Below are positions 1 to 64,000 of a stretch of DNA of 64,000 nucleotides, piece by piece; within the stretch, counting starts at the first letter, position 1; every line of letters begins with the position of its first letter. Below the pieces are notes generated by a model that was not told the origin of the DNA, did not search any database, and saw only the letters and a program-made list of their open reading frames with translations. The translations under genes and the position numbers were made by a program. This DNA comes from Rhododendron vialii (taxonomy: Eukaryota > Streptophyta > Magnoliopsida > Ericales > Ericaceae), in contig NC_080557.1 in NCBI RefSeq assembly GCF_030253575.1, positions 43,786,501 to 43,850,500 of the forward strand, written 5' to 3'.

Positions 1-370
1 GTAGTAAAATGAATTTTGCCTTCCCTCTTCACCTAATATGTTGCAACTTGGTTTTCTCCTTTGAATAAGTGAAGCAAAATGGATTTTGCCTTCCCCTTCT
101 CCTTTGAATAGGCTGCAACCTGATTTTCTCCTTTGAATAAGTTATAAGTAGCTTGTTCTGGTTTTCTCCTTTGAATAAGTTAACTTTGGTCCCGATACCG
201 AATCTTCTGTCGTCTTCTTCTTTCCACTTCACCAAAGGGACATTCCCGTAATTCAACCAACATCCCGGAAACCCATAAAAGCGCTCTGCTCCACAGAATC
301 ATCTTCTTCCTCTACGTACTCTGCTTCTCCATAACTAGCTCCCATTTCTATTCCCCATCCAATTACATAA
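1..370 (+). promoter_or_regulatory. Upstream region of UGT87A copy 1
   Basis: This is the 5' flank of the first UGT87A gene. A short motif, TTCTCCTTTGAATAAG or close variants, recurs at about 53, 98, 124 and 164, partly linked by a motif AGCAAAATGGATTTTGCC. The same material flanks copy 2 at about 7920-7990 and 8505-8575, so it belongs to the duplicated unit. A TATA-like CATAAAAG lies near 275-282, about 90 bases before the ATG, and is conserved at the same distance before copy 2. The leader is pyrimidine-rich. The promoter assignment is inferred from position and from conservation between the copies. Confidence 0.5.
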
Positions 371-3300
371 ATGGGACCCAACAACAATCCAACCACAATA
401 TGCCACGTGGTGGCGATGCCTTATCCCGGTAGGGGCCACATCAACCCCATGATGAACTTCTGCAAGCTACTAGCCTCGAAGAGGGACGAAATCTTAATCA
501 CCTTCGTCGTGACGGAGGAGTGGCTCGGCTTCCTCAGCTCCGAGCCCAAGCCGCCGGCTAACATCCGGTTCGCCACCATCCCCAACGTTATCCCGTCCGA
601 GATAGGTCGGGCTGCCGATCTTCCAGGTTTCTTCAGAGCTCTTCTGACCAAGATGGAAGAGCCCTTCGAGCGTCTGCTGGATCGTCTTGAGCAGCCGAAG
701 CCGAGCGTTTTGATTTATGATACTTACTTGACGTGGCCGGTGGGCGTCGGGAATCGGAGGGATATTCCGGTGGCTTCGTTTTGGACCCAACCGGTCTCGG
801 TATTCTCGGTGTACTATCACTTTGATCTTCTCAAATTCAATGGCCAATTCCCAATCAATGTTTCAGGTGCGCTTTTCTGCTATATATACTCCATAATTCA
901 AGCCGAGTAATAGCAAATATTCTTATTTTTTTAAGTACTCCTATCATACTATATCATTTTTAATTTAAAAAATACGTAGTGGAACAACCCCTAATTTTGC
1001 CGAGGCCACGAAAACAATCGAACACCCGCATCTCCTCTCATGAGAGTCTGTGTAAGTGTTGGTGTGTTTGTGCGTGAATTTGCATTTTTGCAAAGAGATA
1101 GGAAGGTATAGGCCTAAAGGGCTTCTATCTAGTAAGTGGAGGACTTAGGGGGAACTTTTAGAAGAAAAAAAATGTAATTTAAAATTCAAAAATCATGTAT
1201 TGACGCAAATAATTTTTCTACAAATATGGATCTTGATAGATCTCATTGAGATCTTTTAAACGGTGCAAAAAAAAATTTAAAAAATATTTTTGATTTTCAT
1301 TTTTATTATATTTGAGCTTAAAATTACATTCTTTCTGAAAAAGATTGTTTAAAAAGAAAGTGAATCGGCATCTTAGTAGCTCCTTAATTGATCCACTTTT
1401 ATCCTTCACTTTTTAAAATACAAAATTCTTTGAATCTAGATGCACGGACACATATTGTCGGAACACATATTCGGTTCTGACAATATGTGTCCAAAATAGT
1501 TCGATGTATAGTCCACAAGAAGTGTAGGATTTAAGTGCATCGGACGGTTCAAAATTTGTTTGTCTTCATATCTGTGTTTGGACATCTGTGTCCTTAATTA
1601 GCACCGCTCTTTTCAATCTTACCTGAAAAATCATATTGGCTGACTGTTTTTGGAACAAATTAATATTTTTCGCAACAATGATGCATTCTGAAAACATACA
1701 AAATGAGATCCGTTGGTTATGATTTATGAAGCAAAATTGCTATGGGTACACCATTTGGTGTACACCAAATGTACACTGCCTTCTATAGAACCCACTTAGA
1801 GATTTCATCTAAATGATCGGAGCCGCTCAACTTTTTCAAAATATTTTTTTAAGTAACCTTGTAAAAAATCAACTCCATTGGATATTGGTAAATGCTTGAT
1901 CGATTCTACGCCTGATTTGCTGATAGGAAATTGGGCGTAGAATCGATCAAGTCTTTACCGATATCTGACGGAGCTGAATTTTTACACCACTGCTTAAAAA
2001 AATGTTTTAAAAATATTGAGCGGATCTGATCATTTGTGTGGGACCCTTAAGTGGGTCCCATAGAAGGAGGTGTACACTTGGTGTACACCAAATGGTGTAC
2101 CCATAGCAGGTCTCTTTATGATGTGGCTAATACTCGATTCTGAGGTGTTATAAAGTAAACTTCTTTTGTCATCAATATATTTCTGAAAATGATCCGAAAA
2201 AAACCGACGGTCCAATCCAGTTCCTTGCTGAAGGCCCAAAGAGAAGTTGGGTCTATATAAAATACAAATATCCACCCCAAGTTCAAAAATATCCAAGTTT
2301 TCGGAGATAGATTCGGGCACAATTGTTTGTCCAAATATCCAACCCAGTTAATAGGGTGTATCAAATTTTCTCACACCTGGGTCGAGCCAAATGCCTGTGG
2401 TGCCTGCACATATTGTGTGAGATCAATATCTAGTGATGATTAGATTCTTCAATCTCATATTGCTTTTACAGAAAGTTTACACACACAGCAGATCTGTGCA
2501 CAGATTGTGCACAGATTTTATTGTGGGGCTCACCACGGGTCCCACACAAATCATCCGAGTCATTCATTAAATGTAAAACATTTTTTCAAGGCTCCGCTGT
2601 AAAAAATAAGCTCAATCCGATACTTATAAGTGCTCGATCTAACCATATAACTTTTCATTATCCGAAAATCTGAATGAAAAGTTAGATGGCTGGATGAAGC
2701 ACCTATAGTTATCAGATTGAGGTTGTTTTTTACGGAAGCCCTTGAAAAAATATTTTACATTTAATGAACGACTCGGATGATTAGTGTGGAACCCATGGTG
2801 GGCCCTACAACAAAATCTGTTCACAATCTGTGCACAGATCTGCTGTGTGTAGCAGAACTCTTGCTTTAAGTGTGGAATATGTTCTTCTCACTTAACATAA
2901 TGCTCAACCTCTCCAACTAATATTTTAACATAATGTTCAACCTCTCCAACATTTTTGTATGACCTCATTTCAAATCACATAAATTAAATATCACAGCCCA
3001 CAATGCTAGAGTCAACAAATATGTTGCAAATAATCAATTCAACGGGACGCTACAATTGATGGATCTCAAATGCGGTCGCATGATATATAGGAGATGTTAA
3101 CAAATACAATCCCACATTGCTTACATCTGTAATGAGTGATCACTTATTATAATTAATGTTATAAACCTAATGATATATAAACTTTTGAGTTTAATATGGA
3201 GTTTCTGACAGGCCAAACCATCATGTTGTGTTAGGTATAAAAAATCTTAACACGGTGTTTGAATGACATATCACGTAGCCATATATAATTCACCAGTGGC

Positions 3301-4742
3301 GTCCTAGATTGCCGAGGAAAAGAATCTCATTCCATGCAATGTACATTTTCTATTATGACCATCCAAACAAGGCTAAGTACTTTTATCTTTGCGTATAACA
3401 GAACGAGGAAACGAGCTGGTAAACTACATACCGGGAATTCCACCAACACGCATTGCGGATCTTCCTACAGTATTCTACGGCGACGGACTTAAACTTGTGC
3501 ATATACCTTGTGAAGCCGTTTCGCGAGTCCCAAAAACACAGTATCTTCTACTCACTTCAATCTACGAGCTCGAATCCCAAATCATCGACGCCATAAAGTC
3601 AACAATTCCAACCCCAATATACTCGATTGGTCCATCGATACCTTACTTCAGACTAGGAGACAATTCTTCTCTATCTATAGATTCCCAGAACGGTGAAAGC
3701 AGCTACGTGCAATGGCTGGATTCTCAACCCGAATCCTCTGTTTTGTACATTTCTCAGGGTAGTTTCCTTTCAGTTTCCAGAACCCAAATGGATGAAATCA
3801 TTGCAGGGGTGGATATGAGCGGTGTTCGGTTCTTGTGGGTCGTGCGTGGTGATGCTTCACGGATTAAAGAGGGATGCGGTGGTAAGGACTATTAGAAAAG
3901 AAATATACAAGAAGCTTGAAAGCTCTATTTGATGGTTGGTTTCAGAATCAATTTTGTGAATTAAAAGAAGACTTTATTTGTGAAAGGGATCTTTTCAAGT
4001 TCTCGGAATTTGGATTCCGTAATAAATGAATGTGAAAATGATGAGGGTTTTTGTTTCAAAATTAACTTTAGAAGAGTGTTGTGATATAAAAACGACCACC
4101 AAACAATTTTCACTTTGCGGATCAAAAAAAAAAGAAGAAGCAATTTTCACTTTATTTCTAATCTTCCACAAATATTTATTCATCTCCCAGTTTCACATCT
4201 TTCCCATTTTATTTTATCTCAATTGCTATTTTTGTCTATATGTTATTATTGTGTTTGATATGTTTTTCTTATGATTCTTTTATTCAAAAGTAAAAACCAT
4301 GTTTTGAGCAGATTTGTCAAACAAGGGGGTGTTGGTGCCATGGTGTGACCAATTGAAGGTGTTGTGCCACCCTTCAGTAGGGGCGTTTTGGACTCACTGC
4401 GGGTGGAATTCAACAAAGGAAGGTGTTTTCGCTGGAATCCCATTCCTCACTTATCCAATAATCTGGGATCAAGTTCCAAACTCCAAGACTTTAGTGGAAG
4501 ACTGGAAGATTGGGTGGAAAGTGAGGAGAGGAATGGGTGAGGAAGAACACTTGGTCACAAGAGAAGAAATTGCTGGAATCGTGCAGAGGTTCATGGATTT
4601 GGACAGCGACGAGGGGAAAGAAATGAGGAGAAGAGCAAAAGAACTCAAGGAGATTTGCCGAACAGCAATTTCCAAAGGGGGTTCCGTCGAAACTGCCATT
4701 GATGCTTTTATTCACGACATCTCGCGACATCGCGACCGTTAA
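371..4742 (+). CDS. UGT87A: UGT87A-family UDP-glycosyltransferase, copy 1
   Basis: A family 1 glycosyltransferase, predicted to move a sugar (probably glucose from UDP-glucose) onto a small acceptor in the cytosol. I join exons 371-866, 3402-3881 and 4312-4742. All borders are GT..AG, phases agree, and the product is 468 residues, normal for the family. The N-terminal PYPGRGHINP carries the likely catalytic His23, with the partner Asp117 in YDTYLTW. The 44-residue PSPG sugar-donor box spans residues 336-379, from WCDQ to WDQ; its terminal Gln is the usual UDP-glucose type. The sequence closely matches the UGT87A group. In Arabidopsis UGT87A2 influences flowering time and stress responses; the acceptor here is unknown. 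Copy 1 differs from copy 2 at about 20 residues, including GAF for GGF inside the PSPG box. Intron 1 is 2535 bases, swollen by three MITEs. Confidence 0.93.
1149..1371. mobile_element. MITE-like insertion in intron 1 of UGT87A copy 1
   Basis: This 223-base AT-rich stretch is absent from the matching place in copy 2 (about 10278). It is bounded by CTTAG at 1144-1148 and 1372-1376, a likely 5-base target duplication. Its interior (a GATCTTGATAGATCTCATTG-type segment and a motif ending GGTGCAAAAAAAAA) recurs in diverged form at about 16550-16610 and about 52665-52700, so it belongs to a dispersed family. Terminal inverted repeats are weak. Confidence 0.6.
1730..2114. mobile_element. Foldback MITE in intron 1 of UGT87A copy 1
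   Basis: A 385-base element that folds back on itself almost throughout. The arms begin TGCTATGGGTACACCATTTG at 1738 and end with the reverse complement at 2107. It is flanked by TTTATGA at 1723-1729 and 2115-2121. The corresponding site in copy 2 (about 10602-10612) is empty and has TTTATGA once, so the insertion followed the duplication. The centre carries a motif of the type AAAAAATCA..TCC.TTGGATATTGGTAA that is shared with other foldback elements in this window. Confidence 0.85.
2469..2860. mobile_element. Second foldback MITE in intron 1 of UGT87A copy 1
   Basis: A 392-base hairpin element. Its arms contain CACAGCAGATCTGTGCACAG near the left end (from about 2484) and the reverse complement near the right end. 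It is flanked by a 9-base duplication TTGCTTTTA (2460-2468), present on the right as TTGCTTTA with one T lost. Copy 2 has the empty site at about 10949-10959. The 9-base duplication resembles Mutator-type MITEs. The interior shares the 'aagctcaatccgata' core with the element at 1730-2114 although the ends differ. Confidence 0.82.
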
Positions 4743-4939
4743 ACCAGATTTTTCCGTGGTTTGTTTTGATTGATTGGATCATTGTTTGAAGCCCGTTTTT
4801 ATAATTTGCAAGAATCTTTGCGAAATTTGCTAGTTCAAAATAAGACAAGCTATTGATCAAATGCTATGTGTTAGAATTTTTCTCTTTTCTTGTGAGCACT
4901 AGACTATCGGAGTGTCAAGTGCATGATTTCCCTGGGAGA

Positions 4940-5185
4940 GAAGCCGTGAATAACTTTCTCACGGCTCCACGCAATTTTTTCCGTCCATTTTGATAATCAA
5001 TGGCTGAGATTACTTTTCAATTTTGACCGGTTAATTAATTTTCACAAATTGTCCAAAGTTTTGGACGGCTGCGATTAGGTTTTACCCGTCAAAATTGGTT
5101 TTCTATCTGAACTGCCCCAATATAATTTTGGACAGTTGCGATTAGGCTCCATAAAACCTTCTTCACGGAAAGCTCAGCAAATAAG
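4940..5185. repeat. MITE-like repeat downstream of UGT87A copy 1
   Basis: The segment starts near GAGAAGCCGTGAATAACTTT and ends near CACGGAAAGCTC, weakly complementary ends, with internal TTTTGGACGGCTGCGATTAG repeated twice. The same element lies at 12985-13212 after copy 2, so it predates the duplication. Relatives occur at 30706-30925 and 46835-46985. Confidence 0.5.
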
Positions 5186-5254
5186 ATTTTCTCTTCGCCT
5201 AGTACAAGATTGCCTCCTACACGAGTGTTTGGTATTGCAAGAGAAAATAAATAT

Positions 5255-5570
5255 AAGTATATATAAATATCATGTAAACCATTAATAGAGTGTTTATTCC
5301 CGCTTGAGCCCATTCGGTTTTTGGCCAATCCAAACAGAAAAATGGATTCTTTGGATTGGCCATCTACACCCGTCAAATGCCGTTTATTCCCGCTTGAGCC
5401 CACTCTGGTTTTATTTTTTGAATTTTTGGACGGCTCGGATCGGCCGTCCGGTCACCGAAGTGTGCTCGGCAGGGCGTCTGGATTCCGATCGGGATTTTGG
5501 GACGGTAAAGGTAGACTTTCCAAACCTTAAACCATTTCAATGGTTTACATGATATTTATATGTATTTATA
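5255..5570. repeat. Inverted-repeat segment with internal duplication
   Basis: An inverted repeat of about 28 bases (ATATAAATATCATGTAAACC near 5258 and its reverse complement near 5540) brackets a segment that contains TTATTCCCGCTTGAGCCCA twice (about 5292 and 5384). It also holds a small hairpin, TGGCCAATCCAAA paired with TTTGGATTGGCCA, at about 5321-5362. None of this is present in the sister unit. It abuts the LTR remnant that follows. Confidence 0.45.
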
Positions 5571-6411
5571 AAATAAGAGCTTGGGCAATCATGAAATTTT
5601 GAAATGATAAGTATGAGCTTCGAATTGCACGATGTTTTACGAACGATATATTTGAGCATGTGAATGACACGCGAATACTCGGGGCCCATCGACAGGTGGG
5701 TGCTTGACAGGGGATATCGGGGTCCCATAAATAGCCCGACAGGAGCTAAGGCTCGTATTGAATACTCAAGGCCTAACCTACAAGGTAGGTGCTTGGCAGG
5801 GGATATTGGGGTCCCATAAATAGCCCGGTAGGAGCTTTGGCTCAAACACACAAAGGATACGATATGTTAAGTCACGAGTTGAACGAATATGACTTATGAT
5901 TCGAACAAAAGAAGGATTGGTGATAGTTGGACACTTGATCGTGATAATTGTGTTCATCTCCGTAGTCATTTGATTTTTTATCGTTCATTCTTATGTATTG
6001 CTCATTTGCATATAGAGTTTGCGTAGACTTTTCTACCGGGCGAGCGTAGCTCAAGCTTTATATTATTTTCAGGTGCTAATCCGGAATCATAGCTTGCATG
6101 CCTGGAGTGCTTGGAGTATGGACATTATTTTTGAAAGATAATCGAAGAAGTTACCTATTCATCTTTGTAACTATCTTTAGAAAGATGTATTTGTAACTTG
6201 TAATTCTTTGACTATGGAACATTTGTAAACTCTTTACTTCCTATTGATATTTGATATTTACGTTAATTTGGGGCCGTTGTGCCGGTGATGTAATATTTGG
6301 AAGTCCTATGGGAAATGGAAGTACAGTAATCTTTTGGTTATCGACTGGAATATTGTGAGGTTTTATTTATAAAAATCTCTTATATTTATGTTGAAAATCA
6401 AGGGCGTGACA
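5571..6411 (+). mobile_element. LTR remnant, probably Ty3/gypsy type
   Basis: This segment is absent from the second duplication unit. It contains an internal duplication of about 100 bases around GGGGTCCCATAAATAGCCC (about 5710 and 5810). It ends in GGGCGTGACA just before sequence shared with the sister unit (TTTTCCATGGGATC). That ending is common for gypsy-type LTRs. I see no reverse transcriptase, integrase or second LTR. In this unit it sits where the sister unit has the upstream mitoferrin exon fragment, so it probably replaced it. Confidence 0.5.
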
Positions 6412-7465
6412 TTTTCCATGGGATCTTTTCATTCCATGGATGGTTCCAATTAAGGGGTAATGAATTTAGCAGAAGGCCTAGAAATGAGTTAAATTGTGTC
6501 CTTTTTCATTCAGGTTAATTTTTGTTGATTCGTTTCTTGAAAGATGGTTAAAGTTATGTGGCAAGCATATACCGATGACTAGTAGGGCTGTAAACGAGCC
6601 AAGCTCTTAATGAGTTGAGCTTAGTCTTTTACTAAATTAGTCTCTTTAATCAAGCCGAGCCTCCCTTAACAAACCGAGCTTTTGTTGAGCGAACCAAACT
6701 CCACCTGGCTCGTTTACTAAACAAGTCAAAAACTCATGGTCAAGCTCGGCTTGTTTACTTAACGAGCCGAGCTGAGCATATGCATGGTGCATGCTCATAT
6801 AAGTTCCTTTTGCTCAATTTTGTAACAGCCCATTTGAATTGTGGGAAATGATGAGATAAGAAAAGGGAATGGGCCAATCAAACATTTCCAAAGGGGCTGT
6901 AAGCGTCTATGAAAGTATTTCGCAGTTCCACCCTTCGTTAATTTTATTTTTGTTTCATAGAGCACTTTCCATATTGAATTATTTGGTGTCAAGCATTGAA
7001 AGAAATCGGCATTAGCTTAATTGCTCTAATTCAGATGTTGGATGACTAGCAGACTCATCTTTGGTGTCCGGAAGTCCTAAACAGCTCTAGTACTTCCTCT
7101 TTCATGCAGTTCAATGGTTTCCTCACATTGTCGTAATCGTTTGCACTAAACCGAAGTTTTGGTTTTGCAATGACTTTACCGCATACTGAGATAGGCTTTG
7201 AGTAGGCATTTGGACTTAATACTTGATAGTTGATAGAGGTTACTTTGTCTTATGCATGATCTAGTGTCCATTCCATCTGTTTCGCAGACCACTACGGATC
7301 TCTAATCCTGCTGAACAACTTGATTTCTCTTCTTCTGTTGATGCGATTTTGATAGGAATTTGGTTGCTTTAATTGATTATTTTAGTAGATAAGTAAAGAT
7401 TGTGAACAACGGTACCATAATTTTAAGTGGGCAATGGTTATGCTTTGGGCAATGGTTGAAGGATA
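6412..7465 (+). other. Former mitoferrin intron sequence, unit A
   Basis: This stretch is nearly the same as 14092-14585 plus 15211-15850 in the second unit and lies before the mitoferrin exon relic, so it is old intron sequence. It includes a dispersed repeat rich in CGAGCCAAGCT/CGAGCCGAGCT motifs (6590-6790). No coding potential is seen. Confidence 0.55.
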
Positions 7466-7687
7466 GTGGAAAAAGATGGATACAGAGGGCTCATGAGGGG
7501 ATGGATGCCGAGGATGCTTTTCCATGCTCCTGCGGCTGCTATCTGCTGGTCTACGTACGAAGCTTCAAAATCCTTCTTCCAAGAACTAAACAGTCGTACA
7601 AACAAACAATGTTGGTCACTTGGGAGATCATCAAGAACAAGGATCCTCGTTATTCTGCCTCTGCGGAATTGGAATCCCACTTTTTAG
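7466..7687 (+). pseudogene. Mitochondrial iron carrier (mitoferrin/MIT) 3' exon relic, unit A
   Basis: The reading frame matches the last part of plant mitoferrin-like carriers of the SLC25 family, which import iron into mitochondria. Recognisable pieces are EKDGYRGLMRGWMPRMLFH, followed by APAAAICWSTYEASKSFF and QELN. That is the third carrier repeat and the C-terminus. The start of the exon and all the upstream exons are missing here, and the frame runs into an unrelated tail after the QELN region before stopping at 7687. It is therefore a broken fragment carried along with the UGT87A duplication, not a gene. Confidence 0.8.
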
Positions 7688-7991
7688 TGGCAGAGAGAAG
7701 TTTATAGGCTAGAAGCGAGCAGGATGAGCAAACGATTTTCAGGACGATCCCAGTTTGTGTTATTGGCATCGGCAAATAGCTCTTTGGTTGGAATAGAAAT
7801 TTGTTTATTTATAAAGTAGATTTTTTAGGTCAATTTTGATAATTTTATTGATATATATATATATATTTGCTCGGCTTTATTGATTTGTATTTGTGAATAG
7901 TGTCCAGGTAAAAGAAGCTACCGTAGCAAAATGAATTTTATCTTCCTCTCCACATAATCTGTTGCAAACCTGGTTTTCTCCTTTGAATAAG
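7688..7991. other. Junction of the two duplication units
   Basis: Sequence up to about 7850 matches 16010-16140 at the end of the second unit. A short TA microsatellite follows (about 7849-7867). From about 7920 the sequence matches the window start (AAAATGAATTTT.. and CTCCTTTGAATAAG). The tandem junction therefore lies at about 7860-7920. No gene is seen. Confidence 0.6.
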
Positions 7992-8498
7992 GGCAAATTA
8001 TAGTTACCCCCTCTAACTAACCCTCGCGTACACTTACCCCCCTCTAACTTATTTTTTAGCACTTAACTCTCTCAAACTAACTGAAATTCAAACGGTCATA
8101 ATTTCAAACGGTCATAACTTCTTCGTCCAAAATCGAAAATATGCAAATTATGTATCGATTTCGAGGTCTTGAAGTCAGCTTTCTAATGACACCAAAATCA
8201 CATCACAATTCAAAGCACACAGAAAGTTATGATCAAAAGAGTAAGGGCTGATAGACAGAAAGACCGTTTTGATCATAACTTTTTGTGTGCTTTGAATCGT
8301 GATGTGATTTTGGTGTCATTAGAAAGCTGACTTCAAAACCTCGAAATCGATATATAATTTGCATATTTTCGATTTTGAAGGAAGAAGTTATGACCGTTTG
8401 AATTTCAGTTAGTTTGAGGGAGTTAAGTGCCAAAAAAAGAGTTAGAAGGGAATAATTGTACGCGAAGGTTAGTTAGAGGGGGTAACTATAATTTGCCC
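7992..8498. mobile_element. Long-hairpin MITE upstream of UGT87A copy 2
   Basis: The ends are GGCAAATTATAGTTACC and its exact reverse complement. The two arms pair over more than 200 bases each around a centre near 8240-8265. The flanks are TTGAATAAG (7983-7991) and TTAAATAAG (8499-8507), a 9-base target duplication with one change, typical of Mutator-like MITEs. The uninterrupted sequence is seen upstream of copy 1 (about 59-85). No transposase is encoded. Confidence 0.85.
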
Positions 8499-8574
8499 TT
8501 AAATAAGTGAAGCAAAATGGATTTTGCATTCCTCTTCACCTAACCGGCTGCTACTGGTTTTCTCCTTTGAATAA

Positions 8575-8942
8575 GGGGGTGTTCGGACAAATAAGCCATT
8601 TTGGCTTATTTTTTGTCCTTATTCAAATTTTTTTCGTATCACTTGGCTTATTGTTATTTTTTGGGGGATTATTACATCCTCACGTCAAGAGGAATCTAAA
8701 AAGTAAAAAAATTTGACCGAAATCCAATTTTTTTTGAATAAAGCCGAAAAAAAATCAATAAGCCAATTTTTTCGTCTTTATTTGAAAAAAATTGGATTTC
8801 GGTCAAAATTTTTAACTTTTTAGATTCCTCTTGTCGTGAGGATGCAATAATTCCAAAAAAAATGACAATAAGCCAAGTGATGCGAAAAAAATTTGAATAA
8901 GGACAAAAAATAAGCCACTGTGGCTTATTTGTCCGAACGGGA
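8575..8942. mobile_element. Foldback MITE with GTTCGGACAAATAAGCCA ends
   Basis: The arms begin GTTCGGACAAATAAGCCA at 8581 and end with the complement at 8938. The interior is A/T-rich and self-complementary around about 8750. The corresponding point before copy 1 (about 178) lacks it. A diverged relative lies at 55515-55705 in the SWC6 intron. Confidence 0.8.
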
Positions 8943-8970
8943 AACTTTGGTCATGTGGGGGAATGGTGCT

Positions 8971-9350
8971 ATTGGTACAGATTTAATATCTGTACCATTG
9001 AGTACAAATGACTTTTTCGGCCTCTTTTGGATTTTAAAAAAATAATCGGAACCGTTTATTTTGTTTAAAATAATTTGTTTATGATCCTTGCAAAAAATAT
9101 GCTCAATCCAATATCGGTAAGGCCATGTACAAAACATCCAACTTTGTCATAGAATTCTGACTTGAATTCTAAAGCAAAGTTGGATGTTTTGTAAACGTCA
9201 TTACCGGTACCGGATTGAGCTTATTTTTTGCAAGGACCATAAACAAAGTATTTTAAATAAAATGAGCGGCTCTGATCATTTTTTTTAAACCCAAAACATA
9301 CCCAAAAAGGCATTTGTACTCAGTAGTACAGATTTTATGTCTGTACCAAT
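8971..9350. mobile_element. Foldback MITE in the promoter of UGT87A copy 2
   Basis: A 380-base hairpin element with perfect ATTGGTACAG/CTGTACCAAT ends. The interior carries the shared core (AAAAAATATGCTCAATCCAA and a GAGCGGCTCTGATCA motif). It stops about 30 bases before the conserved TATA-like CATAAAAG of copy 2. Relative to copy 1, roughly 65 bases of old promoter are missing here. Confidence 0.82.
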
Positions 9351-9482
9351 ATCATTTCTGTTCAACCAATATCCCGGAAACCCATAAAAGCGCACTGCTC
9401 CACAGAATCATCTTCTTCCTCTACTCTGCTTCTCCATAGCGACTAGCGAGATCCCATTTCTATTCCCCATCCAATTACAGAA

Positions 9483-12400
9483 ATGGGACCCAACAACAAT
9501 CCAACCACAATATGCCACGTGGTGGCGATGCCTTATCCAGGTAGGGGCCACATCAACCCCATGATGAACTTCTGCAAGCTACTAGCCTCGAAGAGGGACG
9601 AAATCTTAATCACCTTCGTCGTGACGGAGGAGTGGCTCTGCTTCCTCAGCTCCGAGCCCAAGCCGCCGGCTAACATCCGGTTCGCCACCATCCCTAACGT
9701 TATCCCGTCGGAGATAGGTCGGGCCGCCGATCTTCCAGGTTTCTACAGAGCTATTCTGACCAAGATGGAAGAGCCCTTCGAGCGTCTGCTGGATCGTCTT
9801 GAACCGCCGAAGCCGAGCGTTATGATTTATGATATTTACTTGACGTGGCCGGTGGGCGTCGGGAATCGGAGGGATATTCCGGTGGCTTCGTTCTGGACCC
9901 AGCCGGTGTCGGTGTTCTCGGTGTGCTATCACTTTGATCTTCTCAAATTCAATGGCCAATTCCCAATCGATGTTTCAGGTGCGCTTTTCTGCTATATACT
10001 CCATAATTCAAGCCGAGTAATAGCTTAGATTTTTTTTTTTCTTTAAGTACTAATTTTCGTTTTATGAAACAAGTTATCTTCTCACAATATATCATTTTTA
10101 AATCAAAAAATACGTAGTGGAACAGCCCTTAATTTTGCCAAGGCCACGAAAACAATCAAACACCCACAGCTCCTCCTGTGAGAGCCCGTGTAAGTGTTAG
10201 TGTGTTTGTGCGTGAATTTTTGCAAAGAGATAGGAAGGTATAGGCCTATAGAACTTCTATCGTGTAAATGAAGGTCTTAGTAGCTCCTTAATTGATCCAC
10301 TTTTATCTTTATCTTTTTAAAATAAAAAATGCTTTGAATCTAGATGCACGGACACGTATTTGGTTCCGACAAGATGTGTCCAAAAGAGTTCAATGTATAA
10401 TAGTGTAGGATTTAAGTGTATCGGACGGTTCAAAATTTGTTTGTCTTCGTATCTGTGTTTGGACATTTATGTCCTTAATTAGCACCGCTCTTTTCAATCT
10501 TACCTCAAAAATCATATTGGCTGACTGTTTTTGGAACAAAATAATATTTTTCGCAACAATGATGCATTCTGAAAACATACAAAATGAGATCCGTTGGTTA
10601 TGATTTATGATGTGGCTAATACTCGATTCTGAGGTGTTATAAAGTAAACATCTTTTGTCATCAATATATTTCTGAAAATGATCCAAAAAAAACCGACGGT
10701 CCAATCCAGTTCCTTGCTGAAGGCCCAAAGAGAAGTTGGGTCTATATAAAATACAAATATCCACCCCAAAGTTCAAAAATATCCAAGATTTTGGAGATAG
10801 ATTCGGGCACAATTGTTGTCCAAATATCCAACCCAGTTAATAGGGTGTATCAGATTTTCTCACACCTGGGTCGAGCCAAATGCCTGTTGAGCCTGCACAT
10901 ATTGTGTGAGATCAATATCTAGTGATGATTAGATTCTTCAATCTCATATTGCTTTTAAGTGTGGAATTTGTTCTCACTTAACATAATAATGTTCAACTTC
11001 TCCAACTAATATTTTAACATAATGTTCAACCTCTCCAACATTTTTGTATGACCTCATTTCAAATCACATAAATTAAATATCACAGCCCAAAATGTTAGAG
11101 TCAACAAATATGTTGCAAATAATCAATCCAACAAGATGCTACAATTGATGGATCTCAAATGCGGTCGCATGATATATAGGAGATGTTAACAAATACAATC
11201 CCACATTGCTTACATCTGTAATGGGTGATCACTTATTATAACTAATGTCGTAAACCTAATGATATATAAACTTTTGAGTTTAATATGAAGTTTCTGACAG
11301 ACCAAACCATCATGTTGTGTTAGGTATAAAAAATCTTAAACACGCTGTTTGAATGACATATCACGTAGCCATATATAATTCACCAGTGGCATCCTAGATT
11401 GCTGAGGAAAAGAATCTCATTCCATGCAATGTACATTTTCTATTATGACCATCCAAAAACAAGGCTAAGTACTTTTATCTTTGCGTATAACAGAACGAGG
11501 AAACGAGCTGGTAAACTACATACCGGGAATTCCACCAACACGCATTGCGGATCTTCCTACAGTATTCTACGGCAACGGACTTAAACTTGTGCATTTACCT
11601 TGTGAAGCCGTTTCGCGAGTCCCAAAAGCACAGTATCTTCTACTCACTTCAATCTACGAGCTCGAATCCCAAATCATCGACGCCATAAGGTCAACAATTC
11701 CAACTCCAATATACTCGATTGGTCCATCGATACCTTACTTCAGACTAGGAGACAATTCCTCTCTATCTATCGATTCCCAGAACGGTGAAAGCAGCTACGT
11801 GCAATGGCTGGATTCTCAGCCCAAATCCTCTGTTTTGTACATTTCTCAGGGTAGTTTCCTTTCAGTTTCCAGAACCCAAATGGATGAAATCATTGCAGGG
11901 GTGGATATGAGTGGCGTTCGGTTCCTGTGGGTGGCGCGTGGTGATGCTTCACGGATTAAAGAGGGATGTTGTGGTAAGGACTATAAGAAAAGTATACAAG
12001 AAGCTTGAAAGCTCTATTTGGTGGTTGGTTTCAAAATCAATTTTGTGAATTAAAAGAAGACTTTATTTGTGAAAGGGATCTTTCCAAGTTCTCGGAATTT
12101 GGATTCCGTAATAAATGAATGTGAAAATGATGAGGGTTTTTGTTTCAAAAATAACTTCAGAAGAGTGTTGTGATATAAAAACGACCACCAAACAATTTTC
12201 ACTTTATTTCTAATCTTCCACAAATATTTATTCATCTCACAGTTTCACATCTTTCCCATTTTAGTTTATCTCAATTGCTATTTTTGTCTATATGTTATTA
12301 TTGTGTTTGATATGTTTTTCTTATGATTCTTTTATTCAAAAGTAAAAACCATGTTTTGAGCAGATTTGTCAAACAAGGGGGTGTTGGTGCCATGGTGTGA

Positions 12401-12794
12401 CCAATTGAAGGTGTTGTGCCACCCTTCAGTAGGGGGGTTTTGGACTCACTGCGGGTGGAATTCAACAAAGGAAGGTGTTTTCGCTGGAATCCCATTCCTC
12501 ACTTATCCAATAATCTGGGATCAAGTTCCAAACTCCAAGACTTTAGTGGAAGACTGGAAGATTGGGTGGAAAGTGAGGAGAGGAATGGGTGAGGAAGAAC
12601 ACTTGGTCACAAGAGAAGAAATTGCTGGAATTGTGCAGAGGTTCATGGATTTGGAAAGCGACGAGGGGAAAGAAATGAGGAGAAGAGCAAAAGAACTCAA
12701 GGAGATTTGCCGAAAAGCAATTTCCGAAGGGGGTTCCGTCGAAACTGCCATTGATGCTTTTATTCAGGACATCTCGCGACGTCGTGACCGTTAA
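9483..12794 (+). CDS. UGT87A: UGT87A-family UDP-glycosyltransferase, copy 2
   Basis: The tandem paralogue of the gene at 371, with the same three-exon structure: 9483-9978, 11494-11973 and 12364-12794. GT..AG borders and phases are preserved and the product is 468 residues. Catalytic-type His23 (GRGHINP) and Asp117 are present. The PSPG box at residues 336-379 has the standard GGFWTHCGWNS and terminal DQ. It is about 96% identical to copy 1 by eye. Intron 1 is 1515 bases and lacks the three MITEs of copy 1, so it is closer to the ancestral state for that intron. Its promoter, however, has been invaded by foldback elements just upstream. I see no stop or frameshift, so the gene appears functional. 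The acceptor is unknown; known UGT87A enzymes are cytosolic small-molecule glycosyltransferases. Confidence 0.93.
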
Positions 12795-13791
12795 ACCAGA
12801 TTTTTACGTGGTTTGTTTTGACTGATTGTTTGAAGCCCGATTTTATAATTTGCAAGAATCTTTGCGAAATTTGCTAGTTCAAAATAAGACAAGCTATTGA
12901 TCAAATGCTATGTGTTAGAATTTTTCTCTTTTCTTGTGAGCATTGGACTATCGGAGTGTCAAGTGCATGATTTCCCTGGGAAAGAAGCCGTGAATAACTT
13001 TCTCACGGCTCTACGCAATCTTACCCGTCCATTTCAATAATCAATGGTTGAGATTACTTTTTAATTTTGACCGGTTAATTAATTTTTATGAACTATCCAA
13101 AGTTTTGGACCGCTGCGATTAGGTTTTACCGGTCAAAATTGGTTTTCTATCCGAACCGCCCCAAAATAGTTTTGGACGGCTGCGATTAGGCTCCATAAAA
13201 CCTTCTTCACGGAAAGCTCCGCAAATAAGATTTTCTCTTCCCCTAGTACAGGATTGCCTCCTACACGAGTGTTTTGTCTAATAGCAAGAGAAAATAAAAG
13301 AACTTTGCCACAATGTGGTAGTAACTGGTAAGTTAAAATGTTTAAACATCATAAATTAAACGAATTGAATAATAAAATTGTGTTCGAAGTTTTCAGAGAG
13401 TTTTCAAAAAAAATTCAATCTTGATCATTTAAATTAAAACTCAATTCCGAGCTTTCAACAAATTGAGATGAGTCAAAATTGAGTTGGTATACTAGGCTTT
13501 GATAATCTTCACAAATAAAAAAAAAACTGCCTTTGCTGCTAATATAAATGAGTCCAGTTAGCAAATGCAGAGATTGATGTTCCAGAATAAATCGATGTAC
13601 GCGTAAGCTTAAGATGAAAAAAAAAAAGAGCTCAGTTGGTATACCATACGTTATTACCATTTTGCACTAGTATGTATGATTGACATGTAAAATTAATATT
13701 TGTTTGTTGTTTTTTTTTTTTATATTGACGATTAGACGTGTCCGAACTAACTATCCTCCTCTTTTGTCCGATAAAGACCATCCACCCCTAG
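12795..13791. other. Downstream flank of UGT87A copy 2
   Basis: The 3' flank matches that of copy 1 as far as about 13290, including the MITE-like repeat at 12985-13212. From 13290 to 13740 it is AT-rich single-copy sequence with poly-A and poly-T runs. No gene is seen before the mitoferrin fragment. Confidence 0.5.
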
Positions 13792-13962
13792 GTGCATTTC
13801 ACAAGGTACGAGGCGGTGAAAAGGGGGCTGTTGCTGACGAGGGTTTCTTCGGAGAGGGCGGGGGAGGAAGAGGAGTGGGCGGTGCATGCCACCGCCGCAG
13901 GGGCGTTGGTGGCGGGAGTTACGACACCGCTTGATGTGGTCAAGACTCAGCTGCAGTGTCAG
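13792..13962 (+). pseudogene. Mitoferrin/MIT upstream-exon fragment, unit B
   Basis: An uninterrupted 57-codon stretch matches the middle of plant mitoferrin-like carriers: HFTRYEAVKRGLL, then a less conserved acidic loop, then the carrier signature TTPLDVVKTQLQCQ. It ends exactly at a GT donor (CAG|GTAAAA). That is the 3' end of the exon that precedes the C-terminal exon in this family. The first two carrier repeats and the N-terminus are absent upstream, so the gene is truncated. The exon keeps its frame and splice donor, which suggests recent decay. Confidence 0.8.
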
Positions 13963-14587
13963 GTAAAAACTTGAGTCTGAATTTTTTTGCAATACTATGC
14001 CTAAGCTAAAGTTTCTTGGAAATTGTTTGTGCTTAGTTGATTTTTCTTACTTCGGTTTAAGAGTCCACAGTGGGAATGCTTACATTTTTCCATGGGATCT
14101 TTTCATTCCATGGGTGGTTCCAAGGGGTAATGAATTTAGCAGAAGGCCTTGAAATGAGTTAAATTGTGTCCTTTTCCATTCAGGTTAATTTTTGTTGATT
14201 GGTTTCTTGAAAGATGGTTAAAGTTATGTGGCAAGCATCTACCGATGACTAGTAGGGTTGTAAACAAGCCAAGTCCTTAATGAGTTGAGCTTAGATTTTT
14301 ACTAAACTTGCTTATTTAATCAAGTCGAGCCTCCCTTAACAAGCCAAGCTTTTGTCGAATGAGCCAAGCTCCACCCGGCTCGTTTACTAAACGAGCCGAG
14401 CATATGCATGGTGCATGCTCATATAAGTTCCTTTTGCTCAATTTTGTAACAGCCCATTTGAATTGTGGGAAATGATGAGATAAGAAAATGGAATGGGCCA
14501 ATCAAACATTTCCAAAGGGGCTGTAAGTGTCTATGAAAGTATTTCGCAATTCCACCCTAGCACCTTAATTTTATTTTTGTTTCAGAG

Positions 14588-15210
14588 TGTTGGGAAATTT
14601 CGGCAGTAACGGAAATTCTAGAGAACAATTTCATTGATAACATAACAATTACATAGCTACAAATACATAACAGATTACAATGAACGAGAGATACAAACAG
14701 AATTTGTAGAAGATGAACCGAATCATATGTGATACCACAGTCTCCTTAAGAAAGATTCGCCGCCTACCCTGGGAGTTGTAGGTTGCGTTGGCGACTTCTT
14801 CCCAGGGTTTGCTCGACTAAACCGCAAGCCGTCGAAACACCACCGTCGATCGTCTTGGCGAACTGACTACCGCTTGTCTCTCTTTCTCAAAGAACAATAT
14901 GCTGGAAGGTTTAGTAGCACACTTGAATTTTTGATCCATTCTCCAAAACGTGAGCCTCCTTTATATAAAGTGAAGGAGGTATGAGAGGCGTAATGCTGCC
15001 ATCAAATGCTGATATGAATTCAGCCATTTGAATGAGGGAGGTTACAATAGTGAATGACCATCATGGTAAGGGATTACGGGAGTTACGAAATTCACACATC
15101 AATACGTTTATTGATTGTGGTGCGTTCAGATACAACGAACCAGGGACATGCACGATTGCCTCAGGAGACTCTCCGGTAGCCCCGATTTCATACACCGTAA
15201 ATTTCCAACA
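14588..15210 (-). mobile_element. Solo LTR, probably Copia type
   Basis: This 623-base segment is absent from unit A. It begins TGTTGGGAAATTT and ends AAATTTCCAACA, the TG..CA ends and short inverted repeat of an LTR. Read on the minus strand it has a TATATAAA box near 14960, a pyrimidine/GA-rich stretch, and a 3' end with a TTGTAATCTG and ATGAAA region, as expected for an LTR promoter and polyadenylation end. No internal coding region or second LTR is present. The 5-base target duplication is not clear. Confidence 0.65.
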
Positions 15211-15648
15211 CATGTAACACTTTCCATATTGAATTATTTGGTGTCAAGCATCGAAAGAAATTGGCATTAGCTTAATTGCTCTAATTCAGATGTTGGATGA
15301 CTAGCAGACTCATCTTTGGTGGCCGGAAGTCCTAAACAGCTCTAGTACTTCCTCTTTCATGCAGTTCAATGGTTTCCTCACATTGTCGTAATCGTTTGCA
15401 CTAAACCGAAGTTTTGGTTTTGCAATGACTTTACCGCGTACTGAGATAGGCTTTGAGTAGGCATTTGGACTTAATACTTAATAGTTGATAAGAGGTTACT
15501 TTGTCTTATGCATGATCTAGTGTCCATTCCATCTGTTTCGCAGACCACTACGGATCTCTAATCCTGCTGAACAACTTGATTTCTCTTCTTCTGTTGATGC
15601 GATTTTGATTTTCTCTATAGATAGGAATTTGGTTGCTTTGATTGATTA

Positions 15649-15776
15649 CTCCCTCCGTCCCAATTTACTTGTCCCAGTTCTATTTTAACTGGATAAAAAA
15701 ACTAGTTATATCTTTAAATTAGTAATTAATTTTATATCCAATATGAATCTTATTTGATAGATCTCGATTTGTTCTG
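15649..15776 (+). mobile_element. Truncated Stowaway-type MITE
   Basis: The left end reads CTCCCTCCGTCCCAATTTAC after a TA, the Stowaway (Tc1/mariner) signature. The right terminal repeat is missing. The empty site is visible in unit A at about 7377-7384. Confidence 0.7.
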
Positions 15777-15850
15777 TAGTATTTTAGTAGATACTTAAAA
15801 GATTGTGAACAACGGTACCATAATTTTAAGTGGGCAATGGTTATGCTTTG

Positions 15851-15970
15851 AGGATGCTTTTCCATGCTCCTGCGGCTGCTATCTGCTGGTCTACGTATGA
15901 AGCTGCAAAATCCTTCTTCCAAGAACTAAACAGTCGTACAAACTTAACTCAGTCACCTGAGAGACCATAA
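15851..15970 (+). pseudogene. Mitoferrin/MIT 3' exon relic, unit B
   Basis: The frame reads RMLFHAPAAAICWSTYEA, then AKSFFQELNSRTN, ending at a TAA at 15968-15970. It is the same C-terminal carrier segment as the unit A relic. An internal deletion has removed the KDGYRGLMRGWMP part (compare 7450-7510). It lies 1.9 kb after the matching upstream exon fragment, so unit B keeps pieces of two exons in their original order. Confidence 0.78.
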
Positions 15971-16484
15971 AAAACAAGGATCCTCGTTATTCCACTTTTA
16001 GTGGCAGAGAGAAGTTTATACGATTTTCAGGACGATCCCAGTTTGTGTTATTGGCATCGGCAATTAGCTCTTTGGTTGGAATAGAAATTTGTTTATTTGT
16101 ATAGTAGATTTTTTTGGTCGATTTTGATAATTTTATTGATTTATATTTGATGTGCTATATAACTTTCTTTTTTCCCTTCTCTTCTGCGAACCTTTTTTTT
16201 TTTGATAGGCTTCTCTTTCACGAAACTCGCGAAGTGGGTAGCTTAATTTTCATTCTTTGTGCTCCTCTCTTATCATTTTTGATAGAATTTTCTCATTTGA
16301 TCTTTTGGCTCCTCGTCAACAGAAGTTGTGTCAAGTGATTGCTTGGTTAGCTAGCGAAGCACGTCATAAAACGAATTGTTTTTTTTCCTTGGATTTTTGA
16401 GGACTCAATAAAGCTGTTTTTTTTTTCTTGGATTTCTTTTATTTATTTCAAATCTACATTCTTAGTTGCTACTGTACGATAAAT
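15971..16484. other. End of the duplication unit and AT-rich spacer
   Basis: The sequence to about 16140 matches 7690-7850 of unit A. After that it is T-rich spacer with no gene. Confidence 0.5.
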
Positions 16485-16700
16485 AAGTACTTATTTTTTA
16501 AGAAAATAATTTCAACATAAAAAATAATGGACTTATTGAAATATAAAAATATGTAATATGGATCTTGTTTAAAAGATCCCGATGAGATCTTTTATACGGT
16601 GCAAAAAAAAATCCAAAAATTATTTTTTATTTGCATTATTTTTGAGTTTGAAAATGTAAAATAAGTACTTATTTTTTAAGAAGTTATTCTGGAACGGGGC
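16485..16700. mobile_element. MITE with AAATAAGTACTTATTTTTTA motifs
   Basis: AAATAAGTACTTATTTTTTA occurs near both ends (about 16481 and about 16660). The centre carries the GATCTTGTTTAAAAGATC..GAGATCTTTTATACGGTGC segment also seen in the insertion at 1149-1371. Related sequence occurs at 52140-52860 and 38860-38890. Confidence 0.5.
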
Positions 16701-16864
16701 CGAAATCATTTTTGCTATCATAACGCATGAGGGCATCCACATCTCTCTCTATTCTTCTTCTACAGCTACAGTAGCAAGTAAATTACTCAAAAGTGTGTTG
16801 CACCAGTCTCGTGGGCTACCTCGCCGCTTTACAGAATTTGTAGTTTTGCTACAGTTACTTGTTA

Positions 16865-17254
16865 TAAGAGCATGTACATCAAGCATAGCAAAATTACCTA
16901 TCCAAAAAGGCACTTTTATGTTTTTCCAATTCACTTTTTCCCTCGACTCTACACCAGACTCTCTATCAAAAAACCAAGAAGACTCTCTATCATAAAATAT
17001 ACCCAGAACTCCTATAGATCAACGGATGAAAAGCAGAGAGCTGGAGATCAACTCACATCCGGATGAGGAAGGAGAGAGAAAAAATAATATTTTATTGGAT
17101 ACCTTCTCAACAGTAGATCGATATATCTAGAAAGGTTTTTGGATTGAGGTAAAATTGCTTCTTGTTTACCTAGGCTGCTGTAAACTGTTTTGGTGCCTTT
17201 AATTAGGTAAAATAGCTAAAAAGGTAGTTTTTGTTATTCTCATGTACATGCTCT
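16865..17254. mobile_element. hAT-like MITE with AGAGCATGTACA ends
   Basis: The ends are AGAGCATGTACA and TGTACATGCTCT, about 390 bases apart. The interior is non-coding. The AGAGCAT..ATGCTCT ends resemble a large plant hAT MITE group. Confidence 0.65.
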
Positions 17255-17803
17255 AAGAAGAGGGGAACTATTCACAAGCTACTTAATATTTTATTGTTTT
17301 ATTTGTGTTCTCCTTACGTTTCTTTCTTTCATTATTCTGTTATTAGGACCATGTAGAGCAAAAACTTGATTATGTGAGCTCTAGAGACAAAAATTAATTA
17401 TGACTTTTTAGGATAAAATAATCAAAAAAAATAAGATCTTCACATTGGTTTAAATATATTGAAAATTGAAGCACTTAATTTTTTATCCTTATTTTTTATA
17501 TGAACAATAATTCCTCTGTAGCAGCCGAGGAATTCCGTCGTGGCCGGCGAACACGATCTGTCCCCGGAATTTTGTGTGTTTGTTTGGGTGAGTTTGAATA
17601 TTTTAATTGAGAAGAGAATGAGAATAAAAAGCCTGATGCAGTAGATATTTTAAAAGTAGGTAGCTAAAATAATAAAGTAACTTTTTGAAGTGTAAATTGA
17701 TCCAAAATTTAGAGAGTTTGGCACGGATGCTCTAACAGAGAAGAAAATATAACATGTTTGTTTGGCTAGGTTGTGTGAAAACCGAGGTGGCCGGCACTTT
17801 CTA
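17255..17803. other. AT-rich spacer
   Basis: No gene is seen. A short piece near 17430-17500 (ATCTTCACA..TTGAAGCACTTAATTTTTTA) resembles one arm of the palindrome at 50137-50470. Confidence 0.4.
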
Positions 17804-17935
17804 AGAGCATCTCTAGGAGCCTCGCTCCAACCCTTGCTTGGCTTGCTTCTCTCTCTCTCTCTCTCTCTCTCTTGAAAATCGAGGTGGCCGACACTTTTTA
17901 AGAGCATCTCTAGGAGCCTCGCTCCAGCCCTTGCT

Positions 17936-17969
<34 letters not shown>

Positions 17970-18398
17970 AGCTGCAGCCTCATGGTCGGAAGATAGATTG
18001 GAGATTGGTGCTGGGTTGTGGGTTTCCTGGTGGGGGTCTTCTGATCGCCGGCGGTGCGGACCAATCGCCGGTGTCTAAAGGAAGAAAATCTGGAAATGGG
18101 TGAGAAGGGATGCGTGTGTGTGAGAGAGGCAAAGGGTCGATGGGTTTGAGAGTGTGTGTTTGAAAGAGAGAGTAACAATGGCTGACTGGCAGTGGAGGCA
18201 GGGATGGTGAGAGAGAGAAAAATGTGTTGTTTTTGTTTGGGATTAGTGGAAGGACCCACTAAGGTGATTTATTAGTATTTTTTTCTGAATGGCTATGGTG
18301 TTTGAGGAGATTGTTGTGTTTACAAATTTAGTAGCTAGCTATCATCTTTTTTCTCACCAAAATGGCTAAAAAAATGGTCTAGCCGTTGGAGATGCTCT
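17804..18398. mobile_element. hAT-like MITE with AGAGCATCTC ends and CT repeats
   Basis: It opens AAGAGCATCTCTAGGAGCCT and closes GTTGGAGATGCTCT. The left end is duplicated: about 70 bases at 17778-17853 are repeated at 17873-17945. Each copy is followed by a CT microsatellite (17848-17872 and 17936-17969). The long minus-strand open frame here is a by-product of the GA/CT repeats. Confidence 0.55.
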
Positions 18399-18540
18399 AA
18401 CAGGAGAATGTGGATTCCTTTTGCTATTCCAAAACGTTAATGCAAGAGGCACATTGGATTTCAAAATTTTTGATCGATACCACACTGACGCAGTCACACA
18501 GGTTATCGTCCTATAAGACTACTTTTAATTGACCAACAGT

Positions 18541-18990
18541 TGCTCGTTTCCTTTTGTCCAACAGTTGTTCTTGTTTCCCAATGTATTTTAGTACTACTAA
18601 TACATTACTCCTCCATTCGTCCCAATTTGTTTGTTCAATTGTCAAAATACGTGTCTTTCAAAAATATATTTATTTCTTATATTTTATAATATTTTTTATG
18701 ATTTCGAATATTTTGTATAATAAAGTTAATTGAGATATATCAAACAAAATTCATATTACATATTAAAAATATTACGAATTGAAAATTATAGCTAATTCTT
18801 TAAAAGGTTAAAAACTCTCAAAAAAATCAAAAAATAGACAAAAAAACTGAAACGGAGGAAGTAGTACAAAAGTGGTATTGTCAATGTCAAGTTCTTTGCA
18901 ACTAAAAATACAACTGTTTCCCAATGTATTTTAGTACTAATACATTAGTACAAAAGTGGTGTTGTCAATGTCAAGTTCTGTGCAACTAAA
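18541..18990. repeat. Tandem duplication, one copy split by a Stowaway MITE
   Basis: A unit of about 100 bases (motifs TTTCCCAATGTATTTTAGTA and GTGGT.TTGTCAATGTCAAG) occurs twice. The first copy is split by the MITE at 18608-18861 and the second, at about 18904-18990, is intact. Confidence 0.75.
18608..18861 (+). mobile_element. Stowaway MITE
   Basis: It starts CTCCTCCATTCGTCCCAATT and ends AAACGGAGGAAG, flanked by TA on both sides. The undisrupted site lies at about 18940-18950 in the neighbouring tandem copy. Confidence 0.8.
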
Positions 18991-18999
18991 AATAAAAGC

Positions 19000-19545
19000 C
19001 AGTCCGACTACCCTGATTGCTCTATTTTTTCATTCGTTCAATTTTATTGTTCGTCTCGGTGTTTAAAGGTAGGGATATGTTTTTACACTTTAATTGGTAA
19101 AAAATATGTCCGACCGGTAACAATTTAGTTTTAATCCAGATCGACCATCCAAAATATTTTTAAACGACAATACGAGAGCGGTGGTAGAGCTGAACTTTTG
19201 GAAAAATTGACGGATCAAAAAAAAAGAAAAAATCGACTGATCGGTTCTGTTTTCGGTCAGGGTAAGGCTGGTTTTTTTTTTCTGACCGGACCGAAATTGG
19301 TTAGGTCTCGGTTTCCTGAAATTTTCGCCAGACCAAACCGAACCACTATATATTTTACACATATAAACTTTAAATTAAAAGGACATTTTATGTTTCGAAA
19401 TCTCTGGCCGGACTGATTCCACCCCAAACCGCGTGAACTCAACTCCAATCGGGATCGGTCCTGAAAATATTTGGACTGAACCAAATCGGTCTTCGAAAAT
19501 TTAACCACGAACCAAACCGAACATAACCGAATCACCCCTAGCTAC
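19000..19545. repeat. Diverged dispersed repeat with CCGAACC motifs
   Basis: Rich in ACCAAACCGAACC, GACCGGACCGAAATTGG and similar motifs, some inverted relative to each other (19250-19300 and 19420-19530). This is a common kind of plant repeat with no coding content. I found no clear ends. Confidence 0.4.
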
Positions 19546-19599
19546 GTACTACAGTCCCGGGTTCATTTCCCTCAGCTATTTTTTTTTCCTTCTCTTTTA

Positions 19600-19742
19600 C
19601 CCCGGCACCAAAGCGGAAGAAACCCTAATTCCGATAAGATTCACCCGGATTTCGATATAATCTTCTCGTCAATATTCGCAATCTGTCTACCTCATTTGGG
19701 ACAATGAACGTTGTATCCAACACTAGCAATTTCACCCCCAAG
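19600..19742 (+). pseudogene. Decayed first-exon copy of the acidic-protein gene at 27159
   Basis: An ATG at 19704 starts MNVVSNTSNFTPK and runs into GTAACC, a possible splice donor. The intact gene starts MNAVSNIDDFTQ at 27159 and runs into GTAAAT. The shared leader piece GAAGAAACCCTAATT precedes both. No second exon follows here, so it is an orphan exon. Confidence 0.65.
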
Positions 19743-20133
19743 GTAACCAACCCACTACTACATAGATTATTGATCACAGTGACAATTGTTTCAATCAGTT
19801 CTTTCAACTACGAATCTGCTTGTTTATACAATCTTCTATCTCTCTATATATATATTTTAGCATACCAAAGAGAGCTTTTTTTTAGCATACCAAAGAGATC
19901 TGAGAGAGTTTAATAGTATTAAATTATTATTGACATAATAATACTGCAATGTAAGGAATCCTGAATTTCACACAAATCCGTACACAAACGCACATGAGAA
20001 CTACGAAACTCTGGTCATGCGGAGGGGACCATCACACCCTTATTGCTTGCTGTGTTTTGTTTGCAATTTTGAGATTAAAAAATTCTATAGATTTGCGTAT
20101 TTTTTCTGTTTTTAGTAAAAAGATTTAACATTT
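19743..20133. other. Spacer before the minisatellite MITE
   Basis: AT-rich. A short repeat TAGCATACCAAAGAGA occurs twice at about 19857-19900. No gene is seen. Confidence 0.4.
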
Positions 20134-20433
20134 GGAAAAGACTACAATACACACCCCTTATTTAGGTGTGTATCATATGCACCCTCTAAAATGTTATGAA
20201 TTGTAGAGAAAATGTTACGATTCGTATTACCAAAAAGTTACGAAGTGTATAAAGGTTACGAGATACACTAAAATGTTATGAATCAAAATGAAAATGTTAT
20301 GAATCGTACTGTTGAAAGGTTATGAATTCTAGAACAAAAGTTACGAAACACACTAAAATGTTATGAATAAACCTTAAAATAGGTGCATATGGTATACCAT
20401 TTTAATTAAGGAGTGTGTATTGTAGACTTTCCC
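20134..20433. mobile_element. Foldback element with a minisatellite interior
   Basis: The termini are inverted: GACTACAATACACACC near 20140 and GGAGTGTGTATTGTAGAC near 20410. Next to them lie TATCATATGCACC and GGTGCATATGGTATACC. Between the arms a unit of about 18-20 bases built on AAAATGTTATGAATCGTA repeats about eight times with variation (20193-20375). No coding sequence. Confidence 0.7.
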
Positions 20434-20932
20434 TTAACATTTTGACGAACTCTTTTATTTTTTGAATAAAATGTACGCTATGTACATCCAAAAAGTATAA
20501 AATAAGTAAAAAATTTGACCAAAAATCACTAAAGACGAAAAAATACGAATGTCGAAATAGTCAAAAGTTTAGGAGAGATTATTTCTGAGAGGAGAACCAA
20601 ACAAAGTGAATCATGTTTCGCCTTCTTGTTCCCACTTCAGCAAGGGGCATTCCTGTCGCACAGCCTACAAATACAACTTTAAAATATAATTCCAAACACA
20701 ATCGTGTCCCCTTTCGACAAATATGAACTCATGTGCATCGAATAGTTCCGGTGCAATGGTTTAAAGGTATGTTATAGTAGCATTGCTCTTCCCGTTATTC
20801 AACTAAAGCCCTCTGCTTTGCCACCTCGGTACGCTGTATCATCTTCTTCCCCCCTCTCTCCCTCTCTCTCTCTCTCTCTCCATTTCCGGAATCATCGTCC
20901 AGTTAACTCCACACTCTTTCGTATATATAAAA
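20434..20932 (+). promoter_or_regulatory. Upstream region of UGT87A copy 3
   Basis: A piece near 20620-20660 (CTTCTTGTTCCCACTTCAG.., GGCATTCC) matches the promoter of copy 1 (about 213-250). The leader contains a CT microsatellite at about 20857-20881. A TATATATAA lies only about 10 bases before the ATG, so it is more likely leader than promoter. No firm TATA box was found. Confidence 0.4.
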
Positions 20933-22914
20933 ATGGGATCCATAAACAACCATCCAACCACAATATGCCACGTGGTGGCGATGCCTTACCCCGGTAGGGG
21001 CCACATCAACCCCATGATGAGCTTCTGTAATCTGCTTGTTTCCAAAAGCGAAGAGATTCTAATCACCTTCGTCGTGACGGAGGAGTGGCTCGGCTTCCTC
21101 GGCTCCGAGCCCAAGCCGGCCAACATCCGCTTCGCCACCATCCCCAACGTAATCCCGTCGGAGATAGGTCGGGCCGCCGATTTTCCCAGCTTTCTGAAAG
21201 CTACTCTGACCAAGCTGGAAGACCCCTTCGAGCGGCTTCTGGATCGGCTTGAGGCGCCGAAGCCGAACGTCATAATCCATGATACTTTCATGAAGTGGGT
21301 GCTGGGCGTGGGGAGTCGAAGGAATATTCCGGTGGCTTCGTTTTGGACCCAGCCGATGTCGGTGTTCGCAGTGTTATATCACTTTGATCTTCTCAAACAA
21401 AATGGCCAATTCCCTGTCGATGTTTCAGGTGCGCTTTTCTGATACATATTTTAGGAGAAGGAAAGAGATAGAAACGGATAGTACTGTCCCAGTAACCTCC
21501 AGATTATATTAATCAAGTTTGGTTGACTTAGCAAAGCGATATGCTATAAATTCTAATGATATTGGTTTCACCATCCAAACAAGGCTTACTTTATCTTTGC
21601 ATGTAACAGAACGTGGAAACGAGCTGGTAAACTGCATACCGGGAATTCCACCAACACGCATTGCAGATCTTCCTACAGTATTCTACGGCGATGGACGTAA
21701 CGTTGTGGATATAACTAGTGAAGCTGTTTCACAAGTCCCAAAAGCACAGTATCTTCTACTCACATCAGCCTACGAGCTCGAATCCCAGATTATCGACACC
21801 CTAAAGGAAGCAATTCCAACCCCAATATACTCCATTGGTCCATCAATACCATACTTCAGACTCGGGGACAAATCGTCTACTATATCTATTGATTCCCGGA
21901 ACGATGAAGGATGCTATCAGCAATGGCTGGATTCTCAGCCCAAATCCTCTGTTTTGTACATTTCTCAGGGTAGTTTCCTTTCTGTTTCCAGAGCCCAAAT
22001 GGACGAAATCATCGCCGGGGTGGATATGAGCGGAGTTCGGTTCTTGTGGGTGGCGCGTGGCGATGCTTGTCGTATTAAAGAGGGATGCGGCGGTAAGAAG
22101 TATAAGTATTTTCTACAACTAAGTTCGAACCTCTATTTCGACGTCGTTTTCTGAATCAGCTTGTAAATTGCTAAAAACTTGGTTGATTGAGGGTTTCGAA
22201 ACTTGCGTTTTCACATTCTTATGGACATGAACTCCATTCAAGAAATTATTGAAGAGATCTTTTCAAATTCTCAAAATCTCAGATTCATTTTATAAGCGAT
22301 ACGATATGATCGAAAATGACCACCAAACAAGATTCTCTTCTTCATTTCTAAACTTCCACTGATTTTTATGTTGTTTCACATGTCAAAATTTTCGTTTTTC
22401 TTTCATCATAATTTACTGTTTGTGTTTGATATGTTTTTTTTGCTATTCTTTGTTTCGGAAGTAAAAATATTTGTTTTGAGCAGATTTGTCACACAAGGGG
22501 GTGGTGGTGCCGTGGTGTGACCAATTGAAGGTGTTATGCCACCCTTCAATAGGTGGGTTTTGGACTCACTGCGGGTGGAATTCAACCAAGGAAGGTGTTT
22601 TTGCCGGAATTCCATTCCTCACTTACCCAATATTCTGGGATCAAATTCCGAACTCCAAGACTATTGTGGATGACTGGAAGATAGGTTGGAAAGTGCGGCA
22701 AGGAATGGGTGAGGAAGAACACTTGGTTACGAGAGAAGAAATTGCTGGACTCGTGCAGCGGTTCATGGATTTAGAAAGTGATGAAGGGAAAGAAATGAGG
22801 AGAAGAGCGAAAGAACTTGAGGAGATTTGCCGAAGAGCAATTTCCAAAGAGGGTTCAACTGAAACTGCCATTAATGCTTTTATTCAGGACATTTCGCAAC
22901 GTCGTGACTGCTAA
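20933..22914 (+). CDS. UGT87A: UGT87A-family UDP-glycosyltransferase, copy 3
   Basis: The third tandem member, more diverged than copies 1 and 2. Exons are 20933-21428, 21610-22092 and 22484-22914, again GT..AG with matching phases, giving 469 residues. His24 in GRGHINP and Asp117 (in IIHDTFMKW) fill the usual catalytic positions. The PSPG box spans residues 337-380, with GGFWTHCGWNS and terminal DQ. Intron 1 is only 181 bases, against 1515 and 2535 in the other copies, so it is probably near the original size. No mitoferrin relic follows it, so it lies outside the recent duplication. The acidic-gene relic at 19704 precedes it. Substrate unknown; acceptor-loop differences (for example LKQNGQFPVDVS and the QQWLDSQ region) may alter specificity. 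Confidence 0.93.
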
Positions 22915-23479
22915 AACAGATTTTATGTTTTGTTGTTCTAAGCGGTTTGAAGCCTTTCGTAATTGTGTGTATCAATCTTAATGAAAATTGCAATTATGTT
23001 AGAATTTTGTGCAACAATCTTTACGAAAATTGCAAATTAGTTCAAAATAAGAAGCATTGGACTTTAAAAGTGGATCAAGTACGTACGTGCATGATTTACC
23101 CAGTAATATAGGACTCCCTCTTACACCGGTATTTGGAAAACTCTGCTCTATATATATTTATTTGGATTTGGACTAGACTAAACTAGTAGTATTTTATCGG
23201 ACTTAAAACCAACAGTCGATTCTAGGTTGTCAAAATACATGTGGTTCTAAGGGGCAAGTAAAAAATTTTAAACATCGTAAATTGAACAAATTAGTACGAG
23301 TAGTCTTATAGTACACATCCCTTATTAAGGAGTGTACCGTACGCACCACGATTTTAAACCTTTGGATTTCAAAGGGAATAATCCGGACCACCCATTTATT
23401 AAATCAATTAATAAAATTAAAAAAATGGCTTAGCAGGTAACAAGTTGTTCTCTTCTCCTTGACTTTCTCTCTCTCTCCC
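22915..23479. other. Downstream flank of UGT87A copy 3
   Basis: A 3' flank with no gene. A segment at 23310-23340 (ACACATCCCTTATTAAGGAG) resembles the ends of the minisatellite element at 20134. A CT-rich run lies at 23456-23482. Confidence 0.4.
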
Positions 23480-25850
23480 TCATATGTAAAATACTACAAA
23501 TTATATAACATAACCACAATTGTTATGACAACACAAAAAATTGGTACTTTCTTTCCACAATGTGTCGTACCAAAAGAAATCGATCAAAAGATACTAGATA
23601 CAAGACCAAAATATGTCGTAGCACAATCAATAATTATTATACTCAAGTAAGATACATGTTTAAAATATCACAAATTAAATATCGTATAATTTGACATCCA
23701 CTAACGACATTTAGATTGTACATTCAATTTATATTTGATATGAAACCTAGTTCTCTATTGTAGTTAAATGTAAGGTAGTCATGCAAACCGTGATACAATA
23801 ATGACAATTAAATCCGTTGAAACTTCAATGACTAACTATGTAATTTATCCTAAAAAATAACAACATTCTTTTAAAAGAAATAGGAATGAAGGGTGCATGA
23901 CTTGAACTCCAGATATTTTAGATAAATGTCCAAACTCCAACACCTTATCATTATGGTACACAATATTGAGAATTTGTAATACTAAAAGCTATTAATTATA
24001 TAATACTTTCTTGTTCGTTGGGGTCCTATTTCCCAATTGAAATTTGAGAAGACAGTGGCCTCAAATGCCTCTGTCATAGTGCTGGGCTTGCACGTGTAGA
24101 TCATATTATAGCCTATGTCATATTGGTGTAATCAATATGTCGACTATAATAATTTTTTTTGAAAGAAAGTACAATGACAATAAATTACAAAATTATTTAG
24201 ATTGTACTTCCACAACCTAGTTCCAGGGACCACCATTAAATTTGGATTGGTATGCATAGGGTGAAGGTTTGGCACCGATCCACGGGTCAAACATATAGTG
24301 CCAATTGTTAAATGCACCGCCCTGAATATTAATAAGATTGGGTAGTAATATAATTAATTTCACCAAATACAAAAAGGAGAGTAATTTTCACACTCTATTT
24401 TTTGATATTCACGCATATTTTTTTCTACTCCATTTTAGTGTCGAAAATGTATGTATTTGAGACAGTTGGATAATTATTTTTTTTAGTGACATCTCATTTT
24501 TCCACGAAGGAATTTTGATTTTTTGAATTAAATTTTGTAGAGAAAGAATCTAATTTAGACTAATATTTTGAGAGAAAATTGTAGTTGCATTCGAAAATTT
24601 GGATACAGTACTTATTTTTTGGTGAATTTCTTGGATGAAAATTTTGTGAGAGAACTTCATTTTTAGTTTAAATTATTGAGGTATTGTATAGGAAAAATTA
24701 AAATTTGAAAAAATAGTGCGGAGGGAATTGAAAATTAAGATAATATGGTGGAAATTTTCAAATTTTGAAAAAATTATGTGGTGAGAATTGAAAAAAATTA
24801 GGTTAAGTTTCGTACAACACATTGTGCTATGGTAACAACAATCTATGGTATTGATACAATATTTGTGATTATTTTATTCAATATTTGGTATTTAATTTAC
24901 GTATATATTTTGTTTCGGTATAACTATTGTGAATTTTTTACAACATATTTTTATTTTGTTAAGGAATATATCATCACAAAAAATATATATACAACAGGTT
25001 GTGGTAAGGTAACGCCACTTTATGATTTTATTATAACAATTGTGGTTATATTATTTAATTATGGAATGGTATTTTGACGATTATAACTATCGTTAACTGA
25101 ACAAGCTAATTGAATTTTTTTTATACGACACGTTGTGGGTATGAAAACGTCAATATATAATGTTGTCATAACAAATTTGGTTATATTACTGAATTTGTGG
25201 TATTTTAGACACGTCTTATTATGGAATATTTTAATCAATTTCCTTTGGTACGACACATTGTGGTAAAAAAAACGTCAATTTATGGTATTGTCATAACAAT
25301 TGTGGTTTGTTACATAATTTGTGGTATTTACATATGTTTTTTTTTTTATACGACACGTTGTGGTAAGAAAATGACAGTTTTAGGTGTTGTCATAATAATT
25401 GTGGTTATTTTATAAAATTTGTGGTATTTTACAAATATTTTTGGATTGGGTATAACAATTGTTGATTCTGGTACAACAATTTTTGATTTTGTTACAGAAT
25501 ATCATATGAGTCAAAGAATTTTTGGTACGACTCATTGTGGTAAGATATTGCCAATTTATGCTGTTGTTATAACATTTATGGGTAGCATTATTTAATTTTT
25601 GATATCGTACGCATATATTTGGTTGGGATACAAGTATTATGAATTTTGGTACGAATAATTATTGTTACATAATAACAATATTTTTTAATTATGAATAACC
25701 TGCTAATGACCTGTTGAACAGGTAAATTTTAAAGTACAAGTCGTAACTAGCACCATTAATATGCATTAGAAAACCAAAAATCGGCATAATGAGAATCACA
25801 AATTGTTATAATTTAGACATACGGTATACTCTGTGTACCATAGCTTTCTC
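23480..25850. repeat. AT-rich block of diverged tandem and inverted repeats
   Basis: A diverged unit of about 130 bases recurs in tandem from about 24815 to 25620. Its landmarks are TACGACACATTGTGGTAAG, GTCATAACAATTGTGGTTAT and ATTTGTGGTATTTTA. One inverted unit lies at about 23485-23600 (CCACAATTGTTATGACAACA and CCACAATGTGTCGTACCAAA). Between them, 23640-24800 is single-copy AT-rich sequence. Short open frames here are broken and low in complexity. It could be a large non-autonomous element or a degraded satellite. Confidence 0.55.
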
Positions 25851-25917
25851 CAATTAGTACTAGTGGTAGATTGTGTTGAAAAACTTAATTTAAACAAGAC
25901 TACAAGAGATTGCCTTT

Positions 25918-26136
25918 TTCACAGAGGCTCCGCAAACAGAGTCTCCGCGCCACCCCATCTCACCGTTCGTCTCGTCAATGGACGGTCCGATTTTAAAGAA
26001 ACTATTCTCGCGAATAGTTTAACTGTTTAAACTATTCACGAGAATAATTTCTTTAAAGTCGGACCGTCCAACACATATTCGAATGGTTGAAATTGATCCG
26101 CTCTGCAAACACCCAAATCACGGACCCTCTGTGAAT
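25918..26136. mobile_element. Foldback MITE
   Basis: The outer ends TTCACAGAGG and CCTCTGTGAA pair, and the inner arms ACGGTCCGATTTTAAAGAAA.. and ..TTTCTTTAAAGTCGGACCGT pair across a centre near 26024. The family resembles the elements at 30706 and 46835. Confidence 0.75.
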
Positions 26137-26252
26137 TAGATTCTCTCTTTAAACAAATGGATCGAACAAGCTTTAAACAATTGTTGAACATAAGTCACAA
26201 CTCAGTAACTACAAAAGGTAGAAGTGCCAATACATATAGGCCTTGTTGATTT

Positions 26253-26348
26253 GGAAAATGATATTGGCACTCTAAAAATTGATGCAGGCACTTTAAAATT
26301 GTGTCTGCATCAATCAGGCACAATTTTGAAGTGTCAATATCATTTTCC
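26253..26348. mobile_element. Short foldback element
   Basis: GGAAAATGATATTGGCAC at 26253 pairs with its near reverse complement ending at 26348. Inner arms with TGATGCAG and CTGCATCA also pair. About 96 bases in all. Confidence 0.6.
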
Positions 26349-26890
26349 GTTCATTTTTGGGTCTCAAAATCTCTAGGCACAGTTTCCAATAAATTTTCTC
26401 TATCTATATCTCTCTCTCCACTCATTACTCTAAAAAAACCTCCCTCAAAACCTCCCTACAACTCTCTCTCCCTGTAAGTTGTCCATGGTGTTGTTTCCCA
26501 TTTTCTGCTTTCGTTTTTGTCTGTTTCCATCGGTGTTATTTTTATCTCTGATTTGGAATTTGCACCTTCCTGAGGCAATTAGATGGACAGATTGCTAGCT
26601 CCACGTGATCCAACCCTTAGAGGCGGTGTGTTGTGAGCCTTTGGCTCAACTAAAGATCTAGACATTAGCTTGTCTCTTTGTCCCAGCATTTCATGTGTAT
26701 TTCTCTGCGATTTGTTGGTTGTAATTTTCCTTTTCATTGTTGTGAATTGAATCGCTGTAAGTGCCGTTTGGCTTCTTAATGGAATATGCTTCGGATAAAA
26801 AAAAAACTCTCTCCCCCTGTCCTGCGAGTCGGATTGGCACAGAGGTGTTTAGAATTAAATACAGAAAATCTTACCACTCTTGATCAACAA

Positions 26891-26961
26891 GCACCAGTGG
26901 TCTAGTGGTAGAATAGTACCCTGCCACGGTACAGACCCGGGTTCGATTCCCGGCTGGTGCA
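26891..26961 (+). tRNA. tRNA-Gly (anticodon GCC)
   Basis: A complete cloverleaf can be drawn. The acceptor stem is GCACCAG with CTGGTGC plus discriminator A. The D arm contains TGGTCTAGTGGTA, a good A box. The anticodon stem GTACC/GGTAC encloses CTGCCAC with anticodon GCC at 26923-26925. The T arm contains GGTTCGATTCC, a perfect B box. There is no intron and no encoded CCA, as expected of a nuclear gene. A TTTT run at about 26966 can act as the Pol III terminator. It is intact. Confidence 0.97.
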
Positions 26962-27158
26962 TTACGTTTTCCTTTTCCCACTTTTTTCCTACTCCCATTT
27001 TTTTGCTTCCTTTCCTTTTGGTCCTCGGAGGATTGAAGAAACCCTAATTTGAATACTAATCTTCTCTTCTCTCGTGTCTACCATCTCTCTCTCTCTAAAC
27101 CCTAATTTGAATACTAATCTTCTCTCGTGTCTACCATCTCTCTCTCTCATCTGCGACA

Positions 27159-27724
27159 ATGAATGCTGTATCCAACATTGACGATTTCACCCAAGGTAAA
27201 TGCTAATCGGATCTTTCTATCTACCATTAGTTTTATCTCAGGAATTTTTCATGCTTGTAATCTTTTTTACAGACAACACCGAGGGAAGCGATTCTGATTC
27301 CAACGCCGACGAATTGCCAGAATACTATCAGCCAATTTCCAGCGGCGACGACGAACATGACGAAGATGTTTCGGATCCCGCGGATTCCAATCACAACGAC
27401 TCCGATTTTCATCGCTTAGCAAACGGATATGCACAGGGCCTGGGAAATGAAATATGCTCCATCGATCTAAGCGATGGAGAAGAGGAAGGACAAAACAATG
27501 AAGGCGAAGGAGGAGAAGAAGAGGCTGCTTCCGAATCGGAGATCGTGAGGGCGTTCAGAGAGGACGAGAGCCGTCGCAATGCTCCGTTGCCGCCGGAGGC
27601 CGCCGCGAGAGTCGTGGAGGCGATGCGCGGAGTGTCGTTCAGCGGATTGGCTCCGGATTGGGCGGATCGAGTGCCGGAAGATCAGTGGATCAATCAGCTC
27701 AGAGGATTGAGAAACAGTTCGTGA
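27159..27724 (+). CDS. Unrecognised acidic plant protein, two exons
   Basis: Exon 1 (27159-27195) encodes MNAVSNIDDFTQ and exon 2 (27273-27724) the rest, joined over a 77-base GT..AG intron, for 162 residues. I do not recognise a named family. The first two thirds are very acidic (runs such as SGDDEHDED, LSDGEEEG, GEGGEEEAASE) and probably disordered. The last 60 residues are basic to neutral and look folded and conserved (EIVRAFREDESRRNAPLPPE, VVEAMRGVSFSGLAPDWA, DQWINQLRGL). There is no signal peptide or membrane segment. The start is supported by the pyrimidine-rich leader, in which a piece of about 50 bases is duplicated (27039-27085 and 27098-27146), and by a decayed copy of exon 1 at 19704 with the same start. 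A nuclear role is possible from composition only. Confidence 0.75.
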
Positions 27725-28138
27725 TTGAGAAACAATTCTGAGGAGAGATGTTGACTAGTTTTTTGTTTTTCGTTTTCCATGAGATTAGTTTCTTCTCTTG
27801 TCTATTTGGGGAGAAGAGACTTGAATTTGCTGTACGAATAATTTGGCAAGAAATTGAGAGACTGGGAAATTATATGTTACGCTGCTTACAATACAGCCAA
27901 ACAAATCTCCAATGTTTTGTGTAGTATTTCCCAATCGAAATCAAGGTATTAGTAGTATGTTAGTTAAGTTAGATTACTACAAGGAGTATCGGCGTTTTCC
28001 ATCAGCTCGAATCAAGAACCAAAAGTACCCAAGTATTGGTAGACGACCAGTTGAACACGTTATGCAATACTGGAGAATGAGGCTGACCAGGCAATCTCCG
28101 CGAGGCTTCGTGGATGCAACCGGGCTCCTCTGAGAGAT
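27725..28138. other. 3' flank of the acidic-protein gene
   Basis: Probable 3' UTR to about 27910, then sequence with no supported gene. Confidence 0.35.
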
Positions 28139-28479
28139 GGCCAATGATCATCATATCCAGTGATTTAGAGGACGAGGGCACGACATCCAGGGTGGTAGAG
28201 GACGATGATGAGGAGGAGCCTAAGGAAGACCCTAGCTGAGGCCTCCAGTACACCAGCCTTCTCTTACTCTCTCCTCCCACAGCTAGTATAACTCTCTCTC
28301 TCCTCTAGGTGCATAATTAACGGTTCAGCTCATCGCACGCTATTAGGTGAGTAAATAATGCCTTAGCATTACATCTTTTTAACCAATGTTTTGAGGGCTC
28401 CTCCTCATCCTCGTCGTTCTCTACCACCTTTTGATGTCATGCCATCTTCCTTTGAATCACTGGATATGATTATTGGCCT
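28139..28479. repeat. Inverted repeat with about 80-base arms
   Basis: The arms 28139-28220 and 28396-28479 are inverted copies at roughly 80% identity (landmarks ATATCCAGTGATT, GGTGGTAGAG, GATGAGGAGGAGCC). One frame of the left arm reads as an acidic Asp/Glu-rich tail (VVEDDDEEEPKEDPS), which may derive from a mobile-element ORF. The spacer is 175 bases. Confidence 0.6.
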
Positions 28480-30705
28480 AGAAGTCTCAAGCTTGTGAAC
28501 CAAATGCTTCATTTTTCATGGTTATTGGGTTGCTATTCATCGAGTGTAAGGCTGTTCACCGACTACCTCGAGCATCAACAGGCTTAATGTCTGCCTCTTT
28601 AATCCAATTTTCTTGACAATGCCTGCCATAACATGTAAAATGATTGACACAACAAACCTCAGCTGCGTTAGAATAGCACAAAGATTCAGGGGCTTTAAGC
28701 TACACAGAATTCTAGTATTGCAATAGTCTCGAGCTCAAATCGTAAAGGACAGATCATTGTATAATTTCAGTTCTTGGGATGGCTACTCGTGAAGTGCAGA
28801 TTTGGTAATTACCAAGATACTGAGTGAGCTGAGCTTAGAAGTCGAAAGCTACATTCCGTTAGTGGGACGAGGGACTACACATAATCGAGAAATTAGTCGA
28901 GACAAAACTTTGAATGACCTGATCATTTGCAATTAAAAGAAAAGAAGATAGAACGACTCGAATCAAAATCGACATTGCTTCATCTAACAAAAGACAATGT
29001 ATTTCCTGTTTGATATCAATTTAGTTTCTGTTTGGCAGAAAGCACAAAATATATATATTCAGAAAGATAGAATACTATCCAAAGAAAATCAACCACAGAG
29101 AGATCATGTTCCATGCAGAAAGCTATAGTGAGTAACATGTATCCAATCTAAAAAAACAGCAGCAATTAGATATACATTAAGCTAGGCTAGATATTACCAT
29201 TATTTTTCTTTCGTTGCCGCAAGATACCTGATACATCCATGAGAGTGTGCATCTTGGACGCACACAGCGTGGCACTATTGGTCCATCCCAGCATTCTGTC
29301 TACGAAAACTACTTGTCCCGTTATTTCATTGTACTCTAAACTATATAACAATTTTTTGTGTTTTGGTGATTTTCATCACATCAGAATTCAGACAACTTTT
29401 ATAGATCGGGTTGAAAGTGTCAAAATTTGAAAGATAAATTAAATATCGAATGAGTATAGTAATGGGTGTGGTCCTAGAACTACTCTTTTTTGAAACAGAG
29501 AAATCCACTGGTCATATTCCAATGGTGCCACTCTAGTGTGCGCCCAATGGGCCTCCCTCGCTCTTCTTCTCCTCTCCACGACTCTTGTTTCTCTCTCTCT
29601 CTCTCTCTCTCCTCATGAGTCTTCACTCACACTCCCCCTCGCTGGGATATTATGGATGTTATAACAACGTAGGAGAATTGTGGAGTTTATAAATACCAGA
29701 GCAATTGTCTGACTAGGCCTCTCTCAGATCTTGGGATAGAAAGCATGGAGTTAAGAGTACTGAGATTAAAGCCTTGTACGCAAGGGCATTTGTGGGTTCT
29801 TTCCGGCTCATCTCGATGATCGGGATTGTTCATCGTTTGGTGCTCGTTGACCACGCAGTTTTATTGAAAAATGATTGTCAAATCAAATATATATCGATCA
29901 AGAAACTTTGAGAGAGCACGTTTTTCTTGTAAAAAAAAATCAATTGGCAAACTGAACCTATTTATCTCAAGATGAATCTACGGCGATCCTGCATTCATCG
30001 ATACCCAATTAAGGTAGGAGAAATTTTTTTTTTTTTTTTTGCATAGTCGATGTTCTCCAGAACCTAAAAAATAGTAATTGTTCCGATCATCGAAATGGGT
30101 TTGGAAGCCTTTCAAAAAAAAAAAAAGGGTTTGGAAGTAACCCACAAATTGCCACAACGTAAACGTTTCAGGGATCGGAGATGATCCTGTTTCTCATCTC
30201 AATTGGATAAGAACAAAAGCTCAGTTGGCCATTGGACTAGATTGAGAGAACACACGCCACCTTCAAGAGGGGACACGTTTCATAGGCGCCAATTATTGTA
30301 GCCTACGTTGCACCCTGTCTAAATGACACGTTGCGTAGCTGGGAATTTCTTATTGTTTCAAACATATTGACCTTTAGAAAAATATTTACGATTTGTTTAT
30401 AAGGCGAGTCAATCTCCAACGAGCTTTAATCGAATCGGTTGCAATGCAATCTTGATTGTCTTGAATTTGTTAAGCGTCATAAGTCAAACGAACTGAATGG
30501 TAGCTTGTTCATGTTGGTTCGAAAATGTGATGCATGAGCTTCGGTAAAATATTCAAACTTAATTTATTTATATTTGAAAGTTTGAACGAGCTTTTAAGTA
30601 CAAATTCAAACTCAAGAAGCCTACTTCGTTTATCAACTCTACCCTTGGACGTTCTTTTGTTCTTGCATATTGAGATTGGAGTTTGTAAAAGAGATTGGCT
30701 CATTC
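28480..30705. other. Intergenic stretch with no supported gene
   Basis: It contains a CT microsatellite at about 29590-29613 and poly-T/poly-A runs near 30018-30036 and 30113-30125. I saw no gene, RNA or clear transposon ends. Confidence 0.4.
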
Positions 30706-30925
30706 ACGGAGAAGCCGTGAATAAGTCATTTGTGGAGCTGAACCATCTTAGCCGTTTATTTTGGCATTGGACGGTCTTGATTTTAATGAAACTTTTTCGG
30801 GAAAGAGTTTAACTCTTCCTCCGAAAAGTTTCGTTAACATCCGCACAGTCCAAAAAAATTTTGGACGGTTGTGATTGACTCCTTAAACACTTTTTCACGA
30901 AAAGCTCCATGAAAAAGTTTTTCTC
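30706..30925. mobile_element. Foldback MITE, GAAGCCGTGAATAA family
   Basis: CACGGAGAAGCCGTGAATAA on the left and CACGAAAAGCTCCATGAAAA on the right. The inner arms ATGAAACTTTTTCGGGAAAG and CGAAAAGTTTCGTTAAC pair. Relatives lie at 4940, 12985 and 46835. Confidence 0.6.
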
Positions 30926-31061
30926 GAACACCATTAAATGTTTGGTTTCGATATCAGATTGGACTAAGATAGGCTCAAAATAACCAAAATTGGACCTAGT
31001 GTTTTTACCATAACAAGAGAGATTGGGAGAATCCATTGCTATTCTGAAACAAAGAGATGTA

Positions 31062-31287
31062 CTCTATCCGTCCTATAAAATTGGTCCCCTAGTAATTTTC
31101 AAACATAAAAATAATGTGTTTACTAAATTATTTATTTTGATTTTTTTTCCATCTTTCAAAAGATCTCATCGAGATGTATCAACAAAAATTCATATTGCTC
31201 AAAAAATTATTTCGGTAAATATATTATTTTTAAGTTTAAAAATTACACGTAATTTTGTAAAGGACCAACTTTATGAGATAAGAGAAG
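31062..31287. mobile_element. Stowaway-type MITE
   Basis: It starts CTCTATCCGTCCTATAAAAT after TA and ends TTTATGAGATAAGAGAAG before TA. The second sub-terminal block GGACCAACTTTATGAG complements TATAAAATTGGTCC. Confidence 0.7.
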
Positions 31288-31506
31288 TAAAGAAAATGGG
31301 TTTACTAGGGCCTGTTGGCAATTTCGGATACGGCCCGGGTTAGACATCTTGAAAAGTGGAAATAAACTGTAGAACCGTTTGGTTCATTTTCGGGCCGAAA
31401 TAAAGGAGGCCCGGTCCACAGTCTCCAGACCAGACCCAAATCAAGAAGAATCTTCATGCAAAATTCAAGTAAATGAGTCTCCCCTATTCTATGCCCTTTT
31501 TCTGTT

Positions 31507-31636
31507 GGGAAAATGACGTTCTGGACATGTTTTGATAATTAATACCCGTCAAGAACATGTTAAGAACATTTGTTAATGCTAAAAATGTCCTTGGCGGGTA
31601 TTAATTATCAAAACACATCATTGACTGTCATTTTTC
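31507..31636. mobile_element. Small foldback MITE, GGGAAAATGACGG family (1)
   Basis: GGGAAAATGAC..TTTTGATAATTAATACCC and the reverse complement form a hairpin of about 130 bases. A truncated second copy (left arm only) follows at about 31648-31700. A full relative is at 38418-38549. Confidence 0.75.
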
Positions 31637-31700
31637 CTCTATTTTGGGAAAATGACGGCCCAGGATATGTTTTGATAATTAATACTCGCCAATGACAAGT

Positions 31701-32696
31701 TGAGAACATTTGTATATTTTTCGAATGCCTGTTATATATCTTTGTTGGGAAATTCAGTTAAATATTTTTTTCTGTTGAGGATGGGTAAGAGGGTAATTCC
31801 ACTTAACCACTCACATCAGCATCGTTGAATAATATTCAAAGATTTATGCATCGTATATGCAGAAACCAACATGCTTTAGAGGCAAAATTCCCTACCTTCT
31901 TTTGGGAACTAAAGGTCAAATATAGAATTCCTAATCCATCACCAACCACATGTATTTGATCAACATTGGTCCTACAGTTTAATAGTTTATATGTGCTACA
32001 GACTTACCCCCAAAAACAAAAAAAAACAAAACATTAGTCCGACAGAAACAAATTCGACCACACATTGGGTTAGAGCCGGTCCACACCGAATGTATAAAAA
32101 AAAAGGAGTCTTGAGCACCACATAACCATACTCTAAGGCATTGAATAAATTTCTGTGGCAGCCTAGCCAGTTTAACTCCCCCTTTTTTTGGGACTAGGGC
32201 CCTGCTGGGGCATTGTAGGCTACAAAGCCTCGTATGGAGCTTCAAAACATATTCCGAACCGTTTAGATCTAGACGTGAACACCACCCTAAGAAAATCAAG
32301 TCGGTTAGGCATTGGCAACTTCGCTAATTTTCCTATGCATTTTAAAAGTGTATTGGTTGTTCATCTACTAAAGAAAAATGTGATTTACTTATTGACTTTC
32401 ATGCTTGATTGTCATTTTTTACGGAATTATTATTCGGGTCAAAATATACGACATGAACGGTGCGAATTTTGAAGTGGTCTACTTTTTTTTACTTGGCCCT
32501 CCTTTCAAGTGGAGGAAGAGTTATTGTGGTGCTCTAGATTCTCTCTACATTACACATTGTTGTGAGGTTAAACACCAATTGTATAAAATTCTTTGTCAAT
32601 ATGTGGTCGAGCACGGTCGCCCTTGATATTTTGTGGCCCTTAGGAGAATTTTGAAAATCGGCCCCTACACAGATTGTTGCAAATATATATACATAC
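31701..32696. other. Intergenic stretch with no supported gene
   Basis: Non-coding, with A-rich runs at 32010-32030 and 32096-32105. A block at 32180-32310 looks repeat-derived, but I could not find its ends. Confidence 0.35.
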
Positions 32697-33145
32697 AGTC
32701 AGTCTCAAATGAGGGAGTTCGTATTTTAGTTAAAATGCGGACCTCCTCATTTCTCTCATTTTCCAATCGAATTTCGATGATCCAAGCCACTCAATGTGTT
32801 CAGAATGTGATTTTAAGGGTACCCGCCAGAAATCGGCAAAAAAATTGATCGGCAAGGGCTTCATCCAAGCAGTTTTTGTTTGAACCGTTCAATAAAAAAT
32901 AAACAAAAACTGCTCGGATGAAGCCCTTCCCGATCATTTTTTTTGCCGATTTCTCACTAGTACCCTTAAAATCATGTTCTGAACACATTGAGCGGCTCGG
33001 ATCATTGAAATTCGATCGGAAAAGGGAGGTCCACATTTTATTAAAATAAGGTGGTCCTCATAAGAGCCGGACTCTATATCAGTCAGTCTCAAATGAGGGA
33101 GTTCGTATTTTAGTTAAAATACGGACCTCCTCATTTGTCTCATTT
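32697..33145. mobile_element. Foldback MITE, GGACCTCCTCATTT family (1), plus a truncated neighbour
   Basis: The full element is about 32735-33065: arms with CGATGATCCAAGCCACTCAA and TTGAGCGGCTCGGATCATTG, centre near 32880. A direct repeat of about 65 bases (CAGTCAGTCTCAAATGAGGG..) at 32697 and 33079 shows that a second copy began immediately after and was truncated. Three more full copies lie at 37620, 44843 and 45195. Confidence 0.75.
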
Positions 33146-33399
33146 CCCGATCGAATTTAGATTAATGAACTTTCTGAAAACAAATGCTTGTATTCAATAC
33201 GAAAAAACTAAGAAAATAGATCATGAAATAGATTTTAAAAAATGAACTTTTCTTTCCTGACCGACTAAAAAAAAGGGATTCGTAAACTGTTAACCCTTAG
33301 TTAGCTGACTTGCTAACCTTGGCCGAATCACGTGACTCAAAAGATTAACATCAAGTTATACAGTAGCTGCTCAGATTTTGTTTATATTTTACTTCCATC

Positions 33400-34195
33400 T
33401 CCGGTGCCTCACCAACATCGATGTGGGACTTTGCCCAAGATGCGTTCTTACAATCTCTCCACCTTATGATGCAAGGTCCTTGTTACATTAACCCAGCAAC
33501 CCATCCTTGGTGGTCATGGTGTGATAATTAGCTTTGTACAACACATCATGAGGCTTGTACCCAACTATAGAGGCAGCATTTATCATGTATACCAGGGTCA
33601 GCATTTATCATGTATACCAGGGTTGTGCTCTGATAGACATACTGTTGTGCGGAAGCGTTAACAAACACAGAAATAGACGTGATTATTTGCTATGAAATTA
33701 AACAAATCATCGGGGGGGGAGGGGGGGGGGAGAGAGAGAGAGAGAGAGAGAGAGAGAACACAAAAATATACGTGGTTCGGTAATGAATACTTACTCTACG
33801 GGCAGTCAGACAATCGAAGGTTTCACTATATGAAAGTGAACGGATGCTCAAAGGGCTACAAATAAGATCTCTCAAAGCTTCTCTCTTGCCTCTTACGGAA
33901 AAAGATGCTATGAATGCAATACCATAAGCAAAAACTCTGAAAATTGCTTATATATGAATTTGTCCCGTCATAGCTCGTTCGGACGAAGTGTTCGTCGGTC
34001 TGGACCAGAGCAACTGAGAGCACTTATCAAAACCAGGACAATAGAACGTGGCTTGTCCGAAACAAGACCAAGACTTGGTCCGAACGAGGGTGGCTTAAAA
34101 CTCCAAAAACGCAAAACAAGTGCTAGTCCAGACCACCAAAACCTTGGTCCAGACCACGAAAGCTGAGAAGTTCAAAAATGAGCCAAAAACTACAC
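33400..34195 (-). mobile_element. Possible retrotransposon end (LTR plus primer-binding site)
   Basis: On the minus strand a segment from TGTGTAGTTTTTGGCTC (about 34193) to CCGCACAACA (about 33649) is followed by CTATCAGAGC (about 33622-33632), which resembles the primer-binding site TGGTATCAGAGC. A GA microsatellite (33729-33759) lies inside. A 25-base direct repeat AGCATTTATCATGTATACCA is at 33571 and 33600. No coding domains. LTR identity is inferred. Confidence 0.35.
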
Positions 34196-34640
34196 ATACC
34201 TTATAATTGGTGAACAATTATCTTGTTAATTGAACGACAAAATCGTAGGAGTATATATGAGGTTAAGCATATACGTCTCTTATCTTTAAGCCTTATCTTG
34301 TTCTTTTTCTCATCATCAAAAGTCAACATTTGTAATTGTAGTTAGTGCGATTTAAACCTCTATCGATCAAATGCATTGAACTACATGGTTTTATCAATAA
34401 AGCCTCATCTGCTTTGTTGCCTATTTTTAGTTACACACATCCTTCGGTTGAATTTAATATATCTAGCATGTGTGATCTTATTTAAGAAAAATGTTTTGAT
34501 GAATAAATTTGGTAAATTATCCTCGTGCCTGACACGGACGTTCTAATAATAATGATTAAATTATCTCTTTTTTTCTTCTCTTTAAACGTTCTAATAATGA
34601 TTAAGCCCAAGAATGCGTCCATGGAAAAAATGAGAGAAAA
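34196..34640. other. Intergenic stretch with no supported gene
   Basis: AT-rich, with no repeat structure that I could define. Confidence 0.35.
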
Positions 34641-34659
34641 ACTTTGGTGCTCCCCACAT

Positions 34660-34985
34660 GGCGAGTTTCTAGTTGGTGGCCAAGTTGGGATCCAGGTGTG
34701 ACCACAAATTCAACGCCCCAAATAAAGCATCATCTAAGGGGGAATGCCGGCATGGATTTTGCCTCAAGACTTGAGATTGGTCTTTTTCTTTTTTCATAAT
34801 CGGATGTTCAGACCAGTTTGCTCTCCCCTCGATTGATTTTGGCAGCCTGAAGCTAACGACTGGGGAAATCTCCAATGGCCCCTAGGTTTTGGAATATCCG
34901 GCCTACATAGAATTCGAACCATGTCATTTTATGAAGGACAAATACTTATTAGCTTTCTCATGCCCGCTTACCTTGATTGCTTGGG
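34660..34985 (-). mobile_element. Possible tRNA-derived SINE, minus strand
   Basis: Read on the minus strand, a B-box-like GGTTCGAATTC (about 34911-34921) follows an A-box-like stretch, and the unit runs on to an A-rich end (AAAAAAGAAAAAGACC, about 34779-34797). A second SINE-like piece with a weak B box (GAGTCAAGTCCC) lies at about 35396-35480. Ends not certain. Confidence 0.35.
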
Positions 34986-35761
34986 GTTGACTTGAGATTG
35001 GTCTTTTCCACCCTCTGGAAAGTAAAAGCTGAAATAAGGTGGATTACACAAGTTGATGATAAATACTGTATTTTGTTTGACCTATCATATGCCGGAAGAC
35101 AAACGAGTTCAGCTTTTCTTCTTCTTTTTTTTGGGTAATGCAGAGTGTTCTGTATCGACTTGCACACACCTTGAACTAATCCCCATAATTCCTCCTTCAG
35201 CCGTTTCACACGCTTACTCGTAAAGGTAAGATAGCCCTAATAGTGTCATGCATCATGGATAACACTGCTAACGACACAATATTTTTCTTCTTTGTTTTTT
35301 TTTTTTTTAATTTGTAGAGAGTCTAAAAGAATTAAATAGAGTGGTGAATTCAGTTCTACGAAAAGGGTGGGAAGTAAAATAAGATTTCATAGATTGGTTG
35401 CATCGCAAAGTTAGCAATGAACCCAGGAGATCATGAGTCAAGTCCCCGCAAGAGTGAATCAAAAATTGAAATACCTCGAACGCGCCCCGTGCTTTTTCAG
35501 CCAATGGAAAATTACTGCACGATTACCGGGACGACTTCGATGATCGATCGACTCGAAAAGAGAACTATACTTCAACGCAACATGTAATTTTCTGATACGG
35601 GGCTGGGAGGGCCACCAAGCCCCAATGACGGTGGTAGTTGCGGTGGCAGTGGTTAAACAGAGTTTCAGTTTTAATTTTGTAGGAGATGGGAATCGTCTCA
35701 GGATTTAGTTAAAAAAAATTCGAAGTAAAATTTGTTCGAGCTCAAAGTAAAATCAGTCCTT
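34986..35761. other. Intergenic stretch with no supported gene
   Basis: No gene. The SINE-like piece at about 35396-35480 is noted under the preceding element. Confidence 0.35.
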
Positions 35762-36394
35762 AGAGCATCTCCAATGAGAGATGCCAAATGTGATGCATAA
35801 AAGCTACGTGCACAGCATTCTGTGCACAGACCCCTTTTTCTTCAGCTTCGGGTCGCACAAAGATGATCGGAGCCGTTCATTTTGTTCGCCCCAAATTCTG
35901 AAGTGATTTTGGGTGTTTTGTTAACGCCTCTAACGATATCGAACGAAGGTCATTTTTTACAGAGACCTCAAACGACATATTTTGAACAAAATGATCGGCT
36001 CCGATCATCTTTGCGCGACCCAAGGCAGGAGGAAAAGGGATCTGTGCACAGCTGTTGTGCACGTAGCACAGCTCAGTGTGATGGGGAGTGTTTAACGTTC
36101 AAATTTGACATTGGAAGAAAAACCAATCCACATGCTTCTCGTTGACATGGATGAAGGGGGGAAGCATGCCAATTTTGACATGGATGAACACATATGCCAA
36201 ATTTCAAAACCTGACGGTTATGATTTTGAAAATGTTCCTTTAGAATTTTTTTTTTTCCGTTTCAAATAAATAGAATTTGACATAAGGATTTGAGAGAAAG
36301 GCTTCGATGTCTAATTGAAGATGCAAAAATGTCACGTAAGCCTTCAAAAAAAGTTTGGCATCTCCAATATAAAGTCAAGGGTTGGAGATGCTCT
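35762..36394. mobile_element. hAT-like MITE (AGAGCATCTCCAA ends) with a nested foldback MITE
   Basis: Outer ends are AGAGCATCTCCAAT (35762) and GGTTGGAGATGCTCT (36394). Inside, 35796-36076 is a separate 281-base foldback element with GCTACGTGCACA..TGTGCACGTAGC arms. It is flanked by a 7-base TGTGATG duplication (35789-35795 and 36077-36083). The nested insertion is therefore the younger one. Confidence 0.75.
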
Positions 36395-37619
36395 TAATTT
36401 GCAGAAGGAAGGAGGAAGCCGATATGACCAAAAAGCCTACAGATGGTCTTTCCCCAAATAGGAGAGTTCGTCAATTCGATCCCAAAAACAAAACAAAATA
36501 AAGTCTAGTTTGGACCCAGGGATGCTATTATAAGCATCCCGCTTGGTAATAGTGCCGAATGGCCCATACGTCCTTTTATCTCGACAATCGACAGTTCGGA
36601 TTTTAATCTGAGCAACGGACAATCCAATTTTATGCACTCAGATTAGATCCGGCATCTCTGCCAAGAACAAATGCTTGGCAGCATCTCCCATCCGGGTTTG
36701 ACGTTGGTTAGAACCTAAGGGGTTTAATGTGTAGTATGGTCCCTGAAATTAATACTGGCAGCGGAAAAGTAGCCGCCTCCATAAAAACTGGGAAATAGAG
36801 ATGGGTACGGGAAGAGGGAGAATATTAGGATGAGTTCGTGATATTGTCTAAACGGTTTTCGATATTTTTGTTATTTTAGTCCAAAAATACCCATTATTCT
36901 AACCGATTCATTTTTTTTTAAAACCTTCGTTGTCTAACATTTTTGATAGTTTTAGTAGAAATAAGTGATATTTTGCGTCTATCTAAAAAGAGTGTGTATA
37001 TATATATATAGTGAACTCACATCAAGTGTGAGAGAGAGACATAGATGGGAAGGGGAGAGGGTTCAACTTTCAAGTGCCGAAGCCGTGTCCCCTCCTAGTC
37101 TCAAGGAAAAAAAGGGCATAGAATTCAGGCGCGTTATTTAGTTCAAAAAAAAGTCGAGCGTGAACAAAGTTTCAGTACACAACTCTAGATATAATAAGCA
37201 TGTTCGGAGCATCCGATGTAGGGAGGTTCATGTGTATCGAACGCCTCTAGATACAATTGTGTATTAGAATTATTTTCGTAAAATTGCTCTATAAGTTCTT
37301 GTACTCAAAATAATTCTACAACTACTATTTCTATTTTTAAAGAGAGGTGAGCAGTGTTCACATTACTATTTCAATTTTTGTTTTACCAAGGTGCGTGCGT
37401 TAAATTCTAAATCACATAAATAGTAGAATGTGAAAGGTATGTTGGAATTGGATCACATAAATATTCCTGATTAAACCTCTGCATTTTGGAAAATTCCTGA
37501 GAGTTGGACAATAATTCTACAAGTACACATGCACTGTCACACAAATAATCAATGCAATCAGATTCTTAAGTGTTTGATTAATTCGTCAAATATATATATA
37601 TACAGAGTCCCCTTCTCCT
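36395..37619. other. Intergenic stretch with no supported gene
   Basis: Microsatellites of TA (36997-37010 and 37590-37603). No gene seen. Confidence 0.4.
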
Positions 37620-37965
37620 AAGGACCACCTTAACTTAATAAAATAAAGACTTTCCTTTTCCGATAGAATTTCGATGATCCAAGCAGCTCAATATGTTCAG
37701 AATATGATTTTAAGGGTACTCGGGATAAATCAGCAAAAAAAAATGACCGGAAAGGCTTCATCCGAGCAGTTTTTGTTTATTTTTTATCAAACAGTTCAAA
37801 TAAAAACTGCTCGGATGAAGCCCTTCCCGGTCATTTTTTTTGCTAATTTTTCACAAGTACTCCTAGAATCACGTTCTGAACACATTGAGCGGCTCGGATC
37901 ATCGGATTTCGAACGGAAAATGGGAGAAATGGAAAGGTCATTATTTTAGTTAAAATAAGGATCTC
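37620..37965. mobile_element. Foldback MITE, GGACCTCCTCATTT family (2)
   Basis: The arms contain CGATGATCCAAGCAGCTCAA and TTGAGCGGCTCGGATCATCG. The central arms AAACTGCTCGGATGAAGCCC and its complement pair near 37790. Flanked by TA-rich sequence on both sides. Confidence 0.78.
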
Positions 37966-38417
37966 TTTATTTGAAAATGACTCTATATATATATTATATT
38001 TGCTATAAGTGATCTAGATTTTTTGACAGTGTCTTACCAATAAGATTAGCATCTTAATTCTTTTTTTCTTATCAGCAAAACAAACTTTTATAAAAAACTC
38101 GACCAGGTTACATCGAGGGGAGGCATGGAGGATAAAACTACTACAATTGCCAAAAGAAAGAAAAGAACAACAATAACAACAGAGAACCTCCAACAGAGAG
38201 ATGGAGGAAAAACCAAAACTCCTCAAGAACACTACTAGAGTTTCAACTTTCGAATACCGTCTAAGAAAGCCTTAAATTCCTCCACTGAATAGAGCTACTT
38301 TTTTTACTATTGGTGTCGAGATACGAAGCAGAGATTTGGGCTGTCCAATGGAATCCAATATGAAGATTGAGAGGATCCGAACCAACAAATAACAATGTTT
38401 TTAGATTTTAAAAAATA

Positions 38418-38549
38418 GGGAAAATGACGGCCAAGAATGTGTTTTGATAATTAATACCCGTCAAAGATATTTTCAACATTAACAAATGTTCTTAGCTTGT
38501 CCTTGGCGGGTATTAATTATCAAAACACGTTATGGGCCGTCATTTTCCC
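38418..38549. mobile_element. Small foldback MITE, GGGAAAATGACGG family (2)
   Basis: A 132-base hairpin. GGGAAAATGACGGCC and GGGCCGTCATTTTCCC ends, with TTTTGATAATTAATACCCG and its complement inside. Confidence 0.82.
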
Positions 38550-39618
38550 TAAAAAATAAGTATGAGCTTCTACTAATGTGTTCGGTAACGTGGTTTCTTG
38601 CGATTCAAGAGCGGAGTTAACCACAAAAACAACATGCGCGTAAGCTGTCCTAAATACTTTAAGCTATCAAAACATGAAAAAGAAAGAAAAATGCTCAACT
38701 TGTTATAGGATAATTCAAAATACAAATGAGTTTGTTCCACTAACTACTTATTTTTCGAATCAAACGTGATGTATTGTGAAAGAATGAAATGCCTTGTAAA
38801 ATAGGAAATCAGTACTTAAAAAATAAAAATATTTGCGGAACGGTGCCTAAATACTCATCTTTCAAATAAGTACTTATTTTTTGAATTAAAGATGATGTAT
38901 TATGAGAAAATGACCTGTTTGATAAAGGAAAAAAATAAATAATTAAAAAGTAAGAAGCTGAGCAGGACGGACCTGAGTTGTTATATTCCTGAGTGGCCAA
39001 AGAATTCAACCACTTATGTTTGGGGGATTTGACTAAGACTGATTTTGGTTGAAATTTGGTAACGTTGACTTTTTCTAAATTACTAGTATATTATTTAATG
39101 ATTGCAATAACCACAAATTTAATGTTGCCGACTCCAAACGATATTGATTAATTAATTAACTAATTATTAATTTTGAGCAATAGGAGGGGTTCCAAAAAAG
39201 AGTTGACAGACACACTCACAAGTGATGTTGGGATGGTGAAGGACAAGCAATAGAGACATGCATGATTAGTTTAATTGGACCGAGTTAAATTAATTAAGAA
39301 TAAATAAATTAAACTGACAGCTGACAGTATATATACCTATCCTAAAATGGTTAAAAGCCATAAAACAGAGGCCAGGAACCCTCTTCCTATAATTAACCAT
39401 GCACTCTTTCACTGGTGTCCAGTTATTTTGGAAGAATTTTGAGTCGTTTTTAATTAATGCGCTAAGCAGTGATTAGTTTCCGGGGCTTCCATTCATATTT
39501 CCACTACTGGAGGAGTACTAATTAGTTGCCTGACTTGGTTTTGATGTTTTCTAAGAAAATAAATGTCAAACTTTTTATTTTCTGGTGTTCAGTTAGCATA
39601 TAAAAAATATTTTCAGAA
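38550..39618. other. Intergenic stretch with no supported gene
   Basis: Contains pieces of the AAGTACTTATTTTTT repeat (38800-38890). No gene. Confidence 0.35.
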
Positions 39619-39732
39619 ATCTATAAAATATATAGTGTAGAGAGAGGGGGGCTTAAACGGTAGAATTGAGAAAAATATTTTAAGAAATCTCTAAAATATA
39701 TAGTGTAGAGAGAGAGGGGGGCTTAAACGGTA

Positions 39733-39796
<64 letters not shown>
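39619..39796. repeat. Tandem duplication ending in a GA microsatellite
   Basis: A unit of about 65 bases (AAAATATATAGTGTAGAGAG and GGGGGGCTTAAACGGTAGAA) is present twice, and a GA repeat of about 60 bases follows at 39735-39796. Confidence 0.8.
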
Positions 39797-39797
<1 letters not shown>

Positions 39798-39984
39798 AAA
39801 TTGAACATGGAGCAATAGGTTCATTTTGGAAAATAACTTACGGAAGATTTAAGAGTAAATAATCTTTATCCAATTAATGGAAAATATTTTACATGTAAAA
39901 TGATGTTTTTTTTATTTTTTATACAACCAAACACCGAAATATAGGTAAAACATTTTACATCGAAACAAATGGAGCATTAGTGAG

Positions 39985-40205
39985 AACAATGTTATACTGG
40001 TCCTATAGACTACAAATCCTGTCTAAATTTTTTCTCATAAATTTAACTACATATTACCACACACTCATGTGAAACCCCACATTTTGGGGGTTCAGTTATC
40101 AATAGCCCTGAACTCACAAAACGCTAACGACGGAGCTCAAATCTTAACCTAGTGCTCTCACAAAAAAAGAACCAGGTGCTATCATTGGGCTACAAGCCCG
40201 TTGGT
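39985..40205 (-). mobile_element. SINE-like element, minus strand
   Basis: On the minus strand an A-box-like TGTAGCCCAATGATAGCAC (about 40195) is followed by GGTTAAGATTTGAGCTCC, a B-box-like motif (about 40149). It ends in a T/A-rich 3' part near 39990. Assignment by tRNA-like internal promoter spacing only. Confidence 0.4.
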
Positions 40206-40627
40206 GCCTAATAACCTAGTTGCTCCGGGTTTTTTCCGTGGCTTGACCAAAGCAAACTGGACTTGCACCTGACTACGTGGCAATTTGGATTTTCTCGACC
40301 CATGTAATAGTTTGGGGAAGGGGTTTTCGACCGTACTACAGGGTCTTGCCGAGATGAAATTCACGCCATTAATTATCGAGATGGACGATTCGGATGCCGC
40401 ACTATAACCCTTTAATGCGGCCCTGACCATTCAATCGTTTAACGCTAAACTTTTATCTCTTAACAAGTGTCGGCTAGACTTGCTCCTGAGTCGTAGACAC
40501 CGGTTCGACTGTGTGGACAACCCTTTGGGAGTTTGGATTTTCTTGGCGATGAGTTGGCCTTGGCCAATGAGTCGTCAACTGTAGATTATGGACTTATGGC
40601 GAACCAAATTTTTTTCTTCCGGGCCTA
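40206..40627. other. Intergenic stretch with no supported gene
   Basis: GC content is slightly higher than around it, but the open frames are short and unrelated to any family I know. Confidence 0.35.
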
Positions 40628-41000
40628 GGCTGTGTTGTTTTAAACTTAACTTAAATCTGTAAAATTTATTCTTATTTGAATTTTATTCGTATTTTTTAGT
40701 TTTGCGCTAAACTTTTATGGGTTATTGATTTGTCTCGACGAGAGGAATCGGAAAAGTAAAAAAAATTTACTTTTACCCAAGTATTTTGATAAATAACCAC
40801 TTTTTAGCACACAAAAAAAAAGGGGGACATTTTTAGTTAAAAAGTAGTAGTAGTTATTTCTCAAAATACTTGGGTAAAAGTAAAAAAAATTATTTTTCCG
40901 ATTCCTCTCATCGAACTAACAAATGAGAAAAAAAATTTAAATAAGGACAAAAAAAATCATATTTTAATTAAGTTTAATTTAAGTTCAAGAGAACGCAGCC
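40628..41000. mobile_element. Foldback MITE, GGCTGCGTTCTCTTGAAC family (1)
   Basis: The left end GGCTGTGTTGTTTTAAACTT and the right end AAGTTCAAGAGAACGCAGCC are complementary. The interior is poly-A/poly-T with AAAATACTTGGGTAAAAGTA arms. Confidence 0.7.
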
Positions 41001-41374
41001 TAAAATGACTCGTTTGTTTTTTTAATTACCTTGCAAATACTCAGCTTTTTCTTAATTAAACATGAAATTATCTTTTCCTTCAACAAATTAAACTTACAAG
41101 TCTGGGGAAATTAAAGTTTACTTTGAATACAGCACGGTTTTCAAAAAAAAAAAAAAAAGTGGCTTCTTGGATTATTTTTTGTTTTGTTTTTATTCAATTT
41201 TTTTTTGCATTTGTTAGATTTGCGCCAAATTTTTGTGAATATGATTCGTCTCGATAATCAGAAAAGTAAATAATTATGACTTTATTCCCTTTTTTTTTTT
41301 GAAAATATCAAAGAAAAAGTGCAAAAAGTAAAAAATTGGATAAAAATCATAATTTTGTACAGGGACTTTGGGTT

Positions 41375-41547
41375 GGTGCTTGCAGTGAGGTGCTCCAAGC
41401 CGTCGGATCGTGCATCCGACGGTTCGAATCTTATCTCGGCAACCAACGATCGAGAGTCGTTTCATTGTCGAGATGAGATCCGAGCCGTCATAATCCGACG
41501 GCTCGAAAATACGCAGCACGATATTGCACACACCACTGCACAGCACC
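41375..41547. mobile_element. GC-rich foldback MITE
   Basis: GGTGCTTGCAGTGAGGTGC and its approximate complement at 41530-41547. The inner arms GCCGTCGGATCGTGC and CCGACGGCTCG pair with the halves around 41450. Contrasts with its AT-rich surroundings. Confidence 0.65.
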
Positions 41548-42540
41548 ATCCTCTAATTGTTTCGTACCCTTTCGACTCATCTCTTTGAGACGAGACAATA
41601 ATTTACTACAAAATTAACAAATAAAATAAAAGGGCAAGTTGACTTTTTTTCCCCTTTGGAAACTAGGCCTACCGTACTAGTCCACTCCTCACATAACTGG
41701 ATTTCTTTTTTGTTTATTTGTAAAAAGTTGAGATGTAATATTTATCAAAAGATTCTCATAAAGGAAGGTTGGGAGCTCACTCCTACGGACAGGGCGTATA
41801 AGCACGTAGATGCACCGTATAAGCATGTAGATGCACCGCCTTACAGAATAAAAAAAAAAACCCCCAAAAGAGGACAAAATCAAGGAGGACAAACTCCCCA
41901 AAGAGAAGACAGTATTAAAACAAATAACAAAATAACAGAAGCACCGCTAAGACATCCATCGCCACTCTTTTCGCAACCACCTTGATAGACTCGTAATTCA
42001 CAAAATAGGAACATATCATTAGGTGGTGGTCGCCCAGCAAACGTGACATACGGTGTCAGATCATATGTGAAAAGATTGAAATTGAGAAAGGTGGTGGACA
42101 ACATCTTATCCGTAACCACTGAAACCGAAGCCTCAGAACGCCGCCAGAAAACGATCTCTCTAAAAAGTTCCCAATGAACGCCCGAACTTCAGTCACAGGA
42201 TTCAAAGAGAAGACGGTTCGACAGTGAGAAAAAAAGAACAGAGGGTGAGGGGGGAGGGGGGGATTCAAGATTGGAGGGGAATGATCCCTCCCCTTCTGCC
42301 GTCTAAGAGAGAGGGGAGGGGAGGGGAAGGGTTGTCGACTGCTAGAGTTTGGAGATTTTTTCCCCTACTGATGACTACATAACCGTATTTCAAGGGAGAG
42401 ATAACGTAGTCGGCAGCGAAAATCGTGATTAATACGTATTTTGACCAATAAACAACAGGAAATGGAAAATTAAATCCGTTCCTCCAATCCAGAGATACAA
42501 CAAACAAACAAGCCCCACCCAAAACCTAATTGGCCTCCTT
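41548..42540. other. Upstream of MIR390; no supported gene
   Basis: No coding gene. The 41795-41840 stretch has a short duplication of the type CGTATAAGCACGTAGATGCA. The stretch 42240-42330 is purine-rich (GGGGAGG runs). Confidence 0.4.
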
Positions 42541-42605
42541 CCTTCCATACGCGCACCAATAGAATTGGGTCAATTGACTCTGTTGCCTGCCCCTTCCCTT
42601 CCCTC

Positions 42606-42613
42606 TATAAATA
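42606..42613 (+). promoter_or_regulatory. TATA box of the MIR390 gene
   Basis: TATAAATA in the context CCCTCTATAAATACACTCC, about 100 bases before the mature miRNA. It is followed by a CT-rich leader typical of plant Pol II start sites, with the start expected near 42635-42645. Confidence 0.65.
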
Positions 42614-42635
42614 CACTCCTTCCCTTCCCTTTCTT

Positions 42636-42861
42636 TCCCCACCATTTTCATCACCCTCGCTCTCAAACATACCATCCAATCATAATACAGTATGGGAGGA
42701 TCTGTAAAGCTCAGGAGGGATAGCGCCACGGACACTACTAATGGCGGCCGCCGTCGTGGAGGAGGGAGGTGGCGCTATCTATCCTGAGTTTCACGGATTC
42801 TTCTTGCTATCGCTCCGGTGCAGCTTTCAGCCTCTGGGATTCGAAATTTCTTTCATCTAGG
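42636..42861 (+). ncRNA. MIR390: MIR390 primary transcript and precursor hairpin
   Basis: The miR390 sequence (first 18 bases AAGCTCAGGAGGGATAGC) lies at 42707-42727 on the 5' arm. The star strand (starting CGCTATCTATCCTGAGTT) lies at 42773-42793 on the 3' arm. The two pair almost fully with 2-base 3' overhangs, and pairing extends outward (GGATCTGT.. with ..CACGGATTC). The loop of about 45 bases contains GGCGGCCGCC. miR390 is an ancient land-plant miRNA loaded into AGO7. It triggers TAS3 tasiRNAs that silence ARF3/ARF4, so it acts in leaf polarity, phase change and lateral roots. A possible splice donor (CTAG|GTATGTG) follows at about 42860, so the primary transcript may have an intron. The transcript ends are inferred; the hairpin itself is clear. 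Confidence 0.93.
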
Positions 42862-44202
42862 TATGTGCTGGCTAGCTAGCTGCTGTGTTCTCCTGCATGT
42901 GGGATACGAATCATATATATGGATCCAACTTTTCAAAACAAAATCATGAATCTAGCTCCTGATTTCACTAAATATGATCTAACTTTTCAGGCCGAAAAAA
43001 CCATGGCGATCTTTTCGTTTTGATCTTGTTATGGTTTCTTACGATGATAAAAAAGAAAGAAAGAAGAGATCTTGTTGTTTCTTAGACGTACTTCATTCGG
43101 TTTTCCATCCATAATCGCGGACTTGCGTTCGTTTACCGCGTTATTGTATGTTTGTTCCCGTGCAATTTCACCTGCAGATTCACACAAAAGACTCTTTTTA
43201 CTGATCCAAATAGAAGGAGAACGTCAATACTGAGGTCTTTTCAGTACCGATGATTCGAACTCCTCTCGAAGGGATTAGATGACATGTCCGGAATTGATCT
43301 TTTATCAAATTTTCAGCAATATTTCAGGATTGTTCCCATCTAATTACTGCCTTTTACGTTTTAATTAATTTCACTTTTTTAAATTAATCATGGAATTAAC
43401 GTAAGGCGTGACTGATCTTTTCCGCTGGAGTGATGATCATGGTCTTTCTTCCTCGTCTTCCTTTGTAGTTACTCTTGGGTTTTTTGTTTTTTTTTTCTCT
43501 GATTCCGTACATAAAAACCATATAAATAATTAACGCATATTCTTCTTTTTATTTCGAGTGGGAGTAAAAAATATTCTGCCATTTATCTTACTATATATAG
43601 TTGTCCCAGATATCATAATAATACTATGATACATAATCTTGAATTTTCGCATATGCTTCTTTTTCTTTTATAGAATATTTTTTTTCATCCTTATCATGAT
43701 TCCTGAATATATACAAAGCAATATATTCTTCCTTTAACCTGATACCAGGTTGATTTTTCTTGTATGTTTAAATAGGGGATTAGGGGAACTTCTAGGAGAT
43801 TATTCTTTTGTTGTCTCTCTTATATTGTGGCATCTCTAGAGTTACGAATTACAACCGGTTTTCTGTATTTCTTCTTTACTTTTGATAATAAATTCTCTTT
43901 CTCTTCACTCGTGTATATATCCATCCTGAAAAACCACGTAGTATATCATGTGCCTCTTGTGATTTCTTGTTTGTTTTCTCTCTCTCGTTTAGCTTGCATT
44001 TATAGCGTTCATTATATATATATCCCACCATATGGGCATTTTCTCCTTTTGCTTTCGTATTCTTTTGCTCATATACAGTACGTAGTTCGCATGTGGGATT
44101 TGCATCATTCGTACTCAATCGAGTTGGTTACAATAATAGAGTGCAGTACTGATTAAAGTGAGGAAAAACTTGTCTAGTTTTATTTTAACAAATAAGAACA
44201 AT
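42862..44202. other. Downstream of MIR390; no supported gene
   Basis: AT-rich. It could include the rest of the MIR390 primary transcript or its intron. No coding gene or repeat ends seen. Confidence 0.4.
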
Positions 44203-44630
44203 GCCTGCGTTCTATTGAACTATTGAACTTAAACTTAACTTAAATCTGAAAGTTGTCCTTATTTGAATTTTTTTTTCATTTGTTAATTTTGCTCCAAATA
44301 TTTGTGGGTTATTAATTCGTCTCGACGATAAAAATCGGAAAAGTTAAAAAATTTTACTTTTATCCAAATGTCACATTTTTTTTTGTTGCTAAAAAGTGGT
44401 TATTTCTTAAAATACTTGGGTAAAAGTACAATTTTTTTCTTCTAAAAAGTGGTTATTTTTAAAAATATTTGGGTAAAAATACAATTTTTTTTACTTTTTC
44501 GATTCTTCTTGTTGAGAGACTCGAGACAAATCAATAATCCGCAAAAGTTTGGGGCAAAATTAACAAATACGAAAAAATTCAAATAAGAACAATTTGCAAA
44601 TTTAAGTTAAATTTAAGAGAACGCAGCCTA
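44203..44630. mobile_element. Foldback MITE, GGCTGCGTTCTCTTGAAC family (2)
   Basis: GCCTGCGTTCTATTGAAC at the left and TTTAAGAGAACGCAGCC at the right. The interior duplicates the AAAAAGTGGTTATTT block (44390-44465). Confidence 0.7.
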
Positions 44631-44801
44631 TTATTATTTCGAGTAAATAATATTGGAGTTGTGATTTGCGGAAGAGGCAATTACTCGATCTATATCACGA
44701 ATAACAAAGACGGACAAAAGCAAGGCGAGCTCGAAATAATTATCGTCCCACACAACAGACTCCGGTTTCACCCCTAAGCAATTTTTTTTTTGTCATCTAC
44801 G

Positions 44802-44802
<1 letters not shown>

Positions 44803-44844
<42 letters not shown>

Positions 44845-45140
44845 TTTTTTCAGGTCCACACCGTCCGGACCTCCCATTTTTCCGATCGATTTGCGATGAT
44901 CCGAGCCACTCAATGTGATCAGAACGTGATTTTAAAGGTACCCGAGTGAAATCAGTAAAAAAATAATCGGAAAGGGCTTGATCCGAGCAGCTTTCTGAAA
45001 AAAAGCTGCTCGGATCAAGCCCTTCCCGATTATTTTTTTGCTGATTTCACACGGGTGCCCTTAAAATCACGTTCTGATCACATTGAGCAGCTCGGATCAT
45101 TGCAATTCGATCGGGAAAAGGGAGGTCCGGACTGGAAAAC

Positions 45141-45196
<56 letters not shown>

Positions 45197-45560
45197 GGAC
45201 GGTTCAAAGGACACCCAAAAAAATACCTTATAAATTTTCAATCAAATTTTGATAATCCGAGTCGCTCAATATGATTAGAACGTGATTTTAAGGGTACCCG
45301 CGAGAAATCAGCAAAAAAAATGACCGAAAATGGCTTGATATGAGCAGTTTTTAGCTCAAATTTAATGAACGGTTTAATAAAAAACTATACAAAAACAAGC
45401 ACTTTTCGGTCATATTTTTTGTTAATTTTTTGCGGACATCCTTAAAATCACATTCTGCACACATTGAACGGTTTGGATCTTAAAATTTTGATCGAAAACT
45501 ATGAGATTGAGATTTGGAGTGTTTTTTTCAGGTATTTTTTTGGTGTCCCTCAAATCGTTA
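44803..45560. mobile_element. Two foldback MITEs (GGACCTCC family 3 and 4) between TA microsatellites
   Basis: A TA repeat (44803-44842) is followed by a foldback element 44843-45143 with arms CGATGATCCGAGCCACTCAA and its complement, and perfect central arms around AAAGCTGCTCGGATCAAGCC. Another TA repeat (45144-45194) is followed by a second, more diverged family member to about 45560. The long Ile-Tyr open frame is only the TA repeat. Confidence 0.75.
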
Positions 45561-46196
45561 ATCTATATATATATATAAATAGATAGATAAACGATTTCTC
45601 TGAAATAACATCTCCTTAAGTCTTAGATCTTGCAAGAATGTACGAATTAATAGAAGGAATTAGATCTTCTTTTGTCCTTAATTTGGACCAAACGGGACAA
45701 TTCAGATTTCAATCATCCATTGCTGCAATTCATAATTTAGAGTTGCTAAAAAACTTTTACTGATCGAAAAGTCTCTTAAAAAATACGAACAGTCGATTAT
45801 ACATACTAATGTATGGTTCAGATTTAGATTATCTCATACAATCAATTATAATTATTACTGTATGGTTCAAATATAAACTGTTTCATTTCGTTTAAAATTT
45901 GAACCGAAGAGAATCCGAACTATTAATAAATTGACTAGGCACCTACCTGAAAGTACATTTACTGGAGTAATAAATTTTTTGTCCTAAAAGAATGTTGTTC
46001 AGATCAGATATTTATTTTTTACCATGGGAAAAAGGATAGTACGCAGTATTTAAAAAAAATTGGCAGTATAGTGGGGGAGCTGGGTATTAATGGCGGTCAG
46101 TCTGAAATCTGATGAATATGGTAGTGTGTTCCAGAAGGAATCCCTCAGCGAGAATTAGGGTTCGCATTGAATTGTTTTGCAGGCTTTTTCAATTAT
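45561..46196. other. Intergenic stretch with no supported gene
   Basis: A TA run lies at 45565-45577. A 22-codon open frame from an ATG at 46090 (MAVSLKSDEYGSVF..) ends at 46158; I do not recognise it and give it no function. Confidence 0.35.

Positions 46197-46231
<35 letters not shown>
46197..46231 (+). repeat. Homopolymer of 35 G
   Basis: An uninterrupted run of G. It could form G-quadruplex DNA, or the length could be a sequencing or assembly artefact. Confidence 0.9.
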
Positions 46232-46232
<1 letters not shown>

Positions 46233-46834
46233 GGAATGGGGATGAATTTAACAGAACTGTGGATGTTGACTCCTTTCCCAACTCCTTCGTATAGGTGAGT
46301 CTGAGTGATACTTTACTTCCCACCTTTTCTTGTACCTGTTTTTGCTATTGCTCCTGGCTAGTGGCTCTAATAAGCGAACCGAATTGCTCGTGTTTCGGTT
46401 TGTTAAGGCAAAACTCAGCTCGGTTCTGTTTCACTCGTTTAGTAAACAAAACAAGTTTGAATTTTAGGTTTGACACTAAAAAACTCGGCTCGTTTGAAGA
46501 GAGGCTTGTTGAGTAAATTAGCTTGGCTCAATAGTTATCCCGAGTCACATGTAGGATTACCATATACACATCTCGACTAGTTTTTACGGAATTTATTTTA
46601 CCGTCTAATGATGGGGTCTAGTTAAAGTTGGGACAAAATCTTGTATGAATTTAGCTTGGAGTTTATAGCATCTAATGAAAGACAACAAAGTCATAAATCT
46701 CAATGTCTCATAAGACCAACTGAGTTCTCCGGAGTATTGTATTACTGATGCACTTCCACGATGTTCAAATCCCCTGATATTTCCGTTCTTCCATGCATAA
46801 CATTAAGCAAACGAGAAAATCTTTTCTTTAACGG
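46232..46834. other. Intergenic, with a dispersed-repeat fragment
   Basis: Around 46370-46530 there are GCTCGGTTC/GCTCGTTT motifs like those at 6590 and 14265. No gene. Confidence 0.35.
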
Positions 46835-46985
46835 CGGAACTGTGAATAGTTGTTTACGGAGCCAATCGTGACTGTATGTCCAAAAGTTTCATTAAAATCC
46901 GGACAGAATAGAACACTTTTGGACGGTCGCGATTGATTGCTGCTGTAAAGAACTTGTTCACGGCGGAGCCGTGAATGAATAAGTT
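46835..46985. mobile_element. Foldback MITE, GAAGCCGTGAATAA family
   Basis: ACGGCGGAACTGTGAATAG on the left and CACGGCGGAGCCGTGAATG on the right. The middle has TTTCATTAAAATCCGGACAG and TTTTGGACGGTCGCGATTGA. Confidence 0.6.
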
Positions 46986-47167
46986 TCTCTCTAAGCAAAT
47001 ATTTCTAGTTTCCCATTTTAAAGAGAATACAAAAACTCAAATCCATCACAAAATTGGCAACAAAAAGTATAAAAAATGAACCCAATTTCATAAAATTTGT
47101 GCCACAAGGGACGGCAGGGGTGCTGACCGTAGAAACGGCACTTTTTGGCTCAGTTGGTACACATTAA

Positions 47168-47690
47168 ATGGGACAGGATTCTTTGCACAGATGATTTGAA
47201 AACCACTCATTTTTTTTAAATAATTATTTTATGATTTTTTTTTTGGTTAAAAAATCAGTTAATCGGATATCGGTAAATGCTTTTTTGAATTTGTAGGATA
47301 CCTCGGATCTCGCAAAGATTATTCGAACCACTCTTTTAAAAAAAAAATTCTCACGAAGATGATTTTTTTTTTGATCCGCACGAAGATGATTTGAATCACT
47401 CATTTTTTTGAAAATATCTTTTTAATGGTTGTTTGTAAAAAATCAGGTCAATCCGATATTGGTAAGAGTTTTTTCAGAATTCATAAGATGTCTCAAATCT
47501 CACAAAAATGATTTGAACCACTCGTTTTTCAAAAAAAACGTTTTTATGATTTCCTCTACAAAATCAACTTAATCAAATACTATCAATAAAGACTTTTTTA
47601 GAACTTGTAATACGGAGTATAATTTTTTTTGATAGAATGAGTGATTCGAATCTTTGTACGGCCCGAGATGGGCCCCACAAAAATCGTGTG
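47168..47690. repeat. Cluster of three diverged foldback-core segments
   Basis: Three successive segments (about 47190, 47390 and 47510) share GATGATTTGAA.CCACTCATTT, AAAAATCAG.TCAATCCGATAT and TTTTTTAGAATT-type motifs. They look like tandem or nested pieces of the same MITE group seen at 1730, 2469 and 8971. Confidence 0.55.
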
Positions 47691-47896
47691 TGCGTGATTT
47701 GTGCAAAAGAATCTTGCCCGATTTAATGGGTACCAAACAAGGACTAAACAAGCGCAAACAAGGATTGCCTAACTGCACCAAAACGGCACCGTTTCTTAAG
47801 GTCAGCACCCCAGCCATTCCTTGTGGGCAGCAGGGGCCCGTTTCCATTTGTTCCAGACAGAGAAGATTGCTTCAAAATTGAGTCATTGGTCCCTGA

Positions 47897-48103
47897 AGGA
47901 AGGGGGGCTGCTGTCCCGGCTAAAACAATATCGTTCCGGGTCCAAAAGCTTGATCTGAAAATTTACTTGAAAGATCTCATCGCGTACTAAGGCCTTGCAA
48001 AAAATCAAATCGATCGAGTATATATAACCTAGTAAACGTTTTGGATCAAAGCTTTTGGACTTGGGACGACATTGTTTTGGCCGGAAGAGCAGCCCCTTCT
48101 TCC
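47897..48103. mobile_element. Foldback MITE with about 58-base terminal repeats
   Basis: GGAAGGGGGGCTGCTGTCCC and TAAAACAATATCGTTCC on the left pair with GACGACATTGTTTTGGCCGG and AGAGCAGCCCCTTCTTCC on the right. The spacer is about 85 bases. Confidence 0.75.
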
Positions 48104-48627
48104 TCCCCTGAATTTACATATTTTTGTGTACAGTTTACCGTTCGTCCAGACGATAATCAGTTAAAAAGAAGAAGAAGAAGAAGAAATATCTTTGATCTCT
48201 CAGATAATAAAAAGAAGAAGAAAGTGTTTTTGAAGAGGCGCAATTAGAGAGAGGTACTCCCACTGGGTACTCCAATTTTGTTGCGTGGATGATATGATAT
48301 GACTTTAGGCGCACAATGTGTGTGGGTGTCTAGTTAAATGGGGACAACGAGCCAGTTTTGGCTGTGACAGATCTCTATCTTTCTGATCTTCCTGCTCCTA
48401 TAATAGGATGTTTCAGATTTTCTGGATTGTGTGTTGAGGCCGGCACCAATGTGCTTCAACAGAACCACCCATCACTCCCCCCCTGCCCAATAAATAAATC
48501 AACTGTTTTTCTTTTTTTCCCTACTGTTACGCTACGTACTGATCAGGTTGGTGATATGTCAGGTGTCGTTACAGATTTATCGATATTAGTACTGTTATTG
48601 TCTCGCATCGAAGAATTTACGGTAGTA
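48104..48627. other. Intergenic stretch with no supported gene
   Basis: A GAA microsatellite lies at 48166-48185. The open frame through 48358-48756 runs into the Stowaway element and has no recognisable domain. Confidence 0.35.
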
Positions 48628-48918
48628 CTCCCTCCGTCCTTTTTGAGATGTCCCAAAATGATGTGCTTATTTCAATACTTTTCAATTTTGGATATATATA
48701 TTATCATATTACCCCTTATTTCTCCCTCCCAAATTCAAAATTTGAACTTGATTTGAAAAGAAAGTGGAGTAAATTATTGACATGACAAGAAAGTTGACGA
48801 AAAGTCATAAATTACAAATGGGTAAAATAGTAAAATTGACACAAAGTCAATATAATTATGATTTTTTATTAAATTACGTGAAAGTCAAAATAGGTGCAAC
48901 AAATTGGAACGGAGAGAG
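48628..48918. mobile_element. Stowaway MITE
   Basis: CTCCCTCCGTCC..TTTGAGATGTCCC on the left and TTGGAACGGAGAGAG on the right, with TA on each side (48626-48627 and 48919-48920). Confidence 0.85.
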
Positions 48919-50136
48919 TATACATACTATATGGAGTATATTTATTAAAAAAAAAATTAAATAAAATTTAAAAGTAGTCTGGAACCGTCCCGTACTGACC
49001 AGTACCATTCGGTATTCGACCGACACTGTCGGAGTATTTGATTAGTACTGTCTGTTATTGACTTTTATACTAAAAGAGAAAAATAAATAGAAAAGTAGTT
49101 CGGTAGTGTCTTGGTACATGCATGCCGGTACCGACCGACATTTGAGCCGGAACGAATTTAAATAGGTGAGATACTGGAGTTGATCAATACATGTACGTAC
49201 GGTCCGCTAGGGTAGGGCTCTTTAGGCATGAGAAAATTCTACCAGGTCTCAAAGATTCTGTATCTCAGAATTATTAAGGCGGATACTAGTACTATTTCAG
49301 TATGTTTTGTATTTTGAGTTTCTCTCGTTCAAATTTTCTTACACGATTATGCAATTGAAACTGCAGATATATATACACCCGAATTTCGGTACAGGAACTA
49401 CATTATCTGAAATATGGTATTGACAAATTTGAGGCTGATCAGTTTTCCAAAGTGCTAAAGGGTCTTTTTTTTTTTTTTGTGAAGGAAAAAAAAAGAGTTC
49501 ATTTCTAGACGTACGAAAGAAGAATTGTTTACTTTTCAGGATCAATATGCCAAGTTGTGATCTCAGAATTTACAAACGAGAGCTGCTATTCCCCCTCCCC
49601 TGACACACACACCCCCCGGCCCCACCTCCCCTTTTCCGGAATTACCCCCCGCCTCTCTCTCTCTCTCTCTTCCTTTTCTTTACAGTTTCTTTCTTTACAG
49701 TTTCTTTCTTTCTTTTTTTCCTTTTCTTTACAGTTTGATTTTTTTTTTTCATTTTATTTCTTTTTCTTTCTTTTTAGTTTGAATTTTTTTTCTTTAATAA
49801 TAGGTTCAGGTCTAATTTTAGGCTTTGTAAAGTAATTAAGAAAAAAAAAGTGTTTCAATTGATCATATTTATACGACTGTTTTATTTTTCTTTTTTTGTC
49901 CTTTATAGATTAAAAAATATAGTTACAAAAATAAGTGTTTCAATTTTCAATCCGTTTGAACCAGTGCAAAGATGTTATTTTTCTGATCATTTCATCTTAA
50001 ATGGTCGCAATAACTTTTTGGTTTCAAGGCCTTTCAATGGACATCCTAAGAGAGTCTTAAAACTAAAAAATAAGTCTTACGGTGTTTTGTTGAAATGGCT
50101 TAAAAAGATATGAGTAATTAAGTAACGAAAGAAATT
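48919..50136. other. Intergenic, with a pyrimidine-rich tract
   Basis: 49580-49800 is a C/T-rich low-complexity tract. 49849-49985 resembles one arm of the palindrome that follows. No gene. Confidence 0.4.
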
Positions 50137-50470
50137 AAAATAATATGATCAGAATAAAAAAATCTTCACACCCGTTCAAACGCATTAAAAATTGAAGCAC
50201 TTAATTTTTTAACCATATTTTTTAATATATATAAACGGTCTAAAAAAATTAAGTGCTTAAATTTTCACTCCGTTTGAATCGGTGCAAAGATCTTGTCAAT
50301 ATAATCATAATAACAAGATTTTTGCACCGATTCAAACGGAGCGAAAATTTGAACACTTAAGTTTTTTTTAGACCGTGTATATATTAAAAAATATGGTTAA
50401 AAAATTAAGTACTTCAATTTTTAATGCGTTTGAACGGGTGTGAAGATCTTTTTATTTTGATCATATTATT
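50137..50470. mobile_element. Near-perfect 330-base palindrome (foldback MITE)
   Basis: Two arms of about 160 bases pair around a 15-base spacer centred near 50305. Examples are CACACCCGTTCAAACGCATT against AATGCGTTTGAACGGGTGTG, and TTTGAATCGGTGCAAAGATC against its near complement. No coding capacity. Confidence 0.88.
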
Positions 50471-50898
50471 CTAAAGAGACATAATCAAATTTTGTCTCTA
50501 AGGCTCTCATAATTACGTTTATGCTCTATAGGATTGCAAATTGATAGGTTCGATTTTTTTTTAACCCAAACGTTGCCGTTTAGGGGCAGCAGAGCCCAAT
50601 GAATTAAAATGGCGGAGGGAGGTAATTAAAAGGGCTGAAGGAGGATAAAAGCGGAAAAAGGGTGTGGCAGCGGGAGAGGTGTAGTGTCAGGGGGGGTGAG
50701 AAAAGCAATTTACTTTACAAACTCTATGGTGGTATCTTGACTTTTGAGTGGATTGAGACTTGACCAGAGTTTTGGTACGGAACTACTGGGGGAATAGAAC
50801 TCAAAACGGACCACAAAATGAGGTTTCCACCAACAAAAAAGGACGACGACTTGACCAGAGTTATGTCATTTTAGCTGCTTATTCGCACTAAGTAATAA
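50471..50898. other. Intergenic stretch with no supported gene
   Basis: No gene or repeat ends seen. A purine-rich piece lies at about 50610-50700. Confidence 0.35.
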
Positions 50899-51560
50899 GG
50901 TGATTCACAGTGGTATAATTAAAAGTTAATTATTTTTAAAGTTAATAATATTTGTGCAAAAAATAGCTCATAATGATATAATCAAACTTAGCAACATCCT
51001 TAAAAATAATCAAATTTTTGGTTTTGGATAACCAAAACTAGCAACCTTTTTCAATAATCAAAATTTATGAACCCCATACCACATAAGTTAACTGGTTCCA
51101 AAATTTGTATGCACGCATGTTTCAACTGGTATTTTTTTTTCTTTTCTTCTTCGTCTCTATATCTTTTTCACTTCACCCACAAATTGTTTCTCTTTCTTTC
51201 CCTCTAAAAGTGAAACTTATATCTCTCGATCATCTACAATTTGACTAATCGTCATCGGATTAATGTATTTCACTCTTTTTTCTCGTTTATATTTTATTCT
51301 CTTTTTTTCCCCAAAATTAAGTGAGGGAATCGATATATTTCTGCCAAAAAAAGAAAAAGAAATGGAAGGAACTGAATGGCGGGAAACAGAGAGAGAGAGA
51401 GAGAGAGAGATTATAGTGGATCCCTTATTTTAGTTATGGACTTGGAATGACCATTGTGGATCTCAACATTGTTAAGTTTAACAACCTCTTAAATGAATAA
51501 TCAAAAGCTGATGTGTTAAATTTTGATTATCCATTTTTTATTATACCACTGTGGATGGCC
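50899..51560. mobile_element. hAT-like MITE with CACAGTGGTATAA ends
   Basis: GGTGATTCACAGTGGTATAA (50899) and TTATACCACTGTGGATGGCC (51560) are inverted. A GA microsatellite is inside (about 51388-51411). Confidence 0.68.
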
Positions 51561-52139
51561 TAAGTTTAGACATTTTAGCTGTTTGTTCACACTAAACAAC
51601 AATTTATTAGTTAGTGGAAACAAGTACTTCACATTTTTCAACAATTTTTCACTCACATACCCATTTACAACTTATTGGTTGGTGGAAATAACTTATAATA
51701 TTTTTTAACAACTTATTGATTAGTGAAAACAAGTAACAACTTATCAACAACAACTTCTTTCTCAATACTTATTTCCTACCGGAAACACCCCCATTGTATA
51801 CTATCTCATTGACGTGTTACAAATGTATTGGTAGAGTACTACAACTCACTTACCATGTTCTTTACCAGTGCAGTCAATGGCGACTCCAGAAGATTGTGAG
51901 CATGATGTCATTCACAAACATAAGTATGAATTAAAAAAAAATTAGCTCAACTAAACCTCTCAATAAGTAGAAGACACATATGTCAAGTGTATTGTATAAT
52001 GTACAGTATAAAAAAAGGATAAAGACATGAACTTCTACGAGGGCATTGAAAATGTTAATCGCCATCACCTTAATTACTGTAATTTGTAGCGTAGATACCG
52101 ACACAATACCAATGACAATGTAGACTAAGGTTTCGTTTC
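51561..52139. other. Intergenic, short diverged tandem repeats
   Basis: Three diverged units of the type CAACTTATTGGTTAGTGGAAA occur at 51610-51730. No gene. Confidence 0.4.
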
Positions 52140-52897
52140 AGAACAACTTCTTAAAAAATAAATATTTATTTTTTGTTTTTTTTAGTTTTTTGACTCCGAC
52201 TTATTTTTAGTTTTGAAACGGGTCTAATTTGATGCGGCGCTGCATGCTATACCCTTTGAGGCCCACCCCTTTGAGAAACACGCGAGAACGGCCAGAGCCG
52301 CGCATGTGGCAGGGAGAAATCAACTGGTGTGGTCTGTAGCCCACGGTGGTGACTAGTGTCAATACAATAATTTGATGTGATCAGTTTTTAACCAATTAGA
52401 ATTCTCAATATCATAATTAGCAAAAACATAATTCCCATGGGGTCCGCCGACCCCACCTCTTTCCATGTAGCATGTCGCCAGTTACAGTGGCACAACGTCA
52501 CATAGTATTATCCAAAATATGGCTTCTAAGAGTACGTTTGAAAAATCTTCTTATTTTATAAATACTTATTTTGGGGCTTTGTTTCACAAAATTCAAATAA
52601 ACAGTTTATTTTTACATTTTTAAACTAAAAAATAATGTAAATAAAAAATAATTTTTCAAATTTTTTTTGCATCGTATTAAAGATCTCAATGAGATCTATC
52701 AAAGAAGATCTATAGTGATAGGAAAATTATTTGCGTAAGCACATGATTTTTGAGCTTGAAATTACCTTTTTAAAAAATAAGTACTTATTCATCCTTTTAT
52801 GGAACACACTTTATTAGTAGACAAAAAATAAGTTCTTATTCCGATTCTGAAACGGGCCCAAGATGGTTACATAGCATTGCTCTTGCTATCCTTTGTC
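52140..52897. repeat. Two pieces of the AAATAAGTACTTATTTTT MITE group
   Basis: TTTCGTTTCAGAACAACTTC at 52132 and CCGATTCTGAAACGGGCCC at 52842 are inverted, and two AAATA(A/T)(G/T)TA.TTATTTTT blocks lie inside, with a GAGATCTATCAA segment like that at 1230. The centre (52240-52520) is unrelated sequence, so this may be a composite. Confidence 0.4.
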
Positions 52898-53172
52898 AAA
52901 ATATAAATAATAAAGTTGTCATTTTCTCATAACAGCTTAAAAATTTAGACAAATTAGTGGTTAACAAATTAATATGGTATCAGAACAGGTAATAGATTTC
53001 GTGTTCGAATTTCACCGCCTGTCTAATGTTAAAATATTTACACGTGTTTAATTCGCTTATGGAGGAGAGTCTGGCTACACATGTGAAGGCACATTAAAAG
53101 TATAAATAATAAAGTTGCCTTTTCTCTCTAACAACTTAAGCTTTCAGAGGAGTTAGTGATTAACAGTTTAAT
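52898..53172 (+). mobile_element. TRIM-like mini-retrotransposon
   Basis: Direct repeats of about 75 bases at 52898-52972 and 53097-53172 (TATAAATAATAAAGTTG, TTAGTG.TTAACA..TTAA) flank about 125 bases. TGGTATCAGAAC (52975-52986) follows the first repeat immediately, as a primer-binding site for initiator tRNA-Met should. No coding region. The small size fits a terminal-repeat retrotransposon in miniature. Confidence 0.5.
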
Positions 53173-53853
53173 AACTACTCCTATAATGGTTTAGTTACGA
53201 TCCCATGAGATCATTGGAAAAGAAGGCGCCCCCAAATGAAGGGGGGTTTTGTTTTGTTTTCCGATAAATTTTTTTTATATATCGTTCTAATTTTATCGGA
53301 TGTCCTCGAAGGGTTTATATATATATATATATGAAGGGGGTTTTCTTTGTTACAGTGCCCTCTGTTTTTTCATAATTTTTGATGTAAGATATTAGGGCTT
53401 GGTATTTCGTAGTAATTCTTATTCCCTGATGTAAAAATGATACCTCGGTCAAAAAAGAATGTGTGTTGCGAAGCTGGGACCTCTGGGTGGTAAACCCATC
53501 CATCTTGGCTGATCAACCAACTGCACTCTATCTCTTGGGGTTGATCTGCCAATATGTTTGTATAGGAGATATGCATTAATGCAGTATGCATGTTTTGACA
53601 AGATTCCTGTAATGCATTAACGCACTGCGGAATTCTTTCGGATCAATTACGCGTACAATTCTCGTTGTTAAGGTTTCGTTTCAAAACCTAGATGAATCAA
53701 TGTGGAATGCTATGCATCCGGAATCTTTTTCTAACGAAACTAATTTAGTAAACGAGGAGGTAAATTGCAAATTTTAGCGTGATATGGACCGCTGTTGCAT
53801 TCTAGAATAAAAGGTCTGATGATGAATAATGTTAACATAAAATTAATATTTAG
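53173..53853. other. Intergenic stretch with no supported gene
   Basis: A TA run lies at 53317-53331. No gene. Confidence 0.35.
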
Positions 53854-54097
53854 GGGGCGTTTTCGCTAAACTAGAAGTTGTGGACTATTTTTTGTAACTA
53901 TTTATAGTCAAGTTGTTTTCACTAAACTAAAAGTTGTAGAAAATACATTGGTTAGTGGAAGAAAATATGTTGAATTCTTTTAATTTAGTAAAAACAACTT
54001 AACTTTTGATAAAATAATTTAGTTTAGTATAAACAACCCAACCAAAATCAAAAAGTTGTAGGTGTAGATGTTTTTACTCACTAAACATAAAAAAACG
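53854..54097. mobile_element. MITE with GGGGCGTTTTCGCTAAAC end
   Basis: GGGGCGTTTTCGCTAAACTA on the left and TTTTTACTCACTAAACATAAAAAAACGC on the right are roughly inverted. CACTAAACTAAAAGTTGTAG and TTTAGTTTAGTATAAACAA lie inside. Confidence 0.45.
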
Positions 54098-54439
54098 CAT
54101 TATAGTATCTGTAAGAAAGTAAGACAAAAAGAGCTTAAGATCGATTCATAAATAAAAAATGAATCTCACCACTTTACGAAAATCAATTTTGTAAATTTTG
54201 TTTGTTTGTTTTGACATGTTACGTTTTTTATATTAAAAAAGAACGATTTTGACTTAATTCTTTTAACTTTGGAACATGAAGAAAAGAAATGAAAAGAAAG
54301 GAAAAAAAACTTTGAGGAAAATATAGAGCAAAACTCACTGTGCTTAATTTTTCGTTTTCTTACTCCATTTCTTTCCCATAAAGTCTACAACCATCGAACC
54401 CAAAAGGCGGTGGCCGGCCACCACATGTCATTAGGGCCC

Positions 54440-54655
54440 GTTTCGAGTCTCGCACGGATGATCTGAATAGTTCAATAATTTTAAAAAAAAACCAAGTCAG
54501 CATGAGAAAAATCAGCTCGATCCGATATATGTAGGTGCTCGGATAAAGCTTTAGTCTTAGGATAATCGGAAAAACAATCTTCCATTTTTTTTCGATTTTT
54601 CAAAGATGAGAAACTTGATTCGAGCACCTACACATATCGAATCATGCGATGACTG
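54440..54655. mobile_element. Foldback MITE of the shared-core group
   Basis: It contains GCACGGATGATCTGAATAG, the core AAAAATCAGCTCGATCCGAT and GTAGGTGCTCGGATAAAG. The other arm has GATTCGAGCACCTACACATA. Right terminal part truncated. Confidence 0.6.
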
Positions 54656-55079
54656 TAGTGCTGCTCTTTTTTTTTTCCCTGTTTTCTCTCTAACCAAACA
54701 AGAGAAAATAAAATTTTTAAACAGGTTCCGAACAAGCCCTCAGGGTTTTTCTCCCCCATGGCCCACGGTGCATTTCAACGGCACCGTTTCATTCTCATGT
54801 ACTATCAGGCTTACAACGGCGTCGTCCGGTTTCTCTCAAGTCGATTTTCTTGCGCCAAACCCTCTGTCACGAGAGCCACCACTCTCTCTCCTTCCCGCCC
54901 CCGCCCCCGCCTCCGATTCACCTCCGCCGCACACCGCTCACACCACCACCGCGATCTTAAATTTCACATAGTTAGGTATATTTTCGTACCCCTGAATTTC
55001 TATTCCATCACAATCAGAACACAAATCTCGAACATCTCTCTCTCTCTCTCTCTCTCTCTGTCTGTTCGTCTAGGCAGCA
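54656..55079 (+). promoter_or_regulatory. Promoter and leader of the SWC6-like gene
   Basis: The proximal part is C-rich (54880-54920) and the leader carries a CT microsatellite (55035-55060) immediately before the ATG. No clear TATA box, as is common for housekeeping plant genes. Confidence 0.45.
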
Positions 55080-57317
55080 ATGGACGAGGATACTACCACT
55101 TCCAACATGCTTCGCCGCATGTCAAGCCGGACTCGTAAGGTTGCGACGAAAATGGTCGCTGCACTTGCAAGCAGCGACAATCGAACACAGGTATCTCATT
55201 TTCCTTCCGTTTTTTCGCCTATCATTTGAATGCACAAGTTTTACTAGTAATTTTAGGGTTTAACTGAAAGTTTTGTAATTTGTATACCTTGTAGGCAGCC
55301 CTTGCTCGTCTTGAAGCTTTGGAGAATGACAATCCTGGAGCAGAGATGATAGAGATCAACAGCGATGACGAAGCTTCTCTTGACGACGAAGACCAAGGTT
55401 TATTCAAAATTGCTTTTTGTTTCCTCTTTACTAATCATTTTTGTTGGTTTTTGTTATCTGCAATCAAAGCATAACATTGATTTGGTGTTCTTTTAAGTTT
55501 TAATAGAGTATGAACAATTTGGCTTATTTTTGTCTTTATATTTGAATTTTTTTGAGCATGGATCACAATTTTTTACTTTTTTGATTCCTCTGTCAAGAAA
55601 ACTAATAATCCACAAAAATTTGACGCGAGACTAACAAATACGGAAAAGAATTGAATAAAGAGTAAGACAAAAAAGCCACTTGGCTTATTTAGCCAAACTA
55701 GGCCTTAATTAAATTTGAGTAAAATCTTCAGTTGATATGAGTTCAAGTTTAATTAATCGTAGAATTGAAAGAAGAGTCTAGTGGTTAAAGCTCATTTTGA
55801 CTTGTCTTGGAGTAAAGGAATGGAGATGGTCTTGGGTAGTTTTTAGAAGTTTGAGTGTGAGTCAAGATTCATAAAGGGCTGGAGTAGCATAAGCTTGTGT
55901 GATTGGTCTTAGGAATGACAATGCCTTCATGAAATTTTGTTTCTTGTAATTTGGTTCTTGTTGAGCATGCGAGATTGCGAATTCGTTTTTAGCTTTTGGC
56001 AAAACTGTTTATTTAATGATTGCCAGTTCTTCATATTCTTAACCTGGTAGCGATTTTGTTTTTGCACTGTTCTTTTTTCGACTTTTTTGGTGGATACCTT
56101 GCCTGAAATACATCATTGAGGAGATGATTTTGAAAGATTAACTAGCCAAGTTGAAACTAACTTTGCCCACACTTTTCATAATGTGGTATTAAGATAATGG
56201 ATTTATGGAGAATTTATCGGGGGAATGGATAATCATTTAGCCACTTCAATTCATCTTTTCCTTCACTATTTCCTTTCCCGCTGTAAATCCCTCTACAATT
56301 CCTTGATCCAGTCACGGCCTTCGAAGTTCCACGTGCTAGTTGACTGAGATATTTTGTTTCCATTTTCAGGCCAGACAAGAAAAATTTAATATGCAACCTT
56401 TCCAAGAGGAAATGGACTTTCCTCTGGTTTCTGAATTGTTTAAGATACATGTTCAATTGAGGGGATATATTGATCGTCGAATCTATGTCGTTCAATTTAA
56501 ATTTGCTTCAAGACTACATAAATTTAGTCAAAGCTAGAACTGGCGCAGCAGCGTTAACAAGTGACAAGCAAATATCATGAGTTTAATCTATTGACTAGGC
56601 ATACTGTGAGGTTCTTGTGACTAGAGAACCTTCCCTCTTCCTGATATGTGGCCTTTTTCTCTGACATCCAAGATTCAGTGGCTAAATTCCCTCCTGCATA
56701 TGTGCATTTGCAAGACTGAAGCAAGTATACTTAGTTTCACGTTACTCCATGTCTTGTAGAGAAGAATAAACGTAGTTCAAGTAGCTTACTCGTAGAATAC
56801 AGTCCTTTTCTTCTATTTGTTTTCTATAGCTTTTTGCTTCTTCATTCAAATTACCCTTTCTTTTTTTTTTTCACCAGTTTACACAAAGAAGCAGTCAAAA
56901 AGCACAAAACGTAAAACTCGTCAGGCAAAAGCACTTGAGAATGCTAAGAAGGCCCCCAGAACATTCCTGGAACTTTTGCATGAGGTAAAAATAGAACTGC
57001 TGCTTTGTTTACATTTCTCTATTTTCCTTTCTTTCAAGTCATGTTTCTCTTTTTGGCATCTATTTTCCTCTATGTTTGGATAAATGTATTCTGCAATATT
57101 CCTTAAAATACAGGCGAACCTGGAATCTTTGTCTCCTCACTTGCCTTCCTATTTAAGAGCAGCAGTGGGCCCTCCAAGCTCCTCCACACGTCGCCATTTC
57201 TGCACTGTTTGTGGATTCACTGCTAAGTATACATGTGTACGCTGTGGGATGCGGTTCTGTGCAATCCGCTGCCAAAATATACACAATGATACTCGTTGCC
57301 TAAAATTTGTTGCTTGA
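55080..57317 (+). CDS. SWC6: SWR1 complex subunit 6 (SWC6/SEF), HIT zinc-finger protein
   Basis: Four exons (55080-55190, 55295-55397, 56878-56984, 57114-57317) join in frame with GT..AG borders to give 174 residues, close to the Arabidopsis length (about 170). The N-terminus has the conserved SSRTRKVATKMVAAL and NRTQAALARLEALENDN. An acidic stretch follows (EINSDDEASLDDEDQ), then a basic segment (KRKTRQAKALENAKKAP). The zf-HIT domain at residues 137-169 has all ligands: Cys137, 140, 148, 151, 156, 160, His164 and Cys169. The protein ends in DTRCLKFVA like its relatives. SWC6 is a nuclear subunit of SWR1, which exchanges H2A for H2A.Z; Arabidopsis sef mutants flower early with reduced FLC. 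Intron 3 (1480 bases) contains a MITE. The gene lies tail to tail with the laccase. Confidence 0.95.
55515..55705. mobile_element. MITE in intron 3 of the SWC6-like gene
   Basis: TTTGGCTTATTTTTGTCTTT on the left and AAAAAAGCCACTTGGCTTAT on the right are inverted. TTTTTTGATTCCTCTGTCAAG resembles the element at 8575. The interior is shortened. Confidence 0.6.
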
Positions 57318-59565
57318 ATCATAAGAGGCTTAGGCTACTGAAAGTTGTAAGATTCATCACATTGAAAACTTACTTTTCTATTTCAGAGCTCTGTTTTCAT
57401 ATTGTATACCGAGATCACATCTTTTGTTGCCTTAATCTTAGCCTCCAGGGAACACAGTTTCATGCCAATGGTGCCATTTCTGACCTTGTACATTTTGTGA
57501 ATGACATAATCAGTCAGAATTAACTCGAAACTTAGTTGTCCAATACCTGATCTATCTTGCTCACATTCCTGGACTTCTACATTTTCCTCCATTTGCCAGT
57601 GTAGGGTGCATGTGGCAGGTGTGGCTCACTAGCTCTTACGTAGCAAATTTCTCTCAGTTAACATACATCTCAGGTACCACTTTGCTTGAACCAAATAAAG
57701 TTTTGCACGTTGTTAGTCACAACCACTTAGATAGTTCAGTAACGAGTGAGACACATTTAGGTTCTTTTGGCTGATTAGGTTTTGAGTCATTTGGGACATT
57801 TGAAAATTTTAGGCAACCTAGTCCGGCGACTCCGGCCATAAAGAGGATATGATGCACTCACCAGCTCTGTCAATTGATTTAAGGAATTTTATGATGTTAC
57901 TGAGGCCAATGGGTTTATTTTCTGGGATTCTTTAGTTTCCTAGGCAAATGCATATTGAGTTTGTTGCCTTTCTTGTTGAAACCTTTTAGGCAATTGCACT
58001 GATGAGTTTAATCATTCAGAAGCAGTTTGTAAAGGATATCGATTCTGGACGGCACCATGCCTCTCTTGCTCCGTTCGTATGAAACAGTAGGTTTATGCAT
58101 TGATTGGCATATGGTAACGTTAAAAATGTATAAAGATGTGGAATAAACATTAAATCACGGTACAGTTATCCTACAATTACCATTAGAATGGGTTGGGCAA
58201 GTCGTCCATTCACACAAAGGTCTTAGGGAAACATTTTGAACTTGCTACCTTGAAGTATTTCGATTAGGAAAATTTCTTCATTCTTAGTTTTACGTCATCA
58301 GTCATGCAAAGCAATTAACATAGAAGGGTGCATATGTAGTCTGAACCACCCGAAAAAAAGGGGCTCGGCCTTTCATCAATTTGGTCTAGTGTTTCCTCTA
58401 TTGAGACATACGTCAGGTGAGTGGTATTAATCAGATATGAAGCTGTGGTAAGATTGAATTTTGGGTAAGAATCTTTATGCTGATGAAGTGGGTAACAGTT
58501 GGTAGTTGATGATCCTAATCTGCTCAATTGTGAATAATCCTGATGTTTGAGGTTAATCTGACCTCAGTTTCAGCCATCAAGTACCAAACACTCAATCTCC
58601 GGTTCGACTGGAGTTAGGTAATGAATGAACTTAAGCAAACCATAAGCCGCTCATCGATTTTTTAGTATGGTAGCTTCAGAGCATGGTGGAAGATGGATAT
58701 CCATATGCCAGCAGAAAATGCTTGACAGCAAATTGCTACGTAGATTTACCAGGCTTGAATGTACTTGTTAGAAAATAAAAATTAGGGTTGAATGCTTAAG
58801 CCTGCTACCCACGTACCCTGACCTTGTCTATTTTTGGCCTGACCTGTCTGGGTAGATGATTTGCTTCAATCAAGGTACTGATTAATTTGGAAGTCAATAC
58901 AATGAGGAAGGTTTGGGTAGTTTGTTTTCCCGTTCTTTAGAAGGCTGAAAAGACCATCAGTACTTAGACATGATTTCGACTATACTTTCAAAGATTAGGT
59001 AGCAAACCAAGGGAATCATAAGGGCAAGTACATGTAAATGTATGTATCTTTGTGCTTTTTTCTTGTCGTGTTTTGGTGCATGCCTCTGCAAATTTTTAAT
59101 TATCAACTTTAGATTTTGATGTCATTGAAATGACCTGGTCTATAATGTATTGTTGGACTTTTCTGTTCATCTTGGATATTCTGATGAGATTAGGTATCTA
59201 TTTCCAGGCAGTAATGAAGTTAGTTATGCCTGCTGCCTCACAAGAATTCTGACATCCCAGTTGAAACACCCAAAAAGTTAACCTTGAAGACGAAACCAGT
59301 GCAGATCTAAAACAACCTTGAAGATTAAACTCCGTGACATACATTATTCAATGGAAACATAGAATCGAATTCTTGGTAACAATCCAGCAAAACCAACAAA
59401 AGAGAAAAATGCTGCAGTAGGCTGCAAAGGCAATTGCAGGTGACCTAGATGCATGATGTTCTCCAAACATTGGAGATCAAGAATAAGCAAAACTTTCATA
59501 AAACTAGTGACTAGTGAGAACATCTTCTTATTTGTGGAAACAATTTTGCTCTGTTGATCAATGTC
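57318..59565. other. Convergent intergenic region between SWC6 and the laccase
   Basis: It holds the 3' ends of both genes. I see no third gene: open frames are short and no motif is recognised. The AT content is more even than in the repeat-rich part of the window. Confidence 0.45.
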
Positions 59566-61780
59566 TTAGCATGGAGGCAGATCGGCTGGAGGGGGTGATA
59601 CGGACTGCAATTTCCCTATACCATTTTCAACCAGGAATGACATAGCCAGACCCCAGGCGAGATGAGTGTCTATGTGACAGTGAAATAACCAAACTCCTGT
59701 TTCAAAAAGAAAGGAAAAGGAATCAATAAAACGAGGATAAGTTATGTACATGGTCGCAATCGAAATGGGTTAAACTGGAATATAGATTCATGTTTGAAAT
59801 TACCCGGATTATCAGCAACAAACCGGATTACTGCCCATCCGCCAACAGGGACGTCAATAGTATTTCGTACAGGTGGATCAATGAGGTTAAATGATGGTGT
59901 ATCTCTTCTACGATTAAAGTTACCAAATCCTTGTCCGACAACAAAGAAGTGGTATCCATGGAGATGTATAGGGTGGTCTTCTGTTGAGAAGATACCTGTA
60001 TCTTGAAGCACAATTTGTACCGTGGATCCGAACTTTAGTTTATAGAGCTTAGTCCCAAACCTAGGTTGCCACAGTGCACGACTCACGGTGCCCGTGTAGT
60101 TGAATTTTATCGGCGGCACAGGTGGGAAGTCTGTTGTGAAGATACCGGGTATGTTTTGGTAATACGCTTGGAGTAAAGAGGCCCTTCTTGGCAACACAAA
60201 TGACACATTGTTCATGCTGGCAGCAAAACGAGTATTGTTAGGCCCTTGGCATCGGGGTCCAGGAGCGCAGTTGACAAACCCTAACCCAATTGTGAAAAAC
60301 AAGTTCTTGTCAATCTTGGTCGGGACTGCAACCTTGCCGAAACTTTTTAATTGTGCCGAGAATGCCGTCACGGTCGCCGTGTCGTTGAAGGCGGGTAACC
60401 GTGGTAAGATCGGTCTTGAGGGAACCCCCCTTTTGGCAGATTGATATTCAAGGATTGCAGTTGTGGTGGTATTGTCAAACGGCGCATTCTGGGCAGTAGC
60501 GTAGGCACGAGCTGCCATGTAGTAGCGTCCAGGTGTCTGATCGGCAGTGAGAAGGACATTGGTCGTCTGACCGGGTCCCAACATGATGGTGGAGGTGGTG
60601 AAGGGCTTGGTATAGGCGGCGTCGGCTTCCACAACGGTGAGTCTGTGGTTTGCCACCTTGAAGAAGAGTTGTTGATTGAGTGCAGCGTTGATGACTCTGA
60701 GGAGAATTGTATCCCCTGACTGCACAGGGAATCTTGTGGTACCTGAATCATCATCGAAATTTACGACACTCAATGTTATCGCCATGTGATGGCAAAAAAG
60801 GAGCGACTACAAGTTGTCAAGCAAGATTTGTGCAAACCTTTGCTGGAACATATGTATAGATCACCCGGTTGACCATTTATGGTGTATGCATCGGACACAT
60901 TGGGTGCTCCCCCCGTGAAAATTGCTAGTCTTTGGACACTAATAACATCCCTGTTCCACCATTCTCCTGCTCATCATAAATCAATATCGTCGTTATGTTG
61001 AGCTATTGAATGAGGAAAACGGTGGTTAATTCATCATTTGAGAGGGAAAGTTTGAGAGATTTTTTATTCGCTACCTAGAATAACAGGGATTTCATGCTTG
61101 GGTTTTGGGAAGGGGTATGAGGAGCCCAATTTAGGTAAGACTATCAGTGCTCCGTGAACAGTAGCTCTAAGAAATCTGCTGTGAGCATGCCACCAGAAGG
61201 TTCCCTCCTGATTTTCAATTGGGAACCGGTATGTGTAACTTGCTCCTGGCTGGATTGGACACTGAGTCACGTACTCGGGGCCATCTGCCCATGGTGTTCT
61301 CATCTGGCGAATTCCATGCCTGATATATGGAAGCACATTGAGCTCATAAGCATATGAAACCCTGAACATGCATTTTGGACATACAATGCATATATTGCAG
61401 TTTTTACAGAAGTTTAGTTCTACCAGTGGATGGTGACGTTGTAGCGGCCACTGTTCAGGACTTTGACAACAAGTGTGTCTCCATTATTGACTTGCAATGT
61501 GGGCCCCGGATACTGACCATTAACGGTGAGTATATTGTGGATTCTGCAGAGTCTGTTCTCTGGAGTTTGTTGTACCTATTTCAAGAAAGATCACATTTAG
61601 ACCCGAATTGAAACGACAAATGAGAGGAGCAGAAGAAGAAGATAGAATATGACATACAACAAAGTTGCGGTGGTGAGTCTTTGCATTTGCAAAAGAACCC
61701 ATCAGAGCTAGTAGTAAGAACAGAAGGCCTAAGAAGAAGCAGTTGCACTTCGGCTTTACATAGCCGTTATAAGCCTCCAT
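59566..61780 (-). CDS. Laccase (multicopper oxidase), secreted
   Basis: Six exons on the minus strand: 61780-61658, 61575-61424, 61319-61075, 60966-60838, 60742-59804 and 59696-59566. All are GT..AG with agreeing phases and encode 572 residues. A signal peptide covers about residues 1-33 (hydrophobic [16 protein letters not shown], likely cut after FANA). All four copper motifs are present: HWHG at 91-94, WWHAH at 134-138, HPIHLHG at 473-479, and [12 protein letters not shown] at 535-546, with Leu546 in the type 1 copper axial position. Plant laccases oxidise phenols in the cell wall using O2, some in lignin or flavonoid polymerisation. The copper cysteine is Cys536. The start at 61780 is the one that gives the signal peptide. 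The last exons resemble the LAC7/LAC14/LAC15 side of the family, but I cannot fix the subfamily. Confidence 0.95.
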
Positions 61781-61990
61781 CTTCTTGTCTTCACCCTTCA
61801 GCCTTCTGTTGTGTGAAGCCTAGAGTCTTATTTGAGTTAACACTACGTTACAGACTCGTTATTTATACAGAACTGAGGGCATAGGAACTGTCGATTTACT
61901 GAGAAAACTGGAAAGAGGTTTTTGCCTTTTGGGAGATTAGGTTATCAGTCAAAAGTGACACCAAAAGTATAAGGGCAAGCAAGTCCAACT
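61781..61990 (-). promoter_or_regulatory. Core promoter of the laccase gene
   Basis: On the minus strand TATAAATA (about 61859-61866) lies about 80 bases before the ATG, a normal distance for a TATA box with a short leader. The best-supported TATA box of a coding gene in the window. Confidence 0.6.
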
Positions 61991-62566
61991 CTAAAGGAGT
62001 TGGTGCACCCATTGTTGAACTAATGAAAGATTCAGTTATGGACTGATTGTTAAACTACTGCATGTTCTGTTATTGATCACTTTCAGAGTAGGGTTCATAT
62101 TACTGAGATTAACTGCACTTTTGAATTTGATGGCACAAATCGTACGGTTTACAATTATATTAGACTGTGGTCGGCAGAACCAGTGAATTTGAGAGTTATG
62201 GTGAAGTTGGTTAGCCAAACAATCCACCTGGAGATCTATGGATGGTCTCTAACCAACTGCTACATGGTCTCTAACCAACTGCTACTCATCATGAAATTAT
62301 TTACCTCAGTACTCTTCATTAGAATTTTTTTTTTTTGGCGCGGTAAGGGTTGTTTGGTCTAACATACGCATACCTCGACTAATCTCCCCTCTGATCAGGT
62401 CACCATCTAATATAGACCTAAGAATTCACGAGAAAAGTTCTGCGGCCTAGCTAGTACAAAGAACTATTTGCCTTTGTTGGAAGTCGAAATGGAGACTTCC
62501 ACAAGGCACTTAGACCTTCCGTTTCTACCATGTGAGCTAGATCAAGAAAATTGAACACGCATTGAG
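61991..62566. other. Upstream of the laccase; repeat fragments
   Basis: No gene. 62335-62560 has features of a SINE-like or LINE-like tail (poly-T at 62327-62338, then GGCGCGGTAAGGGTTG.. to ..CCATGTGAGCTAGATC). Limits uncertain. Confidence 0.35.
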
Positions 62567-62800
62567 AGGTCATGGTGTAGTGTGATGGCAAGCGATTTTA
62601 TTCTCCACGGGCTGAACGGGTTCGAGTCACGGAAATTAGCCCTTCTACAAATTGTGAAAGTAATGGTATCTGTCTGTCACCTTTTCGGACATATGCATTC
62701 GTATCGATATATCAATTTCCATTAGCATGATGCCCTCTATTAGTTCACATCAATCTAGACCGGAGCCAAGTGTTATTTGCTTAGAGCTCTGTGACTAAGG
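62567..62800 (+). mobile_element. tRNA-derived SINE-like element
   Basis: An A-box-like TGGTGTAGTGTGATGGCAAG (about 62573) and a good B box, GGGTTCGAGTC (about 62628-62638), are spaced as in a tRNA-derived promoter. Unrelated sequence follows for about 150 bases. A second, diverged partial copy lies at about 62868-62960 (TGGTGTAGTCTTAAG and CACGAGAATTAACCTTC). Confidence 0.5.
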
Positions 62801-64000
62801 GTGGAGGGATGTTACAGCAAATGGACTTAGAAAAAACCCAAGTTGAAATAGCATAGTACGATTGGTGTAGTCTTAAGTATTTGACCTACTGTCCATACAT
62901 CCCGCCTCAGCTCTTGGTGGTTTTAGTCACGAGAATTAACCTTCGAACAAATGATCTTTTCCGCAATCGTGTTACTCTCTCCGTTTCTGAAAGTTACCTA
63001 TGTTTTACAACTTTGATTCAACCAAAGCAAATGAATTAAGGCCATTAAGCTGCTTACGGCTACGAAAACGCGATGACCGAAAACATGTAATTATGGATAG
63101 TAAAACTGGATTAAGTGGGTTCTATAGTTTTATTAGTGCATAAACATCTAATCCATGAATAGCTACCTAACCAGACCAGGCCATGCCAAAAGGTTCGGTT
63201 ACCAATCGCACTGACATAGGAATGGTTGTAGCCCGCCAGGTTTAAAAAAATGACTTAAGGTATCTTAGGTACATTCTCTAATCAGTATGCTTTATTTAAT
63301 TTCAAAAAGATTTAAAATAGAATCAAGTGAGGCTTTACTATAATAATTTAATCAAAGTTGAAAGAGTCCAAGGAAGAAACCTTCCAATATCTTGAAACCC
63401 ACTCAAGTTGACCTTGACCAACCGGCGCACCACGAAATATCCTTTGCCACCATTGTTTGACCCTTCCAAAAGCTTTTATTGATTAGAAAATCTTTTTCTT
63501 ATTAATCAGATATTTGAATCAACTAATGAGCACCTCAATGAATCCCACACCAATTTTACCGTCCATTAGCAGAGCAGAAATTAAACTCTGGACAAATCCA
63601 TATATAGATTTGTCCTGTGGCAGTTGATAGCATCTAAAAGGTTTCGAACGTGAGATCTAGGAGGAAGTAAACCCCTAACTACCAAGCCTTAGAAACTTTT
63701 TTTATTTATTTATGTTTGCAGCAATGTTTTACTAGCATATGCATCTACAATAAGAGAAGAAATACCACTAGAAAAATTATTGCTGAAATAACTTTCTTTG
63801 TGCTTGTGTGAATGGCTGCATTGGTTACTTTGTTTGAACCAGTTCTTCTTCACAAGCAACATAAGAACAATTTCTTCTTCCTTTTGACTGTCAAAAAATC
63901 TGAAATCAATTCCTTTCAAACAAATACATCTAAAGGGAAGATACACCAGGTGTGATGATACCACAATGATTGAGGTTCTACACTTCTGAGGCTAACATAC
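62801..64000. other. Right-end intergenic region
   Basis: No supported gene. A Stowaway-like left end (TACTCTCTCCGTTTCTGAAA) lies at about 62974, with a possible partner TCAAAGTTGAAAGAG at about 63353-63367. The rest is single-copy AT-rich sequence. Confidence 0.4.

Follow-up and report, generated by a model that had tools for sequence, protein, structure and literature searches.

A conserved and ordinary MIR390 gene in a 64 kb stretch of the Rhododendron vialii genome

The window, by which we mean the whole 64 kb stretch of DNA analysed here (C1:43786501-43850500), contains two loci that match Rfam at the gathering score. One is a tRNA at 26891-26961, identified by ARAGORN as tRNA-Gly(GCC), and the other is a MIR390 precursor hairpin at 42693-42805 on the plus strand. 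The hairpin matches family RF00689 over the full model (positions 1-121) with 89.7 bits and an E value of 8e-19, above the gathering score of 77. The mature miR390, AAGCUCAGGAGGGAUAGCGCC, lies on the plus strand in the 5' arm at 42707-42727 with 0 mismatches, exactly where the preliminary description of this DNA, made from the letters alone, had placed it. When the 21-mer was searched in 100 shuffles of the window with up to three mismatches, the mean number of matches was 0.00. That description had also proposed folding 42690-42810 as a check. The arms of these 121 bases pair, the folding energy is -67.9 kcal/mol (z -8.47), and none of 200 shuffles was as stable. The same segment has an MFE index of 1.01 and a G+C content of 55%.

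The fold pairs 42707 with 42791 and 42725 with 42773, which places the star strand, CGCUAUCUAUCCUGAGUUUCA, at exactly 42773-42793 on the plus strand with 2-nt 3' overhangs, at the positions and with the overhang given previously. The miRNA/star duplex has a single mismatch, at miRNA position 11 (G42717/A42781), and no asymmetric bulge. This geometry lies within the limits for a plant miRNA gene (2-nt 3' overhangs and at most five mismatches), and fewer than five duplex mismatches is also used as a miRNA criterion in PMC8962573. A connection of the position-11 mismatch with AGO7 is not stated in the accessible portions of PMC3516803, PMC6445950 and PMC8962573. Compared with RF00689, the locus shares the full-length model match, the exact mature sequence and the pairing of the arms, but the unshown middle 42 positions of the model correspond to 34 letters here, and position 8 of the star is U instead of the consensus C. 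Rfam, the fold and the duplex geometry support the presence of a complete MIR390 precursor.

Below the duplex, the first base pair is replaced by an A/C mismatch (42706/42792) just before the mature miRNA. The extended stem of the preliminary description was found as a basal stem of 16 pairs between 42689-42705 and 42793-42808 in a fold of 42640-42870, where the four pairs at the bottom are weak (probability 0.54-0.67); only 11 pairs are kept in a fold of 42620-42860. In plant precursors the basal stem is typically about 15-17 bp long according to the accessible part of PMC12782649, and the stem in the window, with up to 16 pairs, is close to this. As described in the same source, Arabidopsis MIR390a has an A18/C89 mismatch directly upstream of the mature miRNA, in the same place as A42706/C42792; the comparison follows the description in that paper. 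A text search of the literature with letter strings of the basal stem found no published precursor.

Against the Rfam consensus, the star has one C-to-U change, which retains a G-U pair (42718/42780). The preliminary description had reported this change and the G-U pair, and both were seen, but the variant is not unusual. All 21 letters of the star are listed identically as miR390a-3p in mulberry (PMC5770470) and in hop (PMC5109749), and the U is also listed for date palm (PMC4633500) and rice (PMC3161970), in the parts of these papers that were accessible. For mulberry and hop, the letters of mature and star are the basis of the comparison. Within the genome, the copies on C1 and C13 have U and the copy on C6 has C. 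A variant already known from other plants is not noteworthy.

The preliminary description regarded the stretch from 28 to 54 kb as free of genes other than MIR390. A Pfam scan at E 0.01 covered the 140 longest of the 147 stop-to-stop ORFs of at least 55 aa in the region from 28 to 59 kb. It gave hits to two families, zf-HIT (E 6.4e-12) and DUF3678 (E 0.0015), from a single ORF in each case. The only match to a cysteine pattern in the window places the zf-HIT ORF at 57084-57314, just outside the 28-54 kb stretch, and the ORF resembles the C-terminus of plant SWC6. The DUF3678-matching ORF is one of the 140 in 28-59 kb and could lie within 28-54 kb. Among the 140 longest ORFs there was no confident Pfam-detectable protein gene in 28-54 kb, although domainless or short-exon genes could escape such a scan. 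For proteins, the earlier view is in agreement with these data, with the one strong match (zf-HIT) apparently at 57 kb. The MIR390 gene fills a stretch in which an annotation built on ORFs would probably show nothing.

A search of the genome (13 contigs, 532.6 Mb) for the miR390 21-mer with at most one mismatch gave three sites, on C1 (the window locus), C6 and C13. All three are exact, and the reversed control gave 0. All three copies score above the Rfam cut-off, so that the count of MIR390 loci proposed as a check in the preliminary description comes to at least three. The genome thus holds at least three MIR390 genes, and the window locus is a further copy of a microRNA gene that is ancient and well studied. 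A plasmid search with 301 bases gave no match.

The window was compared with the surroundings of the C6 and C13 copies, about 120 kb for each. The C13 copy is on the minus strand at C13:7026034-7026219. It is accompanied by a tRNA-Gly at 7053967-7054049 (96% over 83 bp) and by laccase matches at about 7009.3-7011.8 and 7000.7-7003.8 kb, which are two neighbouring relatives. The order of tRNA-Gly, MIR390 and laccase on C13 is that of the window (26.9, 42.7 and 59.5-61.6 kb) in reverse. Because these three landmarks are collinear, the arrangement points to the C13 copy as a segmental or whole-genome duplicate of the window locus, with the tRNA being a weak marker. The MEA1-domain and zf-HIT ORFs of the window had no match in the C13 region at E 1e-6 in a plus-strand protein comparison. 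The two copies have mature, star, TATA block, donor block and collinear neighbours in common, and their basal stems are near-identical. In contrast, the distance from the end of the mature miRNA to the start of the star is 103 nt in C13 and 45 nt in C1, the alignment of the two loops is no better than that of shuffles, and the basal stem of C13 lacks the ATG found in C1. The surroundings of the C6 copy (about 120 kb) gave only repeat-like matches to the window and no collinearity. The C6 copy has TATAAAT at -139, and GTATGT, GTAAGT and GTACGT were all absent within 900 bases from its mature start.

A TATA box about 100 bases upstream of the miRNA had been suggested earlier. The word TATAAATA is present at 42606-42613, 101 bases upstream of the mature miRNA. 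The two strands of the window together have 16 occurrences of it, 8 of them on the plus strand, against 5.6 expected, and because of this excess the word alone is weak evidence of a promoter. It lies in a putative core-promoter block on the plus strand (42594-42623) that has 26 of 30 letters in common with the C13 duplicate; the best of 40 mononucleotide-shuffle runs reached 21. Comparison of C1 42596-42643 with C13 by blastn gave a match of 49 bp at 89.8%. MAFFT, run globally on C1 and C13, left the two TATA boxes unaligned, and local matches aligned them. From the TATA spacing, the likely transcription start zone on the plus strand would be 42635-42645.

Downstream of the star, a candidate 5' splice-site block (42847-42866, plus strand) contains AG/GTATGT with the GT at 42861, so the predicted exon end is 42860, the position at which a possible splice donor had been proposed. 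The sequence AGGTATGT occurs three times on the plus strand of the window, so it proves nothing alone. The block agrees with that of C13 in 17 of 20 letters, and the best of 60 mononucleotide-shuffle runs was 16, reached once. For the loops of C1 and C13 the corresponding value was 14 of 20 letters, which 3 of 60 shuffle runs reached. Maintenance of the TATA and donor blocks while the loop diverged supports the presence of a real transcription unit, as judged from the two copies. The C1/C13 pair, with its kept promoter and donor and its diverged loops, provides a small natural test of selection across a primary miRNA transcript. In Arabidopsis, the 5' splice site of the primary transcripts of MIR163 and MIR161 raises miRNA levels, as reported in the accessible text of PMC3701235, and because of this report a plausible role can be assigned to the kept donor. 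Since the loop drifted and the TATA block and 5' splice site were kept, it is possible, if somewhat doubtful, that the splice site located 67-87 nt past the star in C1 and C13 is a selected part that boosts the processing of MIR390.

The known partners of miR390 were searched for in the same genome. A TAS3 locus was first looked for within the window, where the tasiARF 21-mer gave no match at three or fewer mismatches. Genome-wide, the tasiARF 19-mer with at most one mismatch occurs ten times (control 0), and the six loci carrying these occurrences, one per place, were examined. Two of them, C2:210133-210172 (L032) and C4:43483561-43483600 (L033), are of TAS3 type, and each has two tasiARF units 21 nt apart. 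Their 5' miR390 sites, both with central mismatches, have penalties of 3.0 (C2) and 2.0 (C4), below the minimum of 5.0 seen in 200 mononucleotide shuffles. The 3' miR390 sites have penalties of 5.5 (C2) and 5.0 (C4); a penalty of 5.5 or less was also given by 9 of 200 shuffles, so by score alone these sites are within chance. At C2, the predicted cleavage point of the 3' site is 168 and 147 nt downstream of the tasiARF units, which are exact multiples of 21, and at C4 it is 169 and 148 nt downstream, one off the 21-nt register. C2 and C4 thus each have a locus with the arrangement expected of TAS3, in which tandem tasiARFs are combined with two miR390 sites.

The six other one-mismatch tasiARF-type sites are distributed over four loci on C1, C2, C8 and C13. 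At each of these, the first site lies within an ORF (225-327 aa) that contains VLQGQE. In a Pfam scan of six ORFs from the four loci, five matched ARF_AD or AUX_IAA, the latter of which is not specific to ARFs, and the match was above the cut-off at three of the four loci. At the remaining locus (L036), ARF_AD was below the Pfam cut-off (19.3 vs 27 bits) and the site-bearing ORF had no match. ARF-like loci with tasiARF-type sites accordingly number four. We take the C-form tasiARF sites to be targets in ARF genes, and the tandem units of the T form to be TAS3. From these sequences, the other parts of the known MIR390-TAS3-ARF module seem to be present in the genome.

The window locus is a real, conserved and ordinary MIR390 gene, and it is very probably functional. 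The preliminary description had called it an expressed locus; we infer the same, and this view is now better supported because C13 keeps the TATA and donor blocks and because TAS3-type loci with miR390 sites exist in the genome. Transcription by RNA polymerase II would begin near 42640, some 30 bases past the TATA box at 42606, and the transcript would fold into the hairpin, whose basal stem has about 16 pairs. The first cut by DCL1 would be at the base (before 42707 and after 42793) and the second 21 nt above, to release the miR390/miR390* duplex. The splice donor 67 nt past the star probably opens a downstream intron. In Arabidopsis, miR390 associates with AGO7 (PMC3516803 and PMC6445950, in their accessible parts). 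Loading of miR390 into AGO7 would here be expected to lead to binding at two sites of the TAS3 RNA and to the production of tasiARFs against ARF genes.

Three other readings of the locus need to be considered. The genome has three loci with the same mature miR390, so one of them could be dispensable, and the gene in the window might be intact in sequence yet wholly or almost silent, the miR390 of the plant then coming from the copies on C13 and C6. This is unlikely. Both arms of the hairpin are intact, and the promoter and donor blocks were kept in C1 and C13 despite the drift of the loop, which suggests continued use. It is far less probable still that the locus is a dual gene in which the ATG at 42692 starts a miPEP-like peptide of 31 codons in addition to the miRNA. 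That ATG is the first after 42635, and its frame on the plus strand (42692-42787) crosses the hairpin and is open to a TGA inside the star. Cloning primers for Cymbidium MIR390b and MIR390c carry GTATGGGAG at the same place, but the Cymbidium MIR390a primer in the accessible part of the same paper lacks the ATG (PMC8962573). The ATG is also absent from both the C13 and C6 copies, and the peptide would be partly dictated by the fixed letters of the miRNA and star. The term miPEP390 is absent from PMC11819897. A translated ORF through the hairpin is thus unsupported, with the ATG missing in both other copies. Because of this absence, the 31-codon ORF is probably meaningless, and its ATG would be part of the stem and not the start of a peptide.

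The reading with hardly any probability left is that a palindromic transposable element mimics a miRNA hairpin. Several palindromic repeats are present in the window, and folding energy does not separate them from MIR390. Of 3195 plus-strand segments of 121 nt, five have energies of -67.9 kcal/mol or below; one of these is the MIR390 locus, and the other four are in inverted repeats. On the minus strand there are four such segments. Folding energy alone is therefore weak evidence at the MIR390 locus, as palindromic elements fold as well or better. What identifies the locus is its exact miRNA, together with the family model and its paralogues. An exact miR390 and an Rfam E value of 8e-19 are at odds with a transposon palindrome, as are the collinear neighbours around the C13 copy. 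A genome search with 211 bases of the locus returned only itself and at least two arm-length pieces at one C13 locus. The palindrome was rejected because RF00689 fits and because this search found so few matches. It is highly probable, on the sequence as it stands, that the locus is a functional MIR390 gene.

Other elements of the window may be noted. Palindromic elements of about 250-270 bp at 32759-33023, 37656-37920, 44874-45122 and 45235-45506 belong to one family, and their arms are 81-91% complementary in the three palindromes listed. Relatives of these elements occur near the C6 and C13 MIR390 loci. The family looks like a MITE family. The description of the surroundings as transposon-rich holds for such short palindromic elements, but no transposase or reverse-transcriptase family was found by Pfam among the 140 ORFs. 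A MEA1-domain ORF is located at 27200-27721. A laccase gene lies on the minus strand at 59745-61483; its exon ORFs match TIGR03389 with E values of 1.9e-131 and 3.4e-42, each under the whole-protein cut-off. On the other flank of the stretch, three UGT-like (UDP-glycosyltransferase) copies are found in tandem at 0.3-23 kb. In the listed repeat segments, copies one and two are 84-99% alike, and the third is 62-91% alike to the reference copy. Pfam UDPGT was matched by one of two UGT-like ORFs scanned, and an ORF of the third copy matches PDB glycosyltransferases.
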